From Bacteroidota bacterium (GTDB lineage Bacteria; Bacteroidota; Bacteroidia; Palsa-965), in NCBI GenBank assembly GCA_006218065.1, contig VBWE01000015.1, positions 62,001 to 126,000 of the forward strand: a stretch of DNA of 64,000 nucleotides, read 5' to 3'. Below the pieces are notes generated by a model. The model worked only from the letters and a program-made list of their open reading frames with translations, was not told the DNA's origin and did not search any database. A program made the translations under genes and the position numbers. Shown one piece after another: positions 1-64,000 of the stretch (its first letter is position 1; each line of letters starts with the position of its first letter).

Positions 1-83
1 CCGAAGACGACTACGGAAATAAAACCGCGTTCCTCATCAAAGGAAACTGCGAAGATTTTACCGTTACGAAAGTCACGAAGTAG
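1..83 (+). CDS. C-terminal end of an unknown protein (partial)
   Basis: A reading frame open from the window edge codes for about 26 residues, ending CEDFTVTKVTK before a TAG stop. The start and most of the gene lie outside the window, so no function can be given. The last 11 bases overlap the 3' end of the convergent VanW-family gene, a normal arrangement for tightly packed convergent genes. The charged, soluble-looking tail makes coding more likely than a chance open frame, but the evidence is thin. Confidence 0.5.
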   Translation, partial: EDDYGNKTAFLIKGNCEDFTVTKVTK

Positions 84-939
84 CCGGCCCGGTTTGATAA
101 TCCTGTTGCGCTTCCGCCGTACTGCTTAACGTTACAAACGATTGCGGAACGTATTTCATGCGCGCAAAGTTTTTCGTAACCAGTTCCGTTTCCAGCACAG
201 CCCCGCTTTGAAACTTGGCGATTTTCTTCCGCCATATTTCATTCTGCCGGAAGTATTCGCTGCCGATCTGCACAAAGCGATGCTTCATTTCAAAAACATG
301 GTAACTGAAATGCAGTTCCACATTCACACGCAGTTCACCTTCCAGGCATTTGTCGCTGAGCCATAAGCGGAGCTGGAAAGTCCACGGCGTATTGTTCGTG
401 AACTGGTAATCGAGGTAATTGTAAAAAACGGCGGCCCCGCTTCCGAAAGGCAGTATCCGCCCTTCGTCCGGGAAAACATCGTAGCTGTGATGATGGCGTT
501 CGGTTACCGTAAGCGGGCTGTGGATCACGAGCCAGTGCACGAGGTTTGCAATTTGGCATATTCCCCCGCCCGTGCCCGCGCGCGCTTCGCCGAACGAGAT
601 TTCCATGCCCGGCAGGTAGCCTTTCCGCTTTGTCGGTCGCCCGACGAGTTTGCAGAACGAAAATTTTTCCCCGGGCCTGATCAGTATGCCGTCGATCTTC
701 GCGATAGCGAGTGCCAGGTTTTTTACTTTGTTCCGCTGCCATTCCATTTCAACGCCCTGCAGTTTGCGCAGCAGCACGGAACTGTGTTTCTTCACACGGT
801 ACGGCAGTTTTTCGGCGGAGCGTTCGCGGACGAATGATTTCCGGTGAACCTGCCAGCCGATCCAGCGCCGGAATTGTTTTTCGCTTACGGAAAGTGCGTA
901 GAGCAGGGGATGGTGCTGGCTTAAAAGCGTGCGCGGCAT
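73..939 (-). CDS. VanW family protein
   Basis: A 288-residue protein with the VanW domain at about residues 85-235. The diagnostic motifs are RPGEKFSF (88-95) and GTGGGICQ (122-129), followed by a His-rich ERHHHSYDVFP segment. VanW was named from glycopeptide-resistance clusters, but the biochemical role of the family is unknown and most members, including this one, have no resistance genes nearby. There is no signal peptide or membrane segment, so it is probably cytoplasmic. The N-terminal 80 residues are basic and rich in Arg/Lys. It is a stand-alone gene: the convergent neighbour overlaps its end, and a tRNA-like gene on the same strand lies upstream. Family assignment is firm; function is not. 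Confidence 0.88.
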   Translation of the reverse strand: MPRTLLSQHHPLLYALSVSEKQFRRWIGWQVHRKSFVRERSAEKLPYRVKKHSSVLLRKLQGVEMEWQRNKVKNLALAIAKIDGILIRPGEKFSFCKLVGRPTKRKGYLPGMEISFGEARAGTGGGICQIANLVHWLVIHSPLTVTERHHHSYDVFPDEGRILPFGSGAAVFYNYLDYQFTNNTPWTFQLRLWLSDKCLEGELRVNVELHFSYHVFEMKHRFVQIGSEYFRQNEIWRKKIAKFQSGAVLETELVTKNFARMKYVPQSFVTLSSTAEAQQDYQTGPATS

Positions 940-1057
940 TTTATGTTAATAGATAGAGGCAAAAGAAAACTACTGCAATCAAACAAATGATGTTATTCGG
1001 ATAGCTGTTGGCTTTTTTTGAGCAAAAGTTTCTATTGGCTGGCTTATAATGCCGTAA

Positions 1058-1101
1058 GACCCGGACAGCCACCGTTCCTAAAAACGATGCCTGCCCGGGT
1101 C
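1058..1101. repeat. Inverted repeat next to the tRNA-like gene
   Basis: The arms GACCCGGACAG (1058-1068) and CTGCCCGGGTC (1091-1101) pair at 10 of 11 positions, and the loop holds a small CGTT/AACG stem. It lies just past the 3' end of the tRNA-like gene. There is no T tract on either strand, so a classical intrinsic terminator is not supported. It may be a processing or termination hairpin for the tRNA transcript. Confidence 0.4.
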
Positions 1102-1108
1102 AAACGAG

Positions 1109-1195
1109 CGGCGGCGAAGGGATTCGAACCCCTGATACCCTTTCGAGTATGCCTGATCTTCAGTCAGGTGCTTTCAGCCACTCAGCCACACCCGA
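1109..1195 (-). tRNA. Class II (Ser-like) tRNA with GAA anticodon, acceptor stem partly mispaired
   Basis: Read on the minus strand this folds as a class II tRNA. It has T8-G9, a D arm GCTGAGTGGCTGAAAGC typical of serine tRNAs, an anticodon stem CCTGA/TCAGG with loop CTGAAGA, a long variable arm ATACTC-GAAA-GGGTAT, and a T arm AGGGG-TTCGAAT-CCCTT. The loop puts GAA at positions 34-36, a Phe anticodon, yet the long variable arm and D arm are Ser features. In the acceptor stem TCGGGTG against CGCCGCC, four inner pairs form and the three terminal pairs do not (T-C, C-C, G-G). No CCA is encoded. It may be a decayed serine tRNA, a recombined gene or an unusual functional tRNA. The fold is clear; isotype and activity are uncertain. 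Confidence 0.7.
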
Positions 1196-1289
1196 CTTGA
1201 GTTATGAATTCAACTCGGTCGTGGTTCTGTATGCATTGTACGAATAAATATTAAAAAAGTTTTAAAAAGCATTTGAGCGGATGTATGCC

Positions 1290-2414
1290 TCACTTGCCTT
1301 TCTTCTCCGTCATATCCATACCGCAGATCCTGCATTTGCCCGGCGCGCTGCTTGCCCCGCCTTCACAATCCATCGGGCAAGCGTAAACTGTCGCCTCTCC
1401 TGTTTTCGGAACAATGCTTTTGGAAGTGAAAAAACGATATGATATTCCGAAGGTGAGGCGGTGCTGGGAAGCTACCTGCGTTCCGTAAACGTATTCGTAC
1501 AAAGGCAGTTCGTAGAGGGCAAATACGGCAAATGATTTATGGCTGAAACTGATCTGCGGAGCGAGCGAAATTTTCCTGCTTCCCGTGGATGCCGTGTCTA
1601 CATTATAGAATGCGAGAAGATCCACATTTTCCGCAGCTTTCATTTTGCCTATATGTTCTCCTTTTACCTGCAAAGTCAGCCCGAGTTTTTCGAAAAGCGT
1701 TGTTCCTGCAAATAAACCCACGCTGGCATAGTCGCCGAATTTTTCTCCCAGCGAGTTCCAGCCTTTCCGTATGTAAAGCGAGTTTGCAAACAACCTGAAG
1801 TTACGTTTCGGAAATCCCCGGTAAAGGAAGGCGTAAAAAATCATATCGTGCGAACCGGTTGTAGGCTGAACCAATGGCGGTGACGTGGTGAAAAACTGTT
1901 GTCCCGCAGGGTTGGTATAAACAAGCGTGGAGTCGTTGTGTTTGCCCAGCGGGATTTTATATCCTAATCCGAGCGTAAGTTCCAGCCGTTTCGTTTCAGA
2001 AGTGCGGTTGATAATATCGTACCTCGGAAAAATAATCAGGTCGGCAATACCGGACGATTCTGTTTTTTCGGATTTGTTCAATACCGAATCAAATAATCCT
2101 GTCTGGGTTTTGTGGAGGAAATATCCCGCTTCAACAGATACCGTTAAATCTTTCGTAACGCCGTAAGCCAATTTGGTGTAAATATATTTGCTGCTGAAAT
2201 TGTCGAAAAGTTTCGCCGTATCCCGGTCTTCCGTTTTGAATTTTTCGCTGGTGAAGTATTCAAAGTTGGTGGCGACTTCCATTTGCCTGTCCAACAATAC
2301 GCCCTGTGATACGCCTCCCGCGATAGGACTTCCGCTTCCGCCTGAACAACATCCCTGCCCGTAAGTATCGTGGGATAAAACCAGGCCGATTATAGAAAAA
2401 ACAAGCAGGCGCAT
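1290..2414 (-). CDS. Outer-membrane beta-barrel protein with terminal metal-binding motifs
   Basis: A 374-residue secreted protein. Residues 1-19 form a signal peptide ending near DTYGQ, followed at once by the Cys/Gly-rich GCCSGGSGSPIAGG. The middle (about 40-330) alternates short amphipathic strands and turns, as in Bacteroidota outer-membrane barrels. The C-terminal 30 residues carry a heavy-metal-binding motif, YACPMDCEGG then CRICGMDM, with four Cys and two Met. This motif occurs in copper/heavy-metal efflux proteins. The combination suggests sensing or passage of a soft metal such as copper at the outer membrane. That is inference; no metal pump gene lies next to it. The secreted thioredoxin-like gene 70 bp upstream on the same strand may share a transcript. 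Confidence 0.75.
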   Translation of the reverse strand: MRLLVFSIIGLVLSHDTYGQGCCSGGSGSPIAGGVSQGVLLDRQMEVATNFEYFTSEKFKTEDRDTAKLFDNFSSKYIYTKLAYGVTKDLTVSVEAGYFLHKTQTGLFDSVLNKSEKTESSGIADLIIFPRYDIINRTSETKRLELTLGLGYKIPLGKHNDSTLVYTNPAGQQFFTTSPPLVQPTTGSHDMIFYAFLYRGFPKRNFRLFANSLYIRKGWNSLGEKFGDYASVGLFAGTTLFEKLGLTLQVKGEHIGKMKAAENVDLLAFYNVDTASTGSRKISLAPQISFSHKSFAVFALYELPLYEYVYGTQVASQHRLTFGISYRFFTSKSIVPKTGEATVYACPMDCEGGASSAPGKCRICGMDMTEKKGK

Positions 2415-2484
2415 GCGAAACGGTTTAGTTCTCCGCGGCTAAGAATCAGCTGTATTTCAACGCAGAGTCGATCCAATCGAAAAA

Positions 2485-3246
2485 TCAGCGGGTAACAGTC
2501 AGTTTTACTGTTTCGGATGCGGAACCTGCAAGTAGTTTGATATAGTACACGCCTGCAGCGAGCGATTGGATGCTGATTTCGTATTCCTGTTTACCGGCAG
2601 TTTGTTTTCCGGGAGAAGCAGCGCTTACTTTTTTCCCCAGTATGTCGGTAATTTCAATCGTAACATCAGTTGAAGCGGGTAGCGTATAATTTATTTTCAC
2701 GCTTGTTACAGCAGGATTCGGAAATATGCTTAAACCCAGATTTGTATTATTATTTTCAACAATTCCGGAAGCGACCAGCGCATTATCGATAGCCGTAGTT
2801 AATGCGCCTGAAGTCACCGTTCCATTTGTATTTAAAAAAACAGTGTGACTCGTTCCGCCAAGAACAACGGTTTTGGGCATGCCTGCCGTACCGTAATCAG
2901 CCATGCTTATAGATGCATCGGTAAATGTGGCCGTAGCCGTTATGCTGTTGGTGGCAGCCCAGCTGTTTATCGTATTGCAGGAACTGTTGGCGTAATCATC
3001 GCATAAATAAAATACGACGTTGGGGTTGGCATATCCTGCTACCGTATTGGAAGCGGTTGAAGCAGCCGAAATACAGCCTGCGCAGGGCATCACCCAGGTG
3101 ATCACAACAACTTTTCCTGCATCCAGTTCGGTAAAAAGATCGTGGCTCACGATGTTGCAGTCGTTGGCGGTGAAATTGGTTGCTGTTTGTGCAAAACCGG
3201 AAGTCAGCGCTAATCCGGCAAGAGCAGTGATGAGTGTCTTTTTCAT
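2485..3246 (-). CDS. Secreted thioredoxin-fold protein with T9SS type A sorting domain
   Basis: The start chosen is the ATG giving MKKTLITALAGLALTSGFAQ, a clear signal peptide; a longer frame upstream lacks one. The 253-residue product has a thioredoxin-like region (about 25-160) with WVMPCAGC, a CxxC redox motif after a beta strand, and a GMPKTVVL segment matching the cis-Pro loop. A T9SS type A sorting domain (about 175-253) follows, with IFPNPA, EITDILGKKV and LAAGVYYIKL. It is therefore exported by the type IX system and probably acts as a surface-bound or secreted disulfide or redox protein. Substrates are unknown. The terminal T9SS domain is firm; redox activity is inferred from the CxxC and fold pattern. 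Confidence 0.85.
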   Translation of the reverse strand: MKKTLITALAGLALTSGFAQTATNFTANDCNIVSHDLFTELDAGKVVVITWVMPCAGCISAASTASNTVAGYANPNVVFYLCDDYANSSCNTINSWAATNSITATATFTDASISMADYGTAGMPKTVVLGGTSHTVFLNTNGTVTSGALTTAIDNALVASGIVENNNTNLGLSIFPNPAVTSVKINYTLPASTDVTIEITDILGKKVSAASPGKQTAGKQEYEISIQSLAAGVYYIKLLAGSASETVKLTVTR

Positions 3247-3321
3247 TTCACGTGGATTTTTGTTTGATTCTGGCTGAAGCCAATGCTCACAAAGTGAATA
3301 CTGCCTAGCAGGCATTCAAAA

Positions 3322-3329
3322 CAAAAATA
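3322..3329 (-). promoter_or_regulatory. Putative -7 promoter box (TATTTTTG)
   Basis: A perfect match to the Bacteroidota -7 consensus TANNTTTG, about 75 bp before the start of the thioredoxin-fold gene. No convincing -33 TTTG was found. Confidence 0.35.
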
Positions 3330-3343
3330 CAAAAAAACAGGCA

Positions 3344-5959
3344 CTATTTATGATCCTCCTTCACCGGCTTGCGGAACACGATCTCGTTATCGAACGCGTC
3401 GAGCACGATCTCCTGGTCTTTCGACACCTTGCCGGCGAGGATCTGTTTCGACAGTTCGTTCAGCACTTTTTTCTGGATCACGCGTTTCACCGGGCGGGCG
3501 CCGAACTGCGGATCGTAGCCGAGCTGCGCCAGCCATTCGATCGCCTCTTCGGTAGCCGTAATCCGGATATCGTTTTCAGCAAGCGATCTGGCCAGCAGCG
3601 CAAACTGCAAACGCACGATCGACGTAACGTCTTCACGCGTCAGCGGGCTGAACATGATCACCTCGTCGATCCGGTTCAGGAATTCGGGGCGGATCGTTTT
3701 CTTCAGCAGTTCGAATACTTCGTTTTTCGTCCGCGCAAGCAATTCGTCCCTGTTGATCTCATCCATCCTCTCGAAACTTTCCTGGATCAGGTGCGAACCG
3801 ATATTGGACGTCATGATCACGATCGTGTTTTTGAAATTCACCACGCGGCCTTTATTGTCCGTGAGGCGCCCGTCGTCAAGCACCTGGAGCAGGATATTGA
3901 ACACGTCGGGATGCGCTTTTTCGATCTCGTCGAGTAAAACCACGCTGTACGGCTTGCGGCGAACGGCTTCGGTAAGCTGGCCGCCTTCTTCGTAGCCCAC
4001 GTACCCGGGAGGCGCGCCCACCAGCCGCGAAACGCTGTGCCGTTCCTGGTATTCGCTCATATCGATGCGCGTCATCGACGATTCGTTATTGAACAGGAAT
4101 TCCGCGAGCGCTTTGGCCAGTTCCGTTTTCCCCACACCGGTAGTTCCCAGGAAAATGAACGAACCGATCGGGCGTTTCATATCCTGCAAACCGGCGCGGC
4201 TGCGGCGCACGGCATCCGAAATGGCGGAAATCGCTTCTTCCTGGCCCACCACACGCTTGTGCAACTCGTCTTCCAGGTGCAGTAATTTTTCACGTTCGCT
4301 CTGCAGCATCCGCGAAACCGGGATGCCTGTCCAGCGGCTCACCACGTCGGCGATATCGCTGCTGTCCACTTCTTCCTTGATGAGCGGCGTGCCGGTACTT
4401 TGCATGCCGGCCAGTTGTTCTTTTGCTTTTTCCAGCCGCTGTTCCGCTTCGCGGATGCGCCCGTAACGGATCTCGGCTACTTTGCCGTAATCGCCGGCGC
4501 GCTCGGCCTGTTCCGCTTCGAACTTTAGTTGTTCGATCGTTTCTTTTTCGCGCTGGATATTTTCAACCACGTCTTTTTCGGCCTGCCAGCGCGCGCGCAG
4601 ATCGTTCCGTTTGTCGCTCAGTTCCGCGATATCCTTGCTCAGCGAGTCCAGCTTGCGCGTATCGTTTTCTCTTTTGATCGCCTCGCGTTCGATTTCCAGG
4701 CGGCGGATTTCACGATCCACTTCATCCAGTTCCACCGGCATGCTGTTGATTTCCATGCGCAGTTTCGAAGCCGCTTCATCAATAAGGTCGATGGCTTTAT
4801 CGGGCAGGAAACGCTCGGTGATATACCGCTGCGAAAGTTCAACCGCCGAAATAATCGCTTCGTCCTTGATGCGCACTTTGTGATGCGTTTCGTATTTTTC
4901 CTTGATGCCGCGCAGGATGGAAATGGCGTCTTCTGCCGAAGGTTCGTCCACCATCACTTTCTGGAAGCGGCGTTCCAGCGCTTTGTCCTTTTCAAAATAT
5001 TTCTGGAATTCGTTGAGCGTGGTTGCCCCGATGGCGCGCAGTTCCCCGCGTGCCAGCGCAGGCTTCAGGATATTGGCGGCGTCCATGGCTCCTTCGCCCC
5101 CGCCGGCGCCCACAAGCGTGTGGATCTCGTCAATAAAAAGTACGATCTCGCCGTTGGAATTTACGACTTCCTTCACCACCGATTTCAGGCGTTCCTCGAA
5201 CTCGCCTTTGTATTTTGCGCCGGCGATGAGTGCGCCCATGTCGAGCGAATAAACCTGTTTCGACTTCAGGTTTTCGGGAACGTCGCCGTTTACGATGCGG
5301 TGCGCAAGACCTTCGGCGATAGCCGTTTTACCTACGCCCGGTTCACCCACCAGGATCGGGTTGTTTTTGGTGCGGCGGGTAAGGATCTGCAGCACGCGGC
5401 GTATTTCTTCATCGCGCCCGATTACGGGATCGAGTTTGCCACTCTGCGCCTGCGCATTCAGGTGAATCGCGTACTTGTTTAATGCGTTGTATGTTTCTTC
5501 CTGGCTCTGGCTGGTCACGCGGTCGCCTTTCCGCAGCTCGCGGATTGCCGATTTCAGGTCCTTGCTGTTTACGCCGTTGTCCTTCAGCAGTTGCGAAACC
5601 TGGTCGCCGGCGTCCAGCAAACCAAGTATGAGATGTTCGATAGAAACAAACTCGTCGTTGAATTCCTTCAGGTATGCGCTCGCTTTTACCAGGCATTTAT
5701 TGGCGGCAGACGATAAATACTGCCCGCTGTCGCCGCTTACTTTCGGATACGAATCAAGAATCCGGTCCACTGTTTTTTCCACCAGCGCCGGGTTGGCATT
5801 CATTTTTTTCAGCAAAAAAGGCGTTACGTGCTCGTCGGTTTCCAGGATCGCTTTCAGGATATGCCCGGTTTCGATGCCCTGGTTGCCTTTGGCCATCGCC
5901 AGTTGCTGCGCCTGCTGCACGGCTTCCTGCGATTTGATCGTAAAATTGTTCAGGTTCAT
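3344..5959 (-). CDS. clpB: ATP-dependent chaperone ClpB
   Basis: The start chosen gives [18 protein letters not shown], the conserved ClpB/Hsp104 N-terminus; the frame extends 25 residues further upstream without homology. The 871-residue length is typical. Domains in order are the N domain (1-145), first AAA+ module with Walker A GEPGVGKT near 205, the coiled-coil middle domain (about 400-525), second AAA+ module with GTTGVGKT near 608, and the C-terminal D2 small domain. ClpB forms hexamers that thread and rescue aggregated proteins together with DnaK. No ClpP-docking loop is expected in ClpB. It is monocistronic; the upstream region has AT-rich boxes (TATCTTTT, TACTTTTT) but no clear CIRCE element. 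Confidence 0.97.
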
Positions 5960-6107
5960 GATAAAAAGTATAAAACAGTTTCTATAAAAAGATAACCGCA
6001 TCCAAAGGTCAAACATTATTCCATGAACCGACAATGATCTGGATCAGGAAAAAATGGCAGCAGAACAGGCCCGGGCACGACTTTTTGTCGGGATAAAATG
6101 TTATAAA

Positions 6108-6144
6108 TGAAAAAGAGACCATTCAGCGAACGGTCTCTTTTTCA
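6108..6144 (-). terminator. Intrinsic terminator after the Asp-box protein gene
   Basis: A perfect 13-bp inverted repeat, TGAAAAAGAGACC and GGTCTCTTTTTCA, with an 11-nt loop. It lies 18 bp past the stop codon of the minus-strand gene and gives a U run on that strand. Confidence 0.8.
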
Positions 6145-6162
6145 TTTGCGTTATTCGGAATA

Positions 6163-8052
6163 TTATTCGATAACGAGCTTGGTTGAAATTTTGCTTTCGC
6201 TGTTTGCTACGGTTACGAAATAAACTCCGGGAGCAAGTGCGGATGTGTTCAGGTTAACGGTGTTGTTTCCTGCGCCCATCTGGTGTTTGCTGCTGATCAT
6301 CGACTGGCCGAGCAGGTTGCTGATTTCTACCGTGTACGCATCGCCTTTGTTGATGTTTACATTCAGGACAGCATTGTTCGACGCCGGGTTCGGGTAAAGC
6401 GATACGTCGCTCAGGTTCGAAGACTGTTCGGTGATCCCGATAAGGTCGCTGGTGGGAATTTCAACATATACGAGTTCGTTGATTCCGCCCGAGTTTTCAG
6501 AAGCATCCGGGTTGCTTGTACCTACACCGTGTCCGGGCTGTGCATCGCGCTGGTAAAGGAGACCAATCATGTTGTTGGTTACATTACGGCCTACAGAAGG
6601 ATATACGCGCTCATAGAAGTCGAAATTGTTCGGATCAAGGCCGGTCAGGTGCTGGTACGGATTTGTCCAGGTCGCTCCGCCGTCGGAAGAAGAGATAACG
6701 TAAATCACGCGATACGATTTTCCTGATCCGTTGTCTGTCGATTCGATGATCGAAGAATAAGCCATGTACAGGTTTCCTGCGGCGTCGATACCGGCAGAAG
6801 GATGCGAAGTGAGCCCGGTGTAGTAAGAACCATAAGCGGTTACATCAAGCTGGCTGTTGGCATTGTAATCCAGCGGGCCGGCGATGTTCTGCGGGGGAGT
6901 TGACCCCATGCCTTCGTTCCAGTACATGATGCCGAACAGGCCGGGGAAATAATAAACCGAGTCAGGCGAACCGTCCGGGTTGATCGTTTCCATGTACCCG
7001 TACCACACATGCGCCATGCCGTTGTTATCTACAAGCACTTCGTACGACTGATCGGAAGATTCGAGTGTATCGGCGATGTTGTCGCTGTTGATGTCGGTGA
7101 GTCCGCCGTTGTACAGGGGAATCGGGAACTGCTTTACAATGGTTTTGGTCCAGTTCACGCCGTCGTCAGTTGACTTGAGCAGGACAACGTCTGCAGTCAG
7201 GTCGCCGATTACGATGGCAACGGTGCTGCCTTTGGCATCGATCGAATAAGCGTCGCCTGCCCAGTTAATGTACTGGGAAGAGTCGATAAGCGAAATTACG
7301 TTCGGTACGCTCCAGGTTACACCGCCGTCGGTTGAACGCGAGTAAACCAGTGCACCGTCCTGTCCGTGGAAAGGAGCGCCGGCCGGGCTAGCTGTAGAAG
7401 GCGTAGTAAGCGCAATGTGGTGCATGATGTTGCCGCTTGATCCGCTCACAGCCATACGCGGCCACAAAGTGCCGTAGGTGAAGTTTGCCGGGGCGGGTTG
7501 TGCGGTGTAGCTTTCAGTCCATGCACCTGTGCCTTTTACCGGGCGCGAGCAGAAATGCTGGGCGTTGCTCTGGTTGGTATTGTGCGCGCAGGACAATTCG
7601 CTGTTTCCGCCGAGTACGTGTACTTCACCGAAGCCGGTACGATCCGTTTCGATACGGTTGGTCGGAAAGGTGGTGAATGCCCAGTTTGTGCCATCAAAGA
7701 AGTTGTAACCCGTTCCACGGTCAGCCCATGAATTGAATGCGCCGTTGGAAAAGGTATAACTTATGCTGACAGTACCGTCGCCGTTGCGCATCACCCGGTT
7801 CATGGTAGAACGGTTGGTTTGCAGCGGGTAGGTAGTCTGACCCACTACTGTTTCAGTAGCCAGGGTCATCGGAGGATTCGAGTGGTTACGCTGAGGTGAA
7901 GAAGCTGCGGCAGCTGCGTCGTAAAACGACATCTCGAGATTCTTTACCGGAACAGCTTTGTTTTTCAGGTTGCTCTTGGTCAGAACTGTAGGCTGTTGAG
8001 CTACGACAGCCACCGAGCCGATCAGGGCAATGGTGAGTAATGATTTTTTCAT
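6163..8052 (-). CDS. Secreted Asp-box (BNR) repeat protein with T9SS type A sorting domain
   Basis: A 629-residue protein with signal peptide MKKSLLTIALIGSVAVVAQQ. The central region holds sialidase-type Asp boxes, STDGGVTWS, STDDGVNWT and SSDGGATWT, spaced as in a six-bladed beta-propeller. The C-terminal 80 residues are a T9SS type A sorting domain (LYPNPAS, EISNLLGQSM, LAPGVYFVTV). Asp boxes occur in sialidases and other glycan-binding or hydrolysing propellers. The Arg triad and Tyr/Glu of true sialidases cannot be placed with confidence, so hydrolase activity is not claimed. It has its own promoter box upstream and a strong terminator downstream, so it is monocistronic. Cell-surface or secreted location is well supported. 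Confidence 0.88.
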   Translation of the reverse strand: MKKSLLTIALIGSVAVVAQQPTVLTKSNLKNKAVPVKNLEMSFYDAAAAASSPQRNHSNPPMTLATETVVGQTTYPLQTNRSTMNRVMRNGDGTVSISYTFSNGAFNSWADRGTGYNFFDGTNWAFTTFPTNRIETDRTGFGEVHVLGGNSELSCAHNTNQSNAQHFCSRPVKGTGAWTESYTAQPAPANFTYGTLWPRMAVSGSSGNIMHHIALTTPSTASPAGAPFHGQDGALVYSRSTDGGVTWSVPNVISLIDSSQYINWAGDAYSIDAKGSTVAIVIGDLTADVVLLKSTDDGVNWTKTIVKQFPIPLYNGGLTDINSDNIADTLESSDQSYEVLVDNNGMAHVWYGYMETINPDGSPDSVYYFPGLFGIMYWNEGMGSTPPQNIAGPLDYNANSQLDVTAYGSYYTGLTSHPSAGIDAAGNLYMAYSSIIESTDNGSGKSYRVIYVISSSDGGATWTNPYQHLTGLDPNNFDFYERVYPSVGRNVTNNMIGLLYQRDAQPGHGVGTSNPDASENSGGINELVYVEIPTSDLIGITEQSSNLSDVSLYPNPASNNAVLNVNINKGDAYTVEISNLLGQSMISSKHQMGAGNNTVNLNTSALAPGVYFVTVANSESKISTKLVIE

Positions 8053-8101
8053 GTTAAACGAGTGTATTATTTTTAGTTAGACTTGGGTTTGATCGCAGAG
8101 G

Positions 8102-8109
8102 CAAATATA
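8102..8109 (-). promoter_or_regulatory. Putative -7 promoter box (TATATTTG)
   Basis: A perfect TANNTTTG match 50 bp before the Asp-box protein start codon, in an AT-rich leader. The -33 position has no clear TTTG. Confidence 0.5.
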
Positions 8110-8476
8110 ACAAAAAACATTACCCCGTTTTCCCGCCGCACTGCGCAAAATCAGGTGTAAGTATAGGACTTTTAAGCCATCTTGCTGATTTTCAAATGCA
8201 TTGCCCACGGAAATTGATTTTTATCGGCGGATATGGTTTTTATTCAAATGAAATTGAACTTTTCTTCGATCAGCATTTTTTGTCCACGGGCTTCCGCCGG
8301 CAGTCAGTTTTGTCCGAAGAAACAGTTTGTTTGCTTTGAGTTAAATGATTGATATTCATGGTGTTATTAAAATAAGACAGACTGGCAGCAATTTTTTTGC
8401 CGCTTGATAATCAAACAATTGATCGGGGAGCCCTGTTTTTCTTGCGGAGGCGTTCCCAAAGGCGGCTTTTATTTTT
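8110..8476. other. Intergenic spacer between divergent genes, nothing recognised
   Basis: About 370 bp between two divergent promoter boxes. It is AT-richer than the coding DNA, with no convincing reading frame, RNA fold or repeat. It probably contains upstream regulatory DNA for rpsA and the Asp-box protein gene. Confidence 0.5.
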
Positions 8477-8484
8477 TACCTTTG
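8477..8484 (+). promoter_or_regulatory. Putative rpsA -7 promoter box (TACCTTTG)
   Basis: A perfect TANNTTTG match about 95 bp before rpsA, leaving a leader of roughly 90 nt. Ribosomal protein S1 is often autoregulated through its leader; no specific structure was resolved here. Confidence 0.45.
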
Positions 8485-8580
8485 ACTCCCTTTTAGAAAA
8501 GACAGGGGCGCTGGCCGGAACAGCGATGTAAAACCAGTTGACCGTTACCGGGCGGACAACACAGCTATCAAAGCCAAAAA

Positions 8581-10407
8581 ATGGCAGAAAATCAAACCGC
8601 AGCCGTCGAGAATTTCGACTGGAATGCAATCGGAAAAAAACAGGATCTGTATTCGAAAGACGAGATTGCCCGTCTCGAATCGCTTTATGATCAGACATTC
8701 CGTTCAATCAATGACCACGAACTTGTTGAAGGTACCGTGGTGGCGAAAAACAACAAAGAAGTTGTTGTAAACATCGGTTTCAAGTCAGACGGCGTAGTGC
8801 CCCTGTCCGAATTCCGTTACAATCTCGATCTCAAAGTCGGTGATAAAGTAGAAGTTTATATCGAAAGCCAGGAAGACAAAGCCGGTCAGCTTGTTCTTTC
8901 GCACAAGAAAGCCCGTGCCATGAAGTCGTGGGAGCGTGTGAACAGCGCGCTTGCCGGCGATGAAGTGATCAAGGGTTATGTAAAATGCCGCACCAAAGGC
9001 GGTCTTATCGTTGATGTCTTCGGCATCGAGGCCTTCCTGCCCGGTTCACAGATCGACGTTAAACCCATCCGTGATTACGATATTTATGTCGGAAAAACGA
9101 TGGAGTTCAAAGTTGTAAAAATCAACAACGAATTCAAGAACGTGGTGGTATCGCACAAAGCGCTTATCGAAGAAGAACTCGAAGCACAGAAACGCGAAAT
9201 CATCAGCAAACTCGAAAAAGGACAGGTGCTCGAAGGTACCGTCAAGAATATCACTTCGTACGGTGTGTTTATCGATCTCGGCGGTGTCGACGGTCTTATC
9301 CATATCACCGATCTCAGCTGGGGCCGCATCTCGCATCCCGAAGAGATCGTTAAGCTCGACCAGAAGCTCAACGTGGTTATCCTGGACTTCGACGACCAGA
9401 AAAAACGTATCGCACTCGGTCTCAAGCAGCTTACCTCGCACCCGTGGGATTCGCTCAGCGCCGAGATCAAAGTCGGTGATAAAATCAAAGGCCGCGTAGT
9501 GGTTATTGCCGACTACGGCGCTTTTGTTGAAGTAGCCACAGGCGTTGAAGGCCTGATCCACGTTTCGGAAATGTCGTGGTCGCAGCACCTGCGCAGCGCA
9601 CAGGACTTCCTGAAAGTGGGCGACGAAGTGGAAGCTGTAGTACTCACACTCGATCGCGAAGAGCGCAAGATGTCGCTTGGCATCAAGCAGCTCACTCCTG
9701 ATCCGTGGGCGAACATCCTCGACAAATACCCGAAAGGCTCGCGTCATACGGCAACGGTCCGCAACTTCACCAACTACGGTATTTTCGTAGAACTGGAAGA
9801 AGGAATCGACGGCCTGATCCATATTTCCGACCTCAGCTGGTCCAAGAAAATCAAGCATCCTTCCGAATTCACCAAAGTGGGTGAGAAGATCGACGTGGTT
9901 GTCCTGGACGTTGACGTTGAAAACCGCCGCGTAAGCCTCGGCCACAAACAGCTCGAAGAAAACCCGTGGGATGTTTTCGAAACCATCTTTACACTTGGTT
10001 CGGTTCACCGCGGTACGATCATCAGCGTAAGCGACAAAGGCGGCGTAGTATCGCTTCCTTACGGTGTAGAAGGTTTCTGCCCGAAGAAGCACCTGATGAA
10101 AGCTGAAGGCGGAGATGCAGCGCTCGACGAGAATATCGACTTCAAAGTCATCGAGTTCAGCAAAGACGCTAAAAAGATCATCGTATCTCACCGCAATACA
10201 GTCGAAGCGATCGCTATCGAAGAAAAAGAAGCACGTGGCGGAAGCGGTGGAGGTAAGAAAGATAAAGGCAATGCCGCCAGCAAGGAAACCAAGGACGCTG
10301 TCAAAAAAGTAAAAGACAACCTGGAAAAAACCACGCTCGGCGATATCTCTGCGCTTTCCGATCTGAAATCCGAAATGGAAAAATCAGAAGGCAAGTCGAA
10401 AGAGTAA
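8581..10407 (+). CDS. rpsA: 30S ribosomal protein S1
   Basis: A 608-residue protein with six S1 RNA-binding repeats, at about 50-115, 130-195, 215-285, 300-370, 386-456 and 473-540. Repeats three to five carry the classic GLIHITDLSW, GLIHVSEMSW and GLIHISDLSW signatures. The tail (about 550-608) is Lys/Glu-rich and low in complexity (GGSGGGKKDKGN). S1 binds mRNA and helps 30S subunits engage unstructured leaders. This matters in Bacteroidota, where Shine-Dalgarno sequences are scarce; none is visible before this gene either (GCCAAAAA precedes ATG). It has its own promoter and terminator, so it is monocistronic. The length matches other Bacteroidota S1 proteins. Confidence 0.97.
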   Translation: MAENQTAAVENFDWNAIGKKQDLYSKDEIARLESLYDQTFRSINDHELVEGTVVAKNNKEVVVNIGFKSDGVVPLSEFRYNLDLKVGDKVEVYIESQEDKAGQLVLSHKKARAMKSWERVNSALAGDEVIKGYVKCRTKGGLIVDVFGIEAFLPGSQIDVKPIRDYDIYVGKTMEFKVVKINNEFKNVVVSHKALIEEELEAQKREIISKLEKGQVLEGTVKNITSYGVFIDLGGVDGLIHITDLSWGRISHPEEIVKLDQKLNVVILDFDDQKKRIALGLKQLTSHPWDSLSAEIKVGDKIKGRVVVIADYGAFVEVATGVEGLIHVSEMSWSQHLRSAQDFLKVGDEVEAVVLTLDREERKMSLGIKQLTPDPWANILDKYPKGSRHTATVRNFTNYGIFVELEEGIDGLIHISDLSWSKKIKHPSEFTKVGEKIDVVVLDVDVENRRVSLGHKQLEENPWDVFETIFTLGSVHRGTIISVSDKGGVVSLPYGVEGFCPKKHLMKAEGGDAALDENIDFKVIEFSKDAKKIIVSHRNTVEAIAIEEKEARGGSGGGKKDKGNAASKETKDAVKKVKDNLEKTTLGDISALSDLKSEMEKSEGKSKE

Positions 10408-10486
10408 TGCCAACGATAATCCTGCAGTCCGACCCTTCTGTCGGATTGCGGGAGTTACTAAAAACTACGCCATGGTTTTTAGTTCA

Positions 10487-10520
10487 CAATCCCGGCCGAA
10501 AGGCCGGGATTGTTTTTTTT
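10487..10520 (+). terminator. Intrinsic terminator of rpsA
   Basis: An 11-bp GC-rich stem, CAATCCCGGCC/GGCCGGGATTG, with a GAAA tetraloop and eight T residues, about 80 bp after the rpsA stop codon. Confidence 0.92.
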
Positions 10521-10654
10521 GTCCGGCTGTATGGTCCGAAAATTCACGGAGATAATCGCGAAATCCATAAAAACAATTCCCGAAGGATTATTCATTTTAA
10601 TAATTTATTTTATCTTTCGTCCGTTTTTATTTATAATCCGACTCTATTTCATTT

Positions 10655-11044
10655 ATGGAACGCAATTGTTTGTCCTGCGGCGAATCCATGCAGGGGCGCG
10701 CTGATAAAAAATTCTGCTCTGACCAGTGCAGGAATACATACAACAACCGGCATAATGGCAATATTTCGAATTATATGCGGAACGTGAACAACATGCTCCG
10801 CCGCAACCGCCGCATCCTGCACGAGATGAACCCGAACGGGAAAATCACGGTACACAAGGATAAACTGACGGAAAAAGGATTTAATTTCAAGTATATCACG
10901 CATTGCTATACCACGAAGAAAAAGGATACTTATTTTTTTGTGTATGATATGGGCTACCTGCTTCTCGAACGTGATTTTGTTATGATCGTAGCCCGCAAAC
11001 CGGAAGACGCCATTACTGAAAAGAAGAAGCTGGTCACGACCTGA
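10655..11044 (+). CDS. Small zinc-ribbon protein (DUF2116-like)
   Basis: A 129-residue cytoplasmic protein. Residues 1-35 hold two CxxC pairs, CLSC and CSDQC, in the pattern CxxCG-x(n)-FCSDxCRNTYNN, a zinc ribbon resembling the DUF2116 family. The rest is basic, with a helix rich in Arg (NNMLRRNRRILHEM), then a strand-rich C-terminus (ITHCYTTKKKDTYFFVYDMGY). Proteins of this type are common as single genes in Bacteroidota and have no known role; a nucleic-acid-binding function would fit the zinc ribbon and charge. A partial -7 box (TATCTTTC at 10611) precedes it. It stands alone between rpsA and the transglycosylase-like gene. Confidence 0.85.
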   Translation: MERNCLSCGESMQGRADKKFCSDQCRNTYNNRHNGNISNYMRNVNNMLRRNRRILHEMNPNGKITVHKDKLTEKGFNFKYITHCYTTKKKDTYFFVYDMGYLLLERDFVMIVARKPEDAITEKKKLVTT

Positions 11045-11211
11045 TCCGCCTGTTTCACAAAAATTCCCTGTTCTGTAACCCGTGTCAACACTTATCCGTA
11101 AGCAATGTACCCGGGATAATTAACGTTGTACAGTTAATAAAATGCCGCTTGTCCCGATCAGAAGCGGTCTGTATCTTGCGTTATCTTTAGACAAACTTAA
11201 CAGCAGTTGGT

Positions 11212-12216
11212 ATGAGGTTCGGAAAGCACGCATTTGTCACAGCCGGTATTTTTTGCATAACACTGCACGGGCTTGCCCAGCAACCCGCAACGCCCACCTG
11301 GGGAACCCTGAGAATGCCCGGAGCATCGGATTCAACGGCAGCATACATCGTAAGCACCTGGCAGATTTATTCTGAAGGACTGGATACCATGCCGCAGATG
11401 AATTACTGGCGCAGGGTAATTACGCTTTCTCCCGACAGCGGCCTGATCAGCGTGGGTAGTACGCGGCAGATGGTATGCACGGTTAACTGCGATTCGTGGA
11501 ACAGGCAAAGCGATGAAATCAAAGAAGTGTACCGTGACAGTGTCCGGAAAACCCTTGCCCTGCCTGACTCGGAGCGTGTGCTGTTTACCACGGGCAAAGG
11601 TGATTTCTACAACATTCCGTCCACGCTTCCTGATATCAGCAAGGCTGTTCCGATCTTCGAAAAAGAAAACGTGGACCCGTTTTATGCACAAGCTATCCTG
11701 CTGATCGAAAGTCCCGGCAAAATCCGGAAATCGAACGTGGGCGCTTACGGTTCTTTCCAGCTTATGCGCGGGGTGGCTATCAAGATGGGCCTGAAAGTGA
11801 ATAAGTATGTCGATGAGCGCAAGGACTTTGAAAAATCCGCCTGGGCTGCGGCCAAACTCATCCGGACCGTGTGCATCCCGCATGCCAACGCCATGCTTGA
11901 AAAACGCGGAATAGCCTATAAGCAAACCGATTTATGGTACCGCCTGCTGGTATTGCATATTTACCATGCCGGCGCCGGTAACGTGGAAAAAGCGCTGCAG
12001 GCATTCGAACCCTGCGAAGGCGATATCGCCATCATCAAACAACTCTGGAAAACCAAAGCCGGGGCTTTCGGCAATGCTTCCCAGAATTATTCACAGGTGG
12101 CTCTGGCTTCCCTGCTCGAAATGGATGAATACCTGAAAATCCGCGGAGCCTCGGAAGAAACTCCACCGAACCCGGGAGAAAACACCCCTGAAACGCCCGA
12201 AAAGTCTGATAAATAA
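11212..12216 (+). CDS. Secreted lytic transglycosylase-like protein (SLT fold)
   Basis: A 334-residue protein with a signal peptide (about 1-22, ending LHGLAQ). The SLT/lysozyme-like domain covers about 150-300. It shows the catalytic-type Glu in AILLIESPG (Glu166), the GAYGSFQLM motif and HIYHAGAGNV, matching the ES, GxxQ and AYNAG signatures of family 23 transglycosylases. These enzymes cleave peptidoglycan to anhydro-muropeptides during wall remodelling. The region 25-145 has no recognised domain. The C-terminus is Pro/Glu-rich (TPPNPGENTPETPEKSDK), a likely flexible tail. It is monocistronic, with a close TATCTTTA box upstream. The domain is well supported; the exact substrate role is inferred. 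Confidence 0.87.
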   Translation: MRFGKHAFVTAGIFCITLHGLAQQPATPTWGTLRMPGASDSTAAYIVSTWQIYSEGLDTMPQMNYWRRVITLSPDSGLISVGSTRQMVCTVNCDSWNRQSDEIKEVYRDSVRKTLALPDSERVLFTTGKGDFYNIPSTLPDISKAVPIFEKENVDPFYAQAILLIESPGKIRKSNVGAYGSFQLMRGVAIKMGLKVNKYVDERKDFEKSAWAAAKLIRTVCIPHANAMLEKRGIAYKQTDLWYRLLVLHIYHAGAGNVEKALQAFEPCEGDIAIIKQLWKTKAGAFGNASQNYSQVALASLLEMDEYLKIRGASEETPPNPGENTPETPEKSDK

Positions 12217-12368
12217 GACTTTACCGAAAGATCCGGCCATCTTTCCTGTTCATAAGTTGTCAAGCGCAACGTGTTGATTAGGTTGTTTTTGTGTTATTAT
12301 TTGCTTAATTTTCCGCGTTAATCCTCTGTATTCTCCCGGGAGGATTTGGTAACACACAAATTCACATC

Positions 12369-14876
12369 ATGGACAGAAAATTACTTCTGTTTGCTTTGTC
12401 GGCCTGTTTTATGCTGACCGAAGCATCCGCGCAGCTCAAAATTAATGAGTACTCCTGCGCAAACGTTTCCACCTTTACCGATAACAACGGGAGTTATGAG
12501 GATTGGGTTGAAATCTACAATCCCGGTTCTTCTGCCGTTGCGCTTGCCGGTTATTACATGAGCGATGATGCGGGCGATCCGCAGAAGTGGCAGTTTCCCG
12601 CTACCGCGCCTTCTGTAGCTGCAGGCGGTGTTGTGCGCGTAATGTGCTCGGGCCTGGATATGATTTTCGGTGTCTGGGTACATACCAGTTTCAAACTCAC
12701 GCAGTGCAAGCCCGACCAGATTATCCTCAGTGATGCCGGCGGATCGATGATCGATTCGGCTGGTTTGCGCAGGAACCAGGATAACCATTCGTGGGGACGC
12801 AACCCGGACGGAAGCAATACCTGGTCTGTTTATACCACACCTACGCCGAACGCGCTCAACAGCACTGGTTCTCCAAAGCAGACTTATGCCACAACGCCGC
12901 AGTTCAGTATAAGTCCCGGTTTTTATCCCGGTGCGCAAACACTCACGATCAGTTCGCCCGATCCCGGCGTTACGATTTATTACACTACGAACGGAAGCGA
13001 ACCGACCAGTTCATCTACCGTTTATTCGGCGCCGGTCAACATCGCTGCAACGATGGTCGTGCGTGCAAAAGCATACAGTTCAAATCCCGCTATCGTACCC
13101 AGTTTTATTGAAAGCAATACGTACTTCATCGGCGTAACACATACGGTAGGTGTAATTTCTGTTTATGGTGACCAGACGGATGACCTGATCGAACTCGGCG
13201 GATGGTCGACGACGGATCCGCGTTCGGGAATCGAATACTTTGATAAAACAGGAGCATTCAAAACAGAATCGACCGGCACGACGAACAAGCACGGAAACGA
13301 TTCCTGGGCTTACGATCAGCGCGGTTTTGATTTTGTATGCCACGACCAGTACGGCTACAACGATGTGCTGAAACAGAAATTTTTCCGCACAAAACCCCGT
13401 CAGAAATTTCAGCGCCTGATTTTCAAAGCGGCAGCCAACGACAATTATCCGTTCTGTTTCGGCGCACCGGCGCATATCCGAGATTCATATGTGCACCATC
13501 TTTCGCAGTACGGCGATCTTCACCTGGATGAACGTTCCTGGGAATCCGCCGTGGTTTACCTGAACGGCCGTTACTGGGGCGTTTACGATATCCGCGAAAA
13601 AGTGGACGATGCCGATTATACAGATTACTACTACAACCAGCCCGACAAAAACAACTGGCTCCAGTTCATCAAAACCTGGGGCGGAACATGGAGCGAATAC
13701 GGCGGAGCACAAGCCCAGGCCGATTGGTCCAGCCTGCTCACGTATATCCAGTCGAACAACATGGCTGTGCAGGCCAACTACGATTACGTGGACAGTTTGC
13801 TGAACGTGAAAAGTCTCGCAGATTATTTCATCCTGAATTCCTGGGCGGTAACAACAGACTGGCTGAACTGGAATACCGGCTGGTGGCGCGGGAAAAACCC
13901 GGCATCGAACGACGGAAAAAAATGGCGTTATATTCTTTGGGACAACGATGCGTGTTTCGGGCATTATGTGAACTATACCGGTGTTCCGGATACATCACCG
14001 AATGCCGATCCGTGCAACGCCGAACAATTGCCTGATCCCGGCGGACAAGGCCATACGACTATCATGACTGCACTGCTGGACAACCCGGGTTTCAAACAGT
14101 ACTATATCAACCGGTATGCGGACCTGATGAATTCCACGTTCAAATGCGATACTGCGCTTGCCGTGCTCAACATGATGATCAACGAAATTGATCCGGAAAT
14201 GCAGGGACAATGCACCAAATGGAACGGAAGCTACGCCACCTGGCAGTCTAACGTGAATACACTTCGCAATTTCATCACGCAGCGTTGCGTGGCGCTGGAG
14301 CAGGGCATGATCGATTGTTACGGTCTTACCGGTCCTTATGATATTACGATTGATGTAGCTCCCGCCGGTGCAGGTACTGTTGATCTGAATTCGCTCACGC
14401 TGGATAATTATCCCTGGAGCGGAACGTATTACGGCGGCATCGATATTGTGCTCAAAGCCACACCGACATCAACTTCGTGGACTTTTGATTACTGGGAAAT
14501 GGCTAATACGCCGAATCCTTCTGCGAACGACGATAGCATTACCGTTAGTCTCACGCAGAACGATAATATCATTGCGCACTTCAAATCGAACGATGTGCTG
14601 CAGGATGTATTTATCGCAACCGGCTTTTCTCCCAACGGCGACGGTATCAACGATAACCTCGTGATGCATGGTTTCGGCGGCGCGCAGTCCATGGAATTCG
14701 TGGTTTACAACCGCTGGGGACAGCGCGTGTACGAAACTACGGATGCTTCGTTCAGTTGGGACGGAACCATGAACGGCGAAAAACTCGAAGCCGGTGTTTA
14801 CGCATATAAACTGACCGCAGTTGCCGGCGACGGTATCGAGTCGATCAAGACCGGGAACATAACCATCATGCGTTAA
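12369..14876 (+). CDS. Multidomain secreted protein: lamin-tail, CotH kinase, T9SS type B C-terminus
   Basis: An 835-residue T9SS cargo with signal peptide MDRKLLLFALSACFMLTEASA. In order it has a lamin-tail domain (about 23-145, KINEYSCAN and DWVEIYNPG), a chitobiase C-terminal-like beta domain (about 180-250, YYTTNGSEPT), a CotH kinase-like domain (about 290-640, LNGRYWGVYDIREKVD and RYILWDNDACFG), an InlB-type beta repeat (about 655-745) and a type B sorting domain (750-835, GFSPNGDGINDN, VYNRWGQRVYE, LEAGVYAYKL). CotH proteins include atypical protein kinases of spore coats; a surface version may phosphorylate or bind extracellular partners, which is inference. A PorP/SprF gene follows after 19 bp, probably its dedicated export or anchoring partner. 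Confidence 0.92.
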   Translation: MDRKLLLFALSACFMLTEASAQLKINEYSCANVSTFTDNNGSYEDWVEIYNPGSSAVALAGYYMSDDAGDPQKWQFPATAPSVAAGGVVRVMCSGLDMIFGVWVHTSFKLTQCKPDQIILSDAGGSMIDSAGLRRNQDNHSWGRNPDGSNTWSVYTTPTPNALNSTGSPKQTYATTPQFSISPGFYPGAQTLTISSPDPGVTIYYTTNGSEPTSSSTVYSAPVNIAATMVVRAKAYSSNPAIVPSFIESNTYFIGVTHTVGVISVYGDQTDDLIELGGWSTTDPRSGIEYFDKTGAFKTESTGTTNKHGNDSWAYDQRGFDFVCHDQYGYNDVLKQKFFRTKPRQKFQRLIFKAAANDNYPFCFGAPAHIRDSYVHHLSQYGDLHLDERSWESAVVYLNGRYWGVYDIREKVDDADYTDYYYNQPDKNNWLQFIKTWGGTWSEYGGAQAQADWSSLLTYIQSNNMAVQANYDYVDSLLNVKSLADYFILNSWAVTTDWLNWNTGWWRGKNPASNDGKKWRYILWDNDACFGHYVNYTGVPDTSPNADPCNAEQLPDPGGQGHTTIMTALLDNPGFKQYYINRYADLMNSTFKCDTALAVLNMMINEIDPEMQGQCTKWNGSYATWQSNVNTLRNFITQRCVALEQGMIDCYGLTGPYDITIDVAPAGAGTVDLNSLTLDNYPWSGTYYGGIDIVLKATPTSTSWTFDYWEMANTPNPSANDDSITVSLTQNDNIIAHFKSNDVLQDVFIATGFSPNGDGINDNLVMHGFGGAQSMEFVVYNRWGQRVYETTDASFSWDGTMNGEKLEAGVYAYKLTAVAGDGIESIKTGNITIMR

Positions 14877-14895
14877 GCAGGGAAGGAGAGAAGCC

Positions 14896-15927
14896 ATGAA
14901 AAAGCTGTTACTGGTTCCGTTTGTTTTGTTTTTTGCGCTCCCGGCTCAAAGCCAGGATATTCATTTTTCACAGTTCAACGAATCGCCTTTGCACCTGAAT
15001 CCCGCTTATACCGGCGTGTTCAACGGCCAGTACCGCGTGATGATGAACTACCGCAACCAGTGGCAGTCCATGGGACATCCGTACCAGACGATGGCTGCAG
15101 CGTTCGACATGCCGCTGCTCACCAACCGCCCGGCGTATATGGGTGCGGGACTTTACCTGTACCGCGACAAAGCCGGTGATTCGGGCATGGGCATTCTGCA
15201 GGCGCTGCTTTCCGCTTCTGCTATTGTTCCGATTGACGGGAACAGTACGCTCTCGGCCGGGCTGCAGGGCGGATTTTCACAACGCTCCGCCAACATCAGC
15301 ACACTGCAATGGGAAAGCCAGTACCAGAACGGAACGTATGATCCGACGCTTTCACCGAATGAAAATAACCTGCTTACTTCCTTTCCGTATGCTGATTTTT
15401 CAGGAGGTGTGGCTTATCGTTACCAGAGCGTGGCCGATAACCTGCAGGGCCGGGATATGTGGAAAATCAATTTCGGCGCAGCGTATTTTCACCTGAACAA
15501 ACCCCGGCAGAAATTTTACAGCGGAAACGACTCCCGGCTGAACAGCAGGCTGGTCGGGCATGCCAACGGGCATTTTGATTTTCCCGGAACGAAATGGTCG
15601 CTGCAGCCTTCGGCGGTATATATGCAGCAGGGACCTGCCAATGAAATTCTCCTGGGAACGATGATTCGATATAAACTCAAGAACGGAACCAAAACGACAA
15701 GCCTGCTTACCGAGTCGGGTGTTGCGCTTGGTGCGCATTACCGTTTCGGCGATGCGATCATTCCGCAACTGTATTACGACCTGGGTGATATTTTCATCGG
15801 GCTTTCGTACGATGTAAATACATCCACCTACTCGGAAGCATCCAAAGCGAAAGGCGGCTTCGAGATTACATTACGTTACGCCAATCTTAACAGCGCACTC
15901 TTTAAAAACAAGAGACCGATTCATTAA
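14896..15927 (+). CDS. PorP/SprF family type IX secretion membrane protein
   Basis: A 343-residue outer-membrane protein with a signal peptide (about 1-20, ending ALPAQSQ). The mature protein opens with DIHFSQFNESPLHLNPAYTG, the hallmark of the PorP/SprF family, and continues as an alternating-strand barrel to its end. In Flavobacterium, SprF is needed for surface display of the adhesin SprB, and the two genes are adjacent. Here the gene lies 19 bp after a type B cargo gene, and the 17-residue-repeat gene follows 11 bp downstream, so all are likely co-transcribed. The inferred role is export or anchoring of the upstream CotH protein. A similar gene follows the giant adhesin further along the window. 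Confidence 0.94.
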   Translation: MKKLLLVPFVLFFALPAQSQDIHFSQFNESPLHLNPAYTGVFNGQYRVMMNYRNQWQSMGHPYQTMAAAFDMPLLTNRPAYMGAGLYLYRDKAGDSGMGILQALLSASAIVPIDGNSTLSAGLQGGFSQRSANISTLQWESQYQNGTYDPTLSPNENNLLTSFPYADFSGGVAYRYQSVADNLQGRDMWKINFGAAYFHLNKPRQKFYSGNDSRLNSRLVGHANGHFDFPGTKWSLQPSAVYMQQGPANEILLGTMIRYKLKNGTKTTSLLTESGVALGAHYRFGDAIIPQLYYDLGDIFIGLSYDVNTSTYSEASKAKGGFEITLRYANLNSALFKNKRPIH

Positions 15928-15938
15928 TTTTATCCTCC

Positions 15939-16352
15939 ATGAAAAAACTGATCGCATTCCTGTTCCTGTTCTCTTTTGCCGTTTCCGGTCTGCGCGCACA
16001 AGAGTTACGCAACGGTTCATACAGTTTTATCGGCAAGATCGAAAGCGACGGAACGATCCGCAACGGTTCGTATTCCATGTCGGGAAAGATCGACTCCGAC
16101 GGAACGATCCGCAATTCATCGTACAGCATGATCGGGAAAATCGACGGCGACGGAACGATCCGCAACTCATCGTACAGCATGATCGGCAAAGTAGATTCCG
16201 ACGGAACGATCCGCAATTCATCGTACAGCATGATCGGTAAAATCGATGACGACGGAACTGTCCGCAACAGTTCTTACAGTATGATCGGCACGGCTTCGGG
16301 CATTCCGAAAACCTGGGCTGCCGTTGTTTTTTTCTTCTTCGATTTCGATTAA
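15939..16352 (+). CDS. Secreted 17-residue tandem-repeat protein (beta-flower type)
   Basis: A 137-residue protein with a signal peptide (about 1-20) followed by five full and one partial copy of a 17-residue unit, IRNSSYSMIGKIDSDGT. The ending GIPKTWAAVVFFFFDF is hydrophobic. Small Bacteroidota proteins with this repeat are, from memory, listed as '5-fold beta-flower' proteins, suggesting a closed ring of short beta units. Their function is not known. Position between a PorP/SprF gene and a DinB-like gene, with gaps of 11 and 6 bp, places it in the same operon as the CotH cargo. The secretion route is presumably Sec to the periplasm or beyond; no T9SS sorting domain is visible. Confidence 0.9.
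   Translation: MKKLIAFLFLFSFAVSGLRAQELRNGSYSFIGKIESDGTIRNGSYSMSGKIDSDGTIRNSSYSMIGKIDGDGTIRNSSYSMIGKVDSDGTIRNSSYSMIGKIDDDGTVRNSSYSMIGTASGIPKTWAAVVFFFFDFD
16005..16289 (+). repeat. 51-bp tandem repeat array within the beta-flower gene
   Basis: Five complete 51-bp units and a 30-bp partial unit, each coding for a 17-residue repeat. The DNA of adjacent units is nearly identical around GACGGAACGATCCGCAA, so copy number may change by slippage or recombination while keeping the frame. Confidence 0.88.
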
Positions 16353-16358
16353 ACGACT

Positions 16359-16901
16359 ATGCCCGGCTTACCTTCAGAGCAGGTATTTCTCCAGCAGACT
16401 ATTTTTGAATTCGAACGCCTGAAAAAGCTTTCGGAAAGCGCTATCGCGCAGGTTACTGATGAGCAGTTATTCCTCGTGCCTGCAGCGGATGCAAACAGTA
16501 TGGCGGTGATCATGCGTCACCTGTCCGGGAATATGATTTCCCGCTGGACCGATTTTCTTACCAGCGACGGCGAGAAACCCTGGCGAAACCGTGACGCGGA
16601 ATTCGAAGAACAAACGATGAGCCGGGAAGAACTGATGACACTATGGGAAAAAGGATGGACCGTTTTCCTCGATACCCTGCGCAGCCTGAAAACAGACGAT
16701 ATTCAGAAAACGGTTACTATCCGCGGCGAAGTGCTCCTCGTGATGCAGGCCATACTCCGGCAACTGGGTCATTACAGTTACCATGTCGGACAATTGATAT
16801 TCGTCGCGCGGATGCACTGCGGTGAAAACTGGAAAAGCCTTTCTATCCCGCGCGGAAAATCATCCGATCACAGCCAGGGCAATTATCTCGGGAAGAAATA
16901 A
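16359..16901 (+). CDS. DinB-like (DUF1572) four-helix protein
   Basis: A 180-residue cytoplasmic protein predicted all-helical. The features are an N-terminal helix with QTIFEFERLKKLSESAIAQV, then MRHLSGNMISRWTDFLTSDG with a His in the position used for metal binding in DinB folds, and HYSYHVGQLIFVARM near residue 140 with two further His. DinB/YfiT proteins are metal-binding four-helix bundles, often thiol-dependent transferases; the DUF1572 subgroup is uncharacterised. It starts 6 bp after the beta-flower gene and so ends that operon, although a functional link to secretion is not obvious. A bidirectional terminator lies about 150 bp downstream. Confidence 0.85.
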   Translation: MPGLPSEQVFLQQTIFEFERLKKLSESAIAQVTDEQLFLVPAADANSMAVIMRHLSGNMISRWTDFLTSDGEKPWRNRDAEFEEQTMSREELMTLWEKGWTVFLDTLRSLKTDDIQKTVTIRGEVLLVMQAILRQLGHYSYHVGQLIFVARMHCGENWKSLSIPRGKSSDHSQGNYLGKK

Positions 16902-16912
16902 GGATCTGTCAA

Positions 16913-17013
16913 AACGCCCAATGCCAAACGCACAATTATCAATGTTCATCGGACTGATTCGTTGATACTTGTTTTCCCGATAGCTATCGGGAGTGTGTTT
17001 GACATTGTGCGTT
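16913..17013. repeat. Word-like intergenic inverted repeat, CAATGCCAAACGC family (copy 1)
   Basis: The arms at 16913-16933 and 16993-17013 pair over 21 bp with two mismatches and one wobble. The left arm contains CCCAATGCCAAACGCAC. The loop holds a perfect 16-bp palindrome, CCCGATAGCTATCGGG (16976-16991). It lies between convergent genes. The element at 54204-54285 shares the same words. Confidence 0.7.
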
Positions 17014-17054
17014 CAAGCCTGAGAGGACAACCGCGTTATTTTTCATTAAAGCAA

Positions 17055-17088
17055 AAAAAATCCCCCAAATAAATTCGGGGGATTTTTT
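17055..17088. terminator. Bidirectional intrinsic terminator
   Basis: A perfect 12-bp stem, AAAAAATCCCCC/GGGGGATTTTTT, with a 10-nt loop between convergent genes. It can end transcription from both sides. Confidence 0.9.
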
Positions 17089-17105
17089 CTTTTATTGAGG
17101 CCGGC

Positions 17106-18323
17106 TTAGTAAACCGAAACTTTAAATGTGCGGCTTCCCGAGTCGGTTGTAATGCGGAGCATGTACATCCCCGATTCGTAACCCTGTACGTTCAGTGTTT
17201 GTACACCGCCTGCGTTCACGTTCGTGATGTTTTGTTCCTGGAGGAGCTTGCCCTGCAGGTCGAACATCTCGATAACGATATGGCTGCTGATTGCGATGCC
17301 GAAGCTTACGTTGAAACGGTCGCTGGTCGGGTTCGGGTAGATGCCGATCCCGGCCAGTGCGCCGATTTCTTCTACACCAACCGTGATTGCCACGTTGAAT
17401 GTAGTCGTGTCGGAACCGCAGCTGTTTGTTGCGATGAGCGTAACGGTGTAGTTACCGCTTGCACCGTACGTGTGCGACGGGCTGGTCTGTGTATCAAGCG
17501 GAGAACCATCGCCGAAATCCCAGCTGTAGCTCGTTGCGTTCGTTGATGTGTTGGTGAATGTAGCGACATAACCGGCTACGCTCTGGCTGAAGCCTGCTAT
17601 GGGCGGCATGTTCACGGTAACCGTTACCGAATCCATGATGGATGAACCGCAGCCGTCGCTTACTGTAACAGCATAACTTGTTGTTGCCGAAGGCGAGATG
17701 CTGTCAACAGCAGTGACCGGGCCGTTATCCCAGAGGTACGTGTAGTTACCGTCGCCGCCCGAAGGTGTTGCAACAAGTACGAGCGAATCGCCGATGCAGA
17801 TCGCCGTATCGGCCGAAGCGGTCATCGTGAATGCGCTGAATACGGAAACGGTGAAGGAATCGACAGCGGTTTGTGTGCAACCGTCGGTAACCGTTACCGA
17901 GTAAGTTGTCGTAACTGTCGTGATTGTGCTGTCGATTGCCGTGGTCGGACCGTTGCTCCAGTTGTACGACAGGTTGCCGTCGCCGCCGGATGCAGTTGCC
18001 ATGGCTACGATGGTGTCGCCGCTGCAGATCGTCGTATCCGCATTGGTAATAGCAGTTACAGGCGCAGTGAACGATGTTACCGTAACGCTGTCGACCGCCA
18101 TAGTACCGCAGGCATCCGATATCGTAACTACATAAGTAGCGCTGGAACCGGCTCCGCCGGAAGTGATGGAATCCACAGCCGTGGTCGGTCCGTTGCTCCA
18201 GCTGTACGCAGTGCTGTTCGGGAATCCGCCGGTTGATGAAACGGACAGTACAAGCGCCGTATTCAGGCAAAGCGTGGTATCGTTGCTGATTGCGGTGATG
18301 GCAACCGGTGCGGCGATATCCAC
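17106..18323 (-). CDS. 3' part of the frameshifted giant secreted protein (PKD and T9SS type A sorting domain)
   Basis: The 405-residue frame begins inside a repeat (MDIAAPVAITAIS) without a signal peptide, so it is not an independent gene. It continues the repeat series of the upstream frame, with four gapped units of the type DTTLCLNTALVLSV...YSWSNGPTTAVDSI. A PKD domain follows (about 255-320, SYSWDFGDGSPLDTQ), then a type A sorting domain (IYPNPTSDRF, MFDLQGKLLQ, YESGMYMLRI). The two frames join at about 18343, where the repeat codons run ...GCC TGC A / GCT GTC GAT.... One extra base, or two or five missing bases, would explain the shift. Sequencing error or a recent mutation are both possible. 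Confidence 0.85.
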   Translation of the reverse strand: MDIAAPVAITAISNDTTLCLNTALVLSVSSTGGFPNSTAYSWSNGPTTAVDSITSGGAGSSATYVVTISDACGTMAVDSVTVTSFTAPVTAITNADTTICSGDTIVAMATASGGDGNLSYNWSNGPTTAIDSTITTVTTTYSVTVTDGCTQTAVDSFTVSVFSAFTMTASADTAICIGDSLVLVATPSGGDGNYTYLWDNGPVTAVDSISPSATTSYAVTVSDGCGSSIMDSVTVTVNMPPIAGFSQSVAGYVATFTNTSTNATSYSWDFGDGSPLDTQTSPSHTYGASGNYTVTLIATNSCGSDTTTFNVAITVGVEEIGALAGIGIYPNPTSDRFNVSFGIAISSHIVIEMFDLQGKLLQEQNITNVNAGGVQTLNVQGYESGMYMLRITTDSGSRTFKVSVY

Positions 18324-21300
18324 TGCAAACGAATCGACAGCTGCAGGCGTCGGTGATCGTTACCGAATACATCGTCAGGGCCGAAGGCATAACCGAGTCA
18401 AGCGGTGTGGTCGGGCCGTTGCTCCATACGTAGCTGATATTGCCGTCGCCGCCGCTTCCGCTGGCTGTCATAAAGGCCGTATCCCCGGGGCAGATGATCG
18501 AATCGCCGGTGATGATGAGGCTGAGTGGTGCGCGAACGGTAACCGTGTGCACATAGTCATTGCTGCAACCGGTTGTCGTATCGGTAACGGTCAGGATATA
18601 CTGTGTAGTAGTAGTCGGCGATACGATGATGGTATCGTTCGTTGAACTGAATCCAACCGGGTTGGATGACCAGCTCATCGAATTGTTCGAGAGGAAGCTG
18701 ATTCTCCAGTTGTTCAGTGTACCGAGGTCGCCGCCGGCTCCGTCAACCATAAAGAGCGTCCAGGTGCCCAGGGTGGTTTCGCCGTTGAATACGTTGAACC
18801 CGCCTACACCTTCCGGGATATAGCTTCCGGTGAAGGGAGAAACGCCTGCGGTGATGTTGGTGGGAGCCGACATGTTGAGGCAGGTATTCGTGAAGTTGTC
18901 TCCGCTGCCGCCATTGTTGGAGCAAAGATCGAACATGGTGCCCTGCGGTGAAATAAGCGTGAAGCTCATATCACCATCCCAGGTATGTGTCATGTTGAAG
19001 CAGACTTCCATGTTCATCATCGGGTTGATGGCTGTTGCATACGGAATGGTAATGGTAGACGTTGCGCCGGCAGGGTTCGCATCAGGAACGGAAACCGGCA
19101 CGTTGGTGCTGACAAACGGGGAAGCGAACGGATCGATGAATATCAGCGTATCGGTTTGCCCGATACAAATGATCGTATCGCTTTGGCTGGTGATCGCTAC
19201 CGGCAGCGGGTTGACTGCGATGGTAATGGTATCCATGGCAATGCAACCTGCAGAATCGGCTGTTACGATATAATCCGTTGTCGATCCCGGGAATGCCGAA
19301 ACGGTGATGCCGACAGAATCGGTCAGGCTCGAGTCGGGCGACCAGTTGAACGTGTAGCCGAGGTTGGTGCTGTTGGCGGTGAGAGCCGAAGAGTCCCCGG
19401 CGCAGATTGTCGTTGCCGAAGCGGTGATCGATACGGATGCGGTCGGAATTACGACAGCATCTACCGGAACACGTGCACTGGAGCAGCCTGTAGAAATCTG
19501 CCAGTAGTAGAAGAAGTAATAGAAGGACGTTCCGGCCGAGCTGTTGTATATCGAAAGCGTGCCGGGAATGGTGTAAGGGAAAGCTACCCCGCCGGAGTTA
19601 CGGAACATCGATACCGAACCTGCTCCCTGTGCCAGGCGATAGCCTGTTCCCGGGGTAAGCGGAATATTGAGCGCGATGTAGGTGCGCTGCCCGATATCTG
19701 TTGCAGTTACGGCAACCGTGCGTGTGGTAATCAGTGCGCCGGCGTTATCGCGAAGTTCGCAGACAACGTTGCCTGCTGCGCCGGGGTATACATAAGCGCC
19801 GGTAAGCGTGCAGTTCTGCGTTACGTCAAAAATATTGTAAGCAGTTGAAGTTTGTTGTCCGCCGCCGCCCGAGTTATCGAAAAGACCGACGTTTTGATTG
19901 CCGCCACCGCTAACACTTTCAACGTAGTATGTGGTAGTAGAAGAAACAACCGGCGAGTAAGTTGTCCCGGTATTGATTATTGCACCGCCGGTAGGTACAG
20001 CGTACCAGTTCAATGTTCCTACACCGCTTGCTGTAAGCGTCGGTGTTCCGATGCCGCAAACCGTATCATTCATAGTTGTCGGAGCTATTGTGGGGCTCCA
20101 GATTACGGTATCCATAGTGGAAGCCAGTGATCCGCACATGAGCGACTGGTACCAGGTTGTATCACCCGGAGTATCCGTATAAGGAGAAGCCGTAGCGCCT
20201 ACAATGTTGGTCCATGTATTTCCGCCATCGGTGCTCATCTGCCACTGGATGCTGGTGCTGGTGTTGCCCGAAAGCGTCATGGTAGTGGAAGAACCCTGGC
20301 AAACCGAGCCGGGAGATACGACTACCGTTCCGGGCTGGTAGCTGATGTTTACTGCAGCCATAGCATCATTCAGTGCGTTTCCGTCGCCGGAGACCGTTGT
20401 AAATGCGTTGAACGTATATGTTCCGGCAGCAGACATGTTGATTGTGCCGACCGGTACATCTACTGTAGCGCCTACGGCGAGCGGCACGTTACCGTTGAGC
20501 GAGTTGTCAACCAGTGTAAAGTTGATCGTTGCGGTGACCTGGCCTGTTACGTTTGCCGTAACTGTGGCGTTGTTCACGCTGAAATCAATGGGAGATCCGC
20601 CGAAGTTTGTAATACGGACGGTTACCTGTTGCGTGGCCGTATAGCAGTTACCTGATACCGGTGCAACCAATACGCTGGCGCCGATATCGATTGCACTGAC
20701 CGTAAATTCATCAGCGCCGATATCCGGCGTAAGTGCGCGTGCCTGGTTGTCGATATCAACCGTTACCCATGCGAGCGGGGTGGCTACGCCGTCAAGCGAA
20801 GCTGCGTTCACGTGCAAATCGGTAGAGCTGGTATAAGCAGGATCCGTGCTCAGCGAATTTGCGTCCTGCCCGGTCATCGCAGCCTGCCAGTTGGCGAGTG
20901 TGGCATAATCGGTTGCGTTACCGCGTCCGGTGAAGCCTTGTGTCGCGTTAGCCACATACAGGTTGTTGTAGTTGGATACGGAACCGGTGTTACCGGTCAG
21001 CGTAGCCGAAGTAGATACCCACGCATAGTGCGAAGCCGGGGCGGTTTGTGTGCCGGTCGAATTGTTGAAATTGTTGTTGCGTACGTTGATCACCGGTCCG
21101 CTTGTTGTTCCGATCTCGAAGCAGGTGCTCGAAATGTTGGGCGAAGCGGAAGCGTTGATGAGAATATTGTTGTTCGCGATGTCGATGGTGCTGGTTATTA
21201 CGCCGCCGCCGCCCGACTGGGCGTAGATTCCTTTATACTGGCGTGTTGCACTTGCAGCGCCGGTGTAGCTGGAAGTGAAACCATAGATCAGGTTGTTAAA

Positions 21301-22965
21301 TACCCGGAGGGTATGCCCGGCGCTGGTAGCTACGTTGGCACGGATACCCTGGATGTTGTTGGTTGCCGTAGTGCTCAGGTTGCGCAGGTCATGAATCTTG
21401 TTCATGTACACATTCGAGTTGCCCTGCGTCAGTTCCATGAAAATACCGTCGGTGGTTACTCCGCCGTTCGCGCCTACGTTACGGACTTCGTTGTTGTAAA
21501 CGTTAACGCCGCTCTGGCTGGTGCAACGGATACCGTAAGTGGCCGTCGCTCCTCCGCCGATATCGTTGCTGGTAGTGCCGCCGATCAGGTTGAAGTTTGT
21601 GGCAACCGTATTGCCGATTGAACAACCCAGGTCGGGGAAGGTCGCATTACCGGTCAGCTGAATACCTACGTACGTATTGGAGATATTCAGGTTCATGTAA
21701 GCGTTATTCGAATTCGCACCGGCAGCAGAAGTAGGTGTAGTGGGCAGGCGCTGCTCAATACCGGTACTCGTTGTATTGGTACGATTCAGGCTTATCGTAG
21801 TATTCTGAAAAAGGTTGAACTGGCTGCCGAGTGTGGCCGAAGAGTTCAATACGGATATCCCGCGATCGATGTTTGCGCTGGTGCCGACGAAATTCACACT
21901 ATTAACCCCGACATACTGAGCGCCTACAAGGCCGAAAATCGGTTCGCTGCCTGAGGCGATTGCCGTGGCATTGGCCTGGTTTACACAGCTTCCTGTAAGA
22001 ACACCTGCCGAACTGACGGTTGATGTGCCCGAAGCCGGTTGGATGAGAATGGTATTGGTACTGCTGCTGCCTGTCACCGGTCCGAGCAGGATCGGGAAGA
22101 AGTTATGGCCATTGGCTGTTGATACATCATAAGTCGCATCGAGCAGAGAAAGGGAAACGGGTCCTGCAATACCGCGGTGATTGATATCGGCAACCGCTTC
22201 ACTCAGGTTGAAGTATGTTCCGGCATTACCCACTGTATAAACACCGCCGGGAAGCGTTGACGGTGCGCCCGGTGTGAAACGGAAGTTACGTGTGGGCCAC
22301 ATCGTGGAAGATGTAAGCATACCGTTGCCCGTGTTTGCGGAACCGGTTACGGCATCCAGGTACTGGCCGTTGCCGCCGGTCGCGCTTTTCATCCCGATAC
22401 TGGCCGATTCGCTGGCCAGGTTAAATGTGCCGGCCGGCTGCGCGCCGTAACGGTATTCGATTACGTTTGTTCCTTCGTACAGGATGATCTGGTAGTTCAT
22501 CATGGCTGTAGAGCCGGTATAGTAGGAATAAACATCCGTCCACTGGAGCGTGAACGTCTGTGAACCTACTGTGCCCTGTGTCTGGTACAGCATGCTTCCT
22601 ACGCCTGCAGCAACCGTCAGATCATCCCACCAGGGAGCCAGGATGGCATTGGGGGCGGTAGTCGTATAAAGATCGGTATTGAAACGCGTGTTCGTCATAC
22701 CCACAAAACCAGCGGCTCCGTTGGTTGTGGCGCCGATCGTGGTATAGTTCGTACCGAGATAGTTGAACGTAAACCCGATCGGGATATTGGTTTCAACAGC
22801 GTCATCGCCCGTAGCAGTGGAAAGTATGGCGCCACCGCCCGTGGTGATCGGCGTATAGGCCGCGGTAAAGGTCGTACGCGTCATCGCCAGCTGGGCGAAA
22901 CCGCTGACGGAAAAGCATATCAGCGCAAACATCGCGATAGCTTTCTTCAAGGTAATTTGCTTCAT
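17746..22965 (-). CDS. 5' part of the frameshifted giant secreted protein (beta-helix, Ig-like, P domain)
   Basis: The gene starts MKQITLKKAIAMFALICFSV, a signal peptide. Real homology runs to about 18343; the last 200 or so residues in this frame (SCRFVCSGYRRTG onward, Cys/Arg-rich) are frameshift translation. Domains in order are an N-terminal beta domain (about 45-230), a right-handed beta-helix-like region (240-760), Ig-like repeats (780-1080, with CQGSSTTMTLSGN), a proprotein-convertase P domain (about 1260-1420, MTHTWDGDMSFTLISPQGT), then repeated SNGPTTPLDS units. With the downstream frame the intact product would be about 1950 residues, a T9SS-exported surface protein. P domains often accompany secreted proteases, but no protease domain is seen. 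The promoter box lies about 30 bp upstream. Confidence 0.88.
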   Translation of the reverse strand: MKQITLKKAIAMFALICFSVSGFAQLAMTRTTFTAAYTPITTGGGAILSTATGDDAVETNIPIGFTFNYLGTNYTTIGATTNGAAGFVGMTNTRFNTDLYTTTAPNAILAPWWDDLTVAAGVGSMLYQTQGTVGSQTFTLQWTDVYSYYTGSTAMMNYQIILYEGTNVIEYRYGAQPAGTFNLASESASIGMKSATGGNGQYLDAVTGSANTGNGMLTSSTMWPTRNFRFTPGAPSTLPGGVYTVGNAGTYFNLSEAVADINHRGIAGPVSLSLLDATYDVSTANGHNFFPILLGPVTGSSSTNTILIQPASGTSTVSSAGVLTGSCVNQANATAIASGSEPIFGLVGAQYVGVNSVNFVGTSANIDRGISVLNSSATLGSQFNLFQNTTISLNRTNTTSTGIEQRLPTTPTSAAGANSNNAYMNLNISNTYVGIQLTGNATFPDLGCSIGNTVATNFNLIGGTTSNDIGGGATATYGIRCTSQSGVNVYNNEVRNVGANGGVTTDGIFMELTQGNSNVYMNKIHDLRNLSTTATNNIQGIRANVATSAGHTLRVFNNLIYGFTSSYTGAASATRQYKGIYAQSGGGGVITSTIDIANNNILINASASPNISSTCFEIGTTSGPVINVRNNNFNNSTGTQTAPASHYAWVSTSATLTGNTGSVSNYNNLYVANATQGFTGRGNATDYATLANWQAAMTGQDANSLSTDPAYTSSTDLHVNAASLDGVATPLAWVTVDIDNQARALTPDIGADEFTVSAIDIGASVLVAPVSGNCYTATQQVTVRITNFGGSPIDFSVNNATVTANVTGQVTATINFTLVDNSLNGNVPLAVGATVDVPVGTINMSAAGTYTFNAFTTVSGDGNALNDAMAAVNISYQPGTVVVSPGSVCQGSSTTMTLSGNTSTSIQWQMSTDGGNTWTNIVGATASPYTDTPGDTTWYQSLMCGSLASTMDTVIWSPTIAPTTMNDTVCGIGTPTLTASGVGTLNWYAVPTGGAIINTGTTYSPVVSSTTTYYVESVSGGGNQNVGLFDNSGGGGQQTSTAYNIFDVTQNCTLTGAYVYPGAAGNVVCELRDNAGALITTRTVAVTATDIGQRTYIALNIPLTPGTGYRLAQGAGSVSMFRNSGGVAFPYTIPGTLSIYNSSAGTSFYYFFYYWQISTGCSSARVPVDAVVIPTASVSITASATTICAGDSSALTANSTNLGYTFNWSPDSSLTDSVGITVSAFPGSTTDYIVTADSAGCIAMDTITIAVNPLPVAITSQSDTIICIGQTDTLIFIDPFASPFVSTNVPVSVPDANPAGATSTITIPYATAINPMMNMEVCFNMTHTWDGDMSFTLISPQGTMFDLCSNNGGSGDNFTNTCLNMSAPTNITAGVSPFTGSYIPEGVGGFNVFNGETTLGTWTLFMVDGAGGDLGTLNNWRISFLSNNSMSWSSNPVGFSSTNDTIIVSPTTTTQYILTVTDTTTGCSNDYVHTVTVRAPLSLIITGDSIICPGDTAFMTASGSGGDGNISYVWSNGPTTPLDSVMPSALTMYSVTITDACSCRFVCSGYRRTGCHHRNQQRYHALPEYGACTVRFINRRIPEQHCVQLEQRTDHGCGFHHFRRSRFQRYLCSYDIGCLRYYGGRQRYGNIVHCACNCYYQCGYDDLQRRHHRSHGNCIRRRRQPVVQLEQRSDHGNRQHNHDSYDNLLGNGYRRLHTNRCRFLHRFRIQRIHDDRFGRYGDLHRRFARTCCNTFGRRR

Positions 22966-22995
22966 GGAAATAGGTCGTTTTTTTTAATGGGAGTG

Positions 22996-23003
22996 CAAAA
23001 TTA
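22996..23003 (-). promoter_or_regulatory. Putative -7 promoter box (TAATTTTG)
   Basis: A perfect TANNTTTG match 30 bp before the giant secreted protein's start codon. A TTCG about 20 bp further upstream could serve as a weak -33. Confidence 0.5.
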
Positions 23004-23192
23004 AGTCAATGCATACTAAAATCCGAACACTGCGGATATTTATACAATAAATAGAAGACTTCGGGTTTATTTATGCAAAAAAAAGAGGCGAAATACCCTT
23101 TTTACACGATTTAGATAAGGCCCGGCGGGTATCCCGGTATATCCTGTTGATTACCCGGTTGCCGGTGACTTCTGAGCGAAGCTTGCTCTTTG

Positions 23193-23200
23193 TATATTCG
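23193..23200 (+). promoter_or_regulatory. Putative -7 promoter box (TATATTCG)
   Basis: A seven-of-eight match to TANNTTTG, 19 bp before the ATG at 23220. It supports that ATG rather than a longer upstream frame as the rhomboid start. Confidence 0.35.
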
Positions 23201-23219
23201 CAAAACAGAAAGCCGCTTT

Positions 23220-23867
23220 ATGGATGTTGAGTTTAAGGATGCCATCGTAACGATCTGCCTGATTGTGTTTACATCGCTGTTGTCGATACAGACGATGAAA
23301 AACCAGAGCATCAAATACAAATACATGTTCAATGCCTACGCTATTCACAAGCGCAGGGAATGGTGGCGTTTCTTCACGCACGGGGTTTTGCATGCGGATT
23401 ACCAGCACCTGATTTTCAATATGATTTCGCTGGCTTTTTTCGGTATTTCCGCTGAGCTCTACTTTACCGGGATGTTCCCGCTTTACGGCAAACTTTTGTT
23501 CCTGCTTTTGTATGTGCTGGGCCTGGCGGCTTCATCGCTGTATTCATACAGCAAGCATAAAGACAATATGTACTACAATGCGCTCGGCGCTTCCGGTGCC
23601 GTTTCGGCGGTGATGTTTTCTTCTATCCTGATGAATCCTACATCGCAGATCGCCACCATGTACATGCCGGTAGGAATGCCCGCCTGGGTTTTCGGCATTG
23701 TTTACCTGATTATTTCTTCCGTGATGGCCCGCCGCGGGCAGGATAATATCGGCCACGACGCCCATTTCTGGGGAGGCGTTTTCGGACTGATCTTTACAGG
23801 AATTATCGAACCGAGCCTGGTGACCGACTTTATGGATAAAGTGACCAGTTTCAGCCCGGATCTATGA
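23220..23867 (+). CDS. Rhomboid family intramembrane serine protease
   Basis: The start is the ATG giving MDVEFKDAIV; the frame continues 10 residues upstream without an ATG. The 215-residue protein has about six membrane segments. Rhomboid signatures are HLIFN (the N-terminal HxxxN), the serine motif GASGAV (Ser about 125) and AHFWGG (catalytic His about 182). Rhomboids cleave transmembrane substrates within the inner membrane; the substrate here is unknown. The stop overlaps the start of the GmhB-like gene by four bases (ATGA), so the two are translationally coupled. The class IV aminotransferase follows. It has its own promoter box. Confidence 0.93.
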   Translation: MDVEFKDAIVTICLIVFTSLLSIQTMKNQSIKYKYMFNAYAIHKRREWWRFFTHGVLHADYQHLIFNMISLAFFGISAELYFTGMFPLYGKLLFLLLYVLGLAASSLYSYSKHKDNMYYNALGASGAVSAVMFSSILMNPTSQIATMYMPVGMPAWVFGIVYLIISSVMARRGQDNIGHDAHFWGGVFGLIFTGIIEPSLVTDFMDKVTSFSPDL

Positions 23868-24343
23868 ACAAAGCGGTATTCCTCGACCGCGACGGCGTAA
23901 TCAACCGGGAACGCGGCTATGTTCACCGGGTTGCGGATTTCGAGCTGCTGCCGGATGTGGCCCGTATGCTGCGGATCTTCCGCGAACGCGGTTTCCTGCT
24001 GATCGTGGTAACCAATCAAACCGGTATCGGGAAAGGATATTATAAGCAAAAAGACGTGGAATCCGTACATGGACACATGATCCGGCTCCTGGCCGCCGAG
24101 CAGGTTCACCTGGACGAAATCTATTATTGTATCCATCACCCGGATTCCGGTCGCTGCATCTGCCGAAAACCTTCGCCGCTTTTCGTGGAAAAAGCCCTGG
24201 CCCGTTTTAATATCGACCCGGCGGGATCGTATTTCATCGGGGATAAGGAACACGACGTGCTGGCAGGAGAGGCCGCAGGCGTAAAAGGAATTCTTATCCG
24301 TTCCGATACTTCCCTGTGTACGCTTGAATCGGTTATTGTGTAA
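23864..24343 (+). CDS. gmhB: HAD phosphatase, D-glycero-D-manno-heptose 1,7-bisphosphate 7-phosphatase type (GmhB-like)
   Basis: A 159-residue HAD-superfamily enzyme. The nucleophile motif is FLDRDGVIN (Asp8, Asp10). VVTNQTGIGKG follows, and a zinc-binding loop Cys89-x-His...Cys98-x-Cys100 in CIHHPDSGRCICRKP. The C-terminal GDKEHDV matches HAD motif IV. This layout is that of GmhB, which dephosphorylates heptose bisphosphate on the route to ADP-heptose for lipopolysaccharide. Members of the subfamily also act on other sugar phosphates, and histidinol-phosphate phosphatase is the main alternative. No other heptose gene is in the window. It overlaps the rhomboid gene by four bases and precedes the aminotransferase by 10 bp. 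Confidence 0.85.
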   Translation: MNKAVFLDRDGVINRERGYVHRVADFELLPDVARMLRIFRERGFLLIVVTNQTGIGKGYYKQKDVESVHGHMIRLLAAEQVHLDEIYYCIHHPDSGRCICRKPSPLFVEKALARFNIDPAGSYFIGDKEHDVLAGEAAGVKGILIRSDTSLCTLESVIV

Positions 24344-24353
24344 ATTGCAGCGC

Positions 24354-25205
24354 ATGTCGCCCGAACTTTTTGTCATCTATAACGGCACTGTACTCCCGGC
24401 AAACGAGCCCGTGTTAACGGTGTCGTGCCGTGCCTTTCGTTATGGCGACGGGCTATTCGAAACGATCCGCGTGGCCAAAGGACGTGTCTGTTTTATGCGC
24501 AGGCACCTCAGCAGGCTTACTGCAAGCATGCGGATGCTGAAAATGGACATCCCCGCAAATTTCACGGAACAGTTTTTTACGGAACAGGTCAGCAAAGCGG
24601 TTCACCAGAACGGCTGTCCGCGCTCCGCGCGCGTCCGGCTCAGTGTTTTCCGGAACGACGGTGGTTTGTACATGCCCGCGACCAATGAAGTTTCCTGGCT
24701 GATCGAAGCATACCCGCTTGAAGAAGATGACTACGCTTTTCCCGACACCGGGCTTACCGTAGATATTTACCAGGATTACCGCAAGCCCCTGCACCGGCTC
24801 TCGAATATCAAATCGATGAACGCCCTGCTTTACGTGCTCGGTGCGGAACATGCGCGACAGCAGAAAATCGACGACTGCGTACTGATCAATCAGTTGATGA
24901 ACGTGGTGGAAACTACATCGTCCAACCTGTTCGCCGTAAAAAACGGTGTGCTTTACACGTGCCCGGTAAACGAAGGTTGCGTGGAAGGCGTGATGCGCAG
25001 CGTGATCATGGAAATTGCCGCCGAGAAACGTATCGCCGTGTACGAAGTTCCCATGCCGATGAGCGTGATGTTCAATTCGGACGAGGTTTTCCTGACCAAC
25101 GCCGTGAAAGGCGTGCAGTGGGTAGCATCCTACAAAACCAAACGCTATTTCAACGATACCGCCCGGAAGCTGCAGGAGTATCTGAATGAAAAAGTGGAAG
25201 CCTGA
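24354..25205 (+). CDS. PLP-dependent aminotransferase, class IV
   Basis: The start chosen is the ATG giving MSPELFVIYNGTVL, 10 bp after the phosphatase stop; an upstream in-frame extension would overlap it without homology. The 283-residue protein has the fold-type IV signatures FRYGDGLFETIRV near residue 30, RLSNIKSMNALLYVLG with the PLP Lys, and NVVETTSSNLFAV near 185. The family covers branched-chain aminotransferases, D-amino acid aminotransferases and aminodeoxychorismate lyase (PabC). FRYGDGLFET and the length favour the PabC-like group, but this cannot be settled by eye. No folate or branched-chain genes are adjacent. It is the last gene of the rhomboid operon. Confidence 0.88.
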   Translation: MSPELFVIYNGTVLPANEPVLTVSCRAFRYGDGLFETIRVAKGRVCFMRRHLSRLTASMRMLKMDIPANFTEQFFTEQVSKAVHQNGCPRSARVRLSVFRNDGGLYMPATNEVSWLIEAYPLEEDDYAFPDTGLTVDIYQDYRKPLHRLSNIKSMNALLYVLGAEHARQQKIDDCVLINQLMNVVETTSSNLFAVKNGVLYTCPVNEGCVEGVMRSVIMEIAAEKRIAVYEVPMPMSVMFNSDEVFLTNAVKGVQWVASYKTKRYFNDTARKLQEYLNEKVEA

Positions 25206-25339
25206 CTCTTGTTTAAAATTCCTTCGGAATAAACCGATTGACGATTTTGGATTGGCGATTACCGTTTTTTTCTTTGCGTAAACTCAATAATCCAAAATCG
25301 CCAATCGAAAATCGGAAAACGTACTTGAAGTTTAAACAG
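25206..25339. repeat. Nested intergenic inverted repeats, TGTTTAAAATTCC family (copy 1)
   Basis: The inner arms GATTGACGATTTTGGATT (25236-25253) and AATCCAAAATCGCCAATC (25289-25306) pair at 17 of 18. The outer arms TTGTTTAAA and TTTAAACAG (25331-25339) close it. It fills the gap between the convergent aminotransferase and YqgE genes. The left part, TTGTTTAAAATTCCTTCGG, is shared with the element at 54320-54452. Confidence 0.7.
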
Positions 25340-25340
25340 A

Positions 25341-25910
25341 TCAGTTGAGTGAAGGGTCTTCCGGGAAATTGACCATGACGGAAAAAGGTTTGCCCATGCT
25401 TTTCACGGCATTGGTCCAGAGTTTGCCGTCGTCTTCCGAAAAAATAAGTTCCGGGGTTGATTTGGCGACGTACCATGATTTTTCTTCCATCTCTTTTTGC
25501 AATTGCCCGGGTTCCCAGCCCGAATAACCGACGAAAAAACGAAGCTGGTTCGGGGTGATGGTTTTGTTCGCGATCATTTCGCGGATGGTATCGAAGCTGC
25601 CGTTCCACCAGAGGTTTTTCCCGATGGGTAAACTGCCTTCGATTTTATCGCCGAGCGCATGAATATAAAAAAGCTGGTCGCGCTGCACCGGCCCGCCGAG
25701 ATAAAGACTGCTGCTGTATTCGGGAAAATCGGGCAGGGCTTCGTTGATGGTGATTTCCATCGGCCTGTTGAGCATGAAGCCGAGCGAACCCTGCTTGTTG
25801 TGCTCCACGAGCAGAACTACGGCGCGTTTGAAATACCCGTCGTTCAGGAAAGGTTCGGCGATCAGCAGCCGGCCCTGTTTCGGTTCCAGCTTATTTTCCA
25901 CAGGAAGCAT
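25341..25910 (-). CDS. YqgE/AlgH family protein
   Basis: The start is the ATG giving MLPVENKLEPKQGRLLIAEP; upstream in-frame residues show no homology. The 189-residue length is usual for the family. Signatures are GRLLIAEPFLND, FKRAVVLLVEHN, GFMLNRP, LYLGGPV and RFFVGYSGWEPGQL. YqgE/AlgH (UPF0301) proteins are soluble and widely conserved; their biochemical function remains unclear. It faces the aminotransferase operon across a hairpin element and is divergent from pdxH. A TACATTTG box ends 5 bp before the ATG, which, if real, implies a nearly leaderless mRNA. Confidence 0.93.
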   Translation of the reverse strand: MLPVENKLEPKQGRLLIAEPFLNDGYFKRAVVLLVEHNKQGSLGFMLNRPMEITINEALPDFPEYSSSLYLGGPVQRDQLFYIHALGDKIEGSLPIGKNLWWNGSFDTIREMIANKTITPNQLRFFVGYSGWEPGQLQKEMEEKSWYVAKSTPELIFSEDDGKLWTNAVKSMGKPFSVMVNFPEDPSLN

Positions 25911-25915
25911 CTGGA

Positions 25916-25923
25916 CAAATGTA
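25916..25923 (-). promoter_or_regulatory. Putative -7 promoter box (TACATTTG)
   Basis: A perfect TANNTTTG match ending 5 bp before the YqgE ATG. The close spacing means either a leaderless transcript or a chance match. Confidence 0.3.
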
Positions 25924-26050
25924 TAAACGTGATCCGGCGCATCCAAATCCGGTTTCTTAATACCTGTTAACCGGGTATGAAAACAGGGAACCCGGAAGCG
26001 GAAAATTCCGGAAATGATCAAGGTCATTGTATGGACATTTGGAATTAAGG

Positions 26051-26058
26051 TAATTTTG
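26051..26058 (+). promoter_or_regulatory. Putative pdxH -7 promoter box (TAATTTTG)
   Basis: A perfect TANNTTTG match 17 bp before the pdxH ATG, with an ATTG 21 bp further upstream as a possible -33. Confidence 0.5.
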
Positions 26059-26075
26059 AAAAAATCTTTCAGCTT

Positions 26076-26729
26076 ATGGATGATACCCGATTATTCATTA
26101 ACCAGTTGCGCCACGATTATTCGAAGAAAACGCTCGATGAAAAAGACGTCGACAAAGATTTCGTAAGCCAGTTCGACCAGTGGTTCCGCGAAGCCGTGGA
26201 AGCGAAAGTGAACGAGCCGAACGCGATGGTGGTATCAACTGCAACTGCTGAGGGAAAGCCTTCGGCCAGGATCCTGCTCCTGCGGAATTACAGCGAAGCC
26301 GGTTTTGTTTTTTATACGAATTACAACAGCCGGAAAGGCGCGGAGATCGAACAGAATCCTTTTGCCGCGCTCACGTTTTTCTGGCCCGAACTCGAGAGAC
26401 AGGTGCGTATCGAAGGTAAACTCGTGCGCCAGTCGGCCGAAGAATCCGATATATATTTCGCGACACGCCCGCGCAGCAGCCGGCTCGGCGCCTGGGCTTC
26501 GCCGCAAAGCGAAGTACTTCCCGACCGGAAAGCGCTCGACGATGTGCTGCAGGAAATCGAAAAAATGTTCGAGAACAAAGACGTTGAAAGGCCCGAATGG
26601 TGGGGCGGTTACCTGCTTCAGCCCGACCGGGTGGAATTCTGGCAGGGACGCCCGAGCCGCCTGCACGACCGTATCTGCTACATGAAGCAGCACGATGAGA
26701 GCTGGCATATTGTGAGGCTTGCACCGTGA
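26076..26729 (+). CDS. pdxH: Pyridoxamine 5'-phosphate oxidase
   Basis: A 217-residue protein of normal PdxH length. It opens with MDDTRLFINQLRHDY, as in bacterial PdxH. FMN- and substrate-binding stretches follow: ARILLLRNYSEAGFVFYTNY (about 68-87), SRKGAEIEQNP and FFWPELERQVRIEG. The C-terminus has SRLGAWASPQSE, then WGGYLLQPDRVEFWQGRPSR and LAP. The enzyme oxidises pyridoxamine or pyridoxine phosphate to PLP with O2, using FMN. PLP is the cofactor of the class IV aminotransferase encoded just upstream, although the two genes are separated by YqgE on the other strand. It is monocistronic, ending at a convergent hairpin. Confidence 0.97.
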   Translation: MDDTRLFINQLRHDYSKKTLDEKDVDKDFVSQFDQWFREAVEAKVNEPNAMVVSTATAEGKPSARILLLRNYSEAGFVFYTNYNSRKGAEIEQNPFAALTFFWPELERQVRIEGKLVRQSAEESDIYFATRPRSSRLGAWASPQSEVLPDRKALDDVLQEIEKMFENKDVERPEWWGGYLLQPDRVEFWQGRPSRLHDRICYMKQHDESWHIVRLAP

Positions 26730-26730
26730 T

Positions 26731-26941
26731 GGAATAAAAAACAAAAGGCAAAGGCAATTAACCGGGAACTGCTTCGCAGAAGAGCCTGGTTCAAAAAGCA
26801 AAAGCAATAACCTGTTGAAATAGTCTGTTTATGCAGACTCAGGTACCTGGGTCGCTGCTAGTCGAAGTCTCGTTTACAAAAGCTTGTTTAAATATATTTT
26901 TGCTTTTGCCTTTTGTCCTTTGCCCTTTGCTTTTTTATTCC
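26731..26941. repeat. Long AT-rich inverted repeat between convergent genes
   Basis: The outer arms GGAATAAAAAA (26731-26741) and TTTTTTATTCC (26931-26941) pair perfectly. Inside them, CAAAAGGCAAAGGCAA faces GCCTTTTGTCCTTTGCC with small shifts, and a second CAAAAGCAA word pairs with TTGCTTTTG. The loop contains AGTCTGTTTATGCAGACT, a small hairpin. The right arm includes the stop codon of the VOC gene. It is a likely bidirectional terminator. Confidence 0.65.
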
Positions 26942-27330
26942 CGCTCCGCCGAAGCAAACGCAATCACGTGACCATCGGCGTCTGCAAAATACGCCACTGT
27001 ATGTCCCCAGTCGCGGGGAGCGGCTTCGCTGATGATTTTTGCCCCGGCTTTTTTTGCGCGACCGGCATACGCGTTTACATCATCTACCAGCAGGTATAAT
27101 TCACAACGCGGGAGACCTTGTCCTTTTGCGGGATGCGGCATAGCCGGTTCCAGGATTTTCGCGATCCCGTTTTCCGGCATCAGGCCGAGTTTGCAGTGTG
27201 CGGTAATGTTGAACTCGGTCATGCCCGGTACATCGAGCGCGGGCTGCAGTTGCAATACTTCTGCATAAAAATTCTGCGCTGCCTGCTGGTCGGCAACGTA
27301 GAGTATGAATTCTGTGGGCGATAAAATCAT
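26935..27330 (-). CDS. VOC (glyoxalase/bleomycin-resistance fold) protein
   Basis: The start is the ATG giving MILSPTEFILYVADQQ; a longer frame upstream runs into the neighbouring gene. The 131-residue product has the two beta-alpha-beta-beta-beta units of the vicinal oxygen chelate fold. They are FILYVADQQAAQNFYAEVL at the start and LYLLVDDVNAYAGRAKKAG near 85, ending WGHTVAYFADADGHVIAF. Such proteins are metal-dependent lyases, dioxygenases or antibiotic-binding proteins; PF00903-like sequence alone does not decide. It begins 4 bp after the upstream lipoprotein gene ends, so it is probably the last gene of a three-gene operon. Confidence 0.88.
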   Translation of the reverse strand: MILSPTEFILYVADQQAAQNFYAEVLQLQPALDVPGMTEFNITAHCKLGLMPENGIAKILEPAMPHPAKGQGLPRCELYLLVDDVNAYAGRAKKAGAKIISEAAPRDWGHTVAYFADADGHVIAFASAERE

Positions 27331-27334
27331 GACT

Positions 27335-28642
27335 TTATTTTGCGGTGACTTTTTGCTGTGTGCGGAGTGCGTCGGGTATGCGCGCTTCCACGTAATCGAA
27401 GAGCCCGGCTTTTCGTGCTTTTTCCAGCTGGTTGTGCCGGATATAAATAGCCGTAAGCGTATTTCCCGTATTCCCAACGGCGTAAAAAAGACCGGGGCTG
27501 TTCTTCCGGCGCAGGAAATCGTTTACGTCGTCGAACGCATGCACGTCGAGTATCCCGCCCGCCCGGCGATAGGTGAACGAGTGATTGCTTCCGTCGGCAT
27601 AATAACTCACGACGACGGAGCTGTCTTCTTTGCGCGGTATTTCGGAAATATTGCCCGGGTTGAACTGCATCTGCGAAACGGCGGCCATGGACTGCAGGAT
27701 CGTACTGTACGGATCGATATCGTTCAGCGTATCGAAATTCACCGTGCAGAACGACGTGTCGCAGAAATCGTACAGGTCGAGTTTCGAGTACAGGCTGTTG
27801 CCGAGCAGGCTTTCGCGCATCTCGTCGAGCGTTGCGCTGTCGGGTTCGCCGCAGAGTCCGCTGAGGATGAGTTTATCGAAAAGCGATAACGTTTGCTCCG
27901 GTGAAAAAATCCGGAATTCGTTTTGTGTAAAACCGAGCCCTTCCACTTTCGCCAGCGCTTCGTATTGTTTGCGGGTGAGCAGCACCAGTCCGAGCTTTTC
28001 CGGGTCGTCGCGGTACACCGCTTTGTTGCGTTCGTCGTGATCGGCGATGTAGCGGAACGGAATTTCGAAGAGCCGTATTTCCAGCATCTCCGCCGCGAGC
28101 ATCTGGTTATAAACTTTCCAGAAATCCGGGTCGAGGCGGGTATAGGCCGTATCGTCGAAATTTTTGCTGTACGGAAGCACGCCGTCGCCGAGGTCGCGGA
28201 AATAGTGTTTGTTCTTCCGGTAAATGTCGAGCGAGCGGCTGATCGTATCTCCGTATTCATCTTCGCCGTCGATCATGGTAAAGGTCATGCCCGAAGAATC
28301 GCAGGCGAGGTCTTTGAAATACGCCGTGATCACGTCATGAAATTTTTTGAATTGCGCAAAACTTTTCCCGGGTTGGTCGATGCGCAGGTTGAGCACGAGC
28401 ATTTTCCCGGAAGCCTGGAGCAGGGCGGGAATGCCGTTGACCGAATCGCGGCGGCAACTGTCGATCAGCTGCAGGGTGCGTGCGTCGGGCGAAGCGGGGA
28501 GGAGGCCGCTTTCCTGTAAGGCATCCAGCGATTTATCGTAACGCTGGTCGGGACTTTCTTCCGGGGCTTTTTCATCGCCGCAGGAAATAATTATACCGGC
28601 GGTGCAGGCGATTGCGCTGATAAGGAGGAGAAATTTTTTCAT
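27335..28642 (-). CDS. Lipoprotein of unknown function
   Basis: A 435-residue protein with a lipoprotein signal peptide: MKKFLLLISAIACTAGIIISC, Cys21 followed by GDEK. The acidic start of the mature protein suits export to the outer membrane, but the rule is weaker in Bacteroidota. The remainder is soluble and mixed alpha/beta, with no repeat or catalytic motif that I recognise. It overlaps the next upstream gene, another lipoprotein, by four bases, and the VOC gene follows after 4 bp. Both lipoproteins lack cytoplasmic features and may work as a pair. No function can be assigned. Confidence 0.82.
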   Translation of the reverse strand: MKKFLLLISAIACTAGIIISCGDEKAPEESPDQRYDKSLDALQESGLLPASPDARTLQLIDSCRRDSVNGIPALLQASGKMLVLNLRIDQPGKSFAQFKKFHDVITAYFKDLACDSSGMTFTMIDGEDEYGDTISRSLDIYRKNKHYFRDLGDGVLPYSKNFDDTAYTRLDPDFWKVYNQMLAAEMLEIRLFEIPFRYIADHDERNKAVYRDDPEKLGLVLLTRKQYEALAKVEGLGFTQNEFRIFSPEQTLSLFDKLILSGLCGEPDSATLDEMRESLLGNSLYSKLDLYDFCDTSFCTVNFDTLNDIDPYSTILQSMAAVSQMQFNPGNISEIPRKEDSSVVVSYYADGSNHSFTYRRAGGILDVHAFDDVNDFLRRKNSPGLFYAVGNTGNTLTAIYIRHNQLEKARKAGLFDYVEARIPDALRTQQKVTAK

Positions 28643-29325
28643 GTTCCTGGTTCAATCGGTTGACGACGAAGTTGCTGGTCGGTGCTGTCGAGCGCTTCGC
28701 TCCAGCGGATCACATTTTTTCGCGAAGCCAGTTCGCGGACTACTTTCTGCAGATGCAGCAGTTCCCGTTTTTCCATACCGAGCGAAGCTAAAAGCGCCGT
28801 GTCTTTTTCCCAGTGCTTCGGATCGACCGGAACAGCACGCATGCTGTCGAGGACGAGCATCTGTTTCCGGAAAACGACGTAACGCTCGGTATGGTGAAAA
28901 ACCTGCACCTTATCAAAAATGGCCTGGTAGGTGACCTGTACCGTCGTATCGCCCAACTGGTCGGCCATGATTTCCGGGATCAGGTTCGGTACGATATAAT
29001 TCAGGTCAAACGAGTCGAGGTAATGACAGGCGAGCATCTGCCCGAAATCTATACTCATACTGCTGTCCGTGGCATCCGGGCGGAGCGTTTTTTTCAGGAT
29101 CGTGGCGCATTGGTCGGGGGCCGGTCCTGCTGTGGAGGTATCGTTCACCGGGGGCTTTTCCGTTTCGCCTGTACAGGAAGTGAGGAGGAAAAAAAACACC
29201 GGCAGAGCACTAAAGAGCCACGTAACGCGCACGGGGAATCTCTTCAGAATAAAAATATACCACGGAGTCTCCGTGTTCCCTTGTGTTCTCCGTGTCTTCG
29301 TGGTTGTTTCTTCAGATGACTTCAT
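28639..29325 (-). CDS. Putative lipoprotein of unknown function, start uncertain
   Basis: As given, the frame begins MKSSEETTTKTRRTQGNTE, where the codons come from a dispersed CACGGAG-type repeat rather than from an obvious protein. A -7 box only 7 bp upstream would put the transcript start at or near this ATG. A GTG at 29230-29232 would give VRVTWLFSALPVFFFLLTSC, a good lipoprotein signal peptide with Cys as the acylated residue, and is an attractive alternative. The mature part (about 175 residues) is acidic, with a long helix NYIVPNLIPEIMADQ and Lys/Arg-rich C-terminal helix. No family is recognised. It is translationally coupled to the following lipoprotein gene. Confidence 0.7.
   Translation of the reverse strand: MKSSEETTTKTRRTQGNTETPWYIFILKRFPVRVTWLFSALPVFFFLLTSCTGETEKPPVNDTSTAGPAPDQCATILKKTLRPDATDSSMSIDFGQMLACHYLDSFDLNYIVPNLIPEIMADQLGDTTVQVTYQAIFDKVQVFHHTERYVVFRKQMLVLDSMRAVPVDPKHWEKDTALLASLGMEKRELLHLQKVVRELASRKNVIRWSEALDSTDQQLRRQPIEPGT
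29259..29304. repeat. Dispersed CACGGAG/CTCCGTG-type repeat
   Basis: A 46-bp stretch built from variants of CTCCGTGT and CCACGGAG, reading CCACGGAGTCTCCGTG then TCTCCGTGTCTTCGTGG. A related stretch sits at 55498-55536. Sequences of this wording are scattered in many environmental bacterial genomes; their origin is unclear. Here it falls within the 5' end of the putative lipoprotein gene. Confidence 0.5.
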
Positions 29326-29331
29326 CTGGCT

Positions 29332-29339
29332 CAAAAGTA
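29332..29339 (-). promoter_or_regulatory. Putative -7 promoter box (TACTTTTG)
   Basis: A perfect TANNTTTG match just before the lipoprotein reading frame. Its closeness to the first ATG argues for translation starting further downstream. Confidence 0.4.
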
Positions 29340-29516
29340 CGGAATTGTCGGGGCTGCTTCTTGACTCGTATGGCCCTTTCGGGTTATATTTGGTTGATAC
29401 TCCGTTACTTTTCTTTTGCCCGGGGTTTATGGAATCAGGCAAAGAAAAGCATCCTGCTGAAGTAATTTTCGTTTTAAACCCTTCTTGAATGAACTGAACA
29501 CTTAAAACTCCGTGCC

Positions 29517-31019
29517 ATGAAAGAAATCTTATCCCAACTTCTCTTCCTGCTCATCCCCATGGATTCCGTGCAAACCGACCACCTGAAAGCATACGGCGTG
29601 GTGTATGAATCGCTGCAGCGCGAATCGCAGGTACAATGGCTGCTCAACTACCGCGGCGGAAGCTACATGGTAGTTGACGACGAGCAGAACCGCCAGGCGC
29701 TCGCGAAGAACCACGTGTTTTTTGAACCGCTGGATAATACGGAAGCCACAGCCATCAAAGACAAAATCAAGGACGACGGCATGCAGGCTGCGGTAAAACT
29801 GGAGCGTGCGCCCCGGGTAGCCGTTTATGCGCCTTCGGCCGAAGGACACTGGGACGACGCCGTAATGAACGTGCTCAATTATACTGGCATTCCCTACGAT
29901 GTGATCGGCGATTTCGAGGTACTGAATAAAGACCTGAAAAAGTACGACTGGATTCACCTGCACCACGAAGATTTTACCGGCCAGTACGGTCGTTTTCATT
30001 ATGCTTATAAAGGAACGCCCTGGTACACGGAAATGGTCGCTTCGGAAGAAGCCGAAGCCAGAAAACTCGGTTTCAAAAAAGTATCGCAGATGAAACTGGC
30101 CGTGGCCAAAAAACTCAAAAAATATATCGCCGACGGCGGTTTTCTTTTTGCGATGTGTTCCGCTACCGACAGCTATGATGTTGCGCTGGCGGCCGAAGGA
30201 ACCGATATCGTTCCTGCGCAGTTCGACGGCGATCCCACGGATCCGAAATGCATGGATAAGCTGAAATACAAAAACACGCTCGCCTTTGAAAATTTCGGAG
30301 TCGATACCAACTGGACCGTTTACGAGTTTTCACACATCGATACATATTTCGGACGGGGCCGCGTGATGAGAGAAAACAACGATTACTTCGAGCTGCAAAA
30401 CTATAACGCGAACAGCGATCCGCAAAAAGCTATGTTTACACAAAACCACCAGCAGATCATCAAAGGTTTCTGGGGAATGACGACTGGTTTCAGCCTGGCA
30501 TATATCAAGGATGATGCGACCATCATGGGCAAAACGAAGTACGCATTCGATGAAGCGCGTTACATTTCGGGAACCTATGGAAAAGGAAGCTGGTGCTTTT
30601 ATTCCGGCCACGATCCTGAAGATTATATGCACCATGTGGGGGAAGCTGCGCCGGATATTTCACTTACGCCGAATTCCGCAGGCTACCGCCTCATCCTGAA
30701 CAATGTACTTCGTCCCGCCGCACATATTCCCAACGCGCCGGAACAAAAAAGCATCGCACTGGAAGTGTACAACAATCCCGTACGCGATCAGCAACTGCGC
30801 CTGGCCATCACGCTGAACGAGCCGGGCATGGAAAATATGAAAGGCACACTCCGCATTTACGATCTCCAGGGAAAGGAAATGCACGCGTCCGAAATGGTTG
30901 CCCACGACGGGCTGAACACGCAGATCATGGAACTGCCGGAAATGAGCGCAGGCCTGTACTATGTGCAGTTCGAATCGGGAAAAACCGTGCTCCGCAAGAA
31001 ATTTATCGTAGAGAAGTAA
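29517..31019 (+). CDS. Secreted 'asparagine synthetase B-like' family protein with T9SS type A sorting domain
   Basis: A 500-residue protein. It begins with a short hydrophobic stretch, MKEILSQLLFLLIPMD, and the conserved family opening DHLKAYGVVYESL...WLLNYRGGSYM. The conserved core includes RVAVYAPSAEGHWDDAV, DWIHLHHEDFTGQYGRF and FLFAMCSATDSYDVALAA. Databases name this Bacteroidota family 'asparagine synthetase B', but no glutamine-hydrolysing or AMP-forming motif is visible, so that name is doubtful. Residues about 415-500 form a T9SS type A sorting domain (VYNNPVRDQQ, IYDLQGKEM, MSAGLYYVQF), so the protein should be exported even though its signal peptide is unusually short. It is monocistronic with a terminator downstream. 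Confidence 0.85.
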   Translation: MKEILSQLLFLLIPMDSVQTDHLKAYGVVYESLQRESQVQWLLNYRGGSYMVVDDEQNRQALAKNHVFFEPLDNTEATAIKDKIKDDGMQAAVKLERAPRVAVYAPSAEGHWDDAVMNVLNYTGIPYDVIGDFEVLNKDLKKYDWIHLHHEDFTGQYGRFHYAYKGTPWYTEMVASEEAEARKLGFKKVSQMKLAVAKKLKKYIADGGFLFAMCSATDSYDVALAAEGTDIVPAQFDGDPTDPKCMDKLKYKNTLAFENFGVDTNWTVYEFSHIDTYFGRGRVMRENNDYFELQNYNANSDPQKAMFTQNHQQIIKGFWGMTTGFSLAYIKDDATIMGKTKYAFDEARYISGTYGKGSWCFYSGHDPEDYMHHVGEAAPDISLTPNSAGYRLILNNVLRPAAHIPNAPEQKSIALEVYNNPVRDQQLRLAITLNEPGMENMKGTLRIYDLQGKEMHASEMVAHDGLNTQIMELPEMSAGLYYVQFESGKTVLRKKFIVEK

Positions 31020-31040
31020 AAACAGAACCTGCAACAAACA

Positions 31041-31074
31041 AAAAAGCCCCCTGATTTTCACCAGGAGGCTTTTT
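31041..31074. terminator. Bidirectional intrinsic terminator
   Basis: The stem AAAAAGCCCCCTG/CAGGAGGCTTTTT has one mismatch and an 8-nt loop. It lies between the convergent T9SS protein and rplT genes. Confidence 0.85.
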
Positions 31075-31088
31075 GTTTTTCATTTTGC

Positions 31089-31433
31089 CTATTTCACCGA
31101 ATCCACTACAGCTTTGAAAGCTTCAGGATGGTTCATCGCGAGGTCGGCGAGGGTTTTACGGTTGAGCGTTACCCCTTTTTTGTGGATTTTGTCCATGAAC
31201 TGGCTGTACGACAGTCCGTAGGGACGAACACCGGCGTTGATACGCTGGATCCAGAGGCCGCGGAAATTGCGTTTTTTCTGTTTGCGGTCACGGTAAGCAT
31301 AAACGAGACCTTTTTCCAGGTTGTTTTTAGCTACCGTCCAAACATTACCGCGGGCACCCCAATAACCGCGTGTCAGCTTGAGGATCTTCTTCCTCCGGGC
31401 CCTTGAGGCCACAGCATTGACTGATCTTGGCAT
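31089..31433 (-). CDS. rplT: 50S ribosomal protein L20
   Basis: A 114-residue protein matching L20 throughout: [20 protein letters not shown], then [20 protein letters not shown] and [18 protein letters not shown]20 is an early 23S rRNA assembly protein and in several bacteria represses its own operon by binding an mRNA leader. It follows rpmI by 113 bp on the same strand, the usual L35-L20 order, and ends at a bidirectional terminator. Length and sequence are typical. Confidence 0.98.
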
Positions 31434-31546
31434 TTCTTTACGTTTTTTGGTATCAAGCGTCTCTGTCAGGAGAACTTACCAGCTCGATACCGGGTTTGAC
31501 ATTTGTTTGAAAAACTGTTTACAAAGAACGATTACTGCGTTGATCC

Positions 31547-31741
31547 TTAGCGGGCAAGCAGGAAATTCACGTTGTCGCGGTCGGCTTTCGATACGTCTGC
31601 ATCTTTTCCGAGGCGGCGCTTACGTGCTGTTTCCTTTTTGGTAAGGATATGGCGCTTGTAGGCGTGCTTACGCTTCAGTTTTCCCGTTCCAGTCGTCTTG
31701 AAACGCTTCTTGGCGCTGGAATTGGTTTTCATTTTAGGCAT
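31547..31741 (-). CDS. rpmI: 50S ribosomal protein L35
   Basis: A 64-residue, highly basic protein: [20 protein letters not shown], then [20 protein letters not shown], the L35 signature. It normally follows infC directly, but here an oligosaccharide flippase gene and a terminator lie between. It has its own TATCTTTG box about 40 bp upstream, consistent with independent transcription of rpmI-rplT. Confidence 0.98.
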
Positions 31742-31755
31742 AAGACTGTTTTTTT

Positions 31756-31781
31756 AGCCCGGCTTTTTCAGGAACCGGGCT
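31756..31781 (-). promoter_or_regulatory. Hairpin in the rpmI upstream region
   Basis: A 7-bp stem, AGCCCGG/CCGGGCT, with a 12-nt loop, followed on the minus strand by seven A and then the rpmI start codon region. It lacks a U run, so it is not a terminator. It may be part of an L20-responsive leader or an operator. If the adjacent -7 box is used, transcription would begin inside its 5' arm. Confidence 0.35.
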
Positions 31782-31782
31782 G

Positions 31783-31790
31783 CAAAGATA
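31783..31790 (-). promoter_or_regulatory. Putative rpmI -7 promoter box (TATCTTTG)
   Basis: A perfect TANNTTTG match, 41 bp before the rpmI ATG and inside the gap left by the flippase insertion. Confidence 0.45.
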
Positions 31791-31843
31791 AATTTTTTCG
31801 GGGAAAAACAGTGTAAAAGAGGCTTTTTTGCAAAATCGACCCG

Positions 31844-33205
31844 TTATCCCGGCTTTTTGTTCCGGAGCTGCGCCAGGATGGACCGGGCTTTCTGCTTCAG
31901 CGTGCGGATATCTTCGCCCGTGAGCAGGTAGTAATTCCCGCGCCCGGCGCCGGTTTGGGTGTAGAAAAAGTACAGCGTACAGCCTAAAACCGCGAGATAT
32001 GCGCAGGAACTGGCCACCGCTGCGCCTTCGATGCCGTAAACCGGGATCAGCAGCAGGTCGAGCACAATGGTGAGCCCGGCGCCGGCGATGGTAGCGACGA
32101 GGTTGTACTGGACTTTTCCCGAACTGTACACGTAGGTGGAGAAAATTTTGGTCATGCACGTCGCGATGATGCCCGGCGCGAGCAGGTAAAAAGCAGTTAC
32201 GGAATGGCTGAATTGTGCGCCGTACAGCAGCGGGAAGAGCAGGTGCGCAAGCAGCAGCGCGGGAACAAAACCGGCCACCACCAGCGCAATATTCACGCGC
32301 GAGAAAAAGCTGAACATCTTTTTCTTCTCCGGGCGATCTTCCGCCGTGAGGTATGGCTGCAGCACGGTGGAAATGGGAATCGAGATCATCCAGAACATCT
32401 GCCCGATATTCACCGCCAGCGAATAATAGCCGGCCTGTTCGTGCGTCATCCCGGGATCGTAATGATCCACGAAATACAGGTCGATCCGGTAGCTGATGAA
32501 ATTGACCAGGTTGGAAAGATGGCTGATGATCACGAAACGGAACAGGGGCAGCACATGCTCACGGTATCCGAAACGGAAACTGGGCGGAACGCGGATATGG
32601 CGCAGGTAAAGAAACAGCCAGCCGAGCGTGTTCAGGAAAAGCGTTCCCAGCCCGAGCATCAGCACTTCGCGCGCGCCCAGGGAAATCAATCCTTTGCTGT
32701 GCAGCAGGTAGGCGGTGAAAAACACGAGGAAGTTGAGTATAGCCGTAAACAAAGCCATCCCGTTGATCGCGCCGAACCGCGAACGCCCGTGAAAAAAAGC
32801 CAGCGTCAGCGTATTGAAAAAATTCAGGAAAAAAGAAACAGCATAGTATGCCGCGTAAAACAGGCGAAGATCCTTTTCCGGGTAACTGAAATAATCCTGC
32901 CCGCCCCAGGTGAGCGGCGCCAGGAAAGTGAGCAGCAGCAAAATCCCCGCGAAAAGAAAAACGAGCGAAATGCCCGCCAGCCGCCGCGTATCGATGATGT
33001 TTTTTGCCACGTAATACACGATCGCCCCGTTCAGGCTGAACGAAAGCACGAGCCCGAAAAGTTGTACGTCGTTCTGCGCCAGCGCGTAAATGCCCCGGCC
33101 GTCGGCGCCTATGGTGCGGGTAATGAAAATACTGGTAACGAGGTTAAAAACCAGGATGGGAACCTGGATAATGAACGAGTAAAAGACATTCCGGTTAAGA
33201 CTCAT
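31844..33205 (-). CDS. Oligosaccharide flippase (polysaccharide transporter) family protein
   Basis: A 453-residue integral membrane protein with about 12-14 hydrophobic segments. It opens MSLNRNVFYSFIIQVPILVF then FITRTIGADGRGIYALAQND, the typical start of Wzx/RfbX-type MATE-fold flippases. These move lipid-linked glycans across the inner membrane for O-antigen, capsule or exopolysaccharide assembly. No glycosyltransferase is adjacent. It is inserted between infC (with its terminator) and rpmI, a place normally without a gene, on the same strand. Its end lies 54 bp before the rpmI box. Base composition is like its neighbours, so a recent transfer is not obvious. Confidence 0.92.
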   Translation of the reverse strand: MSLNRNVFYSFIIQVPILVFNLVTSIFITRTIGADGRGIYALAQNDVQLFGLVLSFSLNGAIVYYVAKNIIDTRRLAGISLVFLFAGILLLLTFLAPLTWGGQDYFSYPEKDLRLFYAAYYAVSFFLNFFNTLTLAFFHGRSRFGAINGMALFTAILNFLVFFTAYLLHSKGLISLGAREVLMLGLGTLFLNTLGWLFLYLRHIRVPPSFRFGYREHVLPLFRFVIISHLSNLVNFISYRIDLYFVDHYDPGMTHEQAGYYSLAVNIGQMFWMISIPISTVLQPYLTAEDRPEKKKMFSFFSRVNIALVVAGFVPALLLAHLLFPLLYGAQFSHSVTAFYLLAPGIIATCMTKIFSTYVYSSGKVQYNLVATIAGAGLTIVLDLLLIPVYGIEGAAVASSCAYLAVLGCTLYFFYTQTGAGRGNYYLLTGEDIRTLKQKARSILAQLRNKKPG

Positions 33206-33256
33206 CGCAGCTTACCCTAAAATAACGGAAATTTCCGGTGTGCCGGCATGAACAAA

Positions 33257-33287
33257 AAAAACACGCGGAACTTTTCCGCGTGTTTTT
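33257..33287 (-). terminator. Intrinsic terminator after infC
   Basis: A perfect 14-bp stem, AAAAACACGCGGAA/TTCCGCGTGTTTTT, with a 3-nt loop and a U run on the minus strand, 20 bp past the infC stop codon. It separates infC from the flippase gene. Confidence 0.92.
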
Positions 33288-33306
33288 ATATTTATAATGG
33301 TTGATT

Positions 33307-33912
33307 TTATTTCTTTTTCTTCGGCGTAAGCAGCATCTGCATACGTTTTCCTTCGAGCTGCGGAAGCTGTTCCACTTTGCCGTATTCTTCGAGTTCCTGT
33401 GCAAAACGCAGGAGCAGGATCTCGCCTTGTTCCTTGAACATGATGGAGCGGCCGCGGAACATGACGTAGGCTTTTACTTTGCTTCCGTCTTCCAGGAATT
33501 TGATCGCGTGATTTTTCTTGAAATTAAAATCGTGATCGTCGGTATGCGGACCGAAACGGATTTCTTTTACAACGACTTTCGACGCTTTCGCCTTGAGTTC
33601 CTTTTGTTTCTTTTTCTGATCGTAGAGAAACTTTTTGTAGTCGATGACTTTACAAACCGGCGGATCGGCGTTGGGCGCGATCTCTACCAGGTCAAGTCCC
33701 GCTGCGCGGGCGATTTCGAGGGCTTTCTCGAGTGAGTAAACACCCTGTTCGATGTCGTCGCCTACCACGCGCACTTCCTGTGCGCGGATTTTTTCATTGA
33801 TCTTGTGAAGATCTTCTTTTTTGGGCGGACCAAACCGCCGGGGTGGGAAGGGAGGACGCGGACGGTTGAAATTTCCGCCGCCGCCGCCGCCACTGTTGTT
33901 GCTGTTGTTGAT
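33307..33912 (-). CDS. infC: Translation initiation factor IF-3, probable AUC start
   Basis: The conserved IF-3 body includes [34 protein letters not shown] and [18 protein letters not shown]. The first ATG/GTG in frame gives [10 protein letters not shown], missing the usual IF-3 N-terminus. Upstream in the same frame lies [18 protein letters not shown], the conserved IF-3 opening, preceded by INNSNNS, a run of six Gly and an Arg/Pro-rich stretch. An in-frame TAA sits 12 bp before an ATC codon at 33912. No ATG, GTG or TTG is present between, so ATC is the likely start (201 residues), as AUU/AUC are used for infC elsewhere. It follows thrS by 18 bp. Confidence 0.9.
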
Positions 33913-33930
33913 ACGATTTCCGTTTTAAGT

Positions 33931-35877
33931 TTAACCCTGGAGCGATTGCAGGCGCTCGTTTATTTCCTGGTTGATCATTTCCGCAAATGCTTCCACGCTC
34001 ATCGTGCCTTTGTCGCCTTCACCCTGCTTGCGCACGGCTACGGTTCCTTCGGCGGCTTCTTTTTCACCGATGATAAGCATGTACGGCACTTTACGAAGTT
34101 CCGTGTCGCGGATCTTCTTGCCGATCTTCTCGTTGCGGTCGTCAACGAATCCGCGAATATCGTAATTTTTCAGCGAATCTAAAAGCGCGGAGGCGTGTTC
34201 GGAGTACTTCTCGCTGATGGGCAGGATACCCACCTGTTCCGGCGTAAGCCAGAGCGGGAACTTCCCGGCGCAATGCTCGATCAGCACGGCCACGAAACGC
34301 TCCATCGATCCGAACGGCGCGCGGTGGATCATCACAGGGCGGTGCTTCTGGTTGTCGGCGCCGGTGTATTCCAGCTCGAAACGCTCGGGCAGGTTATAGT
34401 CCACCTGGATCGTACCCAGCTGCCATTTCCGGCCGATGGCGTCCTTCACCATAAAGTCGAGCTTGGGGCCGTAGAAAGCCGCTTCGCCGTATTCGATCAC
34501 CGTGGTCAGTCCTTTTTTCGCGGCAGCGTCGATGATCGACTGTTCGGCGCGTTCCCAGTTCTCGTCCGAACCGATGTACTTGCTGCGGTCTTCTTTATCG
34601 CGCAGCGAAATCTGCGCGGTGAAATCGTGGAAATCGAGTGCGCGGAAAACGTACAGCACGATGTCGATCACTTTGCAGAATTCTTCGTTCACCTGTTCCG
34701 GCCGGCAGAAAAGGTGTGCATCGTCCTGCGTGAACCCGCGCACGCGCGTGAGTCCGTGCAGCTCACCGCTCTGCTCGTAACGGTACACCGTTCCGAATTC
34801 CGAAAAACGGATCGGCAGGTCTTTGTACGAACGCGGTTTGCTTTTATAAATCTCGCAGTGATGCGGGCAGTTCATCGGTTTCAGGAAAAATTCTTCTCCT
34901 TCGGCGGGCGTACGGATGGGCTGGAACGAATCCTTGCCGTATTTCTCGTAATGTCCCGACGTAATGTACAACTGCTTGTTGCCGATATGCGGCGTAACTA
35001 CAGGCTGGTAGCCGGCTTTCACCTGCGCTTTCTGGAGAAACTGCATGAGGCGTTCGCGCAGCGCGGCCCCGGCGGGAAGCCAGAGCGGCAGGCCCATGCC
35101 CACTTTTTCGGAGAAGGTGAACAGGTCGAGCTCGCGGCCCAGTTTACGGTGATCGCGTTTCTTGGCTTCTTCGAGCAGCACGAGGTATTCGTCGAGCTCT
35201 TTCTGCTTCGGGAAAGTGATGCCGTAAATGCGCGTGAGCTGTTTCCGTTTTTCGTCGCCGCGCCAGTATGCGCCCGCAATGTTGAGCAGTTTCACCGCTT
35301 TGATAAAACCGGTATTCGGAATATGCGGTCCGCGGCAGAGGTCGGTGAAATTACCCTGCTTGTAAAACGTGATCTGCCCGTCCTGCAAATCTTCGAGCAG
35401 TTCGAGCTTGTACGGATCTTCTTTCGCGCGGAAGTAACCGATGGCTTCGGCTTTGGAAATTTCTTCGCGGATGTACACGTTTTTCTGCTGCGCGAGTTCG
35501 AGCATTTTTTTCTCGACTTTCGGCAGGTCCTCGGGCGTGATTTTATGCTCGCCGAGATCGACGTCGTAATAAAAACCCGCTTCGATGGGCGGACCGATCC
35601 CGAATTTCACGCCGGGATAAAGGGCTTCGAGGGCTTCGGCGAGCAGGTGTGCCGACGAATGCCACATGGCTTCTTTTCCCTGGACATCGTTCCAGGTGAG
35701 CAGTACAACGGAGGCATCGGTTGGGATGGGACGCGTGGCATCCCATACCTGGCCGTTGACTTTTGCTGCTAATACGTTTCTTGCTAATCCTTCGCTGATG
35801 CTTTGAGCGATCTCGAGCGAACTGACGCCGGGCGCATATTGGCGCACCGAACCGTCGGGCAGAGTAATGTTGATCAT
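33931..35877 (-). CDS. thrS: Threonyl-tRNA synthetase
   Basis: A 648-residue protein of typical length. Domains in order are an N-terminal TGS domain ([20 protein letters not shown]), an editing domain (about 65-225, with [12 protein letters not shown]), the class II catalytic core (about 240-535, [17 protein letters not shown] holding a zinc ligand Cys and His, [19 protein letters not shown] and [15 protein letters not shown]) and an anticodon-binding domain (about 545-648). It charges tRNA-Thr and edits Ser-tRNA-Thr. It is the first gene of thrS-infC, with 18 bp between them. No T-box-like leader was found. Confidence 0.98.
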
Positions 35878-35923
35878 ATGTTTTTATGCCTGCATACAAC
35901 GCAGGGCTGCTTGTTGTGAGGGG

Positions 35924-35931
35924 CGAAGGTA
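35924..35931 (-). promoter_or_regulatory. Possible thrS -7 promoter box (TACCTTCG)
   Basis: Seven of eight positions match TANNTTTG, about 45 bp before the thrS ATG. Confidence 0.25.
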
Positions 35932-35978
35932 GGGAAAAAGAAAGAGAATATGTTAGAATATCAAAATCTGAATTGTGG

Positions 35979-36323
35979 CTACCAGCCATCAAAAATGGCC
36001 GTTACAATATGTTCTTTGCCCATCAATGCCTGTAGAGATGCCGCAATAGTCTCGATCTTTTCAAGATCATTTTCTTTTGCAAAATCGAATGTTTCCTGTT
36101 CGTCTTCGTCTCCAAACCAGTATTCGCTGAGGATAACGACGAGTGAGGATCCGTTGCTATCAACATCCATTATTTTGAATAGAAAGGATTCTCCAAGAGC
36201 ATCCGAAAACTGATTCTCTTTTTTGATTTTATCAACAGCGTTTCGAAACAACCTGATTTCTTCCGCCGTAAGTTTTGTTTGGCTAATCGTTTTCAATTCG
36301 ATCAGTGCTCCAAAGTCGCTCAT
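35979..36323 (-). CDS. Small acidic protein of unknown function
   Basis: A 114-residue soluble, acidic protein starting MSDFGALIELKTISQTKLT and ending HIVTAIFDGW. It has an N-terminal helical region and a strand SLVVILSEYWFGDEDEQETF. No family is recognised; the acidic character and Trp-ending C-terminus are reminiscent of immunity or antitoxin proteins, which is only an impression. Its DNA is visibly AT-richer than the flanking thrS and SRPBCC genes. It is followed upstream on the same strand by a 72-residue antitoxin-like protein, 41 bp away. Confidence 0.75.
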   Translation of the reverse strand: MSDFGALIELKTISQTKLTAEEIRLFRNAVDKIKKENQFSDALGESFLFKIMDVDSNGSSLVVILSEYWFGDEDEQETFDFAKENDLEKIETIAASLQALMGKEHIVTAIFDGW

Positions 36324-36364
36324 TGTATTGTTCTTTTACTATCTGATGAGTGTGAAAAGGTATT

Positions 36365-36583
36365 TCAAATATCCTCAAGATCGTCTTGGTCTTTCAGTCG
36401 ACCTACCTTATTAATAATTCTGCAAATTCTTTGAAGCCGCAACGGAATGCCTTTATGTAATTCCATATATTGTTGACGCAACAACTCTATTGCAGCCAAA
36501 CGTTCTTGTGGCGTCTTGCTATACCAATATGCATAATCAGATTGTTTATCCTTAAGCCGTACTATCTTCAGGACTTTGTCCAT
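36365..36583 (-). CDS. Small antitoxin-like protein
   Basis: A 72-residue protein: MDKVLKIVRLKDKQSDYAYW, then YSKTPQERLAAIELLRQQYM and LRLQRICRIINK. The pattern D[FY]xxWxxxxPxERLxxxExLRxxY...QRxxR is, from memory, that of a small protein usually encoded beside a nucleotidyltransferase in toxin-antitoxin-like pairs. No nucleotidyltransferase gene is present here; the neighbour is the unknown 114-residue protein. It may be an orphan remnant or be paired with that protein. The AT-rich DNA suggests acquisition. Confidence 0.72.
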   Translation of the reverse strand: MDKVLKIVRLKDKQSDYAYWYSKTPQERLAAIELLRQQYMELHKGIPLRLQRICRIINKVGRLKDQDDLEDI

Positions 36584-36601
36584 GTATTAAAAATACTAAA
36601 A

Positions 36602-37060
36602 TTAATTGGCCTTTCCCTCCGCCAACCCCTTAATCACCCTATTCCTCTCTTCCAAAAACCGCGTCATATATTTCTTCAAAACAAACCGGTCAAAAATCCA
36701 ACCGATAAACCAAAACGGTACTTCATACCTGAAATCATCGTGCATAAACGTCGTGCCGTTTTTCTCTTCAAACCGGTGCGTATGAAACATACTCTTGAAT
36801 GCGCCTTTCAGCATCTGGTCGCTGAAAGAATGCGGCCTGTCCATCGTCGTGATTTTCACCTGCAGCTTTTGCCGGATACCGAAATGCCGCGCTTCCCAGG
36901 TAATTTCATCATGCAGTTCGCAAAGCCCGGCGGTTCGCCCGGCCACCACACGCTCGCCGGTTTGCTTCGTCGAAAGCATGTGTACATCCACATCGCGCGA
37001 CAGGTCGAAACATTTTTCGATCGGGGCGTTTATTACAGTCGTCAGGCGAATTTCCGTCAT
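36602..37060 (-). CDS. SRPBCC-fold (polyketide cyclase/dehydrase-like) protein
   Basis: A 152-residue protein opening MTEIRLTTVINAPIEKCFDL, the typical strand and 'APIEKxFD' start of SRPBCC hydrophobic-ligand-binding proteins. The rest is an antiparallel sheet (GRTAGLCELHDEITWEARHF, TTFMHDDFRYEVPF) and a long C-terminal helix with RNRVIKGLAEGKAN. It most resembles cyclase/dehydrase or START-type proteins annotated as SRPBCC. Ligand and role are unknown. It is cytoplasmic, and a weak word-like repeat lies upstream. Confidence 0.88.
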   Translation of the reverse strand: MTEIRLTTVINAPIEKCFDLSRDVDVHMLSTKQTGERVVAGRTAGLCELHDEITWEARHFGIRQKLQVKITTMDRPHSFSDQMLKGAFKSMFHTHRFEEKNGTTFMHDDFRYEVPFWFIGWIFDRFVLKKYMTRFLEERNRVIKGLAEGKAN

Positions 37061-37065
37061 TTAAA

Positions 37066-37165
37066 AAGTCTCATGTTTTATGTTTAAAGTTTCAGGTTTG
37101 TCCATATAAAACTTGAAACATTAGACATGAAACCTTGAACATTAGACGTTAAACCTACAACTTTA
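37066..37165. repeat. Weak word-like repeat, GTCTAATGTTTCAAG type
   Basis: The left words AAAAGTCTCATGTTTTATG and AAAGTTTCAGGTTT oppose AAACTTGAAACATTAGAC and ATGAAACCTTGAACATTAGAC. Pairing is imperfect. Architecture resembles the other intergenic elements here, but the arms are looser. It lies upstream of the SRPBCC gene and far from the adhesin start. Confidence 0.4.
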
Positions 37166-37385
37166 ATATAAGCGATATTATGGGGAAAAATGCGCATTAC
37201 CTAAATCCGGGAATAGATAAATCACGTAAATAAACAGACGAAACGGGTTCTTTGGATGGCACATTTCTATAACCCGGGAAGAACAGTTGCCGTATAAGGG
37301 GGTACACCTACTAAATACCTGTAACGGAACAGGCGCTCATTTTTTTCAAAACATCATCGTTTGTGGTCTTCCGGCCACAAGTAAA
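37166..37385. other. Spacer upstream of the giant adhesin gene
   Basis: AT-rich DNA with no reading frame, RNA or clear repeat recognised. With the repeat before it and the promoter after it, it fills the 396-bp gap between divergent genes and probably holds regulatory sites of the adhesin. Confidence 0.45.
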
Positions 37386-37393
37386 TAGTTTTG
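37386..37393 (+). promoter_or_regulatory. Putative adhesin -7 promoter box (TAGTTTTG)
   Basis: A perfect TANNTTTG match 63 bp before the start codon, with a TTTG 22 bp upstream as a possible -33. Confidence 0.45.
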
Positions 37394-37456
37394 CCCTTTT
37401 ACTACAGGGGATGCAGTTGGCTTTAAATTCTGCATTGTCCACTTAATTACTGGTCT

Positions 37457-40400
37457 ATGAAAAGAATTCTACTCTTCCTGCTGGCTTCGTTTTCTTTTCT
37501 GACTTCCGCAAAAGCCACGCACATTGTAGGCGGTACGCTTACGTATGTTTACAACGGCGGTTCGAGTTATACCTTTACATTGAAACTTTTCCGCGATTGT
37601 TCTGGCGGAACAGCGGCGTTTCCGAATACTGTGACCATTACAGTAGCGGGATATAACGGGGCCACGTTTGCGCCTTCCCGCGATTTTACGATGGCCCTGG
37701 GACCGGTTACGCTGGTTCCCTCCAACCTCGATACCTGCGCTGCTCCGCCGAATCCCATTCCCTGCGTGGAAGAAGGACTTTATACCACCACGGTTACCAA
37801 TCTTCCTCCGAACCCCGGCGGATACCATTGTTACTACGATGTTTGCTGCCGTAACCTGACCACTACCAACATTGACGCCAGTTGCAACTGTATCGGCGCA
37901 ACGGTTTCTACCGATATTCCCGGCCCGACGATGATCTGGCTGGAAGATTTTACACTGGCAAACGGTACTACGGTCGATGCCGGTGCAACGGCCTGGACGC
38001 GCACCCTCGGAACGCCAGCACCCGGTTATGCGCAGGTACAGAACAACCTGTTCGAAGTGCAGGGCGTGAATAACGCGCAGGCTACCTGGCTTTCGCAGCA
38101 GGTTAACATTTCCACATTCACCGCCGGTGCAAATCTCAGCGTGAGCCTTTCGGAAGCCGGTACGCTCGAAGCAAACGATTCCGTACTCACTTATTATAGT
38201 ATCAACTCGGGACCATTCCTCCCGTTTACGGTAAACGGGGCGATCGCGAATGATTTTACAAATGCGGTAGCTACTGCAGGACCGTTCATCGGCAATACCG
38301 TGCAGATCATGGTGCGCGTGCATTACGACGGCGCTTCACCCACTTCGGAATTGTATCGCTGGGATAATGTACAGGTAAGCGGCAACGATTTTATTTCGAA
38401 CAGCAGTCCTTCGTTCACCAACTTCCCGCCTTTGTTCCTCTGCCAGGGAACCCCGTTTACATTCAACCACGCAGCTACGGATGCCGACGGTGATTCGCTG
38501 GCGTATGGTTTTTATACGCCGTTCAACGACGTTGCACCGACTTATGCGAACAACGTGATCAGCTTCACACCGGTGACCTGGCTCGGCGGTTATTCCGCTA
38601 CCAACCCGCTCGGTGGTCCGCCGCTGACGATCAATCCCACAACCGGTTTGCTGAGTGGTACGCCGACGATTGTCGGCCAGTTCGTGGTCGGCATACTCGT
38701 GCGTGAATACCGGAACGGTGTGCTGATCAATACCGTTTACCGCGATTTCCAGTTCAACGTGGTTTTCTGTCCCCCGCCTGCGCAGGCGCTTATCGTGCCG
38801 AGCGGTGTGATCAATGCCTGCGGCGGGGTCGTGGTGAATTTTCCGAACAACAGTTCCGTGAGCGCGAATAACTGGTTCTGGAATTTCGGCGACGGTTCGA
38901 CGCTTGCCGATACATCCAACCTGCAGTATCCGACATATACGTACCCGAGCGTCGGTACATATACCGTTACGATGATCATCAACCGCGGAACACCCTGTGC
39001 GGATACTTCGTATGCAACCGTTTATGCAGGCTGGGTGGATGCCGATTTTACAAATAACGCGCCCGTGTGCGTCGGCAGTCCTGTGACGTTTACCAATACG
39101 ACCACATTCTCCAGCAACGCGACGATCACCGGCTGGAGCTGGGATTTCGGGGATTCGCAAACGTCCACCGCGCAAAGTCCCACGCATACTTACGGCAGCA
39201 GCGGAACATATACGGTACAGCTGATCGCCACGAGCAATATCGGCTGCATCGATACGATCTCGTATGTCATCACGATCAACCCGACGCCGACCGGAACACC
39301 GGCGAACAACGGCCCGCTATGCGCAGGAAGCACACTGAATCTTTCTACGCCCGCTGTTCCTGGGGCAACGTATGCGTGGACAGGACCGAACTCGTTTTCT
39401 TCTTCTGCGCAAAATCCGAGCATTGCCGGTATCACGCTGGCAGGAGCGGGGACATATTCACTGACTGTTACAGCTAACGGATGCACGAGCCCTGTCGCGA
39501 CTACAACAGTCGTGGTGAATCCCGCCCCGGCGGCTCCCACGGCATCGAGCAACAGCCCGATCTGCGTCGGTAGCACGCTCAATCTCACAGCAAGTAATAT
39601 TGTCGGCGCAACATATTCCTGGACGGGCCCGAACAGTTTTACTTCTTCCGCGCAAAACCCGAGCATCGCCGGCGCAACCCTGGCGGCAAGCGGGACGTAT
39701 TCCGTGACAGCAACGGTTTCAGGTTGCACGGGCCCTGCGGGAACAGTGACGGTTACCGTCAGCCCAATCCCGGCAACACCGACAGCTTCGAGTAACAGCC
39801 CGATCTGTGCAGGAAATACATTGAACCTCACGGCGAGTAATATTGTCGGCGCAACGTATTCCTGGACAGGTCCGAACAGTTTTACTTCATCCACGCAAAA
39901 TCCGAGCATCGCCGGCGCAACAGTTGCAGCGAGCGGTACATATTCCGTCACCGCAACGGTAGCCGGCTGCACAGGACTTGCAGGAACGGTGAATGTCACC
40001 GTCAGCCCGATTCCCGCCGCGCCGACAGCTTCGAGCAACAGCCCGATCTGCGCAGGAACTACGTTGAATCTCACCGCCAGCAATATTGTCGGCGCGACGT
40101 ATGCGTGGACCGGCCCGAACGGATTTACTTCATCAACGCAAAATCCGAGCATTGCCGGTGCAACAGTTGCAGCGTCCGGAACATATTCCGTTACCGCAAC
40201 AGTAGGCGGCTGCGCAGGACCGGCAGGTACGGTGAGTGTTACTGTAAATCCTGCACCGGCCGCACCGACAGCATCGAGCAACAGCCCGATCTGTGCAGGA
40301 AGCACGCTGAATCTCACCGCAAGTAATATTGTCGGCGCGACCTATTCGTGGACCGGCCCGAATAGTTTCACGTCTTCCACGCAAAACCCGAGCATCGCGG

Positions 40401-43400
40401 GTGCGACAACTGCAGCCAGCGGTACGTATTCCGTCACCGCAACAGTAGCCGGTTGTACAGGCATCGCAGGAACAGTTCTTGTAACGGTGAATGGAATTCC
40501 CGCCGCACCCACAGCATCGAGCAACAGCCCGATCTGCGCAGGAAGCACGCTGAACCTGACTGCCAGCAATATTGTCGGCGCGACGTATTCGTGGACAGGT
40601 CCGAATGGTTTTACATCTTCTTCACAAAACCCGAGCATCGTGGGTGCAACAGTTGCCGCGAGCGGAACATATTCTGTTACGGCAACGGTTGCCGGTTGCA
40701 CGGGAACTGCCGGTACGGTAGCGGTTACCGTCAACCCGATTCCTGCCGCGCCGGCCGCGTCGAGCAACAGCCCGATCTGCGCAGGAAGCACGCTGAACCT
40801 GTCGGCCAGCAATATCGTCGGTGCAACCTATTCGTGGACCGGGCCGAACCTGTTCCTGTCCACTTCGCAGAACCCGAGTATCGTAAATGCGACGACGGCA
40901 GCTACCGGAACATACTCAGTAACGGTTACCGTGAACGGCTGCAACAGCCCGGTAGCCACCACGGTGGTAACGGTGAATGCAATTCCTGCAACACCTGCGC
41001 CTGCAAGCAACAGCCCGATCTGCGTGGGACAAACACTGAACCTGACGACCAGCCCGGTAGTCGGTGCTACATATTCGTGGACGGGGCCGAACAGTTTTTC
41101 ATCGGCCGTTCAGAATCCGAGTATCGCAGGCGCAACAGTCGCCGCGAGCGGAACATATTCGCTGGTTGTTACCGTGAACGGCTGCAGCAGCTTAGCCGGA
41201 ACAGTAACCGTAACAGTGAATACACCGCCGGCTTCTCCCGCCGCAGCCAGCAACAGCCCGGTATGTACAGGAACGACATTAAATCTCACCGCAAGCCTGA
41301 TCGTGGGTGCGACGTATTCCTGGACAGGCCCGAATGGATTTACATCCACGCTGCAGAACCCGAACATCACGAACGTTACTGCAGCAGCAGCAGGAACATA
41401 TACCGTAACGGCCAACAACGGTTGTGCCAGCGCACCGGCTACGGTAACGGTGGTAGTGAACACCACACCCGCAGCGCCCACCGCGTCGAGCAACAGCCCG
41501 ATCTGCAACGGCAGCACACTCAACCTGAATGCAAGTAACGTGGTTGGTGCAACATATTCCTGGACGGGCCCGAACGGATTTACATCATCCACGCAAAATC
41601 CAAGTATCGTTGGAGCGACAACTGCGGCGAGCGGTACGTATTCCGTAACCGTTACACTCAACGGCTGTACAAGTCTTGCAGGAACCGTAGCCGTTTCAGT
41701 CAACCCGATCCCGGCCGCGCCCGCACCGTCGAGCAATAGCCCGGTGTGCACAGGCAACACACTCAGCCTCACGACCAGTGCGGTTGTCGGCGCTACGTAT
41801 TCCTGGACGGGTCCGAACGGATTTACATCTTCCGCACAGAATCCGAATATTGCGAACGTTACACTTGCAGCGAACGGAACGTATTCACTTACAGTTACTG
41901 TCCTGGGTTGCACCAGCAGCGCGGGAACTGTTTCAGTAACGGTTAATCCCACACCCGCAGCGCCCACCGCTTCGAGCAACAGCCCGATCTGCGACGGCAG
42001 CACGCTCAACCTGAACGCAAGCAACGTAGTCGGTGCAACCTATGCGTGGACAGGCCCGAACAGTTTTACCGATACGCAGCAAAATCCGAGCATCGTCGGC
42101 GCAACAACTGCAGCCAGCGGAACATATTCTGTAACCGTTACTGTTAACGGCTGCGTGAGCAGTGCGGGAACAGTAAGCGTAACAGTCAACCCGATTCCTG
42201 CTACGCCCGCACCGGGAACGAACAGCCCGGTTTGCGTAGGACAAACGCTGAACTTCACGACCAATGCAGTTGTCGGCGCGACGTATTCGTGGAGCGGCCC
42301 GAACGGATTCTCATCTGCTGCGCAAAATCCAAGCATCCCCGGCGCAACAAGCGCAGCCAGCGGAACATACTCGCTGATTATAACCGTGAACGGTTGTTCG
42401 AGTATTGCCGGAACGGTGAATGCAACCGTGAATTCCACACCGATGACGCCCGTAGCTTCCGGCACAAGCCCGGTTTGCGAGGGAAGCACATTGCAGTTAT
42501 CGGCAGATACGATTCCTGGTGCAACCTATTCGTGGACTGGTCCGAACGGATTTACTTCTACGCTGCAGAACCCGGCGATTATAAACGTGACACTTGCGGC
42601 GGCCGGAACGTACACGGTTGTAGCCAATAACGGTTGCGCAAGTGTTCCCGCTACGGTGACAATTACCGTCAACCCGACGCCTGCCACTCCTGCGGCCGGA
42701 GCAAACACACCGCTTTGCGCAGGATCGACGCTGAACCTCACGACCGGTGCTGTTGTCGGTGCAACCTATTCGTGGACCGGTCCAAACGGTTTCTCGGCAT
42801 CCACGCAAAACACATCCATTCCAAATGCTACTCCTGCCGAAGCGGGAACATATTCGGTAACAGTAACTGTAAACGGTTGCACCAGCATAGCCGGAACAGT
42901 AACCGTCGTAATCGATTCATCAGCCATCGTTGCCGCGGGAACCGATCAGACGATCTGCGCAAACAATGCATCGGTGCCGCTGTCGGCCAGTTCGAGCACG
43001 GGCGCCGGCACATGGGCAAGTTCCGGAAGCGGCACATTCGTACCGAATAATACGACACCGAATGCCACGTATAATCCGAGCAGCGCCGATACGGCCGCAG
43101 GATCAGTTACACTCACATTTACATCCTCCAACAACGGAGCCTGCGCCCCGGTCAGCGATCAACTGGTGATTACCATCACCGATGCGCCGACTGTGAGCGC
43201 AGGCACCGACCAAACGGTTTGTGCGAATAACGCGGTTGTAACACTTGGCGGTTCGTTTACAATTTCCACCGGCGCAAGCTGGTCGAGTTCGGGCGGCGGA
43301 ACATTCGCGCCTTCGAATACGGCGATGAACGCTACGTATACACCCGACGCTGCGGACACGGCTGCAGGAACAGTAACGATTTACCTTTCAAGCACCGGTA

Positions 43401-46400
43401 ACGGACTTTGCCTCGCAGCGCTGGATTCGATGATCATCACGATCACGGATGCGCCGGTGGCGAATGCGGGAGGCAATACTTCCGTGTGCATCAACAATCC
43501 GAACGTTTCACTCAATGGAACATCGAGTACCGGAACCGGAACCTGGAGCACCAGCGGCAGCGGTTCGTTTACGCCGAGCGTGAACAGTCTGACCGCTACT
43601 TACACGCCGAGTCCTGCGGATCTTGCATCGGGTTCCGTACTGATTTTCCTGAACACGACGAACAACGGAAACTGCCTCAGCGAACAGGATACCATGACGG
43701 TAACGTTCGCGCAGCCTCCGACAGTAACCGCAGGAAACGACGTAACGGTTTGCGCGAACAATGCGGCCGTTGTACTTACCGGAACATCCACCACCGGCAG
43801 CGGCACGTGGACAAGTTCAGGCAGCGGCACGTTTACACCGAATCCGAACACGCTCAACGCTACTTATAATCCGAGTCCGGCCGATACTGCGGCAGGTACT
43901 GTTACGCTCACGCTGACGAGTACGAACAACGGCGGATGTCTTGCCGTGATCGATCAACTGGTTGTAACGATTACCGATGCACCGACTGCTGTTGCAGGCG
44001 CCGATCAAACCATCTGCGCGAATAATGCGACGCTTTCGCTGAACGGTTCGGTTGTACTTGCAACAGGCGGCACCTGGAGCACGACCGGCAGCGGAACATT
44101 CTCGCCGTCGAACACGGCGCTGAACGCGACATATACCGCCAGTGCAGCGGATACTGCGGCCGGCAGCGTGATGATCATTCTTTCCACGACAGGAAACGGA
44201 CTCTGCAACGCAGCAACGGATACGATGCTGGTAACGATAACCGATGCGCCGAACGTAAATGCGGGACCGGATATTATTTCCTGTCTTAGCAACCCGAATA
44301 CGCCGCTGAACGCCATGTCGACAACAGGTTCCGGAACGTGGACCACCTCGGGGAGCGGTACGTTCTCGCCCAATGCGAATACGCTGAATGCCACGTATAT
44401 TCCAAGCACGGCGGATACCACAGCAGGTTCCGTAACCCTGATCTTCACTTCGACCGGTAACGGAAACTGTCTCGCCGAAAGTGATACGCTGCTTCTCCAG
44501 TTCGCCCCGGTGCCTGTAGTTACCACGGGCGCGGATCAAACCGTATGCGCGAATAATGCGACAGTGCTTTTGTCGGCTACATCGAGCACGGGCAGCGGCA
44601 TCTGGACCAGCAGCGGCAGCGGAACATTCACGCCGAACAATACGACGTTCAACGCTACGTATATTCCGAGTAACGCCGATACCGCTGCGGGAACGGTTAC
44701 ACTGACCTTCACGGCAACAAACGCCTGCACGCCGGTTTCGCAGAACGTGATTATTACGATCACGCCCGCGCCGTTCGTGGATGCAGGTCCCGCGTTGTTT
44801 ACCTGCGCGAATAATCCCGACGCAGCCATCAGCGCTGTGGTGAGCGGAGGATCGACTTCCGGCACCTGGACCAGTTCGGGCAGCGGAACATTTATGCCGG
44901 ACAACAGCAGCCTGAACGTAACCTATTCGCCGAGCGTACCGGATATCATCGCGGGAAGCGTAACGCCGCCCAGCGCCAATGCGGGAACCGATCTTGTGGC
45001 CTGCGCGAATAATCCTGTGCAACTGAACGGAACCATTACAGCAGGTAACGGAACCGGAATCTGGACCACGCCGAACGGATCGGGAACATTCTCGCCTTCG
45101 GATACCACGCTGAATGCGTTTTATACGCCGGTGAATGCGGATACTTCCGTCAGCCCGGTGATGCTGATTCTTACGTCGACGAATAACGGCGGATGTTTCC
45201 CCGCGGCGGATACGATGTACATCCAGGTGAACCCGGGACCGGAAGTAATCGCCGGCGCCGATGTACAGGTTTGTTCGAACAACGCGAACGTCTCGCTGAA
45301 CGGTTCGGTGATCATTGCCACAGGCGGTGTATGGACGACGGGCGGCGCGGGAACTTTCCTGCCCGACAGTGTAACGATGAACGCGACGTATGTTCCGGAC
45401 ACATCGGATATTTCCGCAGGAGCGGTTACGCTTTATCTCACGTCAACCGGAAACGGTTTGTGCAACGCGGTTGTCGATAGTATGCTCGTTACGTTTACAC
45501 CTTCACCGGTTGTGAACGCGGGATCATCGCTTATCGTGTGCACGGGAACCGGATCGGTTTCGCTCGGCGGCACGATCACCGGCGGCGCCACAACCGGTTT
45601 GTGGACTACGGGCGGCGACGGTACATTCTCGCCGAACGATTCGACGCTGAACGCCACGTACACATTTGGTACTGCGGATACGACTGCAGGAACAGTTACG
45701 CTTTACCTCGCATCAACGAACAACGGGAACTGTCTTGCAGAAAGCGACAGCATCACGATCACGATCACACCGATACCGGCATCGATCGCCGGAAATGACA
45801 CGACTGTTTGCATCAACAGCAGTGGGTTCGCGCTCAACGGGCAGATCCTCGGCGGATCGGGAACAGGCGTGTGGTCCACTTCGGGCGACGGAACTTTTGT
45901 GCCTGACAGCGCCGCACTGAATGCAACGTATATCCCGGGACCTGCCGATACGAGTGCAGGCACGGTGATGCTGATACTCGCTGCAAGCAATGCCTGTTTG
46001 CCCGCGCTGGATACGGTGATCCTTACGTTTGCTCCTGCGCCGGTTGTCGCTGCGGGAGCGGATGCGCTCATCTGCGCAGGCGAACCTGTTCCGCTGAACG
46101 GTTCGGCTTCCAATTCGGGAAGCATACAATGGTTCACCAGCGGCAACGGTGTTTTTGTTCCGTCGGATACAGTACTCAATGCCACGTACATTCCGGGCAC
46201 GGCGGATACGACAGCAGGCAGTGTGATCATTACACTGACTTCTTCGGGTAATGCATTCTGCAGCGCGATATCGGATTCGATGGTGATCACGATCAACACG
46301 AAACCGAATGCGGCGTTTGCAAGCGGGCCGGCCTGCATGAACGCAGCCGTACTGTTTACCGACCAGTCTTCGGTTACGCTGGGCAATATCACCGCGTGGC

Positions 46401-47077
46401 AGTGGACGGCCGGAACGGATACTTCTTCGCAGCAGAATCCGTCGTTCACGTTCGCGAATACAGGAATACAAACGGTTACGCTGGTGGTAACAACCGCTGC
46501 GGGATGTTCGGATACGAGTACGCAAACCCTCAACGTAAATGCGCTTCCGCAACCGGGATATACTTCGGTGATCACCTGCCCGACGGAACTTGCGCTGACC
46601 GACAGTTCGTTTATGTCGCCAGGAACGATCGTTGCGTGGAACTGGAATTTCGGTGATTCGACGAGCAGCGTGCTTCAGAATCCGACACAAACGTACGGCG
46701 ACACCGGTTACTACGTGGTTACACTGACCGTAACAAGTGACTCGGGCTGCGTGGCATCGTATTCCGACAGCCTGCTGTTCGTTCCCTGCAGCGACGAAGA
46801 CGTAAATCCGCCCGCAGTACCGTCGGCATTCACACCGAACGGCGACGGGCACAACGATATCCTTTTTGTGCGAGGCGGTCCGTTCAGCGAATTCGATTTC
46901 CGCATCTTCAACGAGTGGGGGAATATGATCTTCGATTCGCAGGAACAGGCGACAGGCTGGGACGGTACATACAAAGGAAAAACGCAGCCGGGAGGAACGT
47001 ACGTCTGGGTGTTTATTGCAACGACCGTGGACGGAGAAGATGTAAACATTACCGGTAACGTAACGATCATCCGCTAA
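37457..47077 (+). CDS. Giant adhesin-like repeat protein with T9SS type B C-terminus
   Basis: A 3206-residue secreted protein. It begins with a signal peptide and KATHIVGGTLTYVYNGG, a start shared by many Bacteroidota gliding-associated proteins. Then come a beta domain (about 175-310), a putative Ig domain (320-440) and two PKD domains (about 450-605, WFWNFGDGS and WSWDFGDSQ). Fifteen Ig-like repeats of about 81 residues follow (608-1819, GATYSWTGPNGF), and 13 repeats of about 87 residues (1820-2948, GTWTSSGSGTF...NATYTP). Two more PKD domains and a type B sorting domain end it (AFTPNGDGHNDI, IFNEWGNMIFD). Each repeat carries two Cys. It resembles SprB-type surface adhesins. A PorP/SprF gene follows after 11 bp. 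Confidence 0.93.
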   Translation: MKRILLFLLASFSFLTSAKATHIVGGTLTYVYNGGSSYTFTLKLFRDCSGGTAAFPNTVTITVAGYNGATFAPSRDFTMALGPVTLVPSNLDTCAAPPNPIPCVEEGLYTTTVTNLPPNPGGYHCYYDVCCRNLTTTNIDASCNCIGATVSTDIPGPTMIWLEDFTLANGTTVDAGATAWTRTLGTPAPGYAQVQNNLFEVQGVNNAQATWLSQQVNISTFTAGANLSVSLSEAGTLEANDSVLTYYSINSGPFLPFTVNGAIANDFTNAVATAGPFIGNTVQIMVRVHYDGASPTSELYRWDNVQVSGNDFISNSSPSFTNFPPLFLCQGTPFTFNHAATDADGDSLAYGFYTPFNDVAPTYANNVISFTPVTWLGGYSATNPLGGPPLTINPTTGLLSGTPTIVGQFVVGILVREYRNGVLINTVYRDFQFNVVFCPPPAQALIVPSGVINACGGVVVNFPNNSSVSANNWFWNFGDGSTLADTSNLQYPTYTYPSVGTYTVTMIINRGTPCADTSYATVYAGWVDADFTNNAPVCVGSPVTFTNTTTFSSNATITGWSWDFGDSQTSTAQSPTHTYGSSGTYTVQLIATSNIGCIDTISYVITINPTPTGTPANNGPLCAGSTLNLSTPAVPGATYAWTGPNSFSSSAQNPSIAGITLAGAGTYSLTVTANGCTSPVATTTVVVNPAPAAPTASSNSPICVGSTLNLTASNIVGATYSWTGPNSFTSSAQNPSIAGATLAASGTYSVTATVSGCTGPAGTVTVTVSPIPATPTASSNSPICAGNTLNLTASNIVGATYSWTGPNSFTSSTQNPSIAGATVAASGTYSVTATVAGCTGLAGTVNVTVSPIPAAPTASSNSPICAGTTLNLTASNIVGATYAWTGPNGFTSSTQNPSIAGATVAASGTYSVTATVGGCAGPAGTVSVTVNPAPAAPTASSNSPICAGSTLNLTASNIVGATYSWTGPNSFTSSTQNPSIAGATTAASGTYSVTATVAGCTGIAGTVLVTVNGIPAAPTASSNSPICAGSTLNLTASNIVGATYSWTGPNGFTSSSQNPSIVGATVAASGTYSVTATVAGCTGTAGTVAVTVNPIPAAPAASSNSPICAGSTLNLSASNIVGATYSWTGPNLFLSTSQNPSIVNATTAATGTYSVTVTVNGCNSPVATTVVTVNAIPATPAPASNSPICVGQTLNLTTSPVVGATYSWTGPNSFSSAVQNPSIAGATVAASGTYSLVVTVNGCSSLAGTVTVTVNTPPASPAAASNSPVCTGTTLNLTASLIVGATYSWTGPNGFTSTLQNPNITNVTAAAAGTYTVTANNGCASAPATVTVVVNTTPAAPTASSNSPICNGSTLNLNASNVVGATYSWTGPNGFTSSTQNPSIVGATTAASGTYSVTVTLNGCTSLAGTVAVSVNPIPAAPAPSSNSPVCTGNTLSLTTSAVVGATYSWTGPNGFTSSAQNPNIANVTLAANGTYSLTVTVLGCTSSAGTVSVTVNPTPAAPTASSNSPICDGSTLNLNASNVVGATYAWTGPNSFTDTQQNPSIVGATTAASGTYSVTVTVNGCVSSAGTVSVTVNPIPATPAPGTNSPVCVGQTLNFTTNAVVGATYSWSGPNGFSSAAQNPSIPGATSAASGTYSLIITVNGCSSIAGTVNATVNSTPMTPVASGTSPVCEGSTLQLSADTIPGATYSWTGPNGFTSTLQNPAIINVTLAAAGTYTVVANNGCASVPATVTITVNPTPATPAAGANTPLCAGSTLNLTTGAVVGATYSWTGPNGFSASTQNTSIPNATPAEAGTYSVTVTVNGCTSIAGTVTVVIDSSAIVAAGTDQTICANNASVPLSASSSTGAGTWASSGSGTFVPNNTTPNATYNPSSADTAAGSVTLTFTSSNNGACAPVSDQLVITITDAPTVSAGTDQTVCANNAVVTLGGSFTISTGASWSSSGGGTFAPSNTAMNATYTPDAADTAAGTVTIYLSSTGNGLCLAALDSMIITITDAPVANAGGNTSVCINNPNVSLNGTSSTGTGTWSTSGSGSFTPSVNSLTATYTPSPADLASGSVLIFLNTTNNGNCLSEQDTMTVTFAQPPTVTAGNDVTVCANNAAVVLTGTSTTGSGTWTSSGSGTFTPNPNTLNATYNPSPADTAAGTVTLTLTSTNNGGCLAVIDQLVVTITDAPTAVAGADQTICANNATLSLNGSVVLATGGTWSTTGSGTFSPSNTALNATYTASAADTAAGSVMIILSTTGNGLCNAATDTMLVTITDAPNVNAGPDIISCLSNPNTPLNAMSTTGSGTWTTSGSGTFSPNANTLNATYIPSTADTTAGSVTLIFTSTGNGNCLAESDTLLLQFAPVPVVTTGADQTVCANNATVLLSATSSTGSGIWTSSGSGTFTPNNTTFNATYIPSNADTAAGTVTLTFTATNACTPVSQNVIITITPAPFVDAGPALFTCANNPDAAISAVVSGGSTSGTWTSSGSGTFMPDNSSLNVTYSPSVPDIIAGSVTPPSANAGTDLVACANNPVQLNGTITAGNGTGIWTTPNGSGTFSPSDTTLNAFYTPVNADTSVSPVMLILTSTNNGGCFPAADTMYIQVNPGPEVIAGADVQVCSNNANVSLNGSVIIATGGVWTTGGAGTFLPDSVTMNATYVPDTSDISAGAVTLYLTSTGNGLCNAVVDSMLVTFTPSPVVNAGSSLIVCTGTGSVSLGGTITGGATTGLWTTGGDGTFSPNDSTLNATYTFGTADTTAGTVTLYLASTNNGNCLAESDSITITITPIPASIAGNDTTVCINSSGFALNGQILGGSGTGVWSTSGDGTFVPDSAALNATYIPGPADTSAGTVMLILAASNACLPALDTVILTFAPAPVVAAGADALICAGEPVPLNGSASNSGSIQWFTSGNGVFVPSDTVLNATYIPGTADTTAGSVIITLTSSGNAFCSAISDSMVITINTKPNAAFASGPACMNAAVLFTDQSSVTLGNITAWQWTAGTDTSSQQNPSFTFANTGIQTVTLVVTTAAGCSDTSTQTLNVNALPQPGYTSVITCPTELALTDSSFMSPGTIVAWNWNFGDSTSSVLQNPTQTYGDTGYYVVTLTVTSDSGCVASYSDSLLFVPCSDEDVNPPAVPSAFTPNGDGHNDILFVRGGPFSEFDFRIFNEWGNMIFDSQEQATGWDGTYKGKTQPGGTYVWVFIATTVDGEDVNITGNVTIIR
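39281..42915 (+). repeat. Array of 15 Ig-like repeats, about 243 bp each
   Basis: Fifteen copies of a unit of about 81 codons, seen as CAGSTLNL, GATYSWTGPN and GTYSVTATV...GCTG. DNA words such as AGCAACAGCCCGATCTG recur nearly unchanged in the copies, so copy number can change by recombination. Copies 2-6 are the most alike; copies 9 and 14 form a distinct subtype ending NNGCAS. Confidence 0.9.
42920..46300 (+). repeat. Array of 13 beta repeats, about 260 bp each
   Basis: Thirteen copies of a unit of about 87 codons, AGTDQTVCANN...GTWTSSGSGTF...LNATYTPSPADTAAG...STNNGNC. Copy 8 is cut short near 44960: after IIAGSV it jumps to PPSANAGTDLVAC, losing the second half. Confidence 0.88.
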
Positions 47078-47088
47078 AAAGAACGACG

Positions 47089-48108
47089 ATGAAAAAGACG
47101 AACATATTTTTTGTGACATTGTTCAGCGGCATTTTCACGACCGCTTCGTTTGCGCAGGTTGATTTTCACCTGGCGCAGTACGACATGGCCCCGTTGTACC
47201 TGAATCCTGCGCTCACCGGGATGTTCTGCGGTGAGAAAGGCGATTACCGGGTAACGAGCAATTACCGCTCGCAGTGGCGTTCGCTGGGCTACAAACCGTT
47301 TTCCACGATTGCGCTCGGCTATGATATGCCGCTGGAAAAGTACAAGGACAAGTGGGGCGTGGGCGGATATATCGTCAGCAATAAATCGGGTGCCGGAAAT
47401 TTCCACACGCTGAATTTCATGTCGTCGGGTGCATACAACATCATGGACGGAACCAACAAACATTACCTGACGGCCGGCTTGCAGATGGGACTGCTGTACA
47501 AAAGTTTCGACCCCGCTTCTTATACGTATGATGTGCAGTATTCGCAGTCGAGCGGAACCTTTGATACGAGCATTCCGAACGAAGAAGCATCCACGCTGGA
47601 GAAAACAAACCTGCTGCGTTTCGATGCGAACCTCGGGATCTATTACAAATACAGGGATGTCAATAAGAAGTTCAGTCCTTCCGCCGGTTTTTCGGTTTAC
47701 CACCTCACGAAACCGAACGAAGCATTTTCGGGAAACAAGAGCCAGCTCCCGATGCGTTTCGTTTTGCACACCGCCTGCGATTTCAAGATCAACGATGATT
47801 TTACCGTTACGCCGCGCATCCTGTATATGAACCAGGCAAAAGCATACGAAGCGAATTTCGGCGCCCTGCTGTTTTACAAAATCAAGAATTCGACGCTCGA
47901 CGCGATAGCCGGCGTGGACTACCGGCACAAGGACGCGATCATCGCGCATATCGGTTTCCGGCAGGAGCAGCATTACTTCCGATTCAGTTACGATATCAAT
48001 ACATCGTACCTGGATAATTATACCAGCGGGAGAGGCGCCTGGGAATTTTCACTCATCCTGGTCGGCATAAAAAGCCAGCCGTTGTTCAAGCCGGTTTCGC
48101 AGCATTGA
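47089..48108 (+). CDS. PorP/SprF family type IX secretion membrane protein
   Basis: A 339-residue outer-membrane protein. It has a signal peptide (about 1-20, ending TTASFAQ) and then VDFHLAQYDMAPLYLNPALTG, the PorP/SprF opening. Strands such as GDYRVTSNYRSQWRSLGY and KWGVGGYIVSNKSGAG follow, and the end carries EFSLILVGI. It lies 11 bp after the giant type B cargo gene, mirroring the pair at 12.4-15.9 kb. The inferred role is export or anchoring of the adhesin. SprF of Flavobacterium is the family's best-known member. Confidence 0.94.
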   Translation: MKKTNIFFVTLFSGIFTTASFAQVDFHLAQYDMAPLYLNPALTGMFCGEKGDYRVTSNYRSQWRSLGYKPFSTIALGYDMPLEKYKDKWGVGGYIVSNKSGAGNFHTLNFMSSGAYNIMDGTNKHYLTAGLQMGLLYKSFDPASYTYDVQYSQSSGTFDTSIPNEEASTLEKTNLLRFDANLGIYYKYRDVNKKFSPSAGFSVYHLTKPNEAFSGNKSQLPMRFVLHTACDFKINDDFTVTPRILYMNQAKAYEANFGALLFYKIKNSTLDAIAGVDYRHKDAIIAHIGFRQEQHYFRFSYDINTSYLDNYTSGRGAWEFSLILVGIKSQPLFKPVSQH

Positions 48109-48156
48109 GATTGCGGGTACAAATATGTTTTTACGTCAGCATCCGGGTTCCCGGTA

Positions 48157-48783
48157 TTACACCATCACCACATTTTGCAGTGTAAACCGGAACGGAGTGA
48201 CAGCAGATCCCGATCCACCTCCCGTCATCACGATATCCGCACGTTTGATTTTCGGATCGATCGCGATGCGCGTTGCCTCCGGTGGTTCCGGAAACGGCAG
48301 TCCTTCCTGTACGTCGGGCATTACACAAACGCAGATTTCGTGCGGAAAAACAAACCAGGCTTCCTGCCCGGGTTTCATATTCATTTTAGCGGCCAGCGGG
48401 CGCCCGCCTTTATAAATGTACGCGCTGATGGCATCACTCTTCATCCCGTTACGGATCACTACAGCACCGGGATCGAGGGGCGGATTGATATGCGTAAGTT
48501 CTTCCCCGTCGGAAGTGAGCTGCATGACAAAACTGCTCCCGGGAGGCGCTGGCATCATCTGGCCGAAATTACCCCAGCTGTCGCAGGCGGAGGCGAAATT
48601 TTCGGACGGGTATTTGAACGTGAACGTTTCGCCGGGCCGGATATTGCTGATCACTTTCCACGCATAAAGCGCATGACCCGCCGAATCGCCCGGTGCGGTA
48701 TCGCCTGCGGGCGGAGCCTGGAAAATTACAATCGTCGAATTATTCGTGTCGTTCGACTGGTTGATGAGGTTGAGAAGAATCAT
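48157..48783 (-). CDS. Conserved-looking protein of unknown function
   Basis: A 208-residue protein without a signal peptide, beginning MILLNLINQSNDTNNSTIVI. It appears mostly beta, with YAWKVISNIRPGETFTFKYP, SSFVMQLTSDGEEL and an ending RADIVMTGGGSGSAVTPF. I believe a family with the phrases 'SxDTNNSxIVIFQ' and 'ADIVMTGGG' exists in environmental bacteria, but I know no function for it. It converges with the PorP gene. The next upstream gene (TPR protein, same strand) is separated by 81 bp. Confidence 0.8.
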   Translation of the reverse strand: MILLNLINQSNDTNNSTIVIFQAPPAGDTAPGDSAGHALYAWKVISNIRPGETFTFKYPSENFASACDSWGNFGQMMPAPPGSSFVMQLTSDGEELTHINPPLDPGAVVIRNGMKSDAISAYIYKGGRPLAAKMNMKPGQEAWFVFPHEICVCVMPDVQEGLPFPEPPEATRIAIDPKIKRADIVMTGGGSGSAVTPFRFTLQNVVMV

Positions 48784-48864
48784 AGGATCGCCATTTGATT
48801 ACCCTAAAATGCGATAATAATTTTTCAGGTCAAAATTCCGGCGGGAAAAATAAGGAACGGATTC

Positions 48865-49902
48865 TCAGGGCTTCCGGGCGAAAGCGGTCGATGCGTCTAT
48901 TTTCAACGGGTTGAGCGCCATCCAGCCGAGCAGTTTCTGAAACTCTTCCTGGTGCTGATCGTACCAGCCGATGAAACGTTCTTTTTCACCCACGTTCAGC
49001 ACCCAGTAATGATACGCTTCGAGGACGCCGGCTTTCTGCATTTTTTCCTGGTGCGCGAAAAGCGGGTTGGGAAATTTTTCGTTGAGTTTGTCCGTATAAT
49101 ATTTCCCGAGAAACTTCGTCCGTATTTCCGCCAGCGTGGCGAGGTTCAGCGCGGAGCCCGGTGTTACGGCGCTGCCCAGGCAGCCGGAGTAAACTTTGCA
49201 GAACGGATTTTTATCCTTCGCATTGACGCAGAAACTCAATTCGACTTTGCCCGGTGAAACTGTTTTTATGGAATTCACATACGTATCGTAAAGCATTTGC
49301 CGGATTTCACTGCGTTTATCGCTTTCGGTATCGATGAGCAGGAAAATTTCGCCGTACACCATGCCCCAGTGTTTTTCGGGCGAGGCCAGCGAAAGTTTCG
49401 CGGCATGGTAGTAGTTGATGCTGTACATCGGTTCCGCTGCAATGCCCCGGTCGAAACAATCCGCTGCACGTCCGGGCTGGTTTTCCCCGATGAGCAGTAT
49501 GCCTTTTTCCGCGTACAGTCTCGCAGAACGCGGAAATTTCAGCAGGCCGTTATTCAGCGCTTTCATGGCGGAAGCGGTATCGCCCGTTTTAGAGAAAAGT
49601 GAACCGAGCATCCGGAAACAGGTATCGTTTGCGCCGGTTTTACGCGAAGCGTTTTTCATTTCTTCCAGCGCCGCAGGATACATCCCTGCAAGGGCCAGCG
49701 TATAACCGCGTTCGTAGCTGTAAATAAAATTGCCGGTATCGAGTTCTGCCGCCTGTGAAAACAAACGCAGCGCTTCCGGGATCGCACCGACACTGCGCTG
49801 TTCCAGTCCTTTCTGGTAAAATAATTGCGCTTTATTTATACCGGGCTGCGCGAAAGCCGTAACGGAAAGTAAAAAGAAAGTAAAAGGCAGTAATCGTTTC
49901 AT
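48865..49902 (-). CDS. Secreted TPR protein
   Basis: The start is the ATG giving MKRLLPFTFFLLSVTAFAQ, a signal peptide; upstream in-frame codons come from the word-like repeat and are not part of the protein. The 345-residue product has four or so tetratricopeptide repeats (about 25-190, with AEALRLFSQ-type helices and YEKGILLIGENQPGRAADC). The C-terminal half (about 200-345) has conserved Cys but no recognised domain. It probably acts in the periplasm as a scaffold. The TATCTTTG box is 17 bp upstream. Confidence 0.85.
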   Translation of the reverse strand: MKRLLPFTFFLLSVTAFAQPGINKAQLFYQKGLEQRSVGAIPEALRLFSQAAELDTGNFIYSYERGYTLALAGMYPAALEEMKNASRKTGANDTCFRMLGSLFSKTGDTASAMKALNNGLLKFPRSARLYAEKGILLIGENQPGRAADCFDRGIAAEPMYSINYYHAAKLSLASPEKHWGMVYGEIFLLIDTESDKRSEIRQMLYDTYVNSIKTVSPGKVELSFCVNAKDKNPFCKVYSGCLGSAVTPGSALNLATLAEIRTKFLGKYYTDKLNEKFPNPLFAHQEKMQKAGVLEAYHYWVLNVGEKERFIGWYDQHQEEFQKLLGWMALNPLKIDASTAFARKP

Positions 49903-49918
49903 CCGGGTTGTGTTCTTA

Positions 49919-49926
49919 CAAAGATA
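49919..49926 (-). promoter_or_regulatory. Putative -7 promoter box (TATCTTTG)
   Basis: A perfect TANNTTTG match for the TPR gene. The left arm of the long inverted repeat starts 2 bp away, so the -33 region lies inside the repeat. Confidence 0.5.
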
Positions 49927-49927
49927 A

Positions 49928-50062
49928 TGAAACGAATGTCGAATGGCGATTTGCGAATGCCGAATTGCGCACCTGCCAACCGCACCAGTTACTTTCCTTG
50001 TTTCCCGCGGGATGGGTTTGCGCGAAATCGGCATTCGCAAATCGCCATTCGGCATTGTTTCA
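49928..50062. repeat. Long word-like inverted repeat (43-nt arms)
   Basis: The arms 49928-49970 and 50020-50062 match at about 38 of 43 positions. A core of 24 identical positions contains GGCGATTTGCGAATGCC. The loop is 49 nt. The right arm includes the stop codon of the SulP gene; the left arm touches the promoter of the next gene. A related word, ATTCGCCATTCGGTATTCGAC, stands alone near 51780. Confidence 0.85.
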
Positions 50063-51619
50063 ATGCCCTTCAATAAAATCCGCTTCCGGTATATTCACCA
50101 GGTGCAGCTCGATATGTTTATTGTGCGCCTTGATTTTGAAATCGTGGATGATTTCGAGGATGTCTTTATCGATGTACACGCTGCGCGAACCGTCAACATG
50201 CACAATGGCGTAGGGTGGAATGCGTTCGAAAAGATCGATGAACCGTTTTTTGTTCAGGAAACTAACGTTCAGCGCAAGATCAATCCGCACATGCGGAATA
50301 TGTCCTTCCGTTTTTTCATCCACAACAAAGCCGGCGCGGTATGTATGTTTCACCAAAAAGTACACCGAATAAGCCGCACCGATAGCCACACCGATCAGCA
50401 GGTCGGTGAACAGGATGGCGATTACGGTTACCACGAAAGGCATGAACTGCTCGCGCCCCTGTTTGTACACCGCGTAAATCATGCGCGGTTTGGCGAGATT
50501 GTATCCCGTCCGGATCAGGATGACGGCGAGCACGCAGTAGGGAACCATATTGACTACCGGGACCGCGAGCAGCACAACAAGCAGGAGCCAGAGCCCGTGC
50601 GAAAAACCGGACATTTTGGTATGTCCGCCGGCTTCCATATTGGCCGAGCTGCGCACGATGACCGCGGTGATCGGGATTCCGCCGAGCAGCCCGCTCAGGA
50701 CATTCCCGCAGCCCTGTGCAACCAGTTCGCGGTTTTGCGGCGTGCGCCGTTTCTGCGGATCGATTTTGTCGATCGCTTCCACACTGAGCAATGTTTCGAG
50801 CGATGCGACAAAGCAAATGACTACCGCATTTTTCCAGATGGCGGCATTGGTGAACAGCGCGGAGAAATCGGGCAGCCTGATTTGGACAAACATGTTCTCG
50901 GGGATGGCGACGAACTGCGATTTGGAAAGCGCGAGCGCGGGCTGGTATTTGCTGAAAAGCCAGGCCAGGAGCACGCCGAAAAACACGATCAGGAAAGAAG
51001 TCGGGATAAATTTCAGTTTTTTCGCCAGCGTTTTTTTCCACGCATACAAAAGTCCCAGCGAAAGGGCCGCGATAAGCATGCCGCCGGGGGAAGCGCTTTC
51101 ATACAGGTTGCCGATATGCTGGAACGCATGATCGAGCGTCAGGATGTTAAACAGTTCGTTCGTCCAGAAATCCGGTTTATCGTAACCGATCAGCAGCGGA
51201 AGCTGTTTGGAAATAAGCAGTATGCCGATGGCCGTGAGCATGCCCCGGATAACCGCCGAAGGAATAAGCTGCGTAAGTCCGCCGAGCCGGAACACGCCCA
51301 GGAGTATCTGCAGGAAACCGGCGATGACAACGGAAAGGAAAAACACTTCGAGCGATCCCAGCGAAAGAATAGCCGCTGCGCAGATGGCCGTGAGGCCGGC
51401 TGCGGGACCACTGACGCTGAGCTGCGAACCGCTGATGAGCGAAACCACCAGTCCGCCCACAATGCCCGCCACCAGGCCCGAATAAACGGGCGCGCCCGAA
51501 GCCATCGAAATGCCCAGGCAAAGCGGAAGCGCAACAAAAAATACGGTAATCCCGGCTTTGAAGTCGTGTTTGAGAAAGGAGAGATAGTAAAATTTTAAAT
51601 CGCGGCTGAACTGACTCAT
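50060..51619 (-). CDS. SulP family inorganic anion transporter with STAS domain
   Basis: A 519-residue inner-membrane protein with about 12-14 hydrophobic segments. The SulP features are the N-terminal DFKAGITVFFVALPLCLGIS, SVSGPAAGLTAICAA, and NRELVAQGCGNVLSGLLGG with the family motif of helix 10. The C-terminal STAS domain covers about 440-519 (SFLNKKRFIDLFERIPPY, HVDGSRSVYIDKDILE). SulP proteins carry sulfate, bicarbonate or other anions; marine and freshwater BicA-like members import bicarbonate with Na+. Substrate cannot be deduced here. It is monocistronic, with its own box upstream. Confidence 0.93.
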   Translation of the reverse strand: MSQFSRDLKFYYLSFLKHDFKAGITVFFVALPLCLGISMASGAPVYSGLVAGIVGGLVVSLISGSQLSVSGPAAGLTAICAAAILSLGSLEVFFLSVVIAGFLQILLGVFRLGGLTQLIPSAVIRGMLTAIGILLISKQLPLLIGYDKPDFWTNELFNILTLDHAFQHIGNLYESASPGGMLIAALSLGLLYAWKKTLAKKLKFIPTSFLIVFFGVLLAWLFSKYQPALALSKSQFVAIPENMFVQIRLPDFSALFTNAAIWKNAVVICFVASLETLLSVEAIDKIDPQKRRTPQNRELVAQGCGNVLSGLLGGIPITAVIVRSSANMEAGGHTKMSGFSHGLWLLLVVLLAVPVVNMVPYCVLAVILIRTGYNLAKPRMIYAVYKQGREQFMPFVVTVIAILFTDLLIGVAIGAAYSVYFLVKHTYRAGFVVDEKTEGHIPHVRIDLALNVSFLNKKRFIDLFERIPPYAIVHVDGSRSVYIDKDILEIIHDFKIKAHNKHIELHLVNIPEADFIEGH

Positions 51620-51657
51620 AAAAAGAGAGTCGTCCTTTTATCAGGGCGGCTGTGGTG

Positions 51658-51665
51658 CAAATGTA
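51658..51665 (-). promoter_or_regulatory. Putative SulP gene -7 promoter box (TACATTTG)
   Basis: A perfect TANNTTTG match 38 bp before the ATG. Confidence 0.45.
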
Positions 51666-51832
51666 CCGGATTTTGTAAATAATCAGAACTGGTTTTCGTC
51701 AGTTCATGTATTTGGTGTGAAGATGGTGTTGTGTTTTTCGCCGTAGAGCCGCAGGTACGCTGAGTTTCCGTACAGGTAATTCGCCATTCGGTATTCGACA
51801 TCCGGAATTGTTTTACCCCATCCAAAAACCTG

Positions 51833-51840
51833 TATATTTG
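51833..51840 (+). promoter_or_regulatory. Putative -7 promoter box of the sensor phosphatase (TATATTTG)
   Basis: A perfect TANNTTTG match 22 bp before the ATG, with TTG about 22 bp upstream. Confidence 0.5.
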
Positions 51841-51862
51841 AAATTCGTCCTTCATTCTTTTT

Positions 51863-54175
51863 ATGAAAATCGGGATTAAGCTTGCCTTTGCATTTTTCTT
51901 CATCGCCCTTTCAGCCGGGCTGATCGTGGGTATTATCGCTTACGTGCGCGCCAAGTCGGCACTGGAGCAGGAAACATTCAACAAGCTTACCGCTGTGCGC
52001 GAAATGAAAGCGACGCAGATCGAAGATTATTTCAAACTCATTTCCGACCAGGTTCGCGTTTTTTCAAAAGACCCTTCTACCGTTATCGCGATGAAGCGTT
52101 TTAAAAAAGGTTTTTTTACTATCGATTCCGCCTACGCCGGTAAACCGGGCTGGATGGGTATCGTGGATGGCCGCCTGCATGAATACTATGAAAAGGAATA
52201 CCTGCGCCGGCTGAATAAAAACCTGGACAAAAAAACACAGCTCGCCGACGAACTGCCCGCCGGTAAAGAAGCGCGAATCCTGCAATACCTCTACATCGTA
52301 AACAATCCGAATGAAGTAGGATCAAAACACCTGCTCGACCAGGCTTCGGATAAAAGCGAGTACACGCGAACACATAACCGGTACCACAAAGCGTTCCGCG
52401 ACTACCTGGAAACGTTCGGCTATTACGATATTTTCCTGGTGGACGACAGTACGGGGAATATCGTGTATACGGTTTTTAAGGAAGTGGATTACGCCACCTC
52501 GCTGCTCGATGGTCCGCTCAAGCAAACGAATCTCGCGCAGGCATTTCTCGAATCGCGCAATTCGCCCGACAAAAATTTCGTAAAACTGCTTGACTATGCT
52601 CCTTATAAAGCATCGTACAATGCGCACGCCGCATTCATTTCCTGCCCCATTTATGACGGCGACGACAAAATCGGCGTGCTTGTTTTCCAGATGCCGATCG
52701 ACAAGATCAACGACATCATGACCAATAACCGCCAGTGGTCCAAAGTGGGCCTGGGTTCCAGCGGCGAAACGTATATCGTGGGCGATGATTTTACTTTGCG
52801 CAACCAGTCGCGTTTCCTGATCGAAGACAGTATAAACTATTTCAAGATGATCAGCGAGATCGGTCTTCCCCCGGCGACGATCGACAGGATACGGAATTTC
52901 GGCAGTTGCATCGGCCTGCAGGAAGTGCGCACCGAAGGCACGGAAGCGGCGCTGACAGGAAAAACGGACGCGCGGATATTCAAAGACTATCGCGGTGTGC
53001 CCGTGCTTTCCGCGTACCGGCCGCTCAACATCAAGGATACGAACTGGGTGATCATGAGTGAGATCGACGAGGAGGAAGCGTTTGCCCACGTGCATGCACT
53101 GCGGAATTACCTGCTCTGGGGATTTTCGGCGATGCTCCTGCTCATCATCGGCGCTTCGATTTATGTTTCGCGGAAAATCAGCAGCCCGCTGAACGAACTG
53201 GCCTACGATGCGATGGAAGTGGCGAAAGGTAATTTCGATGTGGAGATCAATATCCGCCGCAAGGACGAGATCGGCATACTCGCCACCAGTTTCCGGAAGA
53301 TGCAGCATTCCATCAAGCGGCTCATCGACGAGTTGAAAGAAATCAACCACAACCTGGAAAATAAAGTCATCGAACGCACGCAGGAAATTCACCGGCAGAA
53401 GGAAATGGTGGAGGAGAAGAACAAGGAAATTCTCGATTCCATCGCTTACGCGCAGCGCCTGCAGAAAGCCATCCTGCCGCCTTTCGATTCGATTCAGCAG
53501 GTTTTCAGCGACAGTTTCGTTTTGTTTAAACCGAAAGACATCGTTTCGGGCGATTTTTACTGGATGAGCCGCATCGGCGATGAAATCCTGCTCGCCGTGG
53601 TCGATTGCACCGGGCACGGCGTTCCGGGCGCGATGGTGAGCGTGGTCGGCGCCAACAGCCTCACGCGTGCAGTCAAGGAATTTAGCCTGCTGCAGCCTTC
53701 CGCCATCATGGATAAGATGAGCGAGATCGTGGAAGAAACTTTTGAAAGCACCGACCACGAAGTGCGCGACGGTATGGATATGTCGCTTTGCCGGATCAAT
53801 ATTAAAACGCTGGTCATGCAATACACCGGCGCGAATAACCCGGTCTGGATCATCCGCAGCGGCGCTTCGGTGGTCGAAGAACTTCGTCCCGACAAACAGC
53901 CGATTGGCAAATACGAATTCCGGAAACCGTTCACGCACCAGGAAGTGCAGCTGCACAAAGGCGATTGCGTTTATCTTTTTTCCGACGGGTATGCCGACCA
54001 GTTCGGCGGGCCGAGAGGCAAGAAGTACAAATACAAAACACTCCAGGCCGCGCTGATCGCCAACAGCCAGGAATCGATGCCGTTGCAGCTGATGACGCTC
54101 AACCGCCAGTTCGAAGAATGGAAAGGCGAACTGGAACAGGTGGATGATGTATGCGTGATGGGAATTAAGATTTAG
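51863..54175 (+). CDS. Membrane sensor with SpoIIE-type PP2C phosphatase domain
   Basis: A 770-residue protein. TM1 covers about 7-27 (LAFAFFFIALSAGLIVGII). A periplasmic sensor domain follows (about 30-410, Cache-like, VGLGSSGETYIVGDD near 310). TM2 is about 415-435 and HAMP about 436-488. A coiled coil (KVIERTQEIHRQKEMVEEKN) and a SpoIIE phosphatase domain (about 540-768) end it, with DIVSGDFYWMSR, VVDCTGHGVPGAMVS and KGDCVYLFSDGYADQFGG; the Asp residues place the metal site. Such proteins dephosphorylate anti-anti-sigma factors in partner-switching or bind other serine-phosphorylated partners. No anti-sigma kinase or STAS antagonist is adjacent, so the partner is unknown. Confidence 0.92.
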   Translation: MKIGIKLAFAFFFIALSAGLIVGIIAYVRAKSALEQETFNKLTAVREMKATQIEDYFKLISDQVRVFSKDPSTVIAMKRFKKGFFTIDSAYAGKPGWMGIVDGRLHEYYEKEYLRRLNKNLDKKTQLADELPAGKEARILQYLYIVNNPNEVGSKHLLDQASDKSEYTRTHNRYHKAFRDYLETFGYYDIFLVDDSTGNIVYTVFKEVDYATSLLDGPLKQTNLAQAFLESRNSPDKNFVKLLDYAPYKASYNAHAAFISCPIYDGDDKIGVLVFQMPIDKINDIMTNNRQWSKVGLGSSGETYIVGDDFTLRNQSRFLIEDSINYFKMISEIGLPPATIDRIRNFGSCIGLQEVRTEGTEAALTGKTDARIFKDYRGVPVLSAYRPLNIKDTNWVIMSEIDEEEAFAHVHALRNYLLWGFSAMLLLIIGASIYVSRKISSPLNELAYDAMEVAKGNFDVEINIRRKDEIGILATSFRKMQHSIKRLIDELKEINHNLENKVIERTQEIHRQKEMVEEKNKEILDSIAYAQRLQKAILPPFDSIQQVFSDSFVLFKPKDIVSGDFYWMSRIGDEILLAVVDCTGHGVPGAMVSVVGANSLTRAVKEFSLLQPSAIMDKMSEIVEETFESTDHEVRDGMDMSLCRINIKTLVMQYTGANNPVWIIRSGASVVEELRPDKQPIGKYEFRKPFTHQEVQLHKGDCVYLFSDGYADQFGGPRGKKYKYKTLQAALIANSQESMPLQLMTLNRQFEEWKGELEQVDDVCVMGIKI

Positions 54176-54203
54176 TGTTTACTTCTTTGGGGCATAAAAG
54201 GCA

Positions 54204-54285
54204 CAATGCCAAACGCCCAATGCTCAATGATCAATTTTATCTGTCCGATGTGTGTTGTTCATTGAGTATTGGGCGTTTGACATTG
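54204..54285. repeat. Word-like inverted repeat, CAATGCCAAACGC family (copy 2)
   Basis: The 27-nt arms 54204-54230 and 54259-54285 match at 25 positions: CAATGCCAAACGCCCAATG against CATTGAGTATTGGGCGTTTG. It shares words with the element at 16913-17013, again downstream of a plus-strand gene with a convergent neighbour. Confidence 0.82.
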
Positions 54286-54319
54286 AACATTTTTTACCGC
54301 CCGGAAAAACAAACAACGA

Positions 54320-54452
54320 AGAGACTGTTTAAATTTCCTCCGGAAAAATTGCCTGGAAAGCGTGATTGCTACTGCCGCTTAGTAAAAACTATTCCGACGT
54401 ATTAAACGTCTTCCCTGTAAAACAGTCTTCGGAGGAATTTTAAACAGACTCT
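54320..54452. repeat. Word-like inverted repeat, TGTTTAAAATTCC family (copy 2)
   Basis: The arms AGACTGTTTAAATTTCCTCC (54322-54341, within 54320-54344) and its partner at 54428-54452 differ at about three of 25 positions. Inside is a small hairpin GACG/CGTC. The right arm runs into the rlmF stop codon. The shared phrase TGTTTAAAATTCCTYCG also occurs at 25209. Confidence 0.8.
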
Positions 54453-55434
54453 AAGATTTAACGTGATCTTCCGGCGTTTTCTCAATCATCCGTTTTTCCA
54501 GTTCTTCCGGAGAGAGAAAAGTCCACGCAACAATACGGCTGCTTTTATTTCCTTGTCCCATCGGGATGGTGATTACTTCTTCCGCTTCCGCGTGTTCAAG
54601 TTCGATGTAAATACTTTTGAGATGCGACTGTTTGGAAACGATCGTGGAGAACCAGGAACAGGAGTCCGCAAACAGCCGGCTTTCCCGGATCATGTCGCGC
54701 ACGAAACCCGCTTCACCTCCCGGGCACCACAATTCACTGCTCTGACCGCCGAAGTTCAGCACCGGGTTTTTTATTTTTTTGCCTTTCAGGTTGCTCAGCT
54801 TGCGCGCCGATCCTGAGCGGGCTTCATCGGCAGAAGCATGAAACGGGGGATTGCAGATGGACAGATCGAAATGTTCGTCTTTTTGAATGACTCCCTGGAA
54901 AATATTTTTCGGATTATGCTGGAACCGGATTTCCGTTTTCTCGTTCAAAAAAGAATTTTGCGTTACGATTTCATGCGCGGAAGCAATGGCAACAGGATCG
55001 ATATCCGTTCCGACGAAGGACCATCCGTATTCTTTACTCCCGATGATCGGGTAAACGCAATTCGCACCGACGCCGATATCCAGGCATTTCACCGCATGTC
55101 CCGGCGGGTTTTTGCCATCGCTCTTCCTGTACAGCAGATCGGCCATGTGATGGATATAATCCGCTCTTCCCGGGATGGGCGGGCATAAATACCCGCGGGG
55201 AATATCCCAGTAATCGATACCGTAATACTGTTTCAGCAAAGCCTTGTTCAGGGCTTTTACCGCTTCGGGATTAAAAAAATCGATGGACTCGTCGTTGTAA
55301 ATATTCAAACTGACAAAAGGCGCCAGTTCCGGGCAGCCGGCGATCAGCTGTTTGAAATCATACCGCTCACGATGTTTATTCCGCGGATGCAGCCTGGTTT
55401 TTTCTTTCGGATGTTCTTTCTTTTCGGGCAGCAT
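54451..55434 (-). CDS. rlmF: 23S rRNA (adenine(1618)-N(6))-methyltransferase
   Basis: A 327-residue protein of the RlmF (YbiN) family. It has LHPRNKHRERYDFKQLIAGC and DIPRGYLCPPIPGRADYIHH at the N-terminus. The SAM-binding fold holds CLDIGVGANCVYPIIG and GTDIDPVAIASA, and the catalytic motif NPPF is in DLSICNPPFHAS. RlmF methylates N6 of A1618 in 23S rRNA. It is a stand-alone gene, convergent with the sensor phosphatase across two hairpin elements. Length and motifs are normal. Confidence 0.95.
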   Translation of the reverse strand: MLPEKKEHPKEKTRLHPRNKHRERYDFKQLIAGCPELAPFVSLNIYNDESIDFFNPEAVKALNKALLKQYYGIDYWDIPRGYLCPPIPGRADYIHHMADLLYRKSDGKNPPGHAVKCLDIGVGANCVYPIIGSKEYGWSFVGTDIDPVAIASAHEIVTQNSFLNEKTEIRFQHNPKNIFQGVIQKDEHFDLSICNPPFHASADEARSGSARKLSNLKGKKIKNPVLNFGGQSSELWCPGGEAGFVRDMIRESRLFADSCSWFSTIVSKQSHLKSIYIELEHAEAEEVITIPMGQGNKSSRIVAWTFLSPEELEKRMIEKTPEDHVKS

Positions 55435-55497
55435 GGGAAATCAGTAGTGCGTCGGTTTGCAGTCATTCATATACTCCCGGGGTACTGTATATTTCCT

Positions 55498-55536
55498 CCC
55501 ACAGAGACACCAGGGCACAAAGAAACACAAAGGAAA
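55498..55536. repeat. Dispersed CACAGAGACACC-type repeat
   Basis: The stretch CCACAGAGACACCAGGGCAC and following AAAGAAACACAAAGG is built of the same short words, on the opposite reading, as the stretch at 29259-29304. It lies in the gap between the helicase and rlmF genes. Confidence 0.45.
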
Positions 55537-55546
55537 AATAAAATGC

Positions 55547-56857
55547 TTACCTGGAAATCTGCAGCTTGACTTTTTTATTCTTGATCTTTTCGTTTTTGAT
55601 CAGTGAGGTAACAGCATCGATTTTGGAACTGCTGATGGCAGCGTACGAGGAATGATCGAGCACTTCCACCAGGCCCAGTTCTTCTTTGGCCAGCTTGCCT
55701 TTCTGCAGCAGCATGCCCACGATATCCATTTTATTGACTTTGTCTTTTTTACCGGCCCCGATGTACAGCGTGCGCCAGGGCGCTTTTCCCGGCAGGATAT
55801 TTTTCTCCGGCAATATTTCCGCTTCCGGTTTTTCGCCAATGAAAGCGGGCAGGCGGTCGCCGGCGGACAATAGCAGGTACGCGGTTCCTTCGGCATTCAT
55901 GCGCGCAGTTCGCCCGTTGCGGTGCGTAAAGGCTTCTTCGGTAAGCGGCAACTGGTAATGGATCACGGCTTCTATTTCGGGAATGTCGAGCCCGCGGGAT
56001 GCAAGGTCGGTGGTGATGAGCAGGCGGTGACTTCCGTTCCTGAATTTGATCAGCGCGCGTTCCCGGTCATCCTGTTCCATGCCGCCGTGAAAAGTACCGT
56101 GTGCCAGTCCTTTGTCCGAAAGCAGCATGCCGATGCGCTCCACGGCCTCCCGGTGATTGCAGAATACGAGCGTCGGTTTGTTCTGCAGTTTGCAGATCAG
56201 TCCGAATAAAATTTCCAGCTTGTCTTTGCCTTCCGCCTGGATGTATTTTATTTTCAGCCCGGCCGTTGTCGGTGCTTTGTCGTCGAGGAAATCCAGCTTT
56301 ACAGGATTTCGTATGCCTGTAAAACCGGGCAGTTCATCCATATTCGTCGCCGAAGTGAGCATGCGCCGGTTGAGTTTTTCCAGCCGCCCGATGATAAACG
56401 ACATGTCCTCCTGGAATCCGAATTCCAGCGCTTTGTCAAATTCATCCAGCACCAGCGTATGAATATTCCCGGTATCGAAATTTTCATGATGAATATGGTA
56501 CGCGATCCGGCCCGGAGTTCCTACCAGCAGGACAGGCGGCTGGGCCAGGTTGTTTTTCTCCGTTTTGGTGGAATGTCCGCCGTAGCAGCAATTCACTTTA
56601 AAACCGGTGCTCATTTGCCTGAACACCTGTTCGATCTGCAAAGCCAGTTCCCGCGACGGAACCAATACCAGGGCCTGCACACCGGTTTTCCCGGAGCTGA
56701 GACTGCTGAGCACCGGCAGGAGGAAAGCCAGTGTTTTCCCTGATCCTGTGGGAGAGAGCAGTACCATATCGCCCGGTTTTTTGGAAGCTTCTATGGCCGC
56801 CAGCTGCATTTTATTTAAAGACGCGATTTTTAAACGGGCGAGAATTTCCTGGATCAT
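55547..56857 (-). CDS. DEAD-box-type RNA helicase with DbpA RNA-binding domain
   Basis: A 436-residue protein. The RecA-like domain 1 has Walker A SPTGSGKT (35-42), the motif Ia PSRELALQ and motif II DEFD (138-141) in place of DEAD. Motif III is SAT (169-171). Domain 2 has LLITTDLASRGLDIPE and HRNGRTARM. The C-terminal 70 residues (about 365-436, VNKMDIVGMLLQKGKLAKEE) match the DbpA/CsdA RNA-binding domain, which directs DbpA to 23S rRNA hairpin 92. It probably acts in large-subunit assembly, which fits neighbours rlmF and rsmE. DEFD is unusual but keeps both acidic residues needed for ATPase. Confidence 0.9.
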   Translation of the reverse strand: MIQEILARLKIASLNKMQLAAIEASKKPGDMVLLSPTGSGKTLAFLLPVLSSLSSGKTGVQALVLVPSRELALQIEQVFRQMSTGFKVNCCYGGHSTKTEKNNLAQPPVLLVGTPGRIAYHIHHENFDTGNIHTLVLDEFDKALEFGFQEDMSFIIGRLEKLNRRMLTSATNMDELPGFTGIRNPVKLDFLDDKAPTTAGLKIKYIQAEGKDKLEILFGLICKLQNKPTLVFCNHREAVERIGMLLSDKGLAHGTFHGGMEQDDRERALIKFRNGSHRLLITTDLASRGLDIPEIEAVIHYQLPLTEEAFTHRNGRTARMNAEGTAYLLLSAGDRLPAFIGEKPEAEILPEKNILPGKAPWRTLYIGAGKKDKVNKMDIVGMLLQKGKLAKEELGLVEVLDHSSYAAISSSKIDAVTSLIKNEKIKNKKVKLQISR

Positions 56858-56876
56858 CTGTTGAGTGTACTTGCCG

Positions 56877-56884
56877 CAAAAGTA
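56877..56884 (-). promoter_or_regulatory. Putative helicase -7 promoter box (TACTTTTG)
   Basis: A perfect TANNTTTG match 19 bp before the helicase ATG. Confidence 0.5.
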
Positions 56885-56918
56885 GGGATTAATAACCGGG
56901 GCCTCTTATAACGCGGAC

Positions 56919-57623
56919 TCACGCATTACCAAGCGCTACCGTCATCACCGCCACCAGCCCGGCCGTTTCTGTGCGCAGGCGCGACCTGCCGAGACTTACG
57001 GGGACAAATCCTGCACGAACGGCAAGTGCAACTTCGTCTTCCGAAAAATCACCTTCCGGACCGATGAGAATTAAAACGTCGCTGCCTTTAATGTAAACGT
57101 CCTGCAGGTTTTCCTTCGGCGTATCGTGGCAATGCGCGATGAATTTTTGTCCGCCGGAATTCTGATGCGCCGCGATAAAATCATGGAAGGGACATATTTC
57201 CTCCACCTGCGGAAGCCATGCCTTCAGCGATTGTTTCATCGCGGAAACGGCAATTTTTTCAAGCCGTTCTTTTTTGATCACGGTTCTTTCGGAATACCGG
57301 CAATCGACGGGGCTGATGGAATCGATACCGATTTCGGTCGCTTTTTCCACGAGCCATTCCATGCGGTCGATGTTTTTTGTAGGACCGATGGCCAGGTGAA
57401 GATTGTACGGATGTTTTCCGGCGGGAATTTTTCCAGACAAAGCGAGCACGCAGCGTTTCGGGTGATTATCGGAAACAACCGCGTTGAAAAAGCCGCCTTT
57501 CCCGTCGATCACCTGCACCGCATCGCCGTTTGCGAGCCGAAGCACGCGCACGGCATGTTTGGATTCCTCTTCGGAAAGCGTGCAGGTTTCGCCGGTAATA
57601 CCAGGTACGTAAAACAGGTGCAT
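56919..57623 (-). CDS. rsmE: 16S rRNA (uracil(1498)-N(3))-methyltransferase
   Basis: A 234-residue protein matching RsmE. It has an N-terminal PUA-like region (MHLFYVPGITGETCTLSEEE, KHAVRVLRLANGDAV). A SPOUT methyltransferase domain follows, with IGIDSISPVDCRYSERTVIK and the knotted SAM-binding motif LILIGPEGDFSEDEV, ending SLGRSRLRTETA. RsmE methylates N3 of U1498 in 16S rRNA. It precedes the helicase gene by 61 bp on the same strand and may share its transcript. Confidence 0.97.
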   Translation of the reverse strand: MHLFYVPGITGETCTLSEEESKHAVRVLRLANGDAVQVIDGKGGFFNAVVSDNHPKRCVLALSGKIPAGKHPYNLHLAIGPTKNIDRMEWLVEKATEIGIDSISPVDCRYSERTVIKKERLEKIAVSAMKQSLKAWLPQVEEICPFHDFIAAHQNSGGQKFIAHCHDTPKENLQDVYIKGSDVLILIGPEGDFSEDEVALAVRAGFVPVSLGRSRLRTETAGLVAVMTVALGNA

Positions 57624-57722
57624 AGTCGTAGTGATCTGCGAATTTCGGTTTTTTAGCGGTTAAACGTACACCGTGTGCAACAAGCCGCTGTTTTACCGCA
57701 AATGCCGTAAATTGGCATAGTG

Positions 57723-58247
57723 ATGAAAACAGTTTTTTTCCTGGCGGCGATATGCACCGCGCTTTATTCCTGCAGGCAAGGCCAAACTGTTTCCCGCCCC
57801 GCGCCTGCGGAATACATGGTTTTCTCGGATTCGATCAAAGGAGATTTTGACGGCGACCGGAAACCGGAATACCTGTGGGTGAAAACTATTCCTGACAGTA
57901 TCCCGGTCGACAGCTGCACCATCCTTTGCTCCAACAGCAGTATCCCGCCGTTCCGGTTCCAGGCCATGGGTTGTTCACTCAGCAACGAAGGTGATCTTGA
58001 TAACAACCGGGCGGATGAAGTAACAGTTAACAGTTGGGCCGAAGGCGCCTGGGGAGTGATTACCGTATATGCATTCCGGAAAGGCAAGTGGATCGAAACG
58101 ATAGAACGATTTTCGGTCTACGGACCTGATGGCCATACGGATTATGTAAAAAAAGGCCCGGGTAAAGGAGAAGCCACGATTATCCGGGAGACCTGGGGGC
58201 AGCACGGTGAATTTGCGGTCGAGACAAAAACGGTAAAATTGAAATGA
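57723..58247 (+). CDS. Lipoprotein with DxDxD calcium-binding-type motifs, function unknown
   Basis: The start is the ATG at 57723 (a GTG one codon upstream is less likely), giving MKTVFFLAAICTALYSC with the Cys17 lipobox. The 174-residue product has two acidic loops, KGDFDGDRKPEYLWV near 40 and EGDLDNNRADEVTVNSW near 90, resembling FG-GAP or EF-hand calcium loops. The rest is strand-rich. It is probably a surface or periplasmic lipoprotein that binds calcium; that is inference from the motifs. No family is recognised. It stands alone. Confidence 0.78.
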   Translation: MKTVFFLAAICTALYSCRQGQTVSRPAPAEYMVFSDSIKGDFDGDRKPEYLWVKTIPDSIPVDSCTILCSNSSIPPFRFQAMGCSLSNEGDLDNNRADEVTVNSWAEGAWGVITVYAFRKGKWIETIERFSVYGPDGHTDYVKKGPGKGEATIIRETWGQHGEFAVETKTVKLK

Positions 58248-58320
58248 CCCGCGCGGGAAGCCGATTTCCCTGCTTATTTCCCCGGCCGGATATTCTCCTC
58301 AGAAAAACCGTGAAAAATTG

Positions 58321-58328
58321 TAATTTTG
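58321..58328 (+). promoter_or_regulatory. Putative -7 promoter box (TAATTTTG)
   Basis: A perfect TANNTTTG match 19 bp before the DUF1573 gene's ATG at 58348. Confidence 0.5.
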
Positions 58329-58347
58329 CACCGCTAAATCGATGATC

Positions 58348-58815
58348 ATGAAAACGAAGATGATTTTTGCGGCTTCCCTGGTTCTTTCTGCGGCGCTTAT
58401 TTCCTGCCAGCCGAAAGACCCGAAAGAAGCGGACAGCGGCATGGTGAACGTAGGCGGCGAAAAAGGCGGCCTTCCCGTGATGAAATTCGAGGTGGAAAAA
58501 CACGATTTCGGCCGCATCACGCAGGGTGAACGTGTAACCTACGAGTTCAAATTCAAAAATACCGGCGGTTCCGACCTGCTTATTTCCGATGCGCACGGTT
58601 CCTGCGGCTGCACGGTTCCGAGTTACCCGAAAAAACCGGTCGCTCCCGGCGAAGAATCCGTGATCAACGTGGAATTCAACAGCGAGGGCAAATCGGGCAA
58701 ACAGGAAAAAACGGTTACCCTGATCACCAACTGCGAACCGAATACGCGCGTGATCACCATCCTGGCGGAAGTAAGCGTTCCCGAATCGCGTCAGCCGAAA
58801 CCTGCGGGACAATAA
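58348..58815 (+). CDS. DUF1573 lipoprotein
   Basis: The ATG giving MKTKMIFAASLVLSAALISC is preferred; another ATG lies two codons upstream. The lipoprotein signal ends at Cys20. The mature 135 residues are a single DUF1573 domain, an Ig-like fold (VEKHDFGRITQGERVTYEFK, SCGCTVPSYPKKPVAPGEE, FNSEGKSGKQEKTVTLITNC). The CGC and following Pro motif is the hallmark of this Bacteroidota family. Its role is not known; some members are near outer-membrane genes. yajC follows after 38 bp, so it may be the first gene of a yajC transcript. Confidence 0.9.
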   Translation: MKTKMIFAASLVLSAALISCQPKDPKEADSGMVNVGGEKGGLPVMKFEVEKHDFGRITQGERVTYEFKFKNTGGSDLLISDAHGSCGCTVPSYPKKPVAPGEESVINVEFNSEGKSGKQEKTVTLITNCEPNTRVITILAEVSVPESRQPKPAGQ

Positions 58816-58853
58816 TTCCGAATTCTTATTTCACTCATACATAAAATAAATCG

Positions 58854-59255
58854 ATGACCATTCTCTCTATCATTCTTCAAGGCGGTGCTGCTCCTGCTGC
58901 GGGCGGCGGCGGACTTATCAATATCCTGATGATCGGCCTGATCATCGTCGTTTTTTACTTTTTCATGATGCGCCCGCAGATGAAAAAAGCGAAAGAACAG
59001 CGCCAGTTTATTGAAGAACTCGGCAAAGGCACCAAAGTAGTTACCATCGGCGGCATCGTAGCCAAGATTACCGAAGTGAACGAAAAAACATTCACCATCG
59101 AAACACGCAGCGGAACCCGCCTCGAGGTTTTGAAAAGCGCGATCTCGCACGAAAACAGCAGGCAGCTGAACAGTGATAAGTCTACTAAAGACGACAGCGA
59201 TAAGTCGAAAAACAAGAAGGAAGAAGAAGAAACTGCGGTTGAAGAAACCAAGTAA
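58854..59255 (+). CDS. yajC: Sec translocon accessory protein YajC
   Basis: A 133-residue protein with one N-terminal membrane helix (about 20-42, LINILMIGLIIVVFYFFM), followed by MRPQMKKAKEQRQFIEELGK and GTKVVTIGGIVAKITEV, the YajC signature. YajC associates with SecDF and assists protein export at the inner membrane. The C-terminal 35 residues are Lys/Asp/Ser-rich and low in complexity (KSTKDDSDKSKNKKEEEE), an extension common in Bacteroidota. The YbbR-like gene follows after 36 bp, so the two are probably co-transcribed. Confidence 0.96.
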   Translation: MTILSIILQGGAAPAAGGGGLINILMIGLIIVVFYFFMMRPQMKKAKEQRQFIEELGKGTKVVTIGGIVAKITEVNEKTFTIETRSGTRLEVLKSAISHENSRQLNSDKSTKDDSDKSKNKKEEEETAVEETK

Positions 59256-59291
59256 TTTTTTTTCTGATCGTTTGTTGTCGCATCTTGCGGC

Positions 59292-60311
59292 ATGAGGGAA
59301 GTCACCAACCGTAGTTTTTTACAACCCGGCCCGGGCAATACCAGTCAGCGCAGGCCGGTGGTGAGCCGTCGCTTTATGACTTTCCTGCTTTGCCTGGGAT
59401 TATCCACCATCCTCTGGTTTTTTAATGCACTTTCCAAGGATTACCCGCTCACGCTGCGCCTGTCCGCGTCGTACGTAAATCTTCCTGCCGACCGGAAAAC
59501 ATCCAACCGCTTACCCGATTCGCTCGATATCGAAGTGATGGCTTCGGGTTTTAAAATGCTGGGCTGGTCGGTAAACAAACATACCGATCCGGTGCGGATC
59601 GATCTCAACACGGCGCGCCGCCCGAAAGGCAGCGATTATATGTATATCGCTTTCCAGCGCGACCTGGAAAGAATAGGCCGGCAGTTCTCGAAAGGCGTAA
59701 AAGTGGTGCGCATCCAGCCCGATACCATCTGGTTCAGCTTCGCGCCGCGCGCCGCCAAAACCATCCCCGTCCGCGCGAATCTCGACATCAAATGCAAACC
59801 GGGATATCGCATTTCCGACAGCATCAAAATCACGCCGGCTACCGTGGAAGTAACCGGGCAGGGCGAACTCGTGCAGAAAATCACCTTCGTGGAAACGGAT
59901 ATGAAACGGTTTACCGAAGTGGATAAAAATATCAAAGCCGTTGTCCGCCTGCAGCCCTCGCCCGAATTCAGGCAACTCTCTTTTTCACCGGCTACGGTTA
60001 CCGTCGAAATACCCGTGTACCGTTTTACGGAAGCCTCGGCCGAAGTACCGGTTACGGTGGAACACGTTCCCGACGGCGTGCGTTTGCAACTGCTGCGGAA
60101 AAAAGTAAAAATCACCTATAACGTTCCGCTGGAACAGGCCGACAGCGTGGATGCTTCCATGTTCCGCGCCGTGATCGATTACCGGAAAGCGGAAAAAGGC
60201 GGCTCCCCGGCCAAAGTGCAGATCACGCGCAAGCCGGTATTCATCAGCAATATCCGCGTCGAACCGGAAAAAGTGGAGTTCGTGATCATCGGAAAAAAGA
60301 AGAAAAAGTAG
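59292..60311 (+). CDS. YbbR-like domain protein (CdaR-type)
   Basis: A 339-residue protein. A single membrane segment (about 36-54, TFLLCLGLSTILWFFNALS) follows a short cytoplasmic stretch. The rest is outside, with two or three YbbR-like beta modules, LRLSASYVNLPADRK near 60, FAPRAAKTIPVRANLDIKC near 155, and VEIPVYRFTEASAEVPVTVE near 240. In Firmicutes, YbbR/CdaR regulates diadenylate cyclase CdaA. In Bacteroidota it is often near the cyclase or yajC, and here yajC precedes it. A role in c-di-AMP control is inference, as no cyclase is in view. Confidence 0.87.
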   Translation: MREVTNRSFLQPGPGNTSQRRPVVSRRFMTFLLCLGLSTILWFFNALSKDYPLTLRLSASYVNLPADRKTSNRLPDSLDIEVMASGFKMLGWSVNKHTDPVRIDLNTARRPKGSDYMYIAFQRDLERIGRQFSKGVKVVRIQPDTIWFSFAPRAAKTIPVRANLDIKCKPGYRISDSIKITPATVEVTGQGELVQKITFVETDMKRFTEVDKNIKAVVRLQPSPEFRQLSFSPATVTVEIPVYRFTEASAEVPVTVEHVPDGVRLQLLRKKVKITYNVPLEQADSVDASMFRAVIDYRKAEKGGSPAKVQITRKPVFISNIRVEPEKVEFVIIGKKKKK

Positions 60312-60319
60312 ACTTCTGC

Positions 60320-60327
60320 TACATTTG
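60320..60327 (+). promoter_or_regulatory. Putative histidine kinase -7 promoter box (TACATTTG)
   Basis: A perfect TANNTTTG match 14 bp before the kinase ATG. Confidence 0.45.
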
Positions 60328-60341
60328 CCGTATCAGCTCAC

Positions 60342-62321
60342 ATGAAAAAACGGCAGATCTTCCTGTTATTTCTCGGTCAACTGGCCTGTATGGCGGCTGT
60401 GTTTGCACAGTCGCCGGTGCTTGCGCTGAAGCGGAAAGCGATCGACTCGCTGACTGTTTTGCTGCAGGATGCCAAAGCGGATACGCGGAAGGTGGACTGG
60501 ATGAACCTGCGCGCCAATCACCTGATCGAGCTGGACAATGACAAAGCGAAGAAAGATTCCGAAGCGGCGCTGGCCCTGGCCGAAAAGCTGGATTATCCGC
60601 AGGGCATCAGCAGATCGTATAAAAATCTCGCGGAGCTGGCTTTCCGGGAAAAAGATTTTGCGGAAAATATTTCCTGTTTTGAAAAAGCGATGGACTGTCT
60701 CGACAGCACGAAAGATTATGCCGAGATGGTCGATCTCCGGACGGCGCTCCTGAATACGTTTTTTTTCATCGCTGATTATCCGCGTGCCATGAAAGAAAGC
60801 CTGGAAGGACTGAAACTTGCCCGGCAACTGGATGACAAGAAGTACATGGCATCGTACACCAATCTGCTTGGCTTTATTTATTACAAGCAGCGGGATGTGA
60901 AGCAGGCCAAACCGTATTTCCGGCAATACCTCGAACTGGCCCGCGAATCGGGTGATGAACGGCAGATCGCCAACGCGTATAGCAATATCAGCGATATCTA
61001 TAACGAAGAAAAAAAATACGATTCCGCTTTTGCTTCCCTCTCGAAAACGCTGGAGATATATAAAAAACTCAACGACAAAGCGAGCGTGGCGCTTACGTAT
61101 TACAATATCGGGCACAGTTTTTTTCTGAAAGGAACATACGATAGCGCCCTGGTATATACCAGCGATGCGCTCGAGCAGGCGAAAAAAACGCTTCCGAACC
61201 TGTACGATGTGGCACGCTACCATATCGGCATGGGCGAAATTTACATCCGGCTGGATAATGCGCGGCAGGCGATCCCGGCTTTGCACGAAGGACTCAGTCT
61301 TTCGCAGAAGATCGAACACCGCGAGAACATCAAGGAAGCGTATTACAATTTATCCGACGCTTTTTCGAAGCAGGGAAATGCGGACAGCGCTTTGTTCTAT
61401 TACAAACGTTTTTCCCTGCTGAAGGATTCGCTGGTGAACGAGCAGAGTATCCGGGAAATTGACGGAATGGTTATTCAGCACGAAGTGGAGAAGAAAGACC
61501 GCGAGATCGAACTGCTCAATAAAAAGAACGAGCTGAAAGAAACCGAGACCAGGAAGAAAGACCAGGCCCGGAATTTCATAATCGGGATCATCGTGCTTGT
61601 GTCCGGTATACTTTTCCTGCTCTACAATAAATACCGGCTCAACAAGGAGAATAAATTGCAGCAGCAGGTAAACCGGCAGCAAAACGAACTGTTCAATTCG
61701 GTTGTGACCACGCAGGAAAAGGAACGCAAACGGATTGCGGAAGACCTGCACGACGGGCTTGGCTCCATTCTCTCCACTGCGAAGCTGAACCTGGAACTGA
61801 TGGAGAAGGAGAACCTGGAACTGAACCCGGAACAGCTTCAGAAATACCAGTCCGCACTTCATTTGCTCGACGAAGCGCTCGTCGAACTGCGGCATGTTTC
61901 GCATCACATCATGCCGGCCACATTGTCGAAACTCGGTTTGCTCGCGGCTTTGCAGAACCTGTTCGATCGCATTTCATCGTTCAGCGGCATGCAGGTCAGT
62001 TTTATTACGCACGACTATGACAGTCGCCCGGACGAACATGTGGAAATAAGTATTTATCACATCATCCTCGAACTGATGAACAATATTGTCAGGCATGCCG
62101 ATGCGAAAGAGGCGACGGTGCAGCTTATCCGTTTTCCCGGGTATGTCAATATTACGGTAGAAGACAACGGCAAAGGGTTCGATATGGAGCAGGCGAAAAA
62201 CAAGAGAGGAATAGGGTTGAGCAATATTATTTCGCGCGTGAATTATCTTTCCGGTAAAATAGATATTGATTCGGCGCCCGGAAGCGGTACGACCGTTATC
62301 ATTGATATCCCGCTGGTATGA
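60342..62321 (+). CDS. TPR sensor histidine kinase (NarL/LuxR-type)
   Basis: A 659-residue protein with a signal peptide (about 1-22, CMAAVFAQ). Six or seven tetratricopeptide repeats fill the periplasmic part (about 55-365, e.g. AYSNISDIYNEEKKYDSAF). A coiled coil (375-408) leads to one membrane helix (411-428). The kinase core has a HisKA_3 dimerisation motif RIAEDLHDGLGSILS with phospho-acceptor His470. The HATPase domain (about 565-659) shows NNIVRHA, DNGKGFD and GIGLSNI. It should phosphorylate the response regulator encoded next, whose start overlaps its stop by four bases. The signal is unknown; such TPR kinases are frequent in Bacteroidota. Confidence 0.95.
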   Translation: MKKRQIFLLFLGQLACMAAVFAQSPVLALKRKAIDSLTVLLQDAKADTRKVDWMNLRANHLIELDNDKAKKDSEAALALAEKLDYPQGISRSYKNLAELAFREKDFAENISCFEKAMDCLDSTKDYAEMVDLRTALLNTFFFIADYPRAMKESLEGLKLARQLDDKKYMASYTNLLGFIYYKQRDVKQAKPYFRQYLELARESGDERQIANAYSNISDIYNEEKKYDSAFASLSKTLEIYKKLNDKASVALTYYNIGHSFFLKGTYDSALVYTSDALEQAKKTLPNLYDVARYHIGMGEIYIRLDNARQAIPALHEGLSLSQKIEHRENIKEAYYNLSDAFSKQGNADSALFYYKRFSLLKDSLVNEQSIREIDGMVIQHEVEKKDREIELLNKKNELKETETRKKDQARNFIIGIIVLVSGILFLLYNKYRLNKENKLQQQVNRQQNELFNSVVTTQEKERKRIAEDLHDGLGSILSTAKLNLELMEKENLELNPEQLQKYQSALHLLDEALVELRHVSHHIMPATLSKLGLLAALQNLFDRISSFSGMQVSFITHDYDSRPDEHVEISIYHIILELMNNIVRHADAKEATVQLIRFPGYVNITVEDNGKGFDMEQAKNKRGIGLSNIISRVNYLSGKIDIDSAPGSGTTVIIDIPLV

Positions 62322-62971
62322 AAAAACTGAAACTGCTTATCGCTGATGATCACCAGCTGTTCCTCGATGGCTTGCTGTCGCTGCTCAAAACCGAAAAATC
62401 GTTTGAGCCGCCGGCCACGGCCACCAACGGAAACCGGGTGCTGGAACTCCTGCAGAAAAATAACTACGATATATGCGTGCTCGATATCAATATGCCCGGG
62501 TTGAACGGCATTGAAACCACCCGGCGCATCCGCCACGAATGGCCCGAAGTGAAGATCATTATCCTGACTACCTACAACGACAAAGAATTTATTTCCGAAA
62601 TGCTGCTGGCTGGCGTATCGGGTTACGTACTGAAAAGCGCCACCAAAGCCGAACTGGTGAACGCCATCAGCAAAGCCGCATCGGGCGGAACATATTACAG
62701 CAGTGAAGTCCAGAACAGCATCATGCACGATTATCTCGGCAAAATCAAAAAAGAAAAAGGCGCTTCCGGGAAACCGGTAGTGCTCACCAAACGCGAAACG
62801 GAAATCGTGAAACTGCTGGCCCGCGAATACACGAACGACCGCATCGCCGAAGCGCTGAGCATCAGCTACCGCACCGTGGAAACACACCGGAAGAACATCA
62901 TGCAGAAAACCGGGGCGCAAAACCTGGCGGGGCTCGTGAAATTCGCATACGCGCAGGGAATCATCAGCTGA
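62318..62971 (+). CDS. LuxR/NarL-family response regulator
   Basis: A 217-residue protein with a receiver domain (1-122) and a C-terminal LuxR-type helix-turn-helix (about 150-217). The phospho-acceptor is Asp56 in DICVLDINMPGLNG, with the acidic pair Asp10-Asp11 and TTYN/K residues downstream (LKSATKAE). The DNA-binding part reads LTKRETEIVKLLA and YRTVETHRKNIMQKTG. It is coupled by a four-base overlap to the TPR histidine kinase and is its likely partner. Targets are unknown. Confidence 0.97.
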   Translation: MKKLKLLIADDHQLFLDGLLSLLKTEKSFEPPATATNGNRVLELLQKNNYDICVLDINMPGLNGIETTRRIRHEWPEVKIIILTTYNDKEFISEMLLAGVSGYVLKSATKAELVNAISKAASGGTYYSSEVQNSIMHDYLGKIKKEKGASGKPVVLTKRETEIVKLLAREYTNDRIAEALSISYRTVETHRKNIMQKTGAQNLAGLVKFAYAQGIIS

Positions 62972-63086
62972 AATCCCGGTACATATACCAACTTATTGGC
63001 AGGCGAAAATGCCAACTCCGCGGTATTTAATTTCTTGAATGCTCTGCTCAATTTTGCTGTGGATCAATTCACCAAAAAGCAGCAAG

Positions 63087-64000
63087 ATGAGAAGCACGTT
63101 ACTCTTCCTTTTATTATGCTCGTTCAACATCGCAGGCGCGCAAAACGCCTGGACGCAAAAAGCCAATTTCGCCGGACCCGCCCGCGACGGTGCAGTATCT
63201 TTTACGATTGGAACGAAAGGATACGTCGGTACGGGTATTATTGACACAAGTTCAAATCCTCCCGCGCCTGTTTTCCAGGACTTATGGGAATATGATCCGT
63301 CCACGGATACCTGGACGCAGAAAGCCAATTTTGCCGGTGTCCCCCGTGGATTTGCCAGCGGTTTCGCCATTGGAAATAAAGGTTACATCGGCCTCGGCTA
63401 CGACGGCGACGTTACGGTTTACAATGATTTCTGGGAATACGATCCTGCCGGGAACAGTTGGGTGCAGAAAGCGAATTTTCCTGCTGCGCCGCGGGGAGCT
63501 GCAGGTTGTTTTTCGGTCGGCTCCAAAGGATACATCGCTACCGGGCGTGATATAACTTCTTTTTACCAGGATTTGTGGGAATATGACCAGGCCGGGAATT
63601 CCTGGGTGCAGAAAGCCGCTTTTCCCGGTGCTGCGCGTGAAGGCCCGGTATCATTTACGATCGGTTCCAAAAGCTATATCGGCACCGGCAGAGATATTAA
63701 CGATAACAGGTTGCAGGATTTCTGGGAATATGACCCGGTACTGAATGCCTGGTTGCAGAAAGCAGTTGTACCGGGATCAGCCCGCGGCAGCGCCACCGGT
63801 TTCGCTATCGGCACGAAAGGATATATCGGCAACGGTTCCGGCGGAAGCGGTTCACTTACGGATTGGTGGGAATGGGACCAGGCATCGAACAGCTGGACAC
63901 AGAAAGCGAATTTTCCCGGCGCTGGATTCGAAGGAGAATCAGCGTTTGCCATCGGCACGAAAGGATATGTCTGTATTGGTTACACAGGGAACCAGTCGCA
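63087..64000 (+). CDS. Secreted Kelch-repeat protein (3' end outside the window)
   Basis: The ATG gives MRSTLLFLLLCSFNIAGAQ, a signal peptide, and the frame stays open to the window edge (304 residues seen). The mature protein is a series of Kelch units of about 50 residues. Examples are GTKGYVGTGI...DLWEYDPSTDTWTQKANF, GNKGYIGLGY...DFWEYDPAGNSWVQKANF and GSKGYIATGR...DLWEYDQAGNSWVQKAAF. At least five are complete, enough for a six-bladed beta-propeller. In Bacteroidota such proteins usually end in a T9SS sorting domain, which would lie beyond the window. It starts 115 bp after the response regulator; a functional link is not proven. Confidence 0.93.
   Translation, partial: MRSTLLFLLLCSFNIAGAQNAWTQKANFAGPARDGAVSFTIGTKGYVGTGIIDTSSNPPAPVFQDLWEYDPSTDTWTQKANFAGVPRGFASGFAIGNKGYIGLGYDGDVTVYNDFWEYDPAGNSWVQKANFPAAPRGAAGCFSVGSKGYIATGRDITSFYQDLWEYDQAGNSWVQKAAFPGAAREGPVSFTIGSKSYIGTGRDINDNRLQDFWEYDPVLNAWLQKAVVPGSARGSATGFAIGTKGYIGNGSGGSGSLTDWWEWDQASNSWTQKANFPGAGFEGESAFAIGTKGYVCIGYTGNQS

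Follow-up and report, generated by a model that had tools for sequence, protein, structure and literature searches.

Identity of the gene

Can a tRNA gene whose body belongs to one amino acid and whose anticodon belongs to another still serve translation, or is it the remnant of a gene that is no longer needed? The question is raised by a locus near the start of the window (the whole 64,000-nucleotide stretch of DNA analysed in the present work), where the minus strand at 1193-1109 reads as a class II tRNA gene with a serine body, a GAA anticodon and a damaged acceptor stem. The explanation favoured here, with a probability of about 0.7, is that of a surplus tRNA-Ser gene which has recently been inactivated, was perhaps acquired, and does little or nothing.

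Read from G1 to G73 (1109..1193, minus strand), the gene opens with the 5' acceptor strand GGGTG (1189..1193), which is two bases short and is followed by TG. The D arm, GCT-GAGTGGCTGAA-AGC (1170..1186), is of the serine type and agrees with the consensus of the serine alignment. After a single A comes the anticodon arm CCTGA-CTGAAGA-TCAGG (1152..1168); in its loop, CTGAAGA (1163-1157), positions 34-36 are GAA (1159..1161, the anticodon also called by ARAGORN) and position 37 is G (1158), the loop of the genome's own tRNA-Phe being CTGAAAA. Beyond one C lies a long variable arm, ATACTC-GAAA-GGGTAT (1135..1150, 6 bp), nearly identical to that of the tRNA-Ser(CGA) of Rhizobium WL3. A further C leads to the T arm AGGGG-TTCGAAT-CCCTT (1117..1133), in which one pair is G-U, and the gene closes with the 3' acceptor strand CGCCGCC and the serine-type discriminator G73 (1109..1116). 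No CCA is encoded (CTC comes next), and it is also missing from many other tRNAs of the genome. With the G-U pair counted, all 19 pairs of these four arms are formed (D stem 3/3, anticodon stem 5/5, variable stem 6/6, T stem 5/5).

The isotype of the body was assessed with three covariance models built here, for serine (from 13 genes), leucine (from 8) and tyrosine (from 8). The window gene is not among the 13 serine genes, four of which are this genome's own. It scores 80.7 bits with the serine model, which matches over its full length at 1193-1108, as against 49.2 bits with the tyrosine and 33.1 bits with the leucine model, scores too low for a body of either of those types. The four ordinary tRNA-Ser genes of the genome reach 85.8-99 bits with the serine model, a comparison that favours them as members of its training set. 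Since each model was built from few genes and gives only approximate E-values, weight is placed on the margin by which the serine score exceeds the next best, about 31 bits. The full-length match places the gene far beyond chance as a tRNA, and the margin identifies its body as serine type. The general Rfam tRNA model gives 42.5 bits (E 1.2e-5).

ARAGORN names the gene tRNA-Phe(gaa), at 1108-1187, with a shortened acceptor stem and with the 5' acceptor strand left out. An ordinary tRNA-Phe was rejected on two grounds: the variable stem has 6 bp, whereas the genome's own tRNA-Phe has a class I body, and GAA is followed by G, not A, at position 37. Among the features of a tRNA-Ser, the long variable arm and the serine-type D arm are present, as are G1-C72, G2-C71 and G73 if a two-base gap is accepted; those that fail are the complete 7-bp acceptor stem (the 5' strand has five bases, with two positions empty) and the serine anticodon, which is replaced by GAA. 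The gene is a hybrid, its body and anticodon belonging to different isotypes.

The acceptor stem

The initial annotation had given the same sequence, strand and coordinates, with a serine-type body and GAA in the anticodon loop, and in all of this it is borne out. It had also described a damaged acceptor stem in which the three terminal pairs are mismatched. If base 1 is placed at 1195, pairs 1-72, 2-71 and 3-70 are T.C, C.C and G.G. The register preferred by the serine model instead sets G1 and G2 at 1193-1192, leaves positions 3-4 empty and continues with GTG, opposite a complete CGCCGCC and G73, while TC at 1195-1194 becomes leader. One two-nucleotide deletion thereby replaces the three mismatches. 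G1, G2, C71, C72 and G73 do not vary among the genes of the serine training alignment. Judged from this one sequence, the loss of two nucleotides from an earlier GGCGGTG, giving GGGTG, probably describes the stem better than three adjacent substitutions would, and a sequencing error would look alike. Thus the stem is indeed damaged, yet the three mismatched pairs are better read as a single deletion.

Genomic context and expression signals

Gene content and the type of promoter suggest that the genome is that of a member of the Bacteroidota. It (5.26 Mb in 81 contigs, with 57 tRNA matches) contains an ordinary class I tRNA-Phe(GAA) as well as tRNA-Ser genes for CGA, GCT, GGA and TGA. Comparison with these serine and phenylalanine tRNAs, as advised in the initial annotation, therefore shows the ordinary set to be full and the window gene to be surplus. 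The combination of a structural defect with ordinary isoacceptors elsewhere in the genome is that of a pseudogene.

The downstream neighbour, on the minus strand, codes for a VanW-domain protein (73..939; Pfam PF04294, E 6.9e-40), and the upstream neighbour, on the same strand as the tRNA, codes for a 374-aa protein with a heavy-metal-binding motif (1290..2414, minus strand; Pfam PF19335). Between the tRNA and vanW the fold shows a long, nearly perfect hairpin of 44 nt (1058..1101, minus strand) with no T run after it, of which no second copy was found in the genome. The ORF lists, read by eye rather than by profile search, hold no integrase from ~15 kb upstream to ~10 kb downstream of the gene, and a reading by eye of the neighbouring ORFs brought up no dedicated synthetase. 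An integration scar (att site) was rejected, since no integrase was seen nearby by eye and no second partial copy occurs in the genome; recombination, which had been offered as one cause of the damage, is to this extent unsupported.

Promoters were sought in the 80 bases upstream of each tRNA with the Bacteroidota consensus TTG-N17-22-TAnnTTTG, scored out of 9. The four ordinary Ser genes score 9, 8, 9 and 9, with TTG-N17-20-TAnnTTTG within 31 nt upstream. The best site of the window gene within 80 nt scores 6, and shuffles of its own sequence have a mean of 6.4 and a highest score of 8. Several ordinary tRNAs with leaders or in arrays also score low, and a low score alone is no proof of silence. 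A terminator scan found no terminator-like site flanking the gene.

Origin and rarity

No close match to the window gene exists in the 11 other genomes of the family; the order-level search covered the same 12 genomes, and the genus is represented by this one genome. The vanW gene was not found in the family relatives either. The upstream neighbour has a 63% identical counterpart in one relative (G003), and the locus fetched from that genome is without the tRNA. In a phylum sample of 395 genomes a looser pattern matched 11 genomes, where the matches besides the window gene are stretches unlike tRNA (judged by eye, unfolded).

Identity to the genome's own Ser genes is 61-73%; with Ser genes on plasmids of Rhizobium and Pseudomonas, which belong to other phyla, it is 75-76%, and this difference disfavours a recent resident copy. 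The only other close match that a search of the genome gave is tRNA-Ser(CGA), at 74%, and a recent duplicate of an own Ser gene was rejected at a best identity of 73%. BLAST matches over shorter stretches reach up to 83% identity with plasmids of Rhizobium, and a 52-base match to a tRNA-Tyr of Escherichia phage PJNS034 is 86.5% identical. As tRNA sequences are short, such identities hint only weakly at acquisition from a plasmid or phage.

How rare such genes are was gauged with a narrow pattern, a serine-type D arm and after it the loop CTGAANA, which was searched in 84,980 species of bacteria and archaea and yields a lower bound. It matched 41 stretches, most of them not tRNAs. Four are clear cases, those of Marinifilum sp. 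D737, Bifidobacterium asteroides, a Holophagales bacterium and a Candidatus Falkowbacteria bacterium; each combines a serine-type body with a GAA loop of 7 nt and a complete acceptor stem, and the serine model gives them 76.5-80.1 bits. In the genes from Marinifilum and Bifidobacterium, one anticodon-stem pair is mismatched. A copy in Frigoribacterium, at 40.1 bits with the same model, is damaged, and two Tenacibaculum species have a GAA unit that is matched to about the same degree by the serine and the tyrosine model. A Methyloceanibacter match (L066) was set aside: with its anticodon loop one base short, it resembles a tRNA-Ser(UGA) that has suffered a deletion. A scan of viral contigs gave one match, without a tRNA. 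The four clear cases are unrelated to each other, as expected of sporadic genes that do not persist. The scan suggests that serine-bodied GAA tRNAs are rare, which would be expected if working ones were harmful and removed by selection.

In the Candidatus Falkowbacteria contig (L087:5618-5706) every stem of the serine-bodied GAA tRNA is paired (80.1 bits), and this gene may be a better candidate than the window gene for a working Ser-tRNA(GAA).

Probable inactivation and its alternatives

That the gene is dead or dying is argued from the two-base acceptor deficit, the lack of a consensus promoter and terminator, the full ordinary set of Ser and Phe tRNAs and the absence of a match in the family. 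Decay was among the explanations in the initial annotation, and the first two of these observations back it. The course of events may have begun with a surplus tRNA-Ser gene, probably no recent resident copy and perhaps acquired; acquisition rather than duplication would then be its origin. Its anticodon may have drifted to GAA and the acceptor stem then lost two bases, or the order may have been the reverse. RNase P, SerRS and EF-Tu would be expected to handle such an acceptor stem poorly, leaving little or no charged product, and inactivation would cost nothing if a working Ser-tRNA(GAA) were harmful. Two observations weigh against a dead gene. The 19 remaining pairs are all intact, which implies that decay is recent or that the body is still under selection, and cotranscription with the upstream gene is possible, the tRNA being reached by read-through from the gene of the 374-aa protein. 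As a dead gene, the locus illustrates that body and anticodon can part when a tRNA has become dispensable, and it is a caution for annotation by anticodon only, which names it tRNA-Phe.

Several other accounts of the same features can be weighed against inactivation. The two-base deletion could be an error of sequencing or assembly, the serine tRNA and its GAA anticodon then being intact: the deletion lies within a G/C-rich strand and is the sole structural defect, and there is a precedent in the Arg-GCG tRNA of Pyrococcus furiosus, where a base missing from the acceptor stem was put down to mutation or to a reference error (PMC9897764). Yet the promoter and terminator are missing as well, G37 is unusual in a tRNA for Phe codons and the gene lies well inside a 194-kb contig, so that an error is unlikely. 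An artefact here would mean that the gene is intact, and mistranslation would have to be considered anew. SerRS ignores the anticodon, and a working gene, charged through its long variable arm, would place serine at UUU and UUC, perhaps under stress only; it would be a natural bacterial tRNA capable of a drastic substitution, serine at phenylalanine codons. The pristine body and variable arm speak for such activity, as do the human tRNA-Ser(AAA) variant, which places Ser at Phe codons (PMC8599886), and the tRNA-ProX genes of Streptomyces, which are natural hybrids (PMC11415595). This active role, considered in the initial annotation, is nevertheless improbable in view of the short and damaged acceptor strand, the want of a consensus promoter and terminator, the lack of any conservation in the family and the G at position 37, where the genome's own tRNA-Phe has A37. 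Moreover, serine-bodied GAA tRNAs are scattered singletons across the 84,980 species, as if selected out. A restrained version, in which a low level of serine-charged tRNA reads Phe codons and the short acceptor stem keeps Phe-to-Ser mistranslation tolerable and controlled, would be more improbable still.

A role outside translation has also to be weighed, with the gene giving rise to a tRNA-like RNA such as a structured leader of vanW or an amino-acid donor for a cell-envelope enzyme. The tRNA and the strong hairpin immediately precede vanW on its own strand, and the region folds far better than shuffled sequences (z -5.5), yet most of this value comes from the hairpin (z is -1.0 for the tRNA by itself), the arrangement is absent from every relative examined, and a link between VanW and tRNA has no known mechanism; the chances of such a role appear very slim. 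In Acanthamoeba mitochondria, the first acceptor-stem positions (1-3) of tRNAs are restored by 5' editing. A Thg1-like enzyme could likewise rebuild the first acceptor bases on the 3' strand here, and with base 1 at 1195 it is exactly positions 1-3 that are mismatched. The genome has no member of the Thg1 family (best score 12.6 bits, against a cut-off of 29.2, in a search whose control found one), and a two-base deletion is a simpler account of the pattern; the probability of editing is close to nil.

Other unusual tRNA loci

The same genome contains further tRNA loci of unusual structure. At L003, L005, L006, L007, L019, L020, L026 and L027, one or two truncated self-copies of a tRNA lie 60-300 nt upstream of it on the same strand, and at least eight tRNA genes are so accompanied (Val, Met, Lys, Gly-GCC, Asn, Thr-CGT, Ala-GGC and Arg-CCG). 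Most of these copies are interrupted by REP-like palindromes, often directly after TAGCTCA. When 75 tRNAs of other genomes were examined over 200 rather than 300 nt with comparable, somewhat stricter criteria, no upstream self-copies were found. Elsewhere in the genome, 15 tRNA genes, several of unusual form, make up an array (L143:8321-10648) that is adjoined at 11225-12625 by the RtcB RNA ligase gene rtcB. Three further tRNA-like units of this array carry the palindrome TCCCGATAGCTATCGGGA in the T loop; the palindrome occurs in 26 exact copies in the genome, six of them within or near tRNA genes. The array beside rtcB is comparable to the stress-induced tRNA operon of Anabaena, which is controlled together with rtcB by TrcR (PMC10272220).

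In the two Tenacibaculum species (L071, about 1750-2030, minus strand; L075, 3880-4190, plus strand), tRNA pieces are chained in such a way that the 3' acceptor half of one piece pairs across a short linker with the 5' half of the next, as in TCCTGA-GAAA-TCAGGA and CACAGCC-ACCAAAACTA-GGCTGTG. In one unit of the chain a GAA anticodon is set in a class II body, and the chain adjoins a slipin-like gene and a tRNA array. It may represent a series of circularly permuted tRNA genes. The palindrome-broken tRNA copies and the Tenacibaculum chain may outweigh the window gene in interest.

Comparison with known hybrid and defective tRNAs

Natural hybrids are known in bacteria, and in Streptomyces and Kitasatospora the hybrid tRNA-ProX is a conserved family accompanied by a synthetase of its own, ProRSx (PMC11415595). 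The window gene resembles it as a naturally hybrid bacterial tRNA with a potential for mistranslation, but tRNA-ProX is conserved and paired with ProRSx, whereas the window gene is a singleton without a partner. It lacks the marks of a maintained system, namely an intact acceptor stem, conservation (among 11 family genomes) and a dedicated partner synthetase (by eye, among the neighbouring ORFs). The human tRNA-Ser(AAA), a G35A variant of tRNA-Ser-AGA-2-3 that puts serine at phenylalanine codons (PMC8599886), likewise joins a serine body to a phenylalanine anticodon; its acceptor stem is intact and its misincorporation demonstrated, whereas the window gene carries a deletion.

Non-canonical tRNA genes and fragments of prokaryotes are mostly fragments left by integration or CRISPR activity (PMC9897764). 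As in those cases, an extra defective gene stands here beside a complete ordinary set, yet the window gene is almost complete in length, and its surroundings, read by eye, showed no integrase. Disagreement between body and anticodon is itself a recognised class, flagged by tRNAscan-SE 2.0, many members of which its authors regard as decaying (PMC8450103). With the body of one isotype and the anticodon of another, the window gene resembles this often decaying and low-scoring "hybrid" class, its isotype conflict being shown with the models built here.
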